This document shows positions 1-64,000 of a stretch of 64,000 nt of DNA, piece after piece. The notes below the pieces were generated by a model, which saw only the letters and a list, made by a program, of their open reading frames with translations, did no database searches and was not told the origin of the DNA. The position numbers and the translations under genes are program-made. Origin of the DNA: Escallonia rubra (lineage: Eukaryota; Streptophyta; Magnoliopsida; Escalloniales; Escalloniaceae); NCBI GenBank assembly GCA_033065855.1, contig JAVXUO010000936.1, positions 1-64,000 on the forward strand, read 5' to 3'. Every line of letters starts with the position of its first letter. The stretch's first letter is position 1.

Positions 1-1534
1 TGAAAAGACTTATCAATAATGAGCAACAAAAAAACCAGCAATCAGAACAAAGACAAAAGTAATTTATATTAGTAGTTGAACTTTCCCAGCAGGACTTCGT
101 CATTTGTCCTATCTTATAGATTAGTTGCAAATGACAAGTACAAACATACTGTTGTGTTCATTAGAGTTTTAGAAGACAAACATACTGGAAACCAAATATG
201 ACGACAAAAAACCAATTTAACATCAGAAACTAAAAAACCATACAAAACATATTGTATTAAAATTAATGAAGTGGAGGGTATCATGTAAGGCTTCAACTTA
301 TTTTGCATACTTCCTGAGGTTTTCTCTTGTTACTATTTAAGTAAAATGACGACCAAGGGCCAGGCCAGTACACGCTGGGTCCTTAGCAAGTTAATCAAGT
401 CAGGTGCAGTATTCCATTAAAAACATGGTAAAAGTCTGAATTAGTGTTCAACAGTTAGGGTCAAGCACTTTACTGAAGGAGCTAGACTAGAACTTTTTTA
501 AGTGCACCCAGACCCATAGCTTACCTAGTGCACATTAACAGTGCAACTCCAGCACAGTTTCAATTTTTGACAACGGAGACAATTCAGTATTTAGATTTAC
601 CAACCCACTCAATGAGAAGTATAAGATGGCGAAAAGGGGCGTATAGCAACTACCTTTGTGATAAAGACTCAGTTGGAAGTGTCTGGCACAAGTATCAAGT
701 ACGTGTAGACAGTTATTTTGAACACCCATTTAAAAGGATTCAATTCTAGGTCTCCTTTTCAATATGTTGCACGAAAAGTGTGTTATCTAAAGCAATCATG
801 CAACAGAAGGAAAATGTCGAGGTGCTGTGTACAATTCCATAAGAAATTGAGTTTTAAGAGTTGCTTGCTGGTTTCATATCCAGTCAGGTTCGTTTAATAT
901 AGTTTGCCCGCCGCAGCACAAGGTTTCCACCACTAAAAGGGTCTAGAGAGAATTTCTTGTACGCAGCTTTACCCTGCTGAGCAAAGGGGCTCTGCATATC
1001 GAACCTGTGACCTCTAGGTCATAATAGAGCATCCTTAGCATTGCACCAACTGTCTATTACAGGTACCAGGTGCAACTTGAGAAGTCTGATAGCATTTCAC
1101 TACCAATGCAAGTATCGACCCAAACAAGGAAAACTGAGCTGCAGCATTTCACTATGTGCACACTCCAACTAATAGTTCAAACCCCGTAGATCCTTAACGC
1201 AAGCTGAGGAGTCAGTGTGACATAAGCTTACCAGACTCAATAGGCTCACAGGATGCAAATTTCGTCCTAAACTTGGAAAAATGGTCAGCAGTAGGTCGAA
1301 ATTTCCAAATAACTTACCAACCCTGTACATCCTCATCCCAGCCCACCCCACCCCCCTCCCCCAGAAAAAGCCACATTGCAATCCTTTACTGGTCGGCAAC
1401 TCTAACCAACAAATGTAGATATTATGTAGAACAGATCTCAATTAAACGTCAGATAAGAAACTAGTCACCAAACGGTTAAGCACCCTACCATAAGGTTAAA
1501 AAGACATAAAACAAAAGTAAACCATGCTACTTAC
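1..1534. other. Left-edge non-coding stretch, probably intron of the CCDC174-like gene
   Basis: No convincing exon, RNA gene or transposon is seen here. The exon ending at 1535 on the minus strand has a good donor (gtaagt), so the gene must continue to the left, and this stretch is most simply its next intron. I looked for the family's next conserved block on the minus strand and did not find it. Short open frames here have no recognisable composition. Confidence 0.45.
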
Positions 1535-3321
1535 ATGACAAAACGCTTATGCTCACTACGGTTTTCTGCGCCAGCTGCCCAGCCTAGCCCCTTAGATTGT
1601 GCATTAGGCAGCACAGAAGCATCACTCTCACCATCTTCATAGCCTGATGGCTCTGTGGCAGAAGTGTCACCACCTTGTGGCTGTTGTGATTCATCCTGTA
1701 CGAAGCCCTTATTGAAAAAATCGACACAATACTTCTCTTTATCTTCCTCATCGGGGAGTTCTCCCCTCGTCAGCTTATCATATAACTCAGCCTTCTTCTC
1801 TAGTGCAGCGTAACTGGCTGATCCATCGCTGACAGCTTTGAACTCAAGCTTGTCCCTGGAATTGAATCAGTAACAGATGTTATCCAACTCTAAGAGCGTC
1901 AATTGTAAGTCTAAAGCTACTCGACTGTTAGACACAGATTACAGGCAAAAGGAAAATAAAAAGAATTAACGATGGAAAAGGACATAAAAAGTCCTGCTTA
2001 AAGCCCTGTGAGGTTGAACTGAGAACGATTGCAAAGATAAATAAAGTGAGCATTGATATTTTGCATTTTGAGGATCTATAGCTTCGATCACAGGCCCTGA
2101 GGATCTTAGTTGCAAGAAGTGGGAGCCAGGGGTGGGTGCACCTTGAGTGCTTGGAGCTGGCAAGAATTAACTACGTAATAACCAAACCTATTCTCCCCTT
2201 AGGTTTACTTGCATAACGTACAAAGGCCCTCTTATTTTATTTATTTTTTAAGAGCCTTAAGGTAACGGAGGGACATACTTGAAGATGAACCAAAGTAACC
2301 TTGCGAATTCAGGTGCGATTGAACCTATCAACAGCCCTGGGGTGCGCATTGGAAATATACCTACCAGCACATACATTACTAGTGTTTCCAGTCAACTTGT
2401 GCAATGAACCACCAACTAATGTTTACAAACCATGCAATAAAACTCCCTCGGTTTCAAACTTTTAGTCCCCTTCAACATATAGCAAATTTCTAGAATGGGA
2501 ATCTTAGCAATAATCATCGCCTTCAGTCACTCATTTGAATTTATTTTTTTTATCAACTATTTGAGTTCAACAGAGTAAGTTTTTGATGTTTGGATTCTAT
2601 CCTTGAAATTTGCATAAAAAAAAAATTATCAAACCAAGGGAGAGAGTACAAAAGAACCCTCAAGCTTCTATATGCGATTATCTGACACACTCGTAGATCA
2701 ACCTTTCACGCCTCCTTTGTTGCTGAAAAGGTATCATTACTCCTATACTAAATTAGATTTTCAGAATTCGGCTTTTTGCTAACTCCTGTAATATAATTAG
2801 TGCATGTAAAAGTTGTCTTCCTTTCTATCCTAGCTTGACATTGCCATTACATGGTACTAAATCGTATCATAGGAATCCGCAGGGCTAAATCCAATGAAAG
2901 CTAGGCAATAAATATGTGCTACTCACGCCATTTCTATAATTTCATCCGTAGAATTAGAAAACCCTACTTGGCCCAAAAAAGTAACTTTCAATTTCGATTA
3001 ACTGACAGGCTAAAAGAGGCAAAGAAGCAAGTACTTGTGGGCGCGGGCTTCCACGCCAGCGTTTCGGGCGGAGAAGGAATTGTGTGCGGCGGCGACCTTC
3101 TTGGCCCGGTGGACGTCGACGTGGTGTTGATGTGGGTCTTTGGTGGACCGCTTGGATTCCTCCTGGGACTTGTACAGTTGGGCCTTGAGGTCGAGGATGG
3201 AGGACGGGCCGACGCCGGCGATGGCCCGGTGCTTCTTGGGCATGATCGAGGACTCGGTCAGCCATCCCAGCGATTCCACCACCACCCTCTTCTTCTTTGC
3301 CCCCTCCTCTTCTTCACCCAT
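1535..3321 (-). CDS. CCDC174-like coiled-coil protein, 5' two exons (partial)
   Basis: Exon 1 spans 3321-3035 (95 codons plus 2 nt) and exon 2 spans 1855-1535; the 1.2-kb intron has gtact and ccag borders. The start is the ATG giving MGEEEEGAKKKRVVVESLGW. Two blocks resemble the CCDC174 family: a segment SSILDLKAQLYKSQEE, comparable to the family's early SSLVDLKAELFRKQEE segment, and in exon 2 ALEKKAELYDKLTRGELPDE followed by a YCVDFFNK segment. The family is nuclear and poorly understood; in animals it is linked to RNA-processing complexes. The second exon ends in phase 2 at FV followed by AT, so at least one more exon lies beyond the left edge. The other open frames over exon 1 are shadows caused by its high GC content. 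Function in plants is not known. Confidence 0.85.
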
Positions 3322-3533
3322 TCTCTATTTCTGCTGCTTTGCGATTACATACAATGTCGCAAAGATGTGTGCTTTTGTAGAGCTGTTTAACGCTGTTGCT
3401 ATTTTCTACTTCTTGCAGCTCGCCGGAGGAAAATCCGAGATCGGATACGGTAACGGAAGCAGGATTTAATCGTGCATACCCAATAGTTTAGGGTTGTGTG
3501 CGAGAAATATTCGAGACTTCCTTTTTCTTTTTT
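3322..3533. other. Upstream region of the CCDC174-like gene
   Basis: About 200 bases between the start codon and a MULE insertion. It probably holds the 5' UTR and core promoter of the minus-strand gene. No clear TATA box was identified. The MULE therefore sits roughly 210 bp upstream of the start codon, within promoter range. Confidence 0.4.
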
Positions 3534-4591
3534 GGGAAAAGTGCATAAACCACCCTCGTGGTTTGGGTCAGTTGCAAAAAGACCCCTGCCGTTACAAAAG
3601 TTGCAAAGAGACACCTGAGGTGTCTAAAGTGTTGCATTAGACGATTCCCGTTACAAAATAACTCAAATGTCTAAATTGCCCATGTATATAATGGCTCCTC
3701 TATAGAAACCCTATTCTAAATCTAGTTTTTTTTTTCTTTTAATGGTCTTGATGTTTGACTGGTCTGGCGGCGGCGCGGGTGGCAGGGTTGGCGGCGGTGC
3801 TAGTGGTTCCGGTGATGACGAGAGGGCTTAGATCGGGGTGGGTGGCCTAGGCTACGACGCAAGTAGATACTTATTCGCAAGTTGTTCGGGTGATGACATG
3901 AGGGCTTAGATGCCGGATCTAGCGATGCATGGTTCGCGGTGGGCGATGATGGATCTAGCGATGCACGGTTCGCGGTGGGTGGCGACGGCGAATGCACGGT
4001 TCGCGGTGGGTGGCGGCGATGCAGTTGGCTTGGGTTAATGAAGGGCTAACGGCGACGGCGGCACAAGGTCATGGTAGGTGATGATGGATCTAGCGATGCA
4101 CGGTTCGCGGTGGGTGGCGACGGCGTACTTATTCGCAGTAGGTGGTGGCGACGCAGTGGGCTTGGGTTGATGAATGGCTAGCGGCGGCGACACAGGGTCA
4201 CGGTGGGTGGTCACGGCTGGATAGTGGCAGAAATTGGGATGGTGGTGGTGGATGGGGCTCTACAGGGCACTAGGGTTTGGCTTATGAGGTTGCTGACTTT
4301 GGTTTTGGTTGAGCGATGGCGGCTAGGGTTAGAGATTGATTGGATTAGAGAAGAAATTGGGACCTCGGTGGGAGAGAAAAAAGAAAGGGAGGGTATTTTA
4401 GTCTTTTTAAAGTATTAAAATCTACTAAACGCACTTTTTAAGAGAGTGAATATCACACTCTGTCAACTTGGATGATATTTTTAACGATTGCAACACTTTA
4501 GACACCTCAGGTGTCTCTTTGCCACTTTTGTAACGGCAGGGGTCTTTTTGCAACTGACCCAAACCACGAGGGTGGTTTATGCACTTTTCCC
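3534..4591. mobile_element. Non-autonomous Mutator-like element (MULE-1)
   Basis: Long terminal inverted repeats of about 105 bp begin gggaaaagtgcataaaccac at 3534 and end with the reverse complement at 4591. The flanking nine bases, ttctttttt (3525-3533) and tactttttt (4592-4600), match at 8 of 9 positions, as expected for a 9-bp Mutator-type target duplication. There is no transposase. The interior (about 3900-4140) is a GC-rich minisatellite in which a unit containing gcacggttcgcggtgggtgg recurs at least three times. I recognise no captured host gene. Confidence 0.85.
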
Positions 4592-5490
4592 TACTTTTTT
4601 TCTTTTTTTTTTGAAAGTGTAAACATTGTTCGGAGTAATAATATACGTGACAACAACATCATCATAGGTAAAACTCTTTTAAACCTCTAATTCCTATCGG
4701 CGATAAAGATAATTTCCAACTTATGGTGATGGGTCTAGTGAAAAAAGTAGATGTAGATCTTGGAAAAGGGGTAACGATTATTTTGGTCCATATGATGTTA
4801 GCGATAGTCGCGAGGAAGTGGTGGTGGATCTGGTGCGAAAGTGATGGTGCATCCGGCAAGGAGGGGGACGGGGTGTGGGTTTGGGAAAAGAGCAGGGTGG
4901 TAGTGGGTCAAGTTAGAGGAAAGTGGTTGTGGTGGCTAGTGGTGAAGCAATAGTGAATTTACCGACAAAGATTTTCATGCGAACTGTTTATTTTATCGTC
5001 AAAGAATTACCAAAAATTCAAAATTTTATAGTCAACCGGTGGCTGGAGCACCAATTTGAAAGTCCAAGGTTGCGGGAACCGAAAAACAAAAGTCTAAAAT
5101 GTTACAAGCACACAACCCAAACTATATGATTTTATGTGCAATTAATCCCTTTGTTATCTCAGTGGCAAAGTTTGAAGATCATTTTTTGGTAGAAGTACCA
5201 AAAAATGATCATCTCGTCAATCTATTGCACTTATGCAATTGGTCGCTAATACGGCTTAGAAGTTACATCAGCAAAACGTTCAAGTTTGTTTATAAAATCT
5301 CGAAAAAGCGAAAGTTACCACAATGTAAAAGTTGATAACTATTTTTTCAAATTTGAAAGGTCTATTTTAAAGATGTAATATACACACTAAATAGTTACCG
5401 ATACCAAATACTTGGATAATTCTCATTAATTTATAACATATGAGGGACGAAATATGTACTCTAAAGAAAAAATTAATTGAACTTTTGTAG
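4592..5490. other. AT-rich intergenic DNA
   Basis: I see no gene, RNA or repeat structure that I can support. Short open frames here lack family signatures. Confidence 0.4.
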
Positions 5491-6291
5491 GCATAAATGA
5501 CCATTGTGCTTTATTCCAATTGTCAATGTAGTCACTAGTTTCGTGGCAGTGACAAATTGGTCACTGAGTTTGTCAATTTTGGCCATTTTGCTAGGTTCTG
5601 TTAACATAAAGGGCGTTAGGTGGTCATGTGCCTCTCACATGAGACATTTGTTGGGGCCATTTTTGTCGCTCTAAGCCCAAACTTACTCTCTCACCTTTTG
5701 CACTCTCTTTTCTCAATTCTCCCCTTTCGGCGACAAGTCTCACTCTTCTCCTATGGTTTGGTTATGCCAGAGAACTTGGAGGTAAGGTTGAAAGGCTGTA
5801 CCTGCATCTGATTTCAATACGTTTGTTGATTTTAATCAACTAAGGACTAAAAATGAAGTAAGGGTTCGAAGGTGGAGTTTGATGGCAGGGGTGGCGAGTA
5901 GAACGACTATGGTTGAGTGTAGGGAGTTGGACGGTTGTGCTTAGACGATAAGGATACGCCTGGCGGTAATAGTGGCGACGACTTGGGTGGGCCGAAGAGG
6001 GCTTAGTTTAATGGGGTTATAGCGGAGGCAAGTGTAAGGCGGTGGTGGCGGCCGATTATTGATGTTACAAAATAATAGGCCTTTTGTTCTATTTTAATGT
6101 CATTTGACAACTTCGCCCCTCTATTAAATCCCGTCTGGGAGGCACATGATCGTTTAAGGCGTTTGATGTTAACATAAGTTAACAAAAGAACTCAATTGAC
6201 CGAATCTACAAGTTCAATGATTAATTTGACACAATTGTGAATCTATGTGGACCAAATTGACATTTGGAGTAAAATGCAATGGTTATTCATG
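5491..6291. mobile_element. Probable MULE-like inverted-repeat element (MULE-5)
   Basis: The left end (cataaatgaccattgtgctt at about 5492) and the reverse complement of the right end (catgaataaccattgcattt, ending about 6291) are imperfect inverted repeats. Similarity extends for at least 50 bp, through the segments tattccaattgtcaatgtag and tactccaaatgtcaatttgg. The interior is G-rich and has no recognisable gene. A 9-bp target duplication is not convincing (ttttgtagg against tatttgatg), so the element is either old or its ends are misplaced by a few bases. Confidence 0.55.
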
Positions 6292-6493
6292 TATTTGATG
6301 CACAGATGTTCACTCATTGAGAACCGCGAAAGAATTATGTTCTGAATTTTGATGTTTTTGTTGCTATTAAATATAACTCCATGCGTGGTCACCAAGCCTA
6401 CGCAGGAAATTCTCAACTAACAAATGATCATCTATCTTGCAAGTGGCGGAGCAAAAAATCTTGTATAAGACAGGCACCAAGATTTTAAAAGTA

Positions 6494-7571
6494 GGGCTAA
6501 TTACACTTATGTCCCTGAGGTTTGGGGGTAATTACACGCGAGGACACAAAGTTTCAAAATGTAACACTTATGTCCATTGACAAACGGAACCCTAAAAATC
6601 CTAACGGTTTTAACAAAATGACTTTATTGCCCTTATGTTAGAAAGTTATATTTTTAAATGCCATTGTCTCTTTTTAGAAAAGAAAATCAGAAAAGAAAAA
6701 TCCTAATTCTAACCACCCCACCCCCGCCACCCAACCCCCCTATCCCCCCCAACCCAATTCTGTCTTTCAAACTCCCCCGACCACCGCACCCTTCGTCTCC
6801 CCGTCTGCCTCCCCCTTCCCCGTTGCCGCACCATCCTCCCCCTTCGCCTTCCCCGTCGCCGCGACCGCCCTCCCCCTTCCCCTTCCCCGTCGCCGCGACC
6901 GCCCTACCCCTTCCCCGTCGCCGCAAAGTTAGTCAACAGTGGAGGTAACGGCGCACCCCGTCGAGGTGACCCATTAATTATTGAATTGAATTGAAATGGG
7001 ATTTAGAGAGAGAAAGGGTTGCCGGCGGTGTCTCAACGGCGTGGGGCTTGCTGGCGTGGTGGGGTGGGGCGAGTCTGCCGGATGGTGGGCCTGGAGAGGC
7101 TGCCGGCGGCGTGGGGTGAGGATGAGGCTTGGGCTGCCGGCGGTAAGATTGAAGAAGGAGAAGAGAAACCCTAATTTGAAAATTAGGGTTTTGAAACCCT
7201 AATTTGAAAATTAGGGTTTTGAAACCCTAATTTTAAGGTTTCAAAACCCTAATTTTTAAATCAGGGTTTCAAATCCTCCTAATTTTAGGATTTCAAAAGC
7301 TTAATTTGTAAATTAGTTGCAAATCCTAATTTTAAAAAATTAAGGTTTAATTTGAAAATTATAAAAATTATTTAGGATATACTGTACAAGGGCAGTATTG
7401 CCATTTTTAAAATACGTAATGATGAACAGTATATTTTTTGGATGGAACCCTAACGGATGGACACGAGTGATAAATTTGAAATATTTTTTGTCACGGAATG
7501 TTACATTTTGAAACTTTGTGTCCTTGACTGTAATTACCCCCTAACCTCAGGGACATAGGTGTAATTAGCCC
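6494..7571. mobile_element. Non-autonomous Mutator-like element (MULE-2)
   Basis: The element starts gggctaattacac at 6494 and ends gtgtaattagccc at 7571, with inverted similarity over roughly the first and last 100 bp. A perfect 9-bp target duplication, ttaaaagta, flanks it at 6485-6493 and 7572-7580. The interior is strongly strand-asymmetric: C-rich at 6710-6930, then G-rich at 7020-7150, then a palindromic array at 7165-7330. The Pro/Ser-rich and Gly-rich open frames over the C-rich stretch appear on both strands and look compositional rather than coding. Confidence 0.92.
7165..7330. repeat. Palindromic telomere-motif-like array inside MULE-2
   Basis: Alternating gaaaccctaatttg and aaaattagggtttt units are arranged head to head several times, then decay to ttaaggtttcaaaaccct and similar. 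Each unit contains the plant telomere word ccctaa or its complement, but the units alternate in orientation and are separated by AT spacers. It is therefore not a telomere tract. It could fold into hairpins. Confidence 0.7.
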
Positions 7572-7580
7572 TTAAAAGTA

Positions 7581-7950
7581 TTTTCACATGTTCAGTTCAA
7601 AACTAATAAATATGAAGTTTACAATGCTGTTTTGAGAAATAAAATCTGCATTCTACTTATTGCACTTGCACACTACTTTGAACATTAAAATCGATAAAGT
7701 ATCCATCAACATATCTATAACAACAAAAGTGAAAATAAATTGAAGTGTTAGAATTTCTTGATTATTATGTGCTATGAATAATTTTGTGTATATTGAAAAA
7801 GAACAATGACTTCAATAAAGTTCTTGTATATAAATTTTGGAGAAGTGCCAAAGTAACAAAACCATTGATATAAGACTATAATATAAAAACTACTTCATGC
7901 CAAAGGGTGGACGTGGGCACGTGCTCACTGTGTCACCCCATTCCCTCCGC
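7581..7950. other. AT-rich spacer between two transposons
   Basis: I see no gene or structured repeat in this stretch. Confidence 0.4.
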
Positions 7951-8690
7951 CAGGGGCGGATTCAGAAAGTCTAATGGGGGGCGCCAAAAAGACATAAAAA
8001 AAATTAATGGCTAGCATAAAAGAATGAAGAAGGTTGGTTTAAGTTTATCAACATTACTACGGCTAACATTTTTTGTTTGAAAGAAATAATCAATTATGGG
8101 GGTGACTTTGACTTTCCCGTCTACAAAAATAAGCATATTATAATTAGCGTAACTATTGAATACGTTAAATGCATAATAAATTACTCAATTCGTTTTTTTC
8201 GTAACCATTAAACACGTTAATACTATAATAATTAAAATAATGAATAACGTAACTATTGAAATAGCATAACAATTGAATACATTAATACTATAAGAATTAA
8301 ACTAATGAATAGCGTAACTATTGAAATAGCTTAACAATTGAATACGTTAATACTATAATTAACGTAACTATTGAATTTTTTAATACTCCAAGAATTAAAC
8401 TATAAACAAAAGAACTCACCTTAATCAATTCGTGTTTTTTCGTAATCCGGAGATTTGAAATTTAGAAGAATGAAGAATGAAAACGAAGAAGATTATGACG
8501 GCCGATGACACAAAGAATAAAGAATACAATAAAACGAAACCCTAATTAATTAGTTATGATATAATTGCATTTTTGTATATATGTGAAATGTGAATATTGA
8601 TTATCAATAACTAAAAAAAAAATCCAAAAAGTTGGGGGTGCCGTGCCCCCCCCCCCCCCCCCTCCCCGTGATGCTACAGTTCCGCCACTA
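7951..8690. mobile_element. Candidate non-autonomous hAT-like element
   Basis: The left end caggggcggattcag (7951) and the reverse complement of the right end (tagtggcggaactg, ending 8690) resemble the short hAT-type termini seen in many plant elements. The interior is AT-rich and contains imperfect tandem units around taactattgaatacgttaa (about 8140-8400). A 17-base run of C lies at 8646-8662. No 8-bp target duplication is evident, so the boundaries are provisional. Confidence 0.5.
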
Positions 8691-8913
8691 TCATCCTGCG
8701 AGCCTAGGGCAAATAAACTCGATCTATGGGTTACCTTGTCTTTACTCATTATACACGTTTATTGGCCATAAGTCAACTAAACCATGCATTTTGACTATAA
8801 CCATAAAATAATGATGCTTTATAGGTATTATAAAGTCAATTTTGCAAGTAACAAATACAAATATTGGTCTAGAATAACCATTATGCCTTGTGAGGGCTTA
8901 GAGGAATGAAGAC

Positions 8914-9629
8914 TACGGCTCTGTTTGACAAAGCTTTTTTTTTTGTCTTCAGTTTTTAAAGAGCAATTTTTAAAGAGCAGCTTATTTTTTTTTTTTTTTA
9001 CAAAAACAAGTGGGTGTTTGATAACCCTTTTTTTTAGTTTTTTTTTTTGGTGTTTGGTAACCCTTTTTATTTTGACTTTTTTTTTGTGGTGGTTTGCGGT
9101 GGCGATGGTGGGGCGTAGCGGTGGTCGACGGTGGTGGTGGCCGGCGGTGGCTGCCGGAGTGGTGGTTGCCGGCGGTGGCTGCCGGAGTGGTGGTTGCCAG
9201 CGGCCGGAGATGGTGGATGCCAACGGTGGTGTTTGTTGGCGGGCGACAGTGGCTGTCGGGCGGCGGTGGTGGCCGGAGGCCACCTGCCACCCGGTGGTGG
9301 TTGCCTGCGGCCGGAGGTGGCTGTCTGGCGACGGTGGCTGTCGGAGGTGACTGCCAGCGGTGGTGGCCAGAGGTGGCTGCCGCCCGTTGGTGGTTGTCGG
9401 CGGCCGGAGGTGGCTGTCGGGCGGCGGTGGGAGATGGCTGCGTTGGGGAGGTCTAAAAAAAAAATTTTAAGTGAAAACGAAAAGAGCTTTTTCCTCTTTT
9501 TTTTTTTTCTCTACAATTTAAAAAGCCACTTTTTAAATTGAAAAAAAAAGTGATACCAAACACTCCTATTTTTTCCAATTTTCAAAACTGAAAAAAAGAG
9601 CAAAAAAAAACCATGTCAAACGGCCCCTA
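8914..9629. mobile_element. Candidate hAT-like element with GC-rich minisatellite core
   Basis: The left end (ggctctgtttgacaaagc, 8917-8934) and the reverse complement of the right end (ggggccgtttgacatgg, 9611-9627) form short imperfect terminal inverted repeats of the common 'GGGGCYGTTTG' plant type. T-rich arms at the left and A-rich arms at the right extend the inverted symmetry. The middle (about 9100-9440) is a minisatellite built on variants of gccggaggtggctgtcggg. The long Gly/Trp/Arg-rich open frames that cover it in several frames reflect this repeat and are not genes. Confidence 0.55.
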
Positions 9630-10720
9630 CTTTAACCTTATTTAAAGTTGCACAGTCCTTGTCTAACCGGTCTTGCAGCTGCTCACCACGTCATGGGTGA
9701 CTTCTAGCATGTTTTCGGGTCATTGAACGATACATCGAAGTGCATAGTTCTTCTAAGTTTGAAACTATGTCGTGATCGATTAATGCCTCTGATTTTTGTT
9801 TGATGGATTGGTAGTAATCGATAGTTTGATCGATCTATTCCATCGGACTTATCGGTCGACTCATTCCAAAATGGCTTGAGAACTCGGCGTGTATCATTGA
9901 ACGATACCATGCCATGTTGTTGCATCAGCATCAATTATTCCCGAGAACATTTTCTAGTATTTACCAAATTCATACTAGCTTTCAATTTTAGTCTTTTACG
10001 AAATTATTCTTGAATCACGACTTAACCCAAAAAATACAAGATGATTCTAAAAGCTTTCTTCGATTATAGTTTCAATTTAACTACTTATATTTTGAGAGGA
10101 AATCTATAGATATCGTGAGCAATCTAACATGAAGGTTTCCTTTGTAAACATCTTTGTCATGGTTCTAGTCGTATACTGTGATTTGTATCGAAAGCCGAGT
10201 TGGTGGTGGCTAGTTTCAAGTTTATGCTTTTTATTCCGGCCGTTTTCAATTTCTTGTGATTATATTGTTGTTAATATCATTAGAAATCAAATTGAAAAGG
10301 TTTTGTCATATAAAACATCAATTCTAATTTAAAATGTTTAATCAATTTCTTTATTGCCAAAAACATTCTCACACTTGGTCGCTATCCTTGTCGCAGTTGG
10401 ACTGCAACTAGAGTAGCAACAACAACATACAACTCCCACATAACGACCATCAATTGTCGCTAAATACTGCTAGTGACATATCTGCAAATATCATTAGCGA
10501 TAATTCTTAACGTCACTTACTAAAGGTCACTAAATATACCTGGCGACCATCATTTGTCGCTACATGCAGAGTCGCACGCTCTTCCTGCAACTCGGATTTG
10601 TAGCGAAAATTTTCTACCGGAGTATATCACTTAAAAACAATTTAAAATTCTTGCTTTTTTGATTGGTCAATTGACCCCTTATCATGGAGTGAAATTGCAA
10701 CTTTGCCTACCTTTCGAGCT
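9630..10720. other. Intergenic region upstream of RPL18A
   Basis: Mostly AT-rich. At about 10440-10620 there are scattered direct and inverted copies of a word like gcgaccatcatttgtcgcta, suggesting an eroded small inverted-repeat element. Nothing else is supportable. Confidence 0.4.
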
Positions 10721-10827
10721 TGGGCTGAATTTAGATCTACTCCGATCCAGCAAACAACAGAACGGCCCATTTATCCAACTAGGGTTTCACGGCCCCCCTC
10801 GTATATATGAAACCAATAAAACCCTAG
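10721..10827 (+). promoter_or_regulatory. RPL18A core promoter: site II boxes, telo-boxes, TATA
   Basis: Site II-type words occur as tgggct at 10721-10726 and ggccca at 10764-10769. A telo-box-like word lies on each strand: ctagggttt ending at 10787 and aaaccctag at 10819-10827. A TATA-like stretch, tatatat, is at 10802-10808. Site II plus telo-box is the well-known signature of plant ribosomal-protein promoters and couples expression to cell growth. The arrangement about 80-190 bp before the RPL18A start fits that role. The activity itself is inferred. Confidence 0.75.
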
Positions 10828-10906
10828 AGTCGCAATTCCTGATCCCCCCCTCCTCCGTCGCTTCACACTCAGAGAGAGACACAGAGAGAAACCCAGCTCT
10901 TCAGAA

Positions 10907-13247
<2,341 letters not shown>

Positions 13248-14901
13248 CTTGTTTGGTCATTTGGTGAAGAAGCTTGAGAGGATCTAATTTTGTTCTCTAG
13301 AGGAAACTACCCATGTCATTTTGTGATTTGTTGGATATTTTGTTGGTTTTTAAAGTATTGAAGACCTTTGGTTTGCAAAATGTAGGATCAAACGGTATGA
13401 TCTCTTGTTATTGGGTCTTGAAGATTACTGTTTTACTTATATTCTGAGGTTTTGATACTTGCATTGCATGAGGTATTTCTTGTAGTTTAGTTCTTGAGGT
13501 GGAGATTGGCGGTAACATATTGGTTCTTTACTAGGCAAAATAACGTAAGTTGCTGTGAATGTCTTCGTAAATGTCTTGAATGAGGTTAGGGTAGGGTGCC
13601 TTGTATTGGTGACATTATGAGCTGATCTCAATGTGGATGGGATCTCTTGGGATTCCTAAAGTGAGGCGTAGGGGGGTTTTACGAGTTCCTTTCCTGCCTT
13701 AGCAATAGCTTCTGAATTTCCATGGCCACTGTACGAGTACGGTTCTTACGCCAAATACCGCAATTATCAGATATATGAATGTGAACACCACAACTTGAAC
13801 AATGGGCGACTAATGCTCTCGCTCGTGCAAGCTACCGCAGTTTTCATGTTATGCGCATGGGTTCGCTCTCGTCATTTCATACATGTTATGGTCCAACTCG
13901 AATATCTTGTTTTCACAATTGAGTGTTGGCGATGGTAACAACAGTGGATCCAATATATATTTTTTATATAATTTGTAGAGATAAACATTTGGTTATTTCT
14001 TTTATTACTGTGATATGTACAACTAATGATCATATTTCCAACTGCAGTCTGTACGAGTAATGATAATATCCAGCATGAGTCGTCTGTCATAAGAATGGTG
14101 GATGAGGGCTATAGTTGCAAAGTTCTTGATTGTGTTGGTTTGTAACAGCCTAACAAGTTTGTAGAGTTGTCGTTCTCGACTGAGTTGTAATATTTGTTAT
14201 ACTCGGTGATAGGTCTGCATAAATATTCTTATTATAAATGTAGATTAGTGGTTAAGGAGAATATTTTTGCACAAATTACATTGATTAGTGCATGATGTTG
14301 CATATCCAAGATGTAGTTGTGGGACTGTTTGTCCACGACACAAACAAGAGACACCAACACACACACGAAATGATGATATATCATGAACATGTAGAAGTCA
14401 GGTCCAGTGTTCATTGTTGGTGGCCCTGACAACACCTTTCTTTTCACTAAAATGATCTGCATTGCACAAAAGTTCGTAGCACCAACAATTTCCTACCTTG
14501 AAAAGCCACCGACTTTGGTGGAGTACGAGGAAAACTGTCTTCAGATGTGTATTGTAAGCTCACAAAAGTCTCAATACATCTGTCCACTTCGAAAATTATC
14601 TCGCAATTATCTTGTTTCTTTGCGTTGTAACAATTGACGCACAGACTATTGTGTAGCCCAAGCCAAAGCGGATTTAGCTGAACCCAATAATAAGAAAAAA
14701 AATACTGATAGTTTGGGAGGATAAAGTGCTAGCCATCATATAGAGGCATAGAGCTGTTTCATTTTAAGCTAGCTTTACTAGCCAAGTTCAGTGGGAAACA
14801 ACTGATAGAGGGAGACAGAGAGAGTTTTCATTGTACTTCTAAGTTCAATTGCTGCAAAAAGCTACTTGAGCCAAATCCAAGCTTTGTTTGAAGAAAGAAG
14901 A
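13248..14901. other. RPL18A 3' UTR and intergenic region
   Basis: The first 200 bases are T/G-rich and are probably the 3' UTR. The rest is unremarkable AT-rich DNA up to the upstream region of the b561 gene. A TATA-like word tcatatagaggc lies near 14735, in range for the next gene's promoter, but it is weak evidence. Confidence 0.4.
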
Positions 14902-16923
14902 ATGCATATGCTTCAGAGGTTAGAGCTTTCAACCGTTCTTGCAGTTCTTTCTCTCGTCAATCTCCTACTCTCTGTTGGGTGCTCATCTCATGAACAAAAC
15001 CAAGGTGCTAGTCACAAGGCCATCAAAGAAAATGTTAACAAGGTAAAATCATCTCTCCCGTCAAGCGCATTCTACATGATGCAGGGTTTGGAGGCTAACG
15101 GAATTTTGGACTACTGGACTGTTTGCAGGTGAGCCCTCCGATATCTGATATTGTACTTCATGGGATTCTGTCGTGGGCTTCAATGGGTTTCCTGATGCCT
15201 GTTGGAATAGTAGTAATTAGAATGTTGAACAAGGAGGACTGTGGCCAGAGAAAGCTCAGACTTCTCATTTACTTCCATGCTATTTTGCAGGTAAGCTCTT
15301 GAGTTTCACCTGATATCCGTTCTTCTGTAAATTCAGTGGTTATTTTCAAGAATTACCATTCCTCTTTTTCTGAAGAACACAGAACATGGTTTAGTGACAA
15401 GGTGTTATCATTAAAAGGTTGATATTTTTTTGGTAATCATAGCTCACTTTCATAATGGCACAAGTAATGAATTCATTAGGGGGACAAAGTTTTGCATGTG
15501 AGCCCACAGTTAGGTGGTGTTGTAATAAACTTTATTTGACTGTTCTAAAATAAAACACTTCTTTTGGGGGGCAAAAAAGGGAGTGATTATGGAGTTTAAT
15601 CCCATTAGAACTGATAATAGCATGATTTTCACTCTTTTGCATCTTCTTGTAATTGCTTTTTGGTTATTTAAGCTGAAAACATAGCATGCTGCAAGCTATA
15701 TGAGGCAGCCACGTATAAGTTAAAGAGCGATCTCCAGATTTTTCGTACATTGTACGTCGTATGTTGTATACGCGCTCATCAACATAAAGTACGCACGCTA
15801 TGCATGCTGCTCAACTTTTGTAGTGCAGACACTACACGATCCACATTCTCTGGGATGGTTGGAGAACGTAATTTACCACGGTTTTATGGTGTCCAATGTT
15901 ATATGATTACATGTTCCTAGTTTTATATCTCCTCAGATGTATGAATTCTCTCTATCCTTTCGACACTGAAGTACCATGTTATGTGAATTGTAAGATGCTT
16001 GCAGTACTTCTTGCTACTGCTGGAGGGGTTCTGTCACTCAAAAGCTTCGACAACTCGTTCAACAACAGTCACCAAAGGATAGGTCTAGCACTTTATGGTG
16101 CCATCTGGGTGCAGGCCTTGATAGGATTTCGAAGGCCTAAGAGGTAGTTCATTTGATTTCCCTAAACATGTTTCTGGCCCAGAAGAGTTAATTTTACTGC
16201 AGAAATTACCAGCATAACTATAATTTTCAACTTTCAGGAGTAAAGCATGGTGACCAAATCCCTCCCTGACTATATTCATCTGTCCCTCACCATTTTAAAC
16301 CCTCCAAAATATGCTTATCCACCGCCTCATTTAATAAGAAGTCAAATTTGTGTTGGGGATGAATAAGAAGATGCATGCGGGTGGATTTAGCCGTTACCAT
16401 ACAGAATTTCTGCCTTATTCATGATATGAACACCTGCCTTTAGCTTTTTTTCATTCCCTCACATCTAACCTTTCAAGCTTGGGCTAATTTAGTTTTCCTT
16501 CTATTACCTTAAGGTTTCCTTCAAATTTCCTGTGTATTGTGCAGGGGAAGTAAAGGCAGAAGTGCATGGTACTGCTGTCACTGGATACTAGGAACATTAG
16601 TATCTCTGCTAGGGATTTTCAACATCTACACAGGCTTGAAAGCTTACCAAAAGAGAACAGCAAGGAGTGCAGGACTTTGGAACTTCCTTTTCACAGCAGA
16701 GGTCTCTTTGCTGGCTTTCTTCTACCTCTTTCAAGACAAATGGGAGTACTTCCAAAAGCAAGGAGTGGTTTCAGGCACTGATCCAAGCGCACCCTCTAAC
16801 CAAGTGCTTCCCCAAAGGGACAACCAAAAGGAGGTCTTGGTGGAGCCAGGCAGGAAAAGCAACTCACTGGGGAACTATTTTGCCAAAACCAATGCTCTGA
16901 GGAAATTATTTCAACTAACATGA
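14902..16923 (+). CDS. Cytochrome b561 domain-containing membrane protein
   Basis: Proposed exons: 14902-15042, 15129-15290, 15995-16143 and 16545-16923, totalling 831 nt and 276 residues. The N-terminus (MHMLQRLELSTVLAVLSLVN, then LLLSVGC) looks like a signal peptide. The core has the features of the plant b561/ferric-reductase-like family: VLHGILSWASMGFLMPVGIV, LLIYFHAILQ, MLAVLLATAGGVLSLKSF, NSHQRIGLALYGAIWVQALI and CHWILGTLVSLLGIFNIYTG. The histidines in LHG, FHA, SHQ and CHW sit in the expected haem-ligand positions. The protein is predicted to span the membrane about five times and to carry electrons across it; donor and acceptor are unknown. No DOMON domain is present. Intron 1 (86 bp) is inferred because the alternative, reading through, stops at a TGA; its removal joins NVNK to VSPPISD as in relatives. 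The exon 3 acceptor (tgtaag) is weak but gives the conserved MLAVLLATAG start. Confidence 0.9.
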
Positions 16924-17665
16924 GCATCACTAATAATTACCTTATCTCCTACCATCTTTTTCTTCTGGGTAATGCACTATTTGATGCCTACACTCCATGC
17001 AAGTGACAACACATTATCGTGGTTAATCGCAGAATTGAAGTGTATGCATCAAAATGGGGAGCGAGAACCCGCTTCGTTTCCTCAAGTTCTCATTTCCTTT
17101 TAGGAATATGGTTTTATGATGAGATTCAGTAATGGGTATGGAGTTCAGATTTTGGAGATGGAGGCCTATTTGGGAAGTGAACTTGTAGTATGTTGTATGA
17201 AATATTGTAGATATGTTTGAAAGCATACATAAGCAGTGGCATCAATGGAGGAGAATAATGGCACACTGCAAGATTGGGCTTGTTAACTGTGATGTTTTTC
17301 TGAAGTCTTTTCACGAGTAAGATTGAAGACTAGAGGAAATATTGTACATTTTTTTTGTTGTTTTTTGTGTTAAGAAGAAAGGCATGGTAAAATAATTCTC
17401 ACATCTTGAAGTTTGAAAAGACTAGAAAACATGTGTAGACTTGTTTTTTTGGAGCGAAACGATGATCATACTTCACTTTTATCACCTATGTATATATTAA
17501 AACTCATCTGGGGTTGAATAGCTAGACCATTTAACATGAAGAGGCTAATCAATGGATTAATTGCAAAAATTTTCCCCGTGAAATGGCAGGATAGCAAGAG
17601 TATACCCCTAACAAATATAATAGCCAAATCTCCCCTCCACACATGACATAAAGAATACTGTTTGC

Positions 17666-17718
17666 TTATTAATAATATTATAATTGGTAGGATTTTTACC
17701 TACAATCAAAATAAAAAA
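17666..17718 (+). mobile_element. Tiny retro-insertion (53 bp) with 16-bp target duplication
   Basis: The word aaagaatactgtttgc occurs perfectly at 17650-17665 and again at 17719-17734. The 53 bases between end in an A-rich tail (caaaataaaaaaa). A long direct duplication plus a terminal A-tract is the mark of L1-type target-primed insertion, so this is probably an extremely 5'-truncated LINE or a SINE tail. The body is too short to assign to a family. Confidence 0.6.
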
Positions 17719-17861
17719 AAAGAATACTGTTTGCAAAATGATTCCTCCAAAACATGAAAGGCATTTCCAGAAAGACGAGAAACATTATTTTGGGCCGGGG
17801 TGGGGGAGAAGGTGCATTGGGGAAACATGTGCAGCTCACGTGTGAACTCTTACCCCTGCTT

Positions 17862-17889
<28 letters not shown>
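17862..17889. repeat. CA dinucleotide microsatellite
   Basis: An uninterrupted run of CA/AC repeats, 28 bases long. Confidence 0.95.
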
Positions 17890-17893
<4 letters not shown>

Positions 17894-18922
17894 CAAGTCA
17901 AAATTAGGGTTTCTGAGGGAAAGAGAAAGATAACAGCAACAACGACGACGGTAGTTCAACATCTCTATGGGATCTATAACTGCCACCGACCGTAAATTGT
18001 TATCCTAGAAACTCCTACCATGTCTCCACTTCTATTGACTCACACAGTTCATGTATATTCACAGTCGACCCGTTTCCCAACCACCTACGGCTCTGTCTGA
18101 CCGTTTACTGATTGTTGCCCTCCCTATTTCCCCCAATCCCCGCACTAAAAGTTGTACCCCTAATTTGCTTCATAGTTTTAGGTTTAACGTTGAGTTTTTG
18201 AATGCTTATAATGCTGAATTCAGTCAAATTGTCAATTAGGGATTTTCTTTTGGAGAGGAGTGATTGTTGTAGTTGAAGGTGGTTAGTGGTAATAGTAACC
18301 CTTGTGGTTTTGGTAATAGCAAGATGGAGGCACGTGTGGGGAGAAAGAGGGAGAAGTAAAGGTAATGGGTTTTGTTGCTAGCTCATTATGACTAGACACA
18401 TGGTGCCGTCCGCATGACTTACTTTTTTGCAATACGTCAAGGCATATTCAACGGTGAACCATTAATGACACCAACTCGCTCAATTCAAAACATCTACGTC
18501 ATGTGTTGTCAAATTAACAAAAACATTTCAGGGCTCGTGCCAAAGCCACCAAATTTGGACGCTTTGCCATGAACCGAATGACAAACCAAGGACAAAACAG
18601 CCTGCCAGTGGCACGACCAATTGTGTCTTAGTCGCAACCTCCTGCCTTAAACTTTTGGCCATGCCATGTTTTACCCCCATTGAGCATGTTGACACCCTCT
18701 ATCTTTAGGCACCTTCACACCATGTCTTGAGCACTTGGACACCCCCACGACATGCGCTTTCGCTAATGTGTCCAGCACATTTTTTTCCATAGAAACGTAT
18801 GCGCCATGCCTTCTCAAGACAACTCTTGAGAGTTTTTGTATTTATTCAAGTCTTGGTAATTGGGCACTCGTTACAGGCACCGTCGGGCCTCCTATGCATG
18901 CCCGGCAACACTCATGCCCCCG

Positions 18923-18940
18923 ACATTACATCCAATTGTT
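18923..18940. repeat. Target-site duplication of the LINE, left copy
   Basis: The 18-base word acattacatccaattgtt is identical to 19946-19963. The two copies bracket the truncated LINE exactly. Confidence 0.92.
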
Positions 18941-19945
18941 TTTTTTTGTTGTTGAAAGATAGAAATATATATACCAAGAGCGGAGCAAAGATTCGTACAA
19001 AGTAGGAGGACAAAGTCCGTTAAAAGATTACAAGATAGCTACAGAAAACAAAAACAAAAACGAAGTCCACCAGGGAGGCACAAGCCCATATCAACTCAAC
19101 GTAAGGATGCCACCAAACCCTATACAGTAGCAGACCAAGTCTGCTGAGAGCGAACGTTTGTAGTTGATGCAAAAGAAGCAAGTGCTGATGCGAGGTCCAA
19201 AATGCAGTCATTTCCCCGGGCAATATGTACAGAATGGAACGTCCTGCAGCTATCAAGCAAAACTAACACCGGGCCCGAACTAGACGGGACCGGGAGGCAG
19301 TGCATCATCATCTGCGAGAGTAAGACAGAATGAGGAATAAGAAAAACCACATGCAAATAATGCAGAGAAGCCAGCCAAGTAAGAGCAAGCAGTAAGGTCT
19401 CCACAATAGCAGAAGGTAAGTTGTCGGACAGAAGGAGATCGGTAAGTGCATGCATCGGTGTCCAATAAACATTAAAAAGCACTAAACCAATTCCATAGCG
19501 AGCGGCACCCTCAGCAGCAGTCACAAAGACTGCACAAAACACCGGAGAGGAAGGAATGGGACAAGAACATGTATCAGAGAGCAAGAGGGGATAAAGAGGA
19601 GGAAAGAAGTGCAAAAAACCAGAATGAAGAATCCCCTCTTCCTGTCGATTAGTAACCCGGAGTTTCCTGAGCGCGCCCCGCAAAAGACACGTCCCACGTA
19701 TCATATTAAAACATGACGAATCCTGGCTCGAAGTCCTTGTAACGAATAAGGGATGTTGTGGAAAACCTGATCGTTACGCATTTTCCAAATATTCCAGAGA
19801 ATAAGAGAAACCCAAACAACACTGAGAAGGGCATGTAGTTTCCGAAAAATTGGCTGGGCAAACCAATACTGCAGCCAATCCAGGAGCGAGGCGGAAGAAC
19901 AAGGCGGAAATTTTCGTAACAGGGGCATGGACCAGACCTTATGAA
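18941..19945 (-). mobile_element. 5'-truncated LINE with RNase H-like 3' end
   Basis: The element lies on the minus strand: its 3' A-tail appears as the T run at 18941, and its truncated 5' end is near 19945. It is flanked by a perfect 18-bp duplication. Translated on the minus strand, the first part reads SVVWVSLILWNIWKMRNDQV, the linker typical after the reverse-transcriptase zinc-binding region of plant L1 elements. The second part contains VETLLLALTWLASLH and later SCRTFHSVHIARGNDCI, which resemble the C-terminal RNase H-like domain of these LINEs. The frame is split at about 19701, so the fragment is dead. The 194-residue frame at 19120-19704 is this remnant and not a host gene. Confidence 0.85.
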
Positions 19946-19963
19946 ACATTACATCCAATTGTT
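19946..19963. repeat. Target-site duplication of the LINE, right copy
   Basis: Identical to 18923-18940. Confidence 0.92.
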
Positions 19964-21161
19964 ATGCCATTCATATGGTAAATATCGCAAAAACTACATC
20001 AATTTAGCGCGTTCATGTGCCATGCGTATGTTGCACGCCCTTGGCATCACATACTTACATGGCATTTGTTTAGGGAAGTCTTAATGAGCTTGGGGCAAAT
20101 AGGGATACAATCGACTCGGGCTATTTGGATTTTTCCCATCTCAAACATAACCAAATAGCTTTTCAAAAACTTAACTAAAAGGCTTCCTCGGCCCTCGTCT
20201 CGTGGATGTATCGTTTTTATTTCTGCCTCATAGACACATACACACACGGATTCATGCGCACGCGCACGCACGCGCACACACACACTCACACACAATTGGA
20301 AGCCACCATCGACCGTCGCTAACTGCCACTGCCCATGCCACCATTCGCCGCAGCCCACTGCTTACGCCATTGACTCCCAATAATCACTGTCGGCTAACTT
20401 TGGCAGCCACCACTGCCAATCATCGCAATCTCACTTTGGTAGCAATCTCCGTGCACTGCCACTGCCAAATGGGATTAAGTATATATATTTTTTTTTTACT
20501 ACAAGGGGACTAGTTTAAAACAAGAACAATTACAAACTAAACATGTTGAATCTAAAAGGGATGAGGCAAGGCAGGGTGAAGCACACTAAATCAAAGATGG
20601 GGTACTATGAGGATGGAAAAAGATGGGGTTAGGCAACTTGGGATGGACAACCCCCCCAAGCCCCCTATCGCCACCTCTACGTTGCATGTAGCGTGTCGCT
20701 TGAGTTGTCATTTCTAGGGATGCCATATGTCACTTGATGAAAAGATTGTTTTAGCTTTGTGTGTATACTAGAATTGATAACTTATTTGCACAAAACATTT
20801 ACACTTTGGTTTCTTACTTTAGAATTTTGGAGCCAACAAATTCTGGAGAGAGAAAGCACATCAGCTGCACCGAAGCATTAGAACTTCACATTGGATCGGT
20901 GACAGCAACCTCATAAAAACTTTTGCCGGGACATAAATGCATCGTCGCATAAAAACTTGCTCTGTGTTCAAAGTATTTACCAAGTAAAACTTTTGAGTAG
21001 TGTGTGATGGTAATTTCGCCATTTCCGTTTTATGTCATCATAATAATCTGACACGGTGTTGACTGTAATTTTTCATAACACATGCAGGTGAGTGTGATAG
21101 AAAGAAAATCTCAGTGGTGTTGAATGTAATTAACCGTAAGTTCGTAAGGACTTTGAATTAT
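19964..21161. other. Intergenic region between LINE and MULE-3
   Basis: Contains an imperfect CA/CG-rich microsatellite at about 20233-20293. I see no gene. Confidence 0.4.
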
Positions 21162-22464
21162 GGGTAAATTACACAAAACTCTCCTGAGGTTTGCCATAAC
21201 TACATTCAGCCCCCCTATCTTTAAAAATTACACTAAACTCCATGTGATTTGAAATACGTTTACACAAAACTCCTTTCAATTAAGCGTCTGTCAATAGAAA
21301 TTAAGGCACCACATAACTTTTTGTGGTCTACCAAAACTGCCCTTAGGCTGTCTTTCTCTTCCCCTCGATCTGGTCCCTATTCAATCCCAAATCCCCCAAC
21401 CTCCAAAAAACTCACTCCGTGAAAAGCGATTATGGGTTCCTGCCAAAAATACTTACAAACTTAAGAGATAACCAAAATCAGACAACACCACTCAACCAAC
21501 ATCATATATATACTATGATCTCACAAAAGTTCACAAAAATACAAGATCTAGATTTGCAAAATCAGAAGAAGGGTTGCGAAGCTTCAGATTTACCACCAAT
21601 CTAATGGAGATGATTTTTTAGAAAACTGAAGGCATGCAATGAATACAAGAAGTTCAAAAGGCGAGACGTCAAAATCCATGGATCAACCTTTTTTACATCG
21701 ACTCTGCTAAACAGGTTGAAGAACACCGAGAATAGACTCATAGATCTCAATCTGCACATGTACCACCCGTACAGACCACCACGCCATCACCACCAGGTTC
21801 AACCTCTGCCCCGACATCAGCACCACCCGAATCGCTACCACGAGATGATGCGCCAACGGTGCCTTGGGCGATCAAATGGCCAAAGGACATGGCCTTGTTG
21901 CTAAAGGGTGAAAGGTGGCACTGGTGGTGCGCCACCATCTCTTTGTCTATCTCTCATCTCTCTCTGGATATCTAGCTATAAGTAGAAACAATGTTGGTAG
22001 AATGGTAGGTCGGTGCGATTGGGATGGTTTGACGGGTGCGTAAGGTTGGCCGTGGTATTGATGGGTGGGTACACGGTGGTATGGATGGGTGGGGATTTAG
22101 TGTTTTTGGTTGGTATGGCTGGTGATGTTGGCAAGGATGGTGATGTGTTTCGGTGGGTACGATGGTGTGGGGTGATATAAATTTGATGCGAATAGTGGTG
22201 TGCAGTGGTGTAGATCAATGTGTAATGGTGTTTGTGGTGGGTTCATTGGTGTTTTTGTGTTTGTGTGTGTGAGAGAGAGAGAGGCATGAGCAGTGGAAAA
22301 AAAGATGACTAGATAATTTTTTTTATGAGGGATATTACCGTCTTTTCGTCAATTCTGTTAGAGTTGTTAGCAGAAAAAAAAAGTATAGCTTAGTGTAATT
22401 TTTAAAGATAGGGGGGCTGAGTATAGTTATGACAAACCTCATGGGGGTTTTGTGTAATTTACCC
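21162..22464. mobile_element. Non-autonomous Mutator-like element (MULE-3)
   Basis: The left end gggtaaattacacaaaac (21162) and right end gttttgtgtaatttaccc (22464) are inverted repeats. Similarity runs about 90 bp inward, through the words tgaggtttgccataac and gttatgacaaacctca. The flanking nine bases are ttgaattat (21153-21161) and tttaattat (22465-22473), matching at 8 of 9 positions. The interior at about 21420-21960 has near-open short frames that could be a captured gene piece, but I do not recognise any family. It is followed by a TGGT-rich stretch (about 22000-22250) and a GA run. The right end lies only 74 bp upstream of the UREG start codon. Confidence 0.9.
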
Positions 22465-22537
22465 TTTAATTATCTGGACAGACTTCATAGTTCATCATAC
22501 TACAGACTTAGAAACCTATTTACAGACTTCGAGTCAA

Positions 22538-25500
22538 ATGGCGTCACATGATTCTCATGTCCATGACCAGCATCATCATCATGACCATGATCACGACCAC
22601 CAGCACCATCATCACCACCATACCCATGAGTAATTTGCGTTGATTTTTGCTTTTGGAGCTTTTTTTTTTTGCATTTCATTTGATTTTGTTATGATTTCAT
22701 CCGTGACAGGAGATCTGACGGAGATTCAACATCGTCATGGGTGGGCCCAGATGGCAAGGTGTACCACAGCCATGATGGTCTTGCACCACATTCACATGAA
22801 CCCATTTTCTCCCCTGGCTACTTTAGCCGAAGAGCACCACCACTTCTCACCAGGGATTTCAATGAAAGAGCTTTCACAGTTGGTATCGGTGGTCCTGTTG
22901 GTACTGGGTATCTCCTATTGTACCTCATGTTTCACTTCGTACTTCATAAATTGATTTTTGGTCTATGAAGTGTTGTACCATTGGCAATGCTCCTTGTGGC
23001 CTTGTCTAGTAGCACTAGTGTTTCTCCCTGAATTCATCAATTCGTATGTTCTTGTTCACGTTTTCACCTGTATATTGCTATGTGTCTTATTAAGTTGAAA
23101 TTGTCTTATTTGATACGGATAAATAAATTACAATGAGGCCTTGAGAATTTTCGGGTATGTGGTGCAAATGTCTAAAGTCCGGAACTTTATTGATACTCGT
23201 GGAAATTGTTAAATTTTTGTCGCCACAGCCTTCAACCCACATAATGTTAGCTCTAGATTATAATTTCTTAGGTTTTTGTTCTTGTTCTCTAATTCTGAGA
23301 TTACACTCATCCTGCTGCTGCCTAGACATTTTGTTAATTTGACAAGACTATTATTACAAAGTGAGTCCTGCACTGTTACTACACTAAGGTTGCCTTTCAA
23401 TTTTTATCTCAATCAATAAGTTGCTTGGCCTCATTCGGTTCTTTTCTAATTCAGTGTCATTTACATTGTAGGAAAACTGCTTTGATGTTGGCACTGTGTA
23501 AATTATTGCGGGACAAGTACAGTCTTGCTGCTGTATGTCTTCTACTATAGAGCTTATTTACGAAGATTTTTCGTTTCCTTTTGCGTAAACGTGTCTGTAA
23601 GTATAAATGAATATACGGGAACTAATCAATTATGATCCTGACAACATAAGCTAAGTTGCTAGCGCAATCTGTTCGTCCATCCATCCCGAGTGGACGGGCC
23701 AGATCTGTTTTTTTAAAGTAAACTTCACATTGTGTAGCCGACGGTGAAATTTACCATACTCCCCCCCCCCCTCCCCACCAAATTTGCCTGCGAATCCCTC
23801 CAACTTATTAAATCTCTCCAAGGCATTTTGGTCAAATTCCTCGTCCGCTAGATAATGTAGCGGACGACAGACAGGTATACATAAACGACAATTTGATCTG
23901 GCCGATGGACGGACAACCAGATCTCTCTGGCAACTTAACTTAAGTGTGACGTGATCCACGACAAGCGCTGGTAACTTAGCTTAAGTTGCAGCGCGATCTG
24001 GCCAGGTCGCACTGGCAACTTAAATTAAGTGTGACGTGAATCACGTGATCCACGACAAGCGCTGGTAAGCTTAGCTTAAGTTGCCAGTGCGATCTGGCCG
24101 TCCATCTATCGTGGATGGACGGGCTCGATCTGTTTTATTAAGTAAACTTTCACCGTCCACTATATTATGTAACAAACGGTAAAGTTTATCACATGCCCCC
24201 CTCCCCTCATTTGCATGTGCTTCCCTCTTATTCATTAAATCCCTCCGAGACATTTTGGTCAAAATTCCCTTCCACTACGTTATTTGCGGATGACGGGAAA
24301 CTTAACATGAAACTTCGATCTAGCCCTTACATCCGTGATGGATGGACGGCCAGATCGAGGTGCCACCAATGGATCGTTAACTGTGTGTGTGTGTGTGTGT
24401 GTGTCAGTTTTAAGGCATCAGGGTCTGCTAATAACTTGGTTTCTAGTTTTGGTATAACTGTTGACCCAAAATTATAAGGCTCATCAGGTGTCTTCTTCTC
24501 TAGAGTAACAATGCTAGTGTTTAGTTGCAAGGTTTAGCTACATTACATTATATCTTCTTTGATCATGCCAGAGTAGTATTCTCTGTTTGACTACAGATTA
24601 ATTACGGACTTATCAATAGATTTAACAATTCAGCTTTTGATTGGATTGGCTGATAGATTGAGACAGTGATGCTATTTGAAATGTCTCTCAGTAGTCCAGC
24701 CGAGAAAGGATTCTACACCTCCCCACCCCATTCTCACCCTCTTTGTTCCGAATTTCTTGGTGGGGTTGGGGTTGGCGCACTAGAGCCTTCTGTAGGTATA
24801 ATTGTCTGCATTGATAACCGAGTACACTGATCCAATACAGTTCTTTTTCAAGTTCTATATCAAGTTGTAAAACCTTTTTCCTAGAATTCATTTTGTGTGT
24901 ATACTATACTTGCTTGAGCAGAAATTCGTGCAATTAGCGACAGAGTCGTTTCGACATATTTGTTTGGGCTTTGGATTCTTTAACTAGTTGTATTCAATCC
25001 ACACCAAGTCATCTGTTTCGAACCTTGTTAAAAGAAAAATTTCTACTTTCTGTGGTATAAATCACCTCTGTGTCGTTTGCTCCCTGAATTGTGAATTGCA
25101 TCACTGCCTATTGCATCATTAGAGGATATTGAACATTCCTCAAATGTAAAACCCAATTTATTTTTGCTCACAGAGCGGCAATCAACTTACTATTTTGAGG
25201 AGGGAATTTATCTTTGGCGTTCCTCCCAAACAAGCACTTACCCTTAAAGTAGATCCTTACTTTTCCTATACCTTATAGGATGAAATCATGGAGTCTAGAG
25301 ATTCTTTTTGGCCCCTAACAAGGAATTTTATCGTCCTGCCAACAGTCGTGCTGTTAAATTTTGTACTATAGTATGTTTTTAACCCCTTCAAGAAGTTTGA
25401 TGCAGTTCATTTAGTTTGGTGGAACTGAAAATTTCAACTTCTTCTGTTTAACATCCACGTAGTGTTTTACTAAAATATGAATTTTGTATGGCATCAGGTG

Positions 25501-28500
25501 ACAAATGATATATTCACAAAAGAGGATGGTGAGTTCTTGGTGAAGCATGGAGCGCTTCCTGAGGAAAGGATACGCGCTGTAGAGACAGGAGGCTGCCCAC
25601 ACGCTGCTATTCGGGAGGACATCAGCATTAACCTCGGCCCTCTGGAGGAGCTTTCTAACTTGTACAAGGCAGATATACTTCTCTGTGAATCCGGGGGAGG
25701 TAAACTGGTAGTAGATCCCCTACCTACTTTACAAAATTTTGAAAGGACCTTAGATAAGTGACTATATTCATGTTCAAATGATTATCTAAGTACCACAACA
25801 AGTTTTACTTTGGCGCAATTACTAACTTAATCGAAACCGTACACGAGAAGAAATTCAGTTGAATTGGATCTAATCTAAGAGAGATGAGAACTGTTGCCTG
25901 TGATCTCATTCATATGGATATTTTTTTATGTCAATTGCAGTTATTATTAAATTGCGATCTATTGATTTACTAATATTAGCTTTTCACTAAACAAGAGTTG
26001 GAAATTATATGTGACCTTACTCTTACAAGTTACAAAACCAAGCTTTCTTTTGAAGTTTAACACGTTTGATTCGTGGGTTGATGCAGACAACTTAGCTGCT
26101 AACTTCAGCAGGGAACTGGCTGACTATATTATCTATATAATTGATGTATCCGCTGGTGACAAAATCCCTCGAAAGGGAGGCCCAGGCATTACGCAAGCTG
26201 ATCTTCTCGTATGTGGTTTGCCTCATACCTGATTCTCTTCCTAGGATTTGAGTGCCCATGGAAGTTTAATGTTGTCAGTCACTGTAATAAATCGCCAAGA
26301 TATCTGATTTTCAACTCACATGCACTTGTAGGTAATAAACAAAACTGACCTTGCACCAGCTGTTGGAGCTGATTTAACCGTCATGGAACGTGATGCACTT
26401 CGGATGCGAGATGGTGGGCCTTTTGTTTTTGCTCAGGTTCGTGTCAACAGCTTCCTTCCATATATGTCTGAGTTTTATCTTTTGTAATGAGTACGATTCA
26501 TGTATCAGTTGAGTTTATCTATTAGGAGCCTCCAAAGAAAGCTGATTTTCTTTTCATTTTCTCAAATTTTTATTGGTAGGAATCCATGACTGTGATACTC
26601 TTTTTGGCAAGTAAAAATTAAAAAAAAGCACAAAATTCATTAGCCAAGCCCATGAACATTAGGAGTACAAAATTAAGAGCCCAAGGACAATAAGGGCACC
26701 AATGCAGTTTGTAAACTGCACAAAGAAAGCCTGTAAACAAAATGTCCAACACACAAGGAAAGGATGCAGCTCAGCATCCAAGAATTCCAATGAAACAACC
26801 AGGCAAAGAGGTCAGAAGTAAAAGAACAACTGTAGAACTTCTCCTTTTCCTTTCTGTCCAAATGCACATGATCAACACGGAGGAGAAATGGGATATGTCC
26901 TCCGATGTCTAAAGAAGGCCCGTGTTCCACCGACTTCACTGCTTCTTGCACTGGCAACATCGCTTCACCATACTCTCGTCTAAGTTGCCTTTATTGGTAT
27001 CAGTAATACCGGCTGGTATTACTGGTACCCGTAATATCAGGCGATACACACAGCTTTGCATTTAGTCCGTACAAAGACCCCTATATTTCATACCGACAAC
27101 TACGGGTCGTGCTGGCCGATATCCAAGGTACCGAGAGAAACTCAAATACCGGCCACGAGATGCAGCTTTATACTGGCTGTAATTACATACTTCTGGTCAG
27201 TTACATGATATCTTGTTTAGAGGGAGAAAAAAGTAAGTGTATTTTGCCGTCTAATTCCTTTTTTTTTTCTTCTTGTCAAATTAAAGGCTCCCATAAAGTA
27301 TATAAGTCAAACTCATGGTAAAGTTTGAGATGATAACGAAACGGTATCTGTACCAGTATGTACCATTCCACTAAGAAAGCCGGTACCCACTCTGGTACCC
27401 TGTTTATAAATTTGCCACTAATAATAGCATATTATCGATCAAAACATAAAATTAGCATAAGAAGACTTACCACACGTTGTTCCATCTATCAATAAGAATC
27501 TATCTGGTTGGTGGTGGTTCCCATCTCAAGGTAATCAAGACCTCCTCCAGTTTACAATTGTGTACTTGTCTTCTGAACTAGGATACCAGGCAATCCTGTC
27601 TCAATTACGAAGTAGGTAGAGATCCTAAGCCCTAACTTAAAATAGCTTGCTCATCTAGTTGTCTGTTTTGGGTGGAACGTACATTTTATGTATTACCAAA
27701 TAGCAACAAATCAAAGGTGGAAAATACGACACATACTCTGAAATGGTGTAATGGGGACATCTTTAATCTAGTTAGATAGCAGTTGCTCATGACTCGGCTG
27801 ACTCTGGCTGTTTTTATCATAGATCTGGTATCGGAATGCCACAGAGGCTAAGGCTTTGTTAAGAGATACTGCTACAAGGGTCTATCCCTGAGGTTGGTCT
27901 TGACTTTCAATGGTGTGGAAGAGCTCCCTTGGTATAGGTGGATCAAGATGGGTACTGCAATGTACTAAGCTTCGATGTCGTCAATAAAAGTGACAGAGGT
28001 CAAGAAATTGGGTAAAGTTGTAGCATCTGGAGCATTAGATCATGGTGGGTTGAGGAGAGCTGGATTTCGGTTTGGAAGAACGTTGTCTCTGGAGATAGCA
28101 AAGAAAAACCCTGGTTCATGGTTGGGACAGTGAGTTGATGGAGCTGAAATCTTGAGTTGGAGACGTTTTCCTAGAGGAACTCTTTGGTTGTTTATGTCTC
28201 AGAGATTGGACCAGCCTAGTTGGATACTCTGTTCGTCTTGGGTTGGAGTTGGAGTTGATCAGCAAGTTAGAGGATCATGTTTGTTTTAGCCCAAGCCTGG
28301 CCAGTGTGGGTCTTCTTCTCGGTAAACTAATGCTTGTTAGCTAGAAGTTAGCTGAGGAGAGAGTTAGTCAGGGCTGCGGTAGTCCAACTTCTTGTCAGGG
28401 ATAAATTTTGGTCTGTACAGGTAGAGACGAGAGAGCAAGGTTGGAATTTTGATGAGGTGAGTAGAAAGAGCTTGGTAGGTGAAGACTGCAATTTGGAAGC

Positions 28501-30020
28501 TTAAAAGGCTAAGCGGGTCTGGGAGAGGCTTAGATAGAGGGAAGAAGATGATGACATACTGGCATTTAAACGGGCAAAATCTGTGGATGTTCACTCCTCC
28601 CAAGGGCTACTCCTGGACTTGGTGCAAATTCATAAAGATCAGAGGTCAAATCAACATTACATCCAATATGGCAAGAGTACATGGCTTTGGGTTGACAAAT
28701 TGTTTCCTGGTAGCCCCGTAAAAGCCCAATATGGTTACGGATTAATATATGATAATGCTAAATTTTCTCAGGCACTTAGGACTAGTTGCTATGTTTTCCT
28801 CTTGGGTTGATTCCACATGTTGATAGAGAGGACACAGTCAAATGGCTCCTCATACACCATCGCATCTGCCTGTAACACCTTAAAAAGTCAAGGTATCATT
28901 TTGGTCTAATGGCAATATTTCCTTTTGTGCTTCTGTCCTGTGTTGATCTAGAGGAGGGCTTTAAGAACTAAGAATGGGCTCAAGAGTTGGAAGTTTGGTG
29001 GATTGTTCTGGCTCCTTATCCTAATCTCATAAAGACCATCAATTACCTCTTCTGTTCCCGTACTTATACTCCCGGTTTTTGGCAAAGAGTTTGCGCCAAA
29101 CTTATGATCAGTGCTTAACTATACTTACTGCCTTGGGATGGAGATGAACAATCGAGTATTCAGGAGGAGGAAGCAAGGACCTGCTCAGTCAGGTTTGTGG
29201 TTTGCATCTGTAGTGGAACGGGTAAGTCTACGTGGTTTGTCAATTGTAAATGCACAGTACGTAGGGGGTACGCTTAGACGGTGCGCTTTTTGGGGCCACG
29301 ATTTGCTGAGGATTGCTTCTTTGGTTCCCTGTGGTAGGACATACACATAGTTATGTGTTTATACGTAGATACATGTATACATCAGTTTGCATGCCAAGCA
29401 AGGTGAGGGGAATAACACAGAATTAGCTTATTTCAACTTATATTTTTTTTGGTTTTGTTTGAGAAGCTGCCTTGAAAAATTGGGGTCAATCAGCAAATGA
29501 GAGAGGGAGCTAGCCAAATTGGATGGTAATGGTTTCTTGCTTTGTCTTGGGGTGTAAAGAATTGGCTTGTTTTAGTTTCTAAGTATTTCTTCTTGAATTT
29601 ATGACTAGGAAGGCAGTATACACATTGCTCTGCTTGAACTGAAGGGGTGCCAAACCCTAAATCTCGACGGGTGAGAGTGTGTTTAAGCACGGAGTCTGAG
29701 GGTTTAGCACCTCTTATGTGAGCGTTATACTGCTTTCATCCACCGTCAGGCATCGCTGTAAGGTTTAAAAGGAAATGTGGCAGAACATCATTTTCTCATT
29801 GCATCGCATCCAATGGACAATCAGGATTTAGAAGGAATATAAGTTAGGCAGAGGGAATGTAGCACACATGAGTTGGCCTTCGATATGATGACCCTTTTCG
29901 TTTCTTTTCTGATTAATGCAAAATGCGTACATGCAGGTGAAGCATGGGCTCGGTGTGGATGAAATAGTGAACCACGTCTTACATGCGTGGGAAGTAGCAA
30001 CAGGCAAGAAGCGCCACTGA
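22538..30020 (+). CDS. UREG: Urease accessory protein UreG (nickel-delivery GTPase)
   Basis: Seven exons: 22538-22629, 22710-22907, 23472-23532, 25498-25699, 26087-26208, 26332-26436 and 29937-30020. They total 864 nt and 287 residues, slightly longer than Arabidopsis UreG. The N-terminus is a long His/Asp stretch (starts [11 protein letters not shown]), a probable nickel-binding store. Next come [20 protein letters not shown], the P-loop [24 protein letters not shown], the metal-binding [13 protein letters not shown] motif, [38 protein letters not shown] and the NKTD guanine-specificity motif. UreG hydrolyses GTP while the UreD-UreF-UreG complex loads nickel into urease in the cytosol. Every junction keeps frame and has GT-AG ends. 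Intron 2 splits the P-loop. Intron 6 is 3.5 kb and carries LINE debris. If the 80-bp intron 1 is retained, an in-frame TAA follows at once. Confidence 0.97.
23649..24360. repeat. Duplicated inverted-repeat transposon units in UREG intron 3
   Basis: Two related units (about 23649-23935 and 24076-24360) share gatctggccgtccatc-type ends, the phrase gacattttggtcaaa (first copy slightly altered) and 'tagcggac' words. Between them lies a duplicated segment of about 85 bp containing gatccacgacaagcgctggt twice. The second unit ends with the inverse of its start (gatggacggccagatcg). This looks like a small non-autonomous DNA element present in two nested or tandem copies. A cousin with the same words lies at about 54740-55060. 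Confidence 0.6.
24382..24404. repeat. TG dinucleotide microsatellite
   Basis: A run of TG repeats inside UREG intron 3, directly after the inverted-repeat unit. Confidence 0.92.
28440..28860 (+). mobile_element. LINE reverse-transcriptase C-terminal fragment in UREG intron 6
   Basis: Several overlapping frames encode pieces such as [18 protein letters not shown] followed by YDNAKFSQA. These resemble the region just before the zinc-binding domain of plant L1 reverse transcriptases, where a 'G.G.S..W.D.W...G' pattern is usual. The frame is interrupted, so this is dead debris. Its ends are not resolved. Confidence 0.5.
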
Positions 30021-31593
30021 TGTATCGCTACGTCTTTCTGGAGGTTTACGTCTCCCTAGACTTGGATGCTTCGAGCCCCAGGTTCACTAGTGCCTCTATC
30101 CACCTGCATTTATGCCGCCTCATGAACTTCTCGGTTGCATGGACAGCACGAAATAAAGCTGCCTCAATGGACCACCGATTTCATTGTTGTGAATTAGTGA
30201 ATTATGGTCTCTTTCTACTTGGAAGATGCACGCCCTAGCAGTAGCCAGTTCCCTCGTAATTGGTTTTGAACTGTAAATTTACTATAGGACTTGGCTGTGT
30301 AATCCTTTTGAAAATGCTCTTTTGTTCCTTTTTTCTTATAACGAATTGTCTGTTTGTACTGGTTTTTATTGTAGCTAATAAGATAAAAGAAATTTGTCTG
30401 CTGTATCCGCTGTACCTAACGATGATTGATGGGCACGTTAGCAAGAATGTCCAGATAAATCCAGCTTTCGTCAGCCATTACATCAGTTTGAGTCGTCTTT
30501 TTGTTTTTTCTGGTTTTGGGTAAAAACTCTACCAAGTACCGATCATCGTATCATTAATAAGCATATGATTTTTGCTACACTATAACTGACTTTCATCATT
30601 TTATCATTGATAAGGCGGATTCCCACCTTTTGAAGGAAGCTCGCTCCCTTGCTATTTTTGCTTGTCAGGCCCGCACTACCGTCTACCAAGACTGGGTCGA
30701 TTGTAATGTTTGGAGATAACCTCTTTGTGACGTCTTTATACATACATACTTTTGATGGGTGCTGTTTTTTATCTATAGGCATGTGTCGCCTACCAGTGTT
30801 TTTATTTATTCAGTATCTATCTGTATGGCCCTAAGGCTGGATACTCTTTTCTACTTTCAATGCAATTCTCTTACAAACCAAACAAAAAAAAAAAAAAAAC
30901 TCCCAACGGGAACTTTAGACAAGAAGCAACACATAATCAAGCCTATTTGCATAACCTAGGGCGGCAAAACAATAAGCGGAACTTCGGTAGAGGATGAACA
31001 AGTTAAGGCGGTTAAAAACCTAGCATGTCCGCATCTATGCACGATTATCGAGATTTGGTCGAACGTATCCTAATAACTAGGATGAGATTTGGAGAACTTT
31101 TAGGCTCAGTAACAAAATGCAAAAGCAGGACTGTAATTGTGGAACTCTGAAAAACTTCGTGATTTTCCGGAACCACTGTGAAATCACGATGGGAGACAAA
31201 TCAGAAGAACAAAGGGCTCGTTTGGCAACCCTTATTTGTTCTTCCTCTTCATTCCTGTCTCTACAACTAGCATTGCTTTGAACCGCAGCAACTCATACAC
31301 GTATCAGCCAGATGACTCAAGGCAACCTTCAACAAAAGCAAACCTTTAAGATGAATGCAGCACAAGACAACCAACAGATATTCAACAAAACATGTTTCCT
31401 TTTCCTCAGTTTTGATGCCTGTAAATTATAATTCTACAATTGGATGCTCTTTACACGCACAAACACACGGAATAAAAATGTATGTATAACACTTCGAGGA
31501 GGCTTTCCACATGCAGTAGTCAAATCTGAAGCCCCAAATTGCCTGAGGGATTTTGGCCAGTAAATTTACAACGCTTTCCCAATCTGAGGAAGC
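30021..31593. other. Convergent intergenic region between UREG and the L18a-like gene
   Basis: The 3' ends of both genes face each other here. A 16-base A run at 30884-30899, preceded by a T-rich stretch, may be the tail of an old retro-element. I see no further gene. The last 250 bases before 31594 probably include the 3' UTR of the minus-strand gene. Confidence 0.4.
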
Positions 31594-34500
31594 TCACCAA
31601 GCATTCTTGGCCCTCGTCAAACCAAGAGTAATTGCTATCACAGCAAGGGTAGCCTGCACGGATTTTAAAACAAAATTACAGGCAAGACATAAGAGGAGGT
31701 ATTAACGCAATACAGTTAATGTTCATGGCAATATAAAGTAAAAAACACATTCATGTAATGAAATTAATAGTGAAATCTGCCTATTCTAGAGCATGCAGAA
31801 TAAATGCAGCTACTACCATAAAAAATCAGGACTGCCTGAAATTCTTCGTTCGTTTCTTTCCTTTTGGCTTTAACTGATTCAGGATTTCTATACTTCCTAG
31901 TTGTTTCAGGAGTCAAGACTGCCTGGAATTCCTCTTAGATATGGAAAAAAAACGTTTAATATGTTTAGCATGAAAGTTTTCTAGTCGGCAAGCTAAAAGG
32001 TCAGGATGTCGCATCGTATATTTTGCATGCCATCTAAAGACAATGTCCGTAGCATCATTACCAAAGCGGATAAGGTTAAAGTACCATCCGATGGAAGCAA
32101 ACACAAAAGAGGGGGGAAAATCAGAACATGTTAAATGAGTTCTGGAAAATCCTTCTCCAAGAAGAACGCAATGCACACAAACCCTCAGGGATTTACTTAT
32201 AAGTGAAGTGGAAATCGGATGGCTAGAAGTTTGGTGCAATGCAGGTTTGAATGTCCAGATAGCCACTTCGAATTAAGAATGACAGTGTGGAATAAAATTC
32301 TGTGAAATTGCAACATTAAGGTGGCAGTGAGGCCAGTGATGCTATGTAAATAGGAATGTTGTGCAACCAAGAGGCAAAATATGCATAGATATTTGTAACT
32401 AACTTAGGTCAACGAAAGGCCCCACAAGGATAGAACTATACATGATGAACTTTCGGGAAGATTTAATTATCCAAGACAAGATCGACATGGCCCACCCTCC
32501 TTGTTTATACACGTCTTGTACCTTAAGCTAAACTTGAAAGCAATCGGAAAGTTGTCCTAAGCAGAGTGAGCCGAACAAGGGAAGCAGAAGGCACAGAGTG
32601 AAGCTCACGGAGCTTTATAGATGTCAGCATAGAGGTAGGATTCTTTTTCTACAAGTAAGGGCGTCGTTTAAATACTGTTTATTTCTTGTTATAAGCCGAG
32701 ATGAAGGAATACAGGAGAGGAGCGTTGAAATCTGACTTATGCACAGTGGATTTGAAGTCCTCTCAGATCTGTGTTCTTGTGTTTGATTGCTCTGTTTATA
32801 ATGTCTATCATGTGATTGTGTTTGTAATGTAACACTCTGAACATGAGAACAGCTCTTAAAAGAATTAAAAGCAAAAAACAAGTCCAACCTTCAATGTGAA
32901 GCTACACAAGAGAAGTATGACTATAGCCAACTTCTCCAAAAATAAATGATATGTTAGCAAGTAAAGAAGCAGAAAGGTAAAGAGTGGCAGACTTACAGCT
33001 AATGTGCATCCAATAAGTCCAGGTTTCTCCCTGTAATCCACTCGAGCGCAGAGTAGAATAAAAGCTCCAATGTACCAGGGAATGGCACCAAAAAAGAAGC
33101 CAAAAATAAACCTTGCAAAAACCAAGAAAAATAATTAGTTAGAGAAACTTCCTCAAGTTATACATCAGAAAGTAGATTCATAAAAGATTAGAAGGTTGTA
33201 GCAGATAGAAAAGATTTTGTGCTACTGCGATGTGCTCTCAAATAATCATCATTGATTCATTCTTCTGGGGTTCATCTAGTTCTAATGGACACCAAAAGAT
33301 CTCTTCCTTCTTGTTGAAGTATTGAAGTCAATTCTATCTTTCCCATGGTTGTAGAGGGCCCTATCTGTGCCAGTCCATGTCCCGCATTAACTCCACTCCC
33401 TAACTGAGACATGGAAATAAAGGCTTATTTTCCAGCTTTTTGCTAGCACATATAATATCCACAGGGAGCACAAAATGACTTGAAGGTGTTACGTTCGATA
33501 TTGGACTAGGGCAAATCACTGTGGTCAGATTAGCCGAACATGTGAAGGACTTGAACAACGATGTGGAGGGCATGTGTGGCCAACGAAGCTAAAAAATTAC
33601 ATCTTATACCACCACTACAGAACTTTCCAGACAACCGTAGGGTAGCGGGTTAGCGATCATGATGTAAGAATAAAAGGGAATTGACCTGGAAAATGAATTA
33701 AAAGATCACGATGTCCTAAGAAAGGCTAGAGAGCAGCGCTCCTCTGTCCCCAAATAAGTGTCTTCCTTTCTGTTTTTAGGTGTCGGAGAGCTAAAGTTTT
33801 CCGAATATACCCTCGTTATGTTATGCATTACTGGTAACTAAAGAAAAATTTGATAGGAAACATCCTTAATAGGGCTAGCAATGGAAGTATAAACAATTGA
33901 GACAATCATTTATTGCAGTCAAGCAGCTCTCCTAAAACTGTGTCAAGTTAAAGAGGATAGTCATTTAGGGACCGAGGGTGTGCATGTCTACATGATGTAA
34001 TGGCCGTAATGCACAAAGATCCTCCCGTACGTCAACCTGAATTGGAAAACAAACCACCCAGCTTTATGTACAGAAAATTATGCTAAATAACTTATGTCAA
34101 ATATCAGTATACAATGAGAGTATAACATAGGGCCGATGGGCTTGAAGGAAATCTGTCTTCAATTAGGGCCAAAAGGAGAACATTTATACAATTACATTTT
34201 CTCTGTCACCAGCCACTCTCCTATCGTGTTATAAACATGGGTACATAAGCAACACACTTATGAAGTATGCATCTAGCATATATCCACTAATTTGACTTGA
34301 AACACCTGTTCTTGCTGCTCACCTGAAGCAAAGAATCAAGATTCTCAAAATATGATTTTGCATGAAAGTAGGGTGACTGCCAATATACCATTTCTAAGTC
34401 CAACATCATGTCTAGCCACAAATGTGACCAAGAGTGTTGAATACTGTAACAATGGCCTCGGTTCTTCAAATAAAATAATATGAAGGTAGATGGAAGTTAC

Positions 34501-37500
34501 GAAGATAGGAGGAAAAGTGCATCCTAAAATACAGTTCTCTTTGCTGGATGTTGTACATATGAAAATTGGAACGAATGGAATCACTCATTGTTCGGGAACG
34601 CCAAGTTGTATACTCACAAATTTCAATGAGATTCCATTCATTTTAACTTTATAGAAGTGGATACTTTGCAGAACATTTATCTACTTCAATTTGAAAGAAC
34701 GAGAAAGAACCCGTATTCTTCGCAAAAAAGTAGGTGCACATATGCACCCGTTAAAAGCTCAGTCATTGTCCACTCTTTTTGCTGGACGGAGGACGGCATA
34801 CGTCCCATCGTTCCTTTTCAGAATTTATGGACAGCTTCTTGTGTATAGGCAGGTGACTTTGAGCTTGTATTTTTCGCAACGAGTTTCACTCCTGTTCTGG
34901 CGGTTTTAATCAATAAATTAACTCGTCAAAAAAAATAAAAGTTTGCTGCCCCTCTAAATGATGTCTTCATGAACTTTATTCATGAATAAAAAAAACCAAT
35001 AAAACGATCATATATCATTGCACAAGAAAAAGCAAGCCACAAGTAAATTGAACTTACAAGAACCAGCCAATGCCAATACCACAGCAAGGAAGACGGTGTT
35101 CTATTAGAGGGCTCCCTTGAACAACAGCATAACCTAGCACCGCATCAACCAATAATAAGAATGAAGGAGATCAAAATATATGCAGAAATTAAGGATCCAT
35201 AATATTTTGAAAGCTGCAAAAGTGACACTAGAAACTGGTAACGCCAGGAAAGCAAATATTCATAATGAATGAGTTGAGAACTTGGGGATATTGAAGAAGG
35301 CTAGTCATTGCTAACTGAATACCCATTCCTGGTTTTCATGGAAATTGGAGCCCAATCTGATTCGAAAAGTATTTAACACACTTGACTAATCCAATTGGTC
35401 TAATAGATACGTCAAATGGAACTAACTAAATTTTGCACTATAGCACTATTCGTCCTCAAACTTAACCAAAGTACCCCTGATCCCAGAATTTGTGCTCACA
35501 TTTGACTTGTACGCATGTTAAGCAGTTAAGTCAAATGTCATATGTTTCCCTTTCTATCCCCAGTCTTTCACTAGTATCCTTGTTGGGCCTCCTATTTTCC
35601 TCTTTCTTCATCTTTCAAGCGCTCTCTCTCTCTCTACATAACTCCACCTTGCAGCCGAACCCATGCTCTCTATCTGTCTCTCTCCCTCTCTCTGAGACGT
35701 TCACAAGTTTAAAATAATTAATGCATATGATGTAGCAATAAATTTATAAATTCGAAGGTTCTAACAATTCGACAATTACCTATCCACCTTCATCACCCAA
35801 TTTCCGAACATTCTGACCTAACTTCTGAAGTTGGTACAGTCCGAGCAGTATAACCCAATTAACCACCAATGAACTGGATTTTTGACTTCATCTAACCAAG
35901 TTAAGTTTCTGGGATGTGCTGATTTTAAGCTCTAAAAGTTGTATACTGATTGCCTCAATTATCCAGGACATCCACTATAGCAGAAGAAATGACCGTCAAA
36001 GTCCACCAAGAAAAGTACCTGATCATTATCCCTTTTCGCTAGTATCCTTGTTGGGCCTCCTACTTTTCTCTTTCTTCATCTTTCAAGTGTTCTCTCTCTC
36101 TCTAAAACTCCACCTTGCAGCCGAACCCATGCTCACTATCTGTCTCTCTCCCTCTCTCTGAGGCGTTCTCAAGTTTAAAATAATTAATGCATATGATGCA
36201 GCAATCAATTTATAAATTTGAAGGTTCTAACAGTCCGAAAATTACCTATCCACCTTCATCACCCAATTTCCCAACATTCTCACCTAACTTCTGAAGTTGA
36301 TATAGACCGAGCAGTATAACCCAATTCACCACCAATGAACTGAACTTTTGACTTCATCTAACCAAGTTAAGTTTCTGCAATGTGCTGATTTTAAGCTCTA
36401 AAAGTTGTACTCTGATTGCCTCAATTATCCAGGACATCCACCATAGCAAAAGAAACGACCGTCAAAGTCCACCAAGAAAAGTACCTGATCATCATCCCTT
36501 TGTTATCAACAATTACTAGAAGACAACAACCCAACCATCTCTTGGCTCAAAAAGAAACCCCCCATTCATATCAAATCAAAAGAAAAAAAATTCCAAAATC
36601 TGGGGCGAACGTACACCTCAAACCTACGCAACCAGCTAGTCAAGCGCCCAACCACGCCTGATCGTGCATCAAAACGTCCAGCCACGCCTAATCGTGCATC
36701 AAAACGTATAGCCACGCTAATTGTGCATCACAACGACCAGCCACGCTGAATTGAGCAAGGCGTAATTATACAAGAGTGTATATTTTTGTATAAGGTGCCT
36801 TTTTTTGGATGAATCGAGTTAATGGCCAAGGTTGGTGCTTTGGCTTTTGACTCGGTTGCCGGCAGTCCAGAGGCATGGGGTTGTTGGCAATAGGCGTTCT
36901 GGGGTGGGTTTACTTCCCCATTAAATGAAGGTGGCTCTGCCAGTGTCGCAGGTGGTGGTAATACGAGGGAGGCAGCGCTGGTGATTAGAGAGAGAGAGAG
37001 GGGGAGAGAGAGTGAGAGGATGAACTCATTGCGGGGAACAGCGGTGGTGATCGGAGAGAAATGCGAGAAAACTGAATTCATGGGAGAGAGAGAGAGAGGA
37101 TGAACTCATGGCGGGGAACAGCGATGGTGATCAGAGAGAGATGCAAGAAAATTGAATTCGTGGTGGTGAAACGTTGATGGAATAGAGGGCGATGAAGGGG
37201 GAGTACGAAATACGAGAGAGACTGTTTGCTGGGTCTTTGAGAAAAAAGAAAAGCTTGGGTCCCTTACAGTCAAACCCAACGGCAAATAAAGAAAAGCTTG
37301 TAAAATTTATCACCAAAAATGGGAAGCGAACAAAACTTTTGGAACACCCCAAAATGAAAATATGAGCAGTAATTTTGGGAGGGACGGAGTGCTAGATTGT
37401 TCAATTATTATTACTCAACTAGGTGAATCTGAATAAAAATAAAATCCCTAATTAACATATATCTAGTGCTTTTACTCAAAGGTCATAGCTCAAACAAAAA

Positions 37501-38521
37501 ACTTGGAAGCTAGTAGCCCCATCAGTACATAAACCTGAAGTTCTTTCCCGATAACATCAAAAAACTTCAAAGTTGTCCCATGCTTATTAACACAAAACCA
37601 CATAGATAGAGCCTTTCAACTAACTTAGAGATGTTACCCAACATATAATTCCATATCTTTCTAAGACAGTTGCTAATAAAAGAATTTGGATAGTAATTTT
37701 CATACATGTATCATAGGGCTCCATCAATATATATATGTGCACGTATATCATCTACATATGTACACGTGTAAATTTATCTTAGGTAAGACTTTACACACAA
37801 CTTTCGTAATTCTTGTTCATTTTGACTTTTTGCGAATTTTCAGGATGTATTGAACTCAAATAGTAATTACAGGCTAAATATAAATATCGTTTGACAAGTC
37901 AAACTATGACAACAATAATGAAGCCAACATTTACATATTCCAATTTTACATCTTCAATTCCAGCAATCAAATAACTATGGCAAGAACAGGGTACGCACGA
38001 AATGTTTAAATGTTCAAATAGGAATTTGCAGAAGTCCAACGGGACAAAAATTAAAACATGGCTATGCACAGGTGAAAATATTCCATACGCTTCATCCGTC
38101 TCATGACTTCTTGCCAATTTCGAACATCTAAAAATTGACAGCTCAGGTCCTCAGCATGATTTATTATTAAGCAAATAAACATTGACTGGTCATGCTACGG
38201 CAAAAACAAAGATCATGGCAACGAGTACATGCTCAAACTCAATTATCGGAATTCACCAAAAGCAGAAGAGAACAAAATTATGAAACAATGAAAACTTTAA
38301 TTAATACCTGAAACAGTTTGATAGCCATTAGAATAGTACAGAGGGCTCCCGTATGTGCCGGGCGGCGGAATCGGTTGAGGGAAACCGGTAACAGGATGAG
38401 ACGGTGGCGGTGGAGGCTGAGCGTTGGCCACGCCCTGAAACGTGCCGTAGTAGTACTCCGGCGGCGGGGGAGGCGGATGCACCGCATGCTCCGCGGCTCT
38501 GCTCTTTGCCTCCTCGCTCAT
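31594..38521 (-). CDS. '60S ribosomal protein L18a-like' small membrane protein
   Basis: Four exons on the minus strand: 38521-38308, 35133-35058, 33111-32997 and 31653-31594, totalling 465 nt and 154 residues. The N-terminal third is rich in proline (runs such as PPPPPPEYYYGTFQGV and PQPIPPPGTYGSPLYY). It continues YAVVQGSPLIEHRLPCCGIG, then two hydrophobic segments, WFLFIFGFFFGAIPWYIGAF and CTLAATLAVIAITLGLTR. The HRLPCCGIGIGWFLFI and PWY elements are diagnostic of the plant family labelled 'ribosomal protein L18a-like'. Despite that name it has no ribosomal fold and should be an integral membrane protein; its role is not established. All junctions are GT-AG and keep frame. Introns 1 and 3 (3.2 and 1.3 kb) are expanded, the first by tandem duplications. 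Confidence 0.93.
35571..36501. repeat. Tandem duplication, unit about 468 bp, in intron 1 of the L18a-like gene
   Basis: The segment beginning ctagtatccttgttgggcct at 35571 recurs at 36039, and similarity continues to about 36501 with scattered substitutions. Both copies contain a CT-rich stretch. The second copy ends at the point where the first copy joined it, so this is a simple head-to-tail duplication. It lies wholly inside an intron. Confidence 0.88.
36649..36746. repeat. 31-bp minisatellite, about four copies
   Basis: Units of the form ccacgcctaatcgtgcatca followed by aaacgtcca repeat about four times with increasing divergence. It lies in intron 1 of the L18a-like gene. Confidence 0.8.
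37007..37163. repeat. 80-bp tandem duplication with GA-rich spacer
   Basis: The phrase gaggatgaactcat at 37016 recurs at 37096, with downstream similarity through cggggaacagcg and aattgaattc-type words. It is adjacent to GA microsatellite tracts in the same intron. Confidence 0.75.
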
Positions 38522-38709
38522 CTTCTCCGATCGGCGCGGGGTTAATTAGGGCTTTGAGGTTGACAGGTTTCTCCTATATCAAATCTTTGTCTTCCCGGTT
38601 TGATGGTTTGGGCGGCTTTTCCGCGGGGTTTCTCTTTCTTGGCCGGTTTCGACGCATAGGAGCCCACAACAACGTAGAATTATTCCGCGACCGAAATACG
38701 TCTAATAAT

Positions 38710-39434
38710 TAGGAGTGAGCAATTTAAATCGTTTAAATTGAATTTTAAACTACTCAAATCGATCAAGACGTACCAGTTCAATTAGAACTGTCTAAAAATT
38801 TTAACGGTTCAATTTCACATTTTTCAAACCGATCTTGATTCAATTTAGTTCACGGTTAACTTTTTTGAAACTGATCACAAACCGAACGGAACTGACTTAT
38901 GATATAATAATATACTTTAGTGACATTCAAATTAATAATTGTCACATATATAGTTGTAAGCAAATTCAAAGACCTAAAACCTTAAAAGTTAAAAGAAAAG
39001 AACATCAGGAGAGCAATTATAACACAAATGTCTAGTGATTAATATCTCTTATATGTTTATTGATGCTTTCACTTACATCAATAACATATGTATAATTGAG
39101 TTTTTTTGTAATATGTATCGGGAATATACTTATATCATATGTTAACACGAACACTTAAACATTGAATGTTACAAGATTATGTACAATTTAGAGAGAATAT
39201 AGCTTTAGTTTTACATAATAATTAGATTCAATCGTAGGTGTGCCTGGGGAGACGACTTTTTAAAGTTAGCGCAAACCAATTCAAACAGAACTATTTAAAC
39301 CTGTTAAACCGAACCGTCCAAACCGATGATGGTTGGTTCGGTTAGGTTCGGTTCAAGATTTTTCAAACGAGGAATAAAGGTTCGGTTTGTGTTTTGACCC
39401 TCTAATTGAACAAAACCAACCGTGCTCACCCCTA
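38710..39434. mobile_element. Candidate hAT-like MITE
   Basis: The left end taggagtgagca (38710) and the reverse complement of the right end (taggggtgagca, ending 39434) are near-identical 12-base inverted termini of the hAT 'YAGGGGTGAGCA' type. The subterminal regions are rich in aaccgaacc and ggttcggtt words in opposite orientations. There is no coding capacity. A clean 8-bp target duplication is not visible. Confidence 0.6.
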
Positions 39435-40725
39435 GACTAAACGTAGTTTCATGTTTTAGCGTTAGAACAATCATCAAAATAAATTTAGAATGGTGATCGT
39501 CACTAATAACAGTTATCGGGGCGTCGAATTTAGCCTCCGTATTGAAATTAACGACTTATTTTTAAAGTTTAAATTTCTTATGAGAGACTCCCCCGGCATC
39601 CTCCTCAACAATCTGGGGAGGTCAGGAGGTCATGGAGCAGAGATCGACCAAAAAATTTCCCAACACTTACAGCTCAAGAAGCCACACAAAAGAGTCAGCA
39701 ACCCTACTGCACTGCACACAAAAGAGAAAGAAATATCAACAAAAGAGACGGAGAGCCTCTTGATCTCTGAAAGGCAATAACGAACAGTTCAGGAGCACGA
39801 AAACATGCTCAAATTGCACTCAATAGCCAGCTTAGAGTAAGAGTGAACCTTGATTCTCTTAATACCCATGGACAGAGCAGTCTTTAAGTCCGAGCTAACA
39901 TAATCGACCGACCCTAAAAGGATGGCCTCCAAAAAGACTTTTGGCCGAGCATGCCTGACTTAGACATTACATTTTATGTACATTTAGTCATGCACATGGT
40001 TCCATTATGCTTGCCATTAACATCATATCTTAGACATTCTTCGCAAATTATTGTGGAGTAATGAAACCTCGTAACGAGGATAGGTGTGTACCCTCGAGGG
40101 AGCGGTCCGAACTCATCGAATTTAAGCAAGTTTCATTGGCAAAATAGTTTTAGCTTGCATCCACGCAAGTTACTATGACTTCGCATGTAAAATTCAATAA
40201 CTATTTTACTGAAAGTTCGCCTAAAAAGAAAATTTCGCTCTCGTAATAGCATAATTAAAAGCTGAAACTCTCTGAGGTTTCGGAAGTAAAAATAGGCGGT
40301 TCATGAATAAGCAATATGAAACCTCACTTCGCATACATAATGTTGTCTGGATAGCTTTGTTTCTCCCTGATTAAACCGAGATTCGACAGTCAAAATAACT
40401 TAACAGAGTTGTTTACAGAGATGCCAAGAACATACAAAAATTCAAGCGTCGAATGTATCAATCATCGTAAGATTATTCTAAGCCGGTTGTAATTGATTTT
40501 GCAAGTACCTAATAAGCTGAATATCAATTTGTCCTAAACATCCATGCCTAAAATATCAGGCTTTTAGCAGCCAAGGATGGCAAAGACAGTGCAACAACTA
40601 GGGTTGGTGGTCAAGAATCAACACTTTTGTGTTCATGTGACAGAAGGATTTCATTTGATTATAACCCTTTCCCCACTCCTTAGTTCTTGATCTGGTTATT
40701 TCTTTGATCAGTTTCTGAAAACAGC
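39435..40725. other. Intergenic region with a possible RNase H-like retroelement fragment
   Basis: On the minus strand at about 39960-39590 the translation contains LEAILLGSVDYVSSDLKTAL followed by SMGIKRIKVHSYSKLAIECN. This recalls the helix-strand unit of RNase H-like domains in plant LINEs (usual pattern: AL..G...I.V.SDS..... ). It is broken and short. The rest shows nothing I can support. Confidence 0.4.
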
Positions 40726-41342
40726 ATGGCTGCTATTGCTTATGACATGGAGGTCACCTCTTCAATCCCCGCTTGCAAAATTTACAAGGCCTTTGTCCTC
40801 AACGTCGACAGCTTTGTTCCCAAGATCTTGCCGGCAACTATCAAGAGTGTCGAAACGATCAAAGTAGATGAAGGTGTTGGAAGCATCAAGTTAATCACTT
40901 TTGGCGAAGGTTAGGTTCTTCTATTGGTACCACTTTCATACTCACGTAAATTCATGAGAAAATTTCATCGATATGCTGCTTGAATCTGACATGAGCAAAC
41001 AAACTGATGACAATTTTCTCTTTGACATAATTCACAAGAACCAGCCAACTTAAGAGTATGAAGCACCGAGTGGATGGATTTGACAAGGAAAATTTTACCT
41101 ACAATTATAGTTTAATTCAACGTGAAGCATTGATGGGTGAGCTAGAATCAATCACATACCATATCAATATAGTACCTTCTGTGGATGGAGGATTGGTTTG
41201 CAAGAACAGAAGCATGTAGTGCACTAAAGGCGATGCCCATATCTCTGAAGAGCAAGTCAAGGTCGGAAAAGAAAAGACTATGGGCATTTTCGAGGCAGTT
41301 GAGGCCTACCTTCAAGCAACCCCGATGCCTATAACTAACTGA
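40726..41342 (+). pseudogene. PR-10 / Bet v 1-family pseudogene
   Basis: Exon 1 (40726-40909) encodes MAAIAYDMEVTSSIPACKIY, then KAFVLNVDSFVPKILPATIK, and ends at ITFGEG, the usual intron site of PR-10 genes. Exon 2 (from about 41042) encodes KHRVDGFDKENFTYNYSLIQ, GELESITYHINIVPS, DGGLVCKN and, near the end, EEQVKVGKEKTMGIFEAVEA, finishing at the TGA at 41342. Together this is the full length of about 160 residues expected for the family, which binds small hydrophobic ligands in the cytosol and is often defence-induced. Two defects are visible: an in-frame TAG between NRSM and CTKGD, and the lack of an AG directly before the exon 2 frame (bases there read aacc), so correct splicing is doubtful. 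I therefore call it a pseudogene. Confidence 0.85.
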
Positions 41343-41392
41343 ACAAACTTTGGCTCCTATCCGGGTTGTAGAAATCTTCCTCTAACCCCGTG

Positions 41393-41525
41393 TATAGTGG
41401 CAATTAGTAGTCACTAAATGTTTTTAGTGGCTTTTCTTTTAATACTTTTAGCTACAATTATTAACAGCACTTTTTAGCGTACCTGTATAAAAGCCACTAG
41501 AAACATTTAGAGACAATTGATTATC
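41393..41525. mobile_element. Small fold-back MITE
   Basis: The left arm (including ctaaatgtttttagtggctt) and right arm (aagccactagaaacatttag) are inverted copies about 40-45 bases long around a short loop. The whole is about 130 bp and could form a hairpin. A target duplication was not resolved. It lies just 3' of the PR-10 pseudogene. Confidence 0.65.
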
Positions 41526-43999
41526 ATTATATAAATGGTAGGAGGAAAATTCTTCCAAACGGAGTAGCATCCAAATTTTTTCCTAACTAAAATCATCGCC
41601 TCTTTGCCTCTTGTCAAGTTGTGTGGATTTTGTTTCTTGTTTCTTGCCGGTGGTGGCTTAGCGAGTTTAATCATGTGATATCCGATGAGCTTGTTAAGAT
41701 GTGTTCTCCTTATTCGTAATAGAATTATCTTTTTCTTACCTTACTTTGGAGATTTAGAAAGAGGAATGATTGGTTTTCTTTTGTTGAGAGTTCTTTGTAA
41801 AAGAGGTTTTGGCAGTAAAACCGCCCCTCTATCGCCATCACCACCATCACCACTTAATCATCAAACTTTCGGTAACAATGTCTTGCCGCCAATGGTGGTG
41901 GATCAAAACAACCCGTGGGCGACACTACCAAACGTCGTCAAGTTTTGGGCAACAAGACTACCACCACTGCTCGCCAAATTTTCCCGTCATCCACCATTGT
42001 CACCTCAGCGTTTGGTAGTGCCACCATGGGTGGTGGATCAAAAGGTGGATCAAAAGATGTTTTGCCAACTTCGCTGAGCAAAATGTTTTTGAAATTGGCC
42101 AATTACCGTTAGGGCGGAAAAGGTTTACAAGACAACACTACCTAGATTTGTTTTCTAGACTTTCTTGAACTCCCGCCACGACCACCTTCACGGAAACAGT
42201 TCATGCAACCAATGACTCCGCCCGGACATTTGGTCACTCCTCGTAATTTATGGTGGTCATTTGACCACCTAGGGTTCTACCTACATCCACCGCGGTGACT
42301 AGTGGAACCGCAACGAAAACCCCTCTTCCACTTGCTCTATCTCCTCAAGAAAATGATTTATGCAGCCAATTACGCATGAAGATGGCACATAAGCGCAGTG
42401 CAGTGAGGCTAAGTGTGCGAGTCTCCAACAGGTGCTGGTGAGCCGACCAGAGGAGAGGTGGCGATGCATGTGAGAGCCATGGGGTGGCCAAGCACCCGAG
42501 GGAAGGTTCGAAGGCACCCATAAGTGTAGGGTGCTAAATATACACGGGTGGAGAAAGGAGGAAGAAGTAAGGAGGGGGATCGCCGTTCCTCTTTGGCATG
42601 GCCGGACCCCTTGGGTGGAGGGATCGGCCAACCCCCTCGCGGGGAAGGCACGATAAGACCCCTAGGATGGAAGATACCGGCTAACAGACTGACAGTCGGA
42701 CCGATCAACAGATGCGCTGTGCTGTAGACATTATCAATACTTGTGCATGGCACCGAGCCTGCGTAATGTTTTTGCCTTCTCTCACGTTTCTCCCTTTTTC
42801 ACATAAAGGGTGACAATGTTTTAAAAGCACGAGTGCATAACGAGTCAATGAAATGTCAAGGCCGCAGCGTAACCCAAGTACACAAAGCAATAGTGGTTTG
42901 ATGAACAAAGTAGGCCCACTAATTTAGTCCCAAAAGGTTAAAATTCCGGCTACAGCACATGTCTTGATCTAGAAATCAAGTGAGAAACAAAGGAGTACAT
43001 ATAAGGTCTGAGAGGAGCTTTGCATACGAAATGCACAGAATCGAACTGCTCTCCAATGTCGAGGGATCAAAGATCGACTTCACAAATGGAATCAATATCG
43101 CCTTCTTCCGTTCTCCATACAATGGACACTCCACCATCAGCGCTGTGAACTACCTTCATAGTAAGGCCGAAACTACATCCACAGAGAAGATCAATAACAT
43201 TGTCACATACACGAGGAACACACGATAAATACACAGATAACATTGTCCACACAGAAGATAAACCACCATAGCAGCTGGAAAAATAAACAACAAATTGAAG
43301 ATGGAAAGAAAACGTGCTCACCAAAGAGAAAAAAACAAATAAAATAACTGACAATTTACTGGATAAAGAGAAAACCAAGATTCTATGTGGCTGAAATACA
43401 GTTTATATCTACTAGAAAGCACTAGATTGCTGATCATGGACGGTAACTAATATGATTGGCTAGATAAGCACTTTTTTCCTTTCTTACTACTTAGAGATGC
43501 AATTTTCTCATTTCTGTTTTCTAGTTGAAGACTAGAGTTATGTCGAGTCTTACAGCAACAAGTACAAAGATGCATCTTACGCTCACACCTAACAAACCCA
43601 CAACGAAACTTGGCTTGATATTTAGGACTACCGTATGATTAACTGCCACACCTCTTGGTGTGCACAAGTTCCACGCCAAGAGTTGATGCTCATAGGATAT
43701 CGATCATGACTTGACAAGATAATTCCCAACACTGATCAATTGGTTGAGATAAGGCAGAATGCAGAATAAACTAGAAGGAAACACAGTCAAATGAGAACAC
43801 ACGGATTTACTGCAATTCAGCAAAAATCATTTCTATGGCCACTGTGAGCGATATGGTCTAAGTCTAAAAGTGCAACCTATACGCATATCTAGCCTTGAGC
43901 AACAAAAGCCTCCAACCTGTGGGCAAACGAAAGACTCTAACCAGTTGGGTTCTCACATAAGTCTCACACTTACTGACAAGGTCTTCATGTAATTGTTTG
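41526..43999. other. Intergenic region between PR-10 remnants
   Basis: Short open frames on both strands have biased composition and no family signature. No transposon ends were identified. I see nothing supportable as a gene. Confidence 0.35.
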
Positions 44000-44330
44000 T
44001 GCTGGAGAAAGTTATTTGAAGCACCAAATTATGAGCTCAATGCAGATACATAAATGCACGAGCACACTTTAAAAGAAGGAGAGGCGATAAAGGGCAAGAT
44101 TGAGACCAATCTTATGATGTTCTGTTTGAATCCAGCACCTGATGGTGGTCCTATTTCCATGATGGTGACCACCATTTATACTAAAGGTGATTTTGAGCTT
44201 AAGGAAGAGAAAGTTAAGGCTGGCAAGGAAAAAGGTTGGGGAAGCCTATCTCCTAAAAAAATATTAATGCCTACGTTTACTGAACCAAGACAAGATACAA
44301 CTTTTTGGAACGGGACATGATCAACAGAAC
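44000..44330 (+). pseudogene. PR-10 / Bet v 1-like gene fragment (3' half)
   Basis: An open stretch reads HTLKEGEAIKGKIETNLMMF, PAPDGGPISMMVTTIYTKGD and FELKEEKVKAGKEKGWG. The order 'EGE...GK.E' / 'PDGG' / 'YTKGD.E.KEE.VKAGKEK' matches the C-terminal half of PR-10-like proteins. The usual final helix (FKAVE.YL) is replaced by unrelated sequence, and no first exon is recognisable upstream. It is not a close copy of the pseudogene at 40.7 kb, so it probably descends from a different paralogue. Confidence 0.6.
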
Positions 44331-46026
44331 CTGACTGGATACGGGCTGGAACAGTGTCATCATTGTACACCATTGCTCCTTGCGGCTTGCTCCATCAAGT
44401 CTATACTTGCCTTTTGCTTGTGTATGGCAACAATATAATAGAGTCTCTGGTTTTCTATAATTACCAACCTGCTTGTTTAGAATAAGACTTTTCTTTCCAA
44501 TGTAACCACAGTTTTCTATATTAATAACATACTAAGTTTTCAGTTTGGTTAGATGCACGCTTGTTTATGGTATATGTTACAACTCTAAAGTTGAGTCCAA
44601 ACCAGATGCTACACTTCCAAATAAAATACTTGTCAGAACGATAATAACATGGTATTTTATAAATTCATAGTTTCTATTCAATCGTATATTTTGGTATTCT
44701 AAATGTATACTTTTCATTTATCTATCCAAGTCGCTCCCAACTCTGGTTCTTCTAGGTGTCCACGATTCACTGCTCCTGCTTCTGCTCCTGCTCTGTGCAA
44801 CTTGGCTCAGAATCCCACAATTGCAGTGGTTTCTACGTGAGCTATTGACAGCATAAAATCCTTTTAAAGGTCACGCTGGTAGTCAAGTACACATGGATTC
44901 TTTGTGTAACAACACTCATGGCGGTGGAGCCACGTCAAATGAAGCATTTCCCTCTAAGCCAGCTGGAAACAAATCCACCGTTGGGCAACGTGTCTAAAAG
45001 AACACTTGTCTCTAACACGGAGCCAATACCATTGAGAAAAACTGAACGGGTCATAGTGTTTGCCTGAGGAGTGAAGTTGATGCCTGTGACTCAAAAGCTT
45101 CAAGAGCCTAGCAAGTCCTGCATAAAACTTCGGGTTGCATGCCGAAATGTGTTTCCTCTCGCTCTGTAGAAGCTAAAAAGTGGTAACTGAAACAAGCTCT
45201 CAGCCGTATGACTTACTGAAAATACCATCAAAATAGAATTCGAAGAAAGGAGGGTGGATCCATCAATTTACTCCCACTTATAACATCAAATACATGGCTC
45301 AAAAACCATATATGGACACCTCAATTCTCAGAAACTCAGAGAGTAAATCTACAGAAAGTTTTCAACCACGACACAAAGACATATTGCTGCGACTACTCTC
45401 CTTCAGCTTCTCCAAGAGGAACATCTTCCTCCCTACAGCTTAGTGGTTCTTAAACAAGAAGGAAATACTCTCCCAACAAATGCATCACATGTCAATCTCC
45501 ACACAACACTAACGAATTACTCTCATGCCACAGGTTCCAGGCCAACCCATTATCAGAGTCTGCACAAACTTATAGCAGCCTCTTTTCAATCACTATATTT
45601 TCTACTCTCCTACTTTACTTTCGAGCATAGAATTTACGGATACAATACAGGTCATTCAATTCGCTCGTGGTACTTTCATTCCATAGTTTTCCTATCTTCT
45701 ACTTGATGCAGGGATCAAATAATGCATTATGCTTGACCAAAACTGTGGAAAGTAGGAACTGAATTTGTCGCTCTCATTGAAAATGCCTATACGTAGTGAA
45801 CTCCCTATGAATCTTTTTACAAAATTTGTCGCTCTCAGTGAAATTGCCTATACGTAGTGAACTCCAAATGAATCATTTTACAATTATAGACTAAACATAC
45901 AGAGAGAAGCTAAAAGATTACTCATAATATGGAACTGGTCCTAGCGACAGAAATGACAATACTAAAGCATGCCAAAGAAACAGTGATCAGCACAACACTA
46001 AAAGGAAATGCACTTGCAAATTCTTC
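44331..46026. other. Intergenic region 3' of the F-box gene
   Basis: An imperfect direct repeat of about 65 bp is visible at about 45765-45870 (words tttgtcgctctca and gcctatacgtagtgaactcc each occur twice). No gene is supported. Confidence 0.4.
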
Positions 46027-47286
46027 TCAATGAATGACAACTGCATCATCATACCTGTTAATTAATTCCTGCCTATCAGGATCCATTTGTTTTGAAACGG
46101 ACGAGAATCCCTTGATAGAAACCAAGCTCTCATTGTAGTTACAAACACCAAAATGCTGCTGCGCGTCATCAATACAAAGATACTCGACTCCACCAGTTCC
46201 CCAATCATACAACACTACCTTGCCCTCGGCATCCTTACCTACAATCTCCCCTTTCCTCGAAAACCCAACAATCCCCACGATCCCTAAGACCGGCCCAACG
46301 GTGAATTTCTTAACCCAATACCCAATCCCATCACCATCATCTTCCATCACCCATACATCAAGCGGTACATACAATGGCCCCGTCTTAGGATACACGATCA
46401 CCGCGAGGTTATCTCTCCACTCCACAAGACAACCCTCAAACACTCCCATCCCGCCAAACATAGGCGCCGGCAGCATGTGAAAAACCCCTTTCTGCACATC
46501 AAACCACACAAACGCCTTCCTAGACCCAAATTCATCATCAATCCCAACAACCCAATATGGAACGCCTTTCAGAATAGCGATACATTTGGTCTGCAAGAAA
46601 GTGAACGGTGGCTTGACGTCAAGCTTCTTCCACGATTCTGCACCACACGAGTACACTTCTACTCTAGCCGGAACCTTCGTCTCCGGCTTGAAATTCAAAA
46701 TGCTGATAACTTTGTAATCATCTCCAACTGGGTCATAACAAAACCCTATAGAAACTCTATCATTGAACACAGGGTTGGGTGCATAACCTGAAAGTTTAAC
46801 CCCCTTGGACTGCTTGGTAGCAGGGTTCCAAATCGTAATGCCGTCACCCCAACGGGGCCTGCACAAACAGACCAATCCGTTAATGGAGCCCACTACTTCC
46901 ATTTCTAGGAAGACCCCGGGAAATGGGTGGTCTAGTTTGGTGAGTTCTTGTCGAAACGGGGTGATAGATACGAGGAAGAGGAGGTGGTCCTCGGATTTGT
47001 GGTGGAGGCTGTGGAGGATGAGGGAGGTGGCGGCGGCGCTAGGGTTTTGGACCGTGGTCTGGAGGTGGGTGGTGATGAATTTGGGGCTTCTGATGAGCGA
47101 CCGCCATGGCTTGGAGACGGATCTGAAGCGTAGGAGGGTCTTGACCGGGAGGCGCGAGAGGATGTTGACTATGACGTCGTGGGGGAGATTGCAGGTGGAT
47201 TTTGGGGCTTGGGGTTTGTTGGGCTTTGGTCGACTGTGGTGGTGGCGGCGGCTTCGTTTTCCTCTGCCATTTTTTCCGGTCGGCAT
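46027..47286 (-). CDS. F-box protein with F-box-associated (FBA) domain
   Basis: An intact single-exon gene of 419 residues. I choose the ATG at 47286 (MPTGKNGRGKRSRRHHH) rather than the ATG 47 codons upstream, because the family usually begins with a short basic leader just before the F-box. The F-box (about residues 32-75) reads CNLPHDVIVNILSRLPVKTL, LRFRSVSKPWRSLIRSPKFI. The FBA-type beta-rich domain follows: GSINGLVCLCRPRWGDGITI, WNPATKQSK, IGFCYDPVGDDYKVI, VEVYSCGAESWKKL and GVPYWVVGIDDEFGSRKAFV. Such proteins bind SKP1 through the F-box and recruit targets to SCF ubiquitin ligases. The family includes CPR30/CPR1-type immune regulators, but the target of this member cannot be read from sequence. 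It has no frameshifts and no introns. Confidence 0.93.
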   Translation of the reverse strand: MPTGKNGRGKRSRRHHHSRPKPNKPQAPKSTCNLPHDVIVNILSRLPVKTLLRFRSVSKPWRSLIRSPKFITTHLQTTVQNPSAAATSLILHSLHHKSEDHLLFLVSITPFRQELTKLDHPFPGVFLEMEVVGSINGLVCLCRPRWGDGITIWNPATKQSKGVKLSGYAPNPVFNDRVSIGFCYDPVGDDYKVISILNFKPETKVPARVEVYSCGAESWKKLDVKPPFTFLQTKCIAILKGVPYWVVGIDDEFGSRKAFVWFDVQKGVFHMLPAPMFGGMGVFEGCLVEWRDNLAVIVYPKTGPLYVPLDVWVMEDDGDGIGYWVKKFTVGPVLGIVGIVGFSRKGEIVGKDAEGKVVLYDWGTGGVEYLCIDDAQQHFGVCNYNESLVSIKGFSSVSKQMDPDRQELINRYDDAVVIH

Positions 47287-48858
47287 TTCTCTGAGATTGG
47301 AAATGGCGTGTGGAGTCACTGAGACGGTGAGGTGAAGTGAAGTGAAATAAGAGGGAGAGACCGTTGAGAGTTCGGAGAGTTGATTTGGTGACCCAAATTC
47401 ACAGTTCAAATCATTCCAAAATTTCAAAAATTTCTTTTTGAACTATTCAGAGTTTGGAGAGTTGAGAGTGAGAGACGTCGGGTCAGAAGTCAAAACAAGA
47501 CCCCTCATCCTCGATGTCCACCTCGGACTTAGACGAGAAACCTCGGCATGGGCAGGACACGTGGAGACAAGTTGTTAAGTGAGAAAACTTTGTCGACAAC
47601 GAGAGCGAAACCTCTTAACATTAAAGTCTCTCTTCAACACGCGAACTCCAGGATTTCGAACGACAATGACAATGAATTTTCAAGAATATTTTCTACTGTC
47701 GCCGGCACAATAACTAACTCAACTTCGTTCACTTTAAGTTAACCGAGACCGTCAAACTCGATTATTTTTTCTGTCTCGTTTATCCAGATCAATTACGATA
47801 GGGACACTTGCCACAATTCCTCGTGAGACCCCTTCCTTTGGCAGTATAAACGTGCCGCCCAAGTCTATAAGTCCAAGGGGATGTGGCTGGCAGTTTGTTG
47901 GCATCTTTTTATTGGTTGTCTTCTTTTCGTTGTTATCACTTCCTCTTTGTAGTTAGTCTTTATCTGTTTTCTTTATTTGCTTCTGTGCTCATTCAAAAAA
48001 AAAAAAAAGAGTTAGTGTTGTTGTTTAGTTTATTTTATGGCAATGCTTATCGGATGTGGGTGTCATTCGACTGTCTTTTATTTGCCTTTTAGTATGCTCT
48101 GTAACCTCCTGTATTTATCTTGGTATATATTTCTGCTCTTCTATCAAAAAAAAAAAAGAAACTGTCATTTCAAGCATGTACTTTGAAATTATGAAGAGAT
48201 TTACCAAAAACAAAAGAGATTTAAGTTTACTAAAATACAATTGATTTTTTTTCAAAACAAAGATGCTAATTTAGAAATTCAATGAAGTTTTTTTTTTTTT
48301 TTTTTTTGGTGTTAATTTTTTCATTTTTGACGCTAAGAATCTAGAAGTCACTAATTTTTTTTCCCGTTCCATGTAAGAGCTAATAGCTTCAACGATTGAA
48401 CAAGATTTTTCATTCCTTAGCAAAAAAGATACGTGAATGTGAAAGAGGGACTAAGTTGAACATAATTGACCGGTCATTCCTTAGCAATCAGAGCATGCTG
48501 AGCAGCTAGACTCTTATGTACCCCTATATATCTGAGGTTTAAGCAGGCTATCCCCTATTTTTTTTTTCTTTTTAGCTTTTTAATTATTGGCTTTTCCTTT
48601 ATTTGGTACCAAAGGAACAAGTTTAAGCTCTTAGCATAAATATCTTTGAAGATTTTAGCATTTTCAGTGACAAAAATGAGTTAACTCACGGTTCTATAAG
48701 TCAAAAGAAAAAAAAGACTTTGTACAACTTTGTTTGCAATTTAAGTTCAAAATGTATGCGAAAGAAAGTTTTTAAAACATTTGATCCATTGGCCGGTGAT
48801 ACATCAAGCTTCCAAAATTTTGTTTGCTAAAATTTGGTCTAGATGTACATTATAACAG
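47287..48858. other. F-box upstream region and retroelement tails
   Basis: The first several hundred bases are the likely promoter side of the F-box gene. Two A-tracts, at 47995-48008 and 48146-48156, each follow a T-rich stretch that looks like the 3' UTR of a non-LTR retroelement. A T run lies at 48289-48307. No coding sequence is recognised. Confidence 0.4.
48850..48858. repeat. 9-bp target-site duplication of the Pack-MULE, left
   Basis: The word ttataacag is identical to 50256-50264 and is directly adjacent to the element's terminal ggg. Confidence 0.95.
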
Positions 48859-49098
48859 GGGTTAATTACAAAACTGTCTCATGAGATTTACACGTTTTTG
48901 CACTTTGCCCCCCGTGTTTACAACTTTTGCAATAGTGTCCCATGAGGTTGATAAAACCATTGCAAACAGCTCCAAAATTGAACGAACGTCCAATTTTGGA
49001 CGTTAAGTCGTCATGTGCGGTGCATATGTCATTTTGGCATGGGCAAATTTGTAATTTCCCCTTCCCCATCTTCCTCACTGTGTTCATCTCTCTCTGTA
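48859..49098. repeat. Left terminal inverted repeat of the Pack-MULE
   Basis: About 240 bp, matching the reverse complement of 50010-50255 with scattered differences. It ends in a CT-rich stretch (tgtgttcatctctctctgt). Confidence 0.9.
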
Positions 49099-49148
49099 AG
49101 ACCTACATGAAGCACCCTCACCTCTTCACCTTTCCATTTACTTCTGCA

Positions 49149-49588
49149 ATGGCTTCAATCACAGCCGAAATAACCCATGAATTCCCACCATTTTTTCGAG
49201 TCTACAAAGATGGTCGCATTGAACGCTACCCAGAGAGCCCTTACATTGAACCAGCCCTCGATCCTGGAACCGGTGTCGAGGCAAAGGATGTCATGATCTC
49301 GTCAGAACCCAGCATCAAGGCACGAGTTTTCATGCCCAGAATCACCGGCCCAGAAGAGAAGCTCCCTCTGGTTCTCCATTACCACGGTGGAGCCTTCTAT
49401 GTCGAATCACCTTTCAACGCCGTAACCCTCAACTTTTAACCTCATTCGTCTCACTGGCCCGGGTCATAGTTGTGTCCGTCGACTATAGGCTCGCTCCAGA
49501 GAACCCGCTGCCAATCCCTTACGAGGACTCCTGGGCCTCAATGCAGTGGGTTGCAGCTCATTTCGGTGGGGAAAGTCCTGAACCGTGG
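49149..49588 (+). pseudogene. Captured carboxylesterase (CXE) fragment
   Basis: The frame from the ATG at 49149 reads [60 protein letters not shown] and [16 protein letters not shown]. It is then broken by a frameshift at about 49415-49430 and resumes as [40 protein letters not shown]. This is the N-terminal third to half of a plant carboxylesterase of the hormone-sensitive-lipase/GID1-like class. The oxyanion-hole motif is HGGA rather than the usual HGGG, and the catalytic serine (GxSxG), Asp and His regions were not captured, so it cannot be an active hydrolase. It starts about 50 bp inside the left inverted repeat. Confidence 0.93.
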
Positions 49589-49981
49589 GGCCAGCCCAAG
49601 TCTAAGATCACCCACCTCGTCTTCTACACCACCTTCGGCGTCGACATGCCTGGTGCCGACTACAAGCTCACCAAGCTCCTCGGCCTCCGCCCCTCCGTCA
49701 AGAGGCTGATGATGTACCAACAGGGCTGCTTCGCCGGCGGCACCGTCCCCCGCCTGGCCAAGGATCTCGCCGAGAACAACGCTGGTGCTTGCGTCTTCGT
49801 CGTCTGCTTCGAAATCATCGCCGTCACTTTCCGTGGACCCTCTGACACCCATCTGGACTCCCTCGCTGGGCAGGCTCTTTTCGGTGATGGTGCTGCCACC
49901 GTGATCGTAGGCGCAGATCTTGATGTCTCAGTCGAGCGGCCGCTGTTCCAACTGGTGTCTGTGGCTGGGACTCAAGGATGA
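49586..49981 (+). pseudogene. Captured chalcone synthase (CHS) fragment
   Basis: From the tgggg junction the frame reads [80 protein letters not shown], and ends [12 protein letters not shown] before TGA. This corresponds to about residues 117-250 of a typical 390-residue CHS. The nucleophile Cys164 (in QQGCFAGG) and the gatekeeper Phe215 (in TFRGPSD) are kept; the catalytic His303 and Asn336 are outside the captured part. The usual CTTSG has become YTTFG, so the piece is inactive and drifting. Its GC content is much higher than that of the flanking DNA. Confidence 0.95.
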
Positions 49982-50009
49982 AAAGATGGGGAAGGGGAAC
50001 AGAGAGAGA

Positions 50010-50255
50010 GAGAGACGAACACAATGGGGAAGATGGGGAAAAGGAAATTACAAATTTGCCCATGCCAAAATGGCATGTGCATCGCACATGACGACTTAAA
50101 CGTCCAAAATTGAACGGATGTCCAATTTTGGAGTTGTTTGCAATGATTTTGTCAACTTCGGAGGACACTATTGCAAAAGTTGTAAACACAGGGGGGGGGG
50201 GGGGGGTAAAGTGCAAAAACGTGTAAACCTCAGGGGACAGTTTTGTAATTAACCC
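50010..50255. repeat. Right terminal inverted repeat of the Pack-MULE
   Basis: Inverse of the left repeat. It contains a 16-base G run (50191-50206) where the left repeat has a shorter C run. Confidence 0.9.
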
Positions 50256-50264
50256 TTATAACAG
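50256..50264. repeat. 9-bp target-site duplication of the Pack-MULE, right
   Basis: The word ttataacag is identical to 48850-48858. Confidence 0.95.
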
Positions 50265-51148
50265 ACATATTTAGCTTTCTTCAACTCCTCTTGTAGTGTA
50301 GAAAATTTTCACTAAATCTAATTGGTGATACTTTTGATATAACATTAATCTTACAATCAATGCAAAACCGTAACCACTAATCATTAAATAGTGGCAATTC
50401 TTCGCTGCTGAGACATGGATGATACATTTGTTTTGACAGATTGACTGTGCAAAAAAATATAATTTTTTACCTTTCCGGTCATGCTGAAATCGGTTCGATT
50501 GTCTCGAGAAAAAAAAAAGACTAAAGAAAGATATACCAACTTTTTCTTTCTTAATATAAAAATAAAGCAAAACTTTTTTCAGTTATATCCCACGTCAAAG
50601 AGACAACAATCATACCTTATCGAGTACTAAAAAATAAAATAAAAAATTCAATGAAAAATCTTCGTTAATATCGACATTTTTGTTAAAGGAATACATAAAA
50701 GTGAAAAATTTATCCTTTTAGCAACATACATATACGTATCCAAAGAAAGTCGAATTTATTGTTCATGAAGTTGGAGTTGGATAGTTTGGCTCCCTCCTTT
50801 TTCCTCGCATTGTCGTTTTAAATCTACAAAGCATTATATTGGTTGAAAAACACTGTTGCCAAATAAATGCATACATACAAAGGCCAAAAAAGTTTTGATA
50901 TTCTTTTCCAATTTTTATCTTAATTTTAAAGTTCTAGATGAGGTGGCACCATTTGGTTCATAGTTTAAAAGCAGTGTATCCCATCGATCTTAAAACTTGG
51001 CTCAATATGGGATAAAACTTGGTTTAGGCTACCATTACTCCACGTAAAATAAAATCTAACATGGTTAGCAGTATTTAGATTTTCCTAAAAAAAAAAGACA
51101 TTTGCTTTTACTCATTCACATGTGCATTAGCACGGGGTTGTACCTCAG
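50265..51148. other. AT-rich intergenic DNA
   Basis: No gene or structured element is seen. Confidence 0.4.
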
Positions 51149-53740
51149 GTACAATATTGGATATTGTATCTTGGATTACAAACAATTTGATAGAGATCGA
51201 GGCAAGCAAGCGAGACATGAGAATAAAATATGGTACGCCCTACGGTCCAAAAAATAGTGAGTGCCAATTGATTTCCATCACAAGTATAATAGTCGAACTA
51301 TAGTAGAGATCAAACTTTCTAATTACTTATCTTTTTGGCAGGTATCAACTTGCTTATATTTTAGATGTTTTGCTGGTACTAAACTTTCTTATGTCATCGT
51401 GCTCTTACCTCCGTACTTTTGCTCATTATAGGACATTGTTGTTTGTTAAAGTTTCATCGTAACAACCTATTAGAACAAACTGACATTTTCAATTTAGGAA
51501 CGTCTATCTTCACACCAATAATACTTTTTCACGCATTTATTTGTCTTTAAAGAGTACATTAGCGACAACAGATAAAAGCTTTTTCGCGACAAATAAAGTG
51601 GGAACAAGTATATTAGACTGTGAAAGTAGACGATCTCTTCAATTTTTGTGTTTCTCCACGCATAATGATTGTTTTCAAGCTTGGAGAAAGACGAACAAGT
51701 CCTAAGGCTCTAATTTGGATCTTGTAACCGATAAGAAAAGGATAATAATGTTATACAAGCAATGGATTTTAAAGGAAAGTATGTTTCTCTTTAGTTATTT
51801 AGATTTCAAAGCTTAAAATTGTCGATTACTTCTATAAGCATTTTAATCTATATGTTACGTTTAGCGGTGATTTTCCACTACGTTGCCAAATCATCTAAAA
51901 ATTTATTAATAACATCACCTTAACGTTTGGTATCCAATAAAGTGTCGGCCAAGTGTGCGTCAAAATTTAGAACTTAAGAAAATAAAAAATACGTTTTGAA
52001 AAAAGAAAAGAACAAAAAAGGTGACTGTCCATTTGAAGCAACTTGCAAGGCCAAATGGGCCGAGAGTGCACCGGCTCGCTATCCTTCCACTGTCGTGAGC
52101 GCGGGGTGATCGCTGCTCTGTGAAGCCAGCCTCACGCAATGCCCCCGTCTCTAAAGACCACGCAGCCCATACCTTCGCTAGGGTCACGAGGCCCAACTCG
52201 TAACTTGGAACGGGCAAGCCAGTAATTGCAGCCCGCAGACCCAACCTTGCAGAGTTGGATCACAGTCCAGCCACCTTGATGCCCTCACTCGAGTTACAAG
52301 CCCACGTTACTGAGCTCAGCGTTAGAGAAGCTCCAACAGCCTCTTTATATTGTTGTTCTAATATCTCTACTCTTCCGATGTGGGAGCGAAGGTATGAAGA
52401 GAGAGGCTGTTTTTGCTTCAAGAGAAGGAAGATCTGACACATTGGTTTTGTCAAAATACTTTCTAGTTTTGACAACTGATTGATCGATCATCTCCCGGTC
52501 GCAAGTTTCAATGCTTGGAAATTACTTGTCGAGCGTTCTTTTGGAAAGAATGGTCCATAGTTTTCACTGACAAAAGGGTAGAGGTACGAGTGAAAATAAC
52601 TTCGTTCCATGTCGAAGACTAGGAGTTGAGGGTGGAGACAAAAACAGTATAGTTTCATTGCCGCAACTCAGAGTCCCTAGCCAAAACCGATCAAAGGATC
52701 TAGCTTTAGACCCACCTATGCAAAGAACACCACCTATGCAGAAGCCAACATCATCGCATTTTCAAAAGAAGGCACATAACACAACAGCAAACAGGCTCAG
52801 GCTCAAAGCCACCCAAGCTCAACCATACTGCCAACATCTCCCTCCTCAATCCACTCTTCTATCTGAAATCGTCCGCTCTTCCTCTGGCTTATTACTGTGA
52901 ATCTTGGCCTGCTCAATCATCACTTCCTTGCCTTTCTCCGGAACATCCTCCTCACAAGGACTCTGCTCACACTCCATCCTATCGACCTACGCGATTGGTA
53001 TTGGTGGCGGGATTTGTTTCTACCAGCATTACGGTCCGTAAGTGCCTGCCAATTTTAGGCTTTTGGTTAGTGGTTTGACTTTGATAATGCTTGTTGCAAA
53101 AGACTTTCTCATTCGGAGCCTAGTCCATCAACTGTTGGCACAGAAATCGTAACTTGTTCTTGTGGCAACCGTCTCTAATCGTCTACTCGCGCTCATCATC
53201 CTGCGGTCTCTTAGGCATGTTTAAAGTTTCCGTTGTTGTTGGCGCTTAAAGGAACCGAAGGTGCACCAAATCCTTAGCAGATCAACACTGCAGACCAGCA
53301 AAATTCGATCATGTTTTCGGGATATCTCATGCTTATGGCCATCTCATAACTGCTGCTTCTCACTCTGCCGCTAGGGATATTTATTTTACTGCTCACAAAG
53401 AAGTCTCACACTGTACAGTCTTCCCTTCCAGTAGGGGTGGATGCATCTGAAATAAGTTGGTCCTCATGTTTTCACACTTTTTTGTTTGCTGAAAGACTTT
53501 CCACATAATCTTGAATTGGGATGCATTCATTTGTAGTAGTACTTCTACATTGTATGTGATTAAGACATTCAGTTTCAAAGTTAACAATCTCATAGGAAAA
53601 AAAATGTCAGCCTTGGTCCAGTAGCCAAACCTTTGATAGGAGATTACTGTAAATTACCATTGATTAAGGAATATTGGCCTTTGATCACTTCAAGTTAAAG
53701 CACAGAACCCTTAAATTACTGCGTTAAATTTGAAGAAGAA
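51149..53740 (+). repeat. Segmental repeat block, copy A
   Basis: A diverged copy of a unit that begins acaatattggatattgtatc. It has an AT-rich first half (words tagacgatctcttcaattt and cacgcataatgattgttttc), a GC-richer middle (cgctgctctgtgaagccagc, gatgccctcactcgagt, a 'ttcc(a/g)atgtgggag' word) and a last part with atgcagaagcca and ctgcggtctctta. The same order recurs in copies B and C. No transposase, reverse transcriptase or terminal repeat was recognised, so I leave the class open. A tail portion (about 53455-53740) is shared with 54411-54665, 59255-59420 and 63330-63600. Confidence 0.75.
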
Positions 53741-54410
53741 GTGAGAGTTCTCCACTGTAAAAATAGACTGGATTACAAGTTGAAATCAACCAAATGCACA
53801 GAGAAGGTAGAATGTCTACCAGAATTCTCTCTCCCATCACCATATGCATCTTCATTGGGTTCCTCTATTTTTTTTTTCTTTTCATTTATTTTGAGCTCAG
53901 GTAAAGAAAAAAAAGAAAATCATCCCTCGTCCTCTTCTTTCTATGTGATTATATACACATGCCCATTACTATTGTTCTTAGTTGCACAAAGCGGGGGCGG
54001 GTGCGGGAACGGGGGCGGTGGAGCGTAAGCACCAAGAAGAATATGAGGTTGGGAGCGAATAAATAAATGCGTAAAGAGTATTATCATTTGTTTAATATAG
54101 TTTACATAGCCACCAACAAAATACAAGGATGTTTTAAGGATTTTAATGAAGAGAGAAATAAGGAATTGAGTTGAAAATGGCTTGATTTTTAGGTACTCTC
54201 TCACTTGTTCCATGCATCTCTAGTCAGCTAACGGGATCAAGTTCCCATATTAGTTTGGGACGGGATATCATAGAGCTCCTAACTTAGGATGACAAAAGCG
54301 AGTTCCCAAGAGAGAAACGTCACCTCATTAGGAGTTTCCTGCAACTAAGCTATTGTTCGCTTTATGAGAAGCTGCTTTGACAATAAGAACATGAAGTTCA
54401 GTCACACATT

Positions 54411-54665
54411 CAGAGTCAATCACTATAAGTAAGAGACCAAATAATAACATTCTTTTCATATATAGAGGATTTCTAGTTATTAAGGAATCAATTTGCAATT
54501 AATCGATTAAATGAGTAAAAATGTCAGTCTTAGTCCAACGCTCAAACCTTTGGTCACTACGAATTCAGGTTTACAGTGATCCCATATCATACATTTCACA
54601 GGAGACTACTGTAAATTACGATTGATTAAGGAATATTGGCCTTTAAAGCACTGCACCCTTAGATT
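54411..54665 (+). repeat. Detached tail fragment of the repeat block (paralogous empty site)
   Basis: Contains agtcaatcactataagtaag directly continuous with ccaaataataacattctttt and then ggaatattggccttt. In copy C the same two halves are separated by the 3.9-kb FAR1-type MULE at 59.4-63.3 kb. This fragment therefore shows what the site looked like before insertion. Confidence 0.7.
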
Positions 54666-55399
54666 ACCGCGTTAAAGAGAAGAAATCTAATTTATATATA
54701 TATAGGGAGCTGATCCGTTGAGAGCGCTAGCAAAATAGGAGAAGTTGCAAGCACGATCTGGCCGTCCATCCTGAAAGATAGACGGCCCAGATCGCGCCTT
54801 TTTCAAAAACTGTCAGTCGTCCGCGACATAGTGTCGCGGACGGCCCTTTTTACCTTTTTGCCCCTCCGCCCCGTTCGCTACACTGTTTCTCGGACAACAT
54901 TCAAGTCCTGACACGCGACAGCAAAAAGGCATCCGCTATTCAGTATAACGAACATCTCTTTTTTTTACGTTTTTTTAAAGTACGTCCGCTACTTTATGTA
55001 GTGGATTATTTTTTGACAAATATACCCTTCAGCTCTCGTCCGCTACATTATGTAGCGGAAGAGTAGACAGTGCCTTTTTCCCCTTTCTCTCTCATTTCTC
55101 ACATTATTTGTCTGACATGTTTCTATTTCTCTCTCTCTCTTCCCTCATCAATGCTCATGTCTCTTTCTCATGAAAATTCTCTCTTCCCTCATCAATGCTC
55201 ATGTCTCTTTCTCATGTAACTTGACTAATTTGAAAGATCATTTGATATAGTTGAAGGTATTCGTTTCAATATCTCTGTTTGTGCGAATCTCATTAATAAA
55301 GAATCAAGTTACATATATAACCGATGTATTGTATTTTCTTTGACCCTTTGGGGTCTCTGGATCTAATAAATAATTGTAAATCTATGTAATGCTTTGTTA
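54666..55399. repeat. Small inverted-repeat element and AT-rich spacer
   Basis: At about 54740-55060 the words gatctggccgtccatcc, agacggcccagatcg and 'tccgctac.t.atgtag' recall the repeat in UREG intron 3. An internal direct repeat (cttccctcatcaatgctcat, twice at about 55140-55220) follows. The remainder is plain AT-rich DNA. Confidence 0.5.
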
Positions 55400-57330
55400 A
55401 AGTTTTATCATAAAAGCATATTAGAACAAACTGACATTTTCAATTTGGGAACGTCAATTTCCGCATCAATGATACTTTTTGGCACATTATTTGTTGTTAA
55501 ATAGTACATTAGCGACAAAACATAAAAGTTTTTTCGTGACAAATAAAGGGGAACAAGTATATTAGATTGTGAAAGTAGACGATCTCTTCAATTTTGTGTT
55601 TCTCCACGCATAATGATTGTTTTCAAGTCTAGCATTAGGTATAAATTAACTACATCTTTTTGCAATACATTGAAAGAGAAAAATAAATCATATACAAGCA
55701 ATGGATTTTAAAGGAAAGTACTCTCTCTCTCTGGTTATTTGGATTTCAAAATTTAAAGTGGTGGCTACCAATTTGGAAGTGATTTCCGATTTGCATTGCC
55801 AAAAATTGTATAAAAAGTGCAAACGTCTAAATTAATACTTTAGTTATCATCTAAAAATTGTATTAACAACGTAACATTTGCATCGCCAAGAATTATATTA
55901 AAGTGCAAAAGCATGAATTAATTTTCAGTTATCATCTAAAATTGTATTAACAACGTAACATTAACGTTTTGCATCCAATGAAGTGTCGTAGCGGAGTGAC
56001 TAGTGTGAGCTAAAATTTAAAACTCAAGAAAAAACAAAAATAGATTGGAAAAACAAAAAAGTGGCTGTTCATTTGAAGCAGCCTGTAAGGCCGAATGGGC
56101 CGTGAGTGCACCGGCTTGTTATCCTTCCACTGTCGTGAGCGCGGGGTAATCGCTGCTCTGTGAAGCCAGCCTCACGCATTGCCCCCGTCTCCAGAGACCA
56201 CGTAGCCCATGCCTTCGCTTGGGTCACCTGGCCCAGCTCGCAACTTGGAACGGGCAAGCCAGTAATTGCAGCTCAAAGGCCCAACCTCACGGAGTTGGAT
56301 CACAGTCCAGCCACCTTGATGCCCTCACTCGAGTGACAAGCCCGCGTTACCGAGCTCAGCGACTTATAACGTGCAACAGCCTTTATATATAGCTATTCAA
56401 ATATTCCTACTCTTCCAATGTGGGAGCAGATGGGACGAATCTGACGTTGGTTTTGTCAGAATACTTTCTAGTTTTACAGCTAATTGATCGATCATCGGCC
56501 GGTCGCAAGTTGCAATGCTCGGAAATTACTTGTCTGGCTTTCATTTGGAATGAAAAGTCCATAATTTTCATTAACAACAGAAGGGTTAGGGTACAAGTGA
56601 AAAATACTGTAACTTTGTTCCATGTCGAGGACTAGAAGTTGAGGGTGGAGAAAGAAAACGTAGAGTATCATTGCCCCAGTCCCCCAACTCAGAGTCTGAA
56701 ACCGAGCGAATGATCTATTAACTAGCGTTAGACCCGCCCTGTCGCTGTGCTTGAGCCTCCTTGAAAGCAACCTAAGCTAGACCCAACACAACAGGAAACC
56801 AACAAACAAACTGCAGCAGAGTTCAAAGAACACCACCTATGCAGAAGCCAGCATCATCGCATTTTCAAAAGAAGGCACATAACACAACCGCAAACAGGCT
56901 CAGGCTCAAAGCCACCCAAGCTCAACCATACTGCCAACATCTCCCTCCTCAATCCACTCTTCTATCTGAAATCGTCCGCTCTTCCTCTGCTTATTACTGT
57001 GAATCTTGGCCTGCTCAATCATCACTTCCTTGCCTTTCTCCGGAACATCCTCCTCACAAGGACTCTGCTCACACTCCATCCTATCGACCTACGCGATTGG
57101 TATTGGAGGCGGGAATTGTTTCTACCAGCATTATGGTCCGTAAGTGCCTGCCAATTTTAGGCTTTTGGTTAGTGGTTTGACTTTGATAACATTTGCTGCA
57201 AAAGACATTCTCATTCGGAGCCTAGTCCATTACACGCCCTCAAGTTAACTGTTGGCACAAGAATCCTAACTCGTTCTTGTCGCAACCGTGTCTCTAAGCG
57301 ACTACTCACACTCATCAACCTGCGGTCTCT
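55400..57330 (+). repeat. Segmental repeat block, copy B
   Basis: Collinear with copies A and C from the 'agaacaaactgacattttc' part onward; its first roughly 250 bases are missing. It ends ctgcggtctcttag and is joined directly to the first bases of copy C, so B and C are a head-to-tail pair. Confidence 0.75.
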
Positions 57331-59420
57331 TAGACAATATTGGATATTGTATCTTGGATCACAAACAATTTGATAGAGATCGATGCAAGCGAGACATGAG
57401 AATAATATATGGTAAACTCAACGGTCCAAAAAATAGTGAGTGTCGATTGATTTCCATCATATGTATACTATCAATAGTCGAAGGATAGCAAAGATCAAAC
57501 TTTCTAATTTCTTACCTTTTGGCAGATATGAAACTTCCTTATTACTTAGAGTTTTTGCTGGTACGAAACTTTCTTATTTCATCGTGCTCCTCCCGCGTGC
57601 TTTTGCTCATTATAGGAAATTAATGTTGTTTGTTAAAGTTTTATCATAACATTATATTAGAACAAACTGACATTTTCAATTTGGAAACGTCTATTTCCAC
57701 ACCAATAATACTTTTTCACACATTAATTTGCCGTTAAAGAGTACATTAGCGACAAAACATACAAGTTTTTTCGTGACAAATAAAGTGGAAACTAGTATAA
57801 TAGATTGTGAAAGCAGACGATCTCTACAATTTTGTGGTGCTCCACGCATAATGATTGTTTTCAAGTCTAGCATCAGGTAGAAATTAACTACATCGTCTTG
57901 CAATGCACTGAAAGAGAAAAATAAATCATTAGAATTCCATGCTGGGAGAAAGAATGAACAAGCTCTGTTTGATCTTGCAACCAATAAAAAAAAAGAGATA
58001 ATAAGGTTATACGAGCAATGGATTTTAAAGGAAAGTATATCTCTCTTTAGTTATTTGGATCAAAATTTAAAGTGGCGACGATCACTTATGAGCTATATTT
58101 AGCAATGATTTCCAGTTTGCATTCCCAAGAAATGTATAAAAGTGCAAAAGCCTAAATAGATTTTTAGTTATTATCTAAAATCGTATTAACAACATAAAAT
58201 TAACGTTCTGCATCCAATGAAGTGTCGTAGCGAAGCGAAGCGGCTAGTGTGAGCTAAAATTTAAAACTCAAGAAAAAAACAATAATAGATTGGAAAATAA
58301 AAAAGGTGTCTGTTCATTTGAAACAATCTGTAAGGCTGGGCCGCGAGTGCAGCCGCGAGTGAAACAGCTCGTTATCCTTCCACTATCGCGAGCGCGGGGC
58401 GATTGCTGCTCTGTAAAGCCAGCCTCAAGAATTTCCCCACGTTCTCAAGGGATCACGTAGCCCATGCATTGGCGCTTGGATCACGCGGCCCACCTCGCAA
58501 CTTCGAAAGGGCAAGCTGGCATCTGCAGCTCGCATTGGCCCAACCTAGCAAATTTGGATCTCAGTCCAATCACCTTAATGCCCTCACTCGAGTAACAAGC
58601 CCACGTTACCGAGCTCGGCAAATGGGTAACTCCGACGGGCTCTTTATGTAGCTGTTCTAATATGTGTAATCTTCCAATGTGGGAGCAGATGGGACGAAGA
58701 GAGAGGCTGTTTTTGCTTCAAGAGAAGGAAGATCTGACGTTGGTTTTGTCAAGTTAGTTTGCAGTCTTTACAACTAATTGATCGATCATCGGCTAGTCGC
58801 ATGTTGCAATGCTCGGAAACTACTTGTCCAGCGTTCATTTGGGATGAAAGGTTTATAGTTTCCATTATCAAAAGGGTTAAGGTACAACTGAAAATAACTT
58901 TGTCCAGTGTCGAGGCCTAGGAGTTGAGGGTGGAGATAAACAATGTATCGTTTCATTGTCCCAAGTCAGAGTCGCTAACCGAAACCAAGCAAAGGATCTG
59001 TCAACTAGCTTTAGACCCACCATGACGCTGCCAGGAGCTCCTTGAAATCAACCTAAGATAGACCGAACACAACAAGCAAACTGCAGCAAAGTTCAAAGAT
59101 CACCACTTATGTGAACCCTTTCTGACATGCGGAAACCACCCCACCACCTCATTCCCAAAAGAAGGCACACAACACAACAGCAAACAGGCTCAGGCTGAAA
59201 ACCGCCCAACCTGAACCATACTGCCAACATCGCCCTCCACAATCCATTTTTTGTCTGTTCAAAGACTTTCCAAATAATCTTGAATTGGTCTGTAGTAGTA
59301 CGTCTACATTTTATAGGATCCACACATTCAGTTTGTAAGTTAACAATCTCATAGAAAAGAGAAGTTATAAAATTTTTGGGCTTAGGTTATCATTTACGAA
59401 TTCAAGTCAATCACTAATAA
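57331..59420 (+). repeat. Segmental repeat block, copy C
   Basis: Starts acaatattggatattgtatc as in copy A and follows the same order. Relative to A it lacks an internal piece around the ctgcggtctctta part. Its tail is interrupted at about 59424-59432 by the MULE and continues at about 63300-63600. Confidence 0.75.
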
Positions 59421-59432
59421 GTAAGAGGGAAA

Positions 59433-62400
59433 AGCGACTCTACAGACAATTTATGTGCAGCAAGCCAAAACGGCGTCGGTTTTGGCTTCCAAAACCCACC
59501 ATTTCAGTTTTCACCCGCCCTGCTTTGTTAAAAAATGAATTGATGCGTTGGGCAATCTATTGTTACCATTGCATGCTTTTCCTTTTTTCTTTGTTTCTGT
59601 ACCACAAAGCATAAATTTCATGCACTAATATACCTCGCTTCCAGTCTAATTGTCACTTGCATATAGATTTCCCTCATTTCTTTTCATTATTCACTTCATT
59701 AATTAGGCAAAATAAGTTCAATTCCAGCCCGCCTTTCTTTTTACAAACCACAAGCAAGACTGAATACTCGCTAAAGTGTGTACGTGTTGTGTTTTTGGGT
59801 GTATGTTTAACAGAAATACATAGTTGATCTGTTTGCAGGTTTATAAATGGTTAGCACACATGTCTATGTGTTTGTGTTATGTTTTTATGTGATTGTCCAG
59901 CTTGTAGTTATAAGTACGAATTTGGCAGAATTACATGGCTGATGAGGCACATTCAAAAACGTCACAAAGAAATTTTTAATCATTAGCGATGTTGACGAAT
60001 CTGGATACTTGGTTGATGACAAAGGACTTGATTCATCTAACTATGACGTTTTAGAGGTTGAGAATCCCCATTTTGAGGATGGTGTGCATGACATTGGTGA
60101 GGCTCAAAGTATAACCTTCAAAGATTGTGATACTCATGCTGAAACTATCACCGTCCGAAATTATGATGCTCGTGATGGTGGTAAGGGTTGTAGTGAATTT
60201 GATAGTGAACAAATACTTGGAAAAGTTTTTGCAACCGAAGAAGAGGCATGCTTTTTCTACAACCAGTATGCTTTGGTGAAAGGTTTTGGAACTCGTTTAC
60301 ACTTTTCAAACAAGAGAGGGGCCATGAAGCAAGTTTATAGAAAGCAACTCGTCTGCAACAAGCAAGGGTTCAAGTGCTTGAAGGACAAGAGACATATTGG
60401 GAGACAACCAAAGCGTCGGAGGGAAACGAGAATAGGATGTGAGGCTATGTTTCAAATTTCTTTATCAAAAGATGGGTATTGGTTTGTCGAAAAGTTTAAT
60501 GACGTGCATAATCACGAGATGATCGGTACACCATCTAAAGTGATCAAGTATCGCTCGCATAGTAGGTTTCATCGTTCACGCGCATGTAAAAGGCTAATAT
60601 CAGATTTTAGTGAAAGTGGATTGAGACCATGCCAAATCACAAAGGCGGTGAACATTATCAAACCGTTTGAAGAAGTTGATATCACTCCAAAACAGTGTTC
60701 GAGTATCTCGTGAAATGAACGAAAGAACAATGTAGGGCATGAATGTCTAGGCATTATTAAACATTTTCAGGAGAAGTCAATTTCTGATGATTCTTGGTAC
60801 TTTGCCATGGAGTTAGCAAATGATGAATCTCTAAGAAGTGTTTTTTGGGCTGACGGAAGGTCAAGATCGTTATACACACAATTCCAGGATGTAGTCATAT
60901 TTGATGTGACCTATAAGACAAACAAATTCAGGAGATGCCAATTGCTCCTTTTGTAGGAGTGAATCACCATCGGCAGTCCATATTATTTGGTGCAACATTG
61001 TTAGAGGATGAAACGGAGGCAACATTTGTATGGTTATTTGAACATTTTCTGAAGTGTATGTTCAATATACCGCCAGCTGCGATCATTACTGATCAAGATG
61101 GGGTTATGGGTAATGCAATTCGTAAAGTTTTTCCTGAGTCTCGACATCGTTATTGTGCATGGCACATTAAGAAGCATGTCATGGAGCATCTTCAGCCATA
61201 GCGAGCTCGCTACAATGACTTTCACGAGGCACAAACTAACTGGGTCAAAAGCCGAACCATAGAAGAATTTGATAATGGATGGAAAACTTTATGTCAAAAG
61301 TATGAAATCGATGAGAAGAGTTGGTTAGCAAACATGTATAGCATGCGTCAGCATTGGGCAAAGGTGTATTCGAAAGACATTTTCTTTGCCAAAATGACCA
61401 CAAGTGGATGAAGTGACAGCATACATGCATTTTATGATGGGTATGCAAATTCTAACACAACGTTAAATGAATTTGTTAAACAATATGATAAGGCAGTAGC
61501 TTCTCGAAGACGTGCAGAAAAAGATGAGGACTTTGTGACTAGGAATTCAAAGGCCGTGTTCTATTCTGGTCACCCAATTGAAAAAATAGTCGGAGAATGC
61601 TACACTCGTAACTTGTTTGAGATCTTAAAAAAAGAGCGGAAGTCTAGCTTGAATTGTGCTCATGAAACATTGACTAAAGAGGCCCATGTAATTACATATA
61701 TTGTGGGCTTCATAGATGATGATAAAAGTAGATGGAGATTAGTTAACTATGACAACCGTGAAGGTGTAAGGGCTACTTGTTCATGCGCTAAGTTTGAGAC
61801 TGAAGGTATCTTATGCAAGCATATTCTTTATATCATGAGAAAAAAGAAAGTAATGGCCCTACCGGAGCATTACATTTTACCTAGATGGACTATAAATGCC
61901 AGGTACAAGGTGGGAAATATTGGTTGTGAGTTTAGGAAAATTAGTAAATGTCAAAATGAAAAGGGCTTAGCCCTTTTACTTTGTGGTCACTTCGAGCAAA
62001 ATTTAACAAGGTGATAGAAAATGCCGGCAATTTCTCGTCTGATTTAGAAAACCTTGACGCGTTTCTTGAAAATATTTTGGAGTATCAAGGTCGGAAAGAA
62101 ATGGAAAAACAAATTAGTAACGGTGAAACATTAACTCAAGTTGGTTCAAGTGAAAATGCATTGCAAGCGGGAGCTATGCATCAAATCACTGTCAGAGATC
62201 CGGCTGCTCCAGTTAAGACAAAATGGCGTCCAAAGGTTGCTACCAAATTCAAATCTGGTATGGAGTTGGCTAGTGAAGCCAAAAGACAAAGAACTTGTTC
62301 TTATTGTCATGTAAGAGGTCATAATATTACTAGATGTTCCCAAAGAAAGGTATGCAAACAAACTGAGTAACGCTTTGTTGTTTATTATTATTATTAATTT

Positions 62401-63289
62401 TTTTGCTTCTATGATATCTCCTTTTGATCAACCAAATTAACTTGTGTCCCCGTTTTGCTGTGCGCAGAAAGATTTTCGAGTTGATAGCTCCCTTCAATCC
62501 AAAGAAGATGAAGATGTGTAGACTAGTTCCTATAAATTGGATGAAATGTACAGCACTATATCAGTACTTAACCTAATTTTTAAGAACAAGTGTTTCTAAT
62601 ATTTCAATACAGTCACTTTTGCATCTCAAATGTTTTAATGCATGAATGTGTATGTGTATACTCACACCTATGACTTTTGTGCAGATGATCGATGCCGAGT
62701 CATTGGAATTAGACCGGATGTGTTGCTGATTTTCTAGGAATATATAGACTTCCATTTGTCTTTGTAAAGGAGAACTACCATTAGTTTGCATTTCTAGTTG
62801 ACTTTGTAAAACTTTTATAGGAAGGATTGATATGTTTTGCAGTTTGTGGCTGTTAATGAATGTTTATTATAGCTGTGCAAGGCTTTTAATGAATGTTTAT
62901 TAATGTTAATATACATCAACTTCCAGATTGTTGTGACATTGAAGTACAATCAAATGCTTAACGGCTATGTTGAACGCATTATAGTGGCGATGCATTCTGA
63001 GGCCTAGCAGGGTCAAATGAATCATGTGCCTAGAATGCTGAAAGCTGAAGCTGAGAGAATGTGTTCACGTCACCGCTTATGGAATGAGGGAGGATTTTGA
63101 GAGAATGTAGATGGAGGAGAGGCAAGGGATGAGGGATACCGTAGAGAAATGGAGAAACGAGAGGGTCAATACTGAGATGGTGTGTGTAAGGGAGGAGGGA
63201 CTGAAATGGAGAAAAGAGAGGGACAATACCCAAAGTATGGTGAGCGGTTCGCTGCACATAAATTGTCTACAGCAAGCTGTAGAGTGGCT
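59433..63289 (+). mobile_element. Degenerate MULE carrying a FAR1/FRS-type transposase
   Basis: The left end agcgactctacag then acaatttatgtgcagc (from 59433) pairs with the inverse of the right end (agccactctacag, a 10-base insertion, acaatttatgtgcagc; ends 63289), giving terminal inverted repeats of about 30 bp. Comparison with the unoccupied relative at 54411-54520 suggests an eroded 9-bp target duplication: agagggaaa on the left and tgatcccaa on the right, against agagaccaa at the unoccupied site. The element is 3.86 kb and contains one transposase-derived gene with several inactivating changes. A further short open stretch at 63111-63300 near the right end has Arg/Glu-rich composition and an internal duplication. 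Confidence 0.75.
60009..62521 (+). pseudogene. FAR1-RELATED SEQUENCE-like / MULE transposase, inactivated
   Basis: The order of domains is clear. The FAR1 DNA-binding region (GKVFATEEEACFFYNQYALV, KGFGTRLHFSNKRG, RRETRIGCEAMFQISL, WFVEKFNDVHNHEM) is followed by the MULE-type DDE domain (VIFDVTYKTN; PFVGVNHHRQSILFGATLLE; AIITDQDGVMGNAI; RHRYCAWHIKKHV; EEFDNGWKTL). Next comes the SWIM zinc finger (CSCAKFETEGILCKHILYIM), then a CCHC knuckle (CSYCHVRGHNITRC), and a short last exon at 62468-62521 after a GT-AG intron. In-frame stops lie at 60711 (TGA), 61199 (TAG) and 61409 (TGA), with frameshifts near 60930 and 62005. The proposed catalytic D/D/E residues are still readable in FDVTY, ITDQD and IEEFD. 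Members of this family are either transposases or domesticated light-signalling regulators (FHY3/FAR1); terminal repeats and decay favour the former here. Confidence 0.9.
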
Positions 63290-63299
63290 TGATCCCAAA

Positions 63300-63600
63300 G
63301 AATAACATCCCTTTCATACGTCGAGGATGATAACCAGTAGCTGGAATCCATTTGCAACAAATTGATTAAATGGGTGAAAATGGAATATTGGCCTTTGATC
63401 GCTCTAAATTAAAGCACTGAATCCTTAAATTACTGTGTTAAGGATGCAAATTTGAAGAAGAAGTGAGAGTTCTCCACTGTAAAAATAGACTGGATTAGCA
63501 GTTGAAATCAACCAAATGCACGGAGAAGGCAAAATGGTTGCCAGAAATTTCTCTCCCATCACCATATGCATCTTCATTGGGTTCCTTTCTTTTGCATTTC
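63300..63600 (+). repeat. Tail of repeat copy C after the MULE
   Basis: Words ggaatattggcctttgatc, gtgagagttctccactgtaa and catatgcatcttcattgggt match copy A's tail at 53665-53860 in the same order. Confidence 0.75.
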
Positions 63601-64000
63601 TCTTGAGTCGAGGCAACGGGAAAATAAAATAAAATTCTGCAAGAGGAAAAACAACATTTAAGTTAATGATGAATAAACTTTTATTTGTTCAAAATTCAAG
63701 TTCCAGTGATAAGGGATTTGAGAGAGAGAGACCAACCAAAGAGATAATGTTCAAATTTCAAATTCATCAAATGAGAGGGATATGGGATTACCGAATTGTG
63801 AGGGAAAATTTTGGACTTAAATAGGATTAGGAGGTTTAGAAATTTTAAAAATCTATTTTACAAATTCAAAATTTATAAAAGGAAAATGTCACAAATTAAG
63901 GGAGGATAAGGTCAGCTTATAATTTAATTTAATTATGATTGATAATTTTGGAACTTTTAATAGAATCTGTGAGGTTATGATTTTCGAAATCCGTTTTGAA
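63601..64000. other. Right-edge AT-rich DNA
   Basis: No gene or repeat is seen up to the end of the window. Confidence 0.4.

Follow-up and report, generated by a model that had tools for sequence, protein, structure and literature searches.

A probable Pack-MULE joining carboxylesterase and chalcone synthase fragments in Escallonia rubra, with an apparent record of serial gene capture

Pack-MULEs of rice were reportedly described by Jiang et al. 2004. Chimeric and multi-copy Pack-MULEs in rice are known from parts of PMC8277862 and PMC4858842, and rice Pack-MULEs are also treated in a part of PMC13317346. The way in which these elements acquire genes is described as unresolved in portions of PMC8277862 and PMC3310237.

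In this study, a window of 64,000 nucleotides from Escallonia rubra was analysed, and the locus at 48859-50255 was compared with these elements. Five features of Pack-MULEs were found: long terminal inverted repeats (TIRs), a target duplication of 9-11 bp, the lack of an internal transposase, host fragments with identifiable donors and copies at independent sites. The locus is very likely a non-autonomous Pack-MULE that belongs to a MuDR-type family of high copy number and underwent serial capture, and its copies would now be neutral and probably methylated passengers. No published report of this carboxylesterase (CXE)-chalcone synthase (CHS) case was found among the papers listed for Pack-MULEs and chalcone synthase or for Escallonia and transposable elements, and the novelty of serial replacement is uncertain against the portions of the literature considered here. 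Candidate donors, intermediates and exact breakpoints occur in one genome, thereby making the gap-repair, fork-switching and aberrant-excision models testable.

Structure, copies and family of the element

The element ends exactly at 48859 and 50255, and its position was confirmed to the base. The first-pass annotation had claimed TIRs of about 240 bp, which agrees with the repeats of 237 (left) and 249 (right) bases found here. They are identical in 213 of 249 alignment columns, and at the main gap of their alignment the right TIR is longer by 11 bases, most of which are G on the + strand. The perfect 9-bp target duplication claimed in that annotation was also recovered (48850-48858 = 50256-50264); it scores 9.0, above the 99.9th percentile of 6.8 obtained from 2000 randomly chosen pairs of positions. 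Two fragments of unrelated gene families lie between the repeats, as had been proposed. Positions 49149-49436 resemble plant CXE-type enzymes (best E 3e-20, PDB search), a later internal part corresponds to CHS residues about 116-247 (E 4e-66), and a single reading frame holds both PF07859 and PF00195 in Pfam. The CXE/CHS junction is in frame, and the CXE frame is broken inside CXE by a stop at 49437-49439. The GC content is 0.52 in the CXE piece, 0.61 in the CHS piece and 0.40 in the window. Inspection of the ORFs revealed no transposase inside the element, and Pfam analysis of two ORFs returned only the CXE and CHS families. Both pieces were where the first-pass annotation had placed them, except that the CXE piece begins at 49097, about 52 bases upstream of the ATG, instead of at 49149, and that GTGG at 49585-49588 is common to both. 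The features are as follows:

48850-48858 (no strand): left target site duplication TTATAACAG, identical to 50256-50264
48859-49095 (+): 5' TIR, 237 bp, starting GGGTTAATTACAAAACTGTC, from the TIR alignment
49097-49588 (+): CXE fragment with a 5' leader of about 52 bp followed by the coding sequence of the first ~149 residues; its identity to the intact gene L029:2075-2572 on contig C1870 is 91%
49437-49439 (+): stop from a 1-base loss in a T run, common to 17/17 aligned chimeric copies
49585-49588 (+): CXE/CHS junction GTGG, a 4-bp microhomology present in both candidate donors
49585-49965 (+): fragment of CHS exon 2 that corresponds to donor bases 271-651; the CHS gene on contig C2913 (L031) matches it with 92% identity
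49966-49988 (+): remnant of the original right CHS capture edge, about donor 871-895, seen by eye in the window copy without a BLAST report there
50007-50255 (-): 3' TIR of 249 bp, from the TIR alignment; a G-rich run lies near 50193
50256-50264 (no strand): right target site duplication TTATAACAG, identical to 48850-48858

Elsewhere in the window, a tandem repeat with a 466-bp unit, two copies and 93% matches lies at 35566-36501.

The genome searched comprised 566,129,122 bases in 3222 contigs. For the chimera, the best 40 of 1494 first-look candidates were scored, and the copy counts are lower bounds; at least 136 matching pieces for the element were detected on this basis. A search for other copies within the same inverted repeats had been advised, and it yielded 17 aligned chimeric copies, window included, which represent 16 insertions according to flank comparison. 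L022 and L023 are alike in both flanks and constitute one insertion on two contigs, and no other pair among the 17 behaves in this way. Exact target duplications of 9-11 bp, all different, flank 12 of the 17 copies (11 of the 16 sites). Imperfect duplications were observed in L018 (one mismatch), L024 (8 bp), L015 (two mismatches) and L017 (a doubtful T run), and the chimeric copy L021 is truncated. Divergence between nearest copies ranges from 1.7 to 7.4%, with the lowest value belonging to the pair L022/L023. The element has moved as a unit, as 17 copies at 16 sites with differing target duplications indicate. The alignments leave out four partial or interrupted chimeric loci (L025-L028) and L036, and the flank check leaves out these five loci and L034. 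Flanks that are 92-100% alike in L022/L023 and in L044/L046 show that some loci stand twice in the assembly, as haplotypes or duplications.

The 20-base TIR end has 583 exact occurrences in the genome (288 + 295), and the reversed control has 0. Among 100 TIR ends listed, 54 form 27 facing pairs less than 8 kb apart, with no other neighbour arrangement at that distance; 24 of these pairs span 923-1610 bp and three span 5829-5847 bp. All 17 further loci fetched (L051-L067) have a second, inverted TIR; they came from a TIR search in which the best 40 of 1678 candidates were scored. L059 carries an ATG18/WIPI-like piece (PF21032; PDB match, E 2e-41) and forms a group of six similar elements with L060 and L063-L066, and a piece of histone H2A was identified in L067 (E 3e-7). 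The other internal pieces tried from the sampled TIR relatives matched no Pfam family or a weak one. L056 is a TIR element that seemingly combines pieces of other groups, including the ATG18-like string; a plastocyanin-like match in it is weak and falls short of the Pfam cut-off.

Candidate partners of the element were found via the spacing of exact TIR ends. These elements of about 5.83 kb (L068-L070) are MuDR-like and 91-94% identical to each other, have the same terminal 20 bases as the window copy, and their TIRs are 79-85% like those of the window over 148-216 bases, with one L070 end at 70%. L069 contains PF03108 and a SWIM zinc finger. Target duplications of 9 bp were seen by eye in L069 and L070, and none was evident in L068. 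The reading frames are broken in all three. Among the elements found, these represent the autonomous lineage best as candidates, and they are putative sources. The transposase loci L047-L050, four of 150 domain matches listed, were rejected as partners because these TIRs are absent from about 3.5 kb on each side. With candidate donors, further copies and a candidate autonomous relative at hand, the description of the locus as a Pack-MULE and a two-gene chimera was upheld.

Other MULE-related sequences were observed as well. L049:910-2138 is a separate 1.2-kb inverted-repeat element, and its terminal 31 bases are 81% like the TIR of a second element branch described below. MULE transposase domains are very abundant in the genome, with 3309 first-look candidates, and all of the best 150 that were scored exceed the cut-off. 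Many of the matches listed (best 150 of 3309) have open frames near 777-783 aa and equal scores. These domain matches suggest that another MULE family may have been recently amplified in this genome. In the window, a FAR1-like gene lies at 59946-62014 (+), where a FAR1 DNA-binding domain and a SWIM domain are spread over two frames; the FAR1 family is considered a derivative of MULE transposases.

Candidate donors and the order of capture

Donor CXE and CHS genes, for which a search had also been advised, have candidates in the same genome on C1870 and C2913, with 91% and 92% identity to the window fragments, respectively. The CXE candidate is the first gene of a tandem cluster and is open for 305 aa. 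In the CHS candidate, the exon-2 frame is open for 343 aa (stop to stop), and the first-exon frame is open and separate from exon 2. These two genes may be the exact parents, and a CHS donor closer than the C2913 gene could exist. For an F-box piece found in some related elements, four genes on C1918 are 88-94% identical, and the best two (94%) are open for 400 and 402 aa. CHS-only elements begin 12 bases before the start assigned to exon 2 (intron end GATCTACTACAG, placed by eye), and this start upstream of the exon points to capture from genomic DNA rather than from spliced message.

The related elements form a ladder of breakpoints, given here in donor coordinates. CHS-only elements of type A have CHS 90-895 between two TIRs in L032, L033, L038 and L040, with L033 ending at 892; L034 carries CHS 135-895 and was read from the fetched part only, its left TIR lying outside. 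The long chimera, L022 and L023, has CXE 350-847 joined to CHS 271-895 between its TIRs. The short chimera (the window copy, L009-L021 and L024) is present as 15 copies at 15 sites and has CHS to 651 followed by the 871-895 remnant, which was detected by BLAST in 10 of the 15. The F-box type (L044-L046) consists, after the TIR, of CXE 350-426, about 714 bp of F-box sequence and CHS from 514. Its three copies represent two insertions, given that L044 and L046 have both flanks in common. In L044 and L045, CHS runs to 651 and then from 871 to 892, which is the same deletion as in the short chimera, and the CHS match of L046 stops at 623. The right CHS/TIR edge is alike in selected copies of the CHS-only, long and short chimera types. 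Junction matches are given as raw lengths: GTGG at the CXE/CHS junction, GC at the deletion (as in the window copy) and AAG at the right CHS/TIR edge, all three by eye, and ATAAC at the CXE/F-box junction; the F-box/CHS joint is ambiguous. In a second element branch (L035, L037, L039 and L041-L043), the TIRs are mostly 77-88% like those of the window, and CHS 177-713 or 177-590 is carried; in L037, an LRR N-terminal domain is fused to CHS.

Ordering the element types by a tree of the CHS pieces was rejected, because its support is too weak (4 of 25 inner branches, L024 left out), and the order of captures therefore rests on the breakpoints. A single insertion underlies the long-chimera step, and two insertions underlie the F-box step. 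In the window itself, an F-box gene with an FBA_3 domain lies at 46027-47442 (-), with its 5' side facing the element about 1.4 kb away; any relation of this gene to the F-box piece in L044-L046 would be conjectural.

The shared breakpoints suggest the following course of events. An element would have captured about 800 bp of CHS exon 2, and the 5' end of a CXE gene would later have replaced the left CHS part by copying across the 4-bp match. An internal deletion would have shortened the CHS piece, and the short chimera would then have spread to 15 or more places. One offshoot would have had its middle replaced by the 5' end of an F-box gene, with both outer edges kept. Gap repair that was interrupted and switched templates, either in the course of transposition or after it, is the likely process, and the transposase may have been supplied by relatives of the 5.8-kb elements. 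We consider it reasonably probable that Pack-MULEs are remodelled by serial internal replacement, in which a new capture overwrites the middle and earlier outer remnants stay by the TIRs, such that the order can be read from the outside in (CHS; CXE/CHS; CXE/F-box/CHS). In this Escallonia family of hundreds of copies, two or more element lineages would have taken up CHS, in one case together with CXE and in another together with an LRR gene.

Two other origins were weighed against this course. The same junction occurs in the chimeric copies examined, as would be expected if a pre-existing CXE-CHS fusion had been captured once; however, every CXE-CHS junction among the matches listed (best 40 of 1494 candidates and the CXE search) adjoins at least one TIR, the candidate donors lie on different contigs, and the CHS-only elements already have the right CHS/TIR edge of the chimera, which makes a single capture of this kind barely credible. 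Alternatively, a CXE element and a CHS element could have recombined or been aberrantly excised as neighbours in a Pack-CACTA-like manner, instead of CXE being copied directly from a gene. CHS-only elements with TIRs in common with the chimera exist, L026 and L027 have a TIR and CXE without the CHS/right half in the fetched DNA, and the Pack-CACTA tandem-array model is described in a part of PMC13317346. However, the CXE query alone gave 29 genome matches (21 chimeric loci, four of them partial, three of the F-box type and five genes or gene-like sequences), among which no complete CXE-only element was found, and we regard this origin as unlikely. The 4-bp junction match fits direct copying and two-element recombination alike.

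Coding potential, methylation and small RNAs

The locus had been proposed as a possible new chimeric gene, and this proposal was not sustained. The in-frame CXE/CHS junction speaks for a protein-coding gene kept by selection, but the same 1-base CXE frameshift is present in 17/17 aligned copies, and the longest ATG frame varies between copies from 77 to 298 aa and differs in place. The codon tests covered 16 copies, leaving out L024, and substitutions common to L022 and L023 stay outside the private counts. In CHS, 57 of 88 private substitutions are nonsynonymous and 31 synonymous (0.648 vs 0.64 expected), and five private stop gains were counted vs about two expected. The corresponding numbers in CXE are 52 and 25 of 77 (0.675 vs 0.704 expected), and two wrong-frame controls (0.688 vs 0.684 and 0.636 vs 0.706 expected) behave like the true frame. 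Within the tested CHS stretch, a stop occurs in four of 16 copies vs 4.3 expected. One result leans in the opposite direction: the pairwise dN/dS of the 16 copies is 0.44 vs 0.58 in a neutral simulation, in which 2/200 runs were as low; this test presupposes a star tree and treats L022 and L023 as separate copies. The private counts were preferred over this test because shared ancestry is not counted many times in them, and purifying selection was rejected, as the star-tree hint is absent when private substitutions alone are used. We concluded that there is no convincing sign of selection since dispersal, and a functional gene is not supported.

The proteins closest to the chimera come from Escallonia herrerae. 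At least eight of them combine PF07859 and PF00195 (P0001-P0003, P0121-P0123, P0126 and P0129), which would favour a gene, and P0001 and P0123 are named chalcone synthase by UniRef. Judged on protein sequences only, however, P0001 and P0002 follow the shifted frame, and the other inspected entries seem to skip the frameshift at differing positions. These skips look like predicted introns, and the eight proteins look like gene models over Pack-MULE copies. Taken together, a selected coding gene is very improbable. Some E. herrerae database proteins, two of the eight bearing the name chalcone synthase, appear to be transposon-borne fragments that can mislead flavonoid-gene studies. The element is of value for the succession of captures that it apparently documents.

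In the 15 short copies, 440 of the 692 departures from the majority are C-to-T or G-to-A. The per-site C-to-T rates are 0.057 at CG, 0.064 at CHG and 0.026 at CHH, about twice as high at CG and CHG as at CHH, and the rate of the reverse change is 0.0096. In plants, a C-to-T bias at CG and CHG is expected from cytosine methylation. This pattern suggests that the element copies are methylated. The first-pass annotation had also raised the idea that a transcript of the locus could be a source of small RNAs directed at CHS or CXE paralogues. Exact 21-mers in common with the window copy number 50 for the CHS donor and 78 for the CXE donor, the CHS-only copy L032 has 285 in common with the CHS donor, the C-to-T change is biased to CG and CHG as in methylated elements, and siRNA from captured genes in maize is reviewed in a part of PMC13317346. 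On the other hand, both candidate donors have retained open frames and their identity to the window copy reaches only about 91-92%, and such an action of the copies on these genes would appear doubtful.

Comparison with described elements

Among animal elements, Pack-TIRs such as Ssk-FB4 are explained in a part of PMC8277862 by gap filling or fork switching with breakpoint microhomology, followed by transposition, which is similar to the process proposed here. However, Ssk-FB4 belongs to another element type and kingdom, and the coding function argued for it in that part of the source is not supported in Escallonia. Soybean Tgm-Express, as portrayed in a portion of PMC1947982, is likewise a dicot DNA transposon with host gene fragments, but it is a CACTA element, whereas the Escallonia element is a Mutator element. 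Tomato PM-ZIBP is a dicot Pack-MULE with an identified parental gene and, according to a part of PMC3310237, 13 copies and one single-TIR copy in tomato. It has one captured gene and tandem TIRs, in contrast to the single TIRs and two or three genes in Escallonia.

The Pack-MULEs of rice are similar in being non-autonomous MULEs with long TIRs, a 9-bp target duplication, host fragments, GC-rich captures, chimeras of several genes and multiple copies. The Escallonia family differs in its host, a dicot (campanulid), which suggests that Pack-MULE families can reach a large size in a dicot. It also differs in its intermediates with shared breakpoints, which suggest successive replacement within one element lineage.
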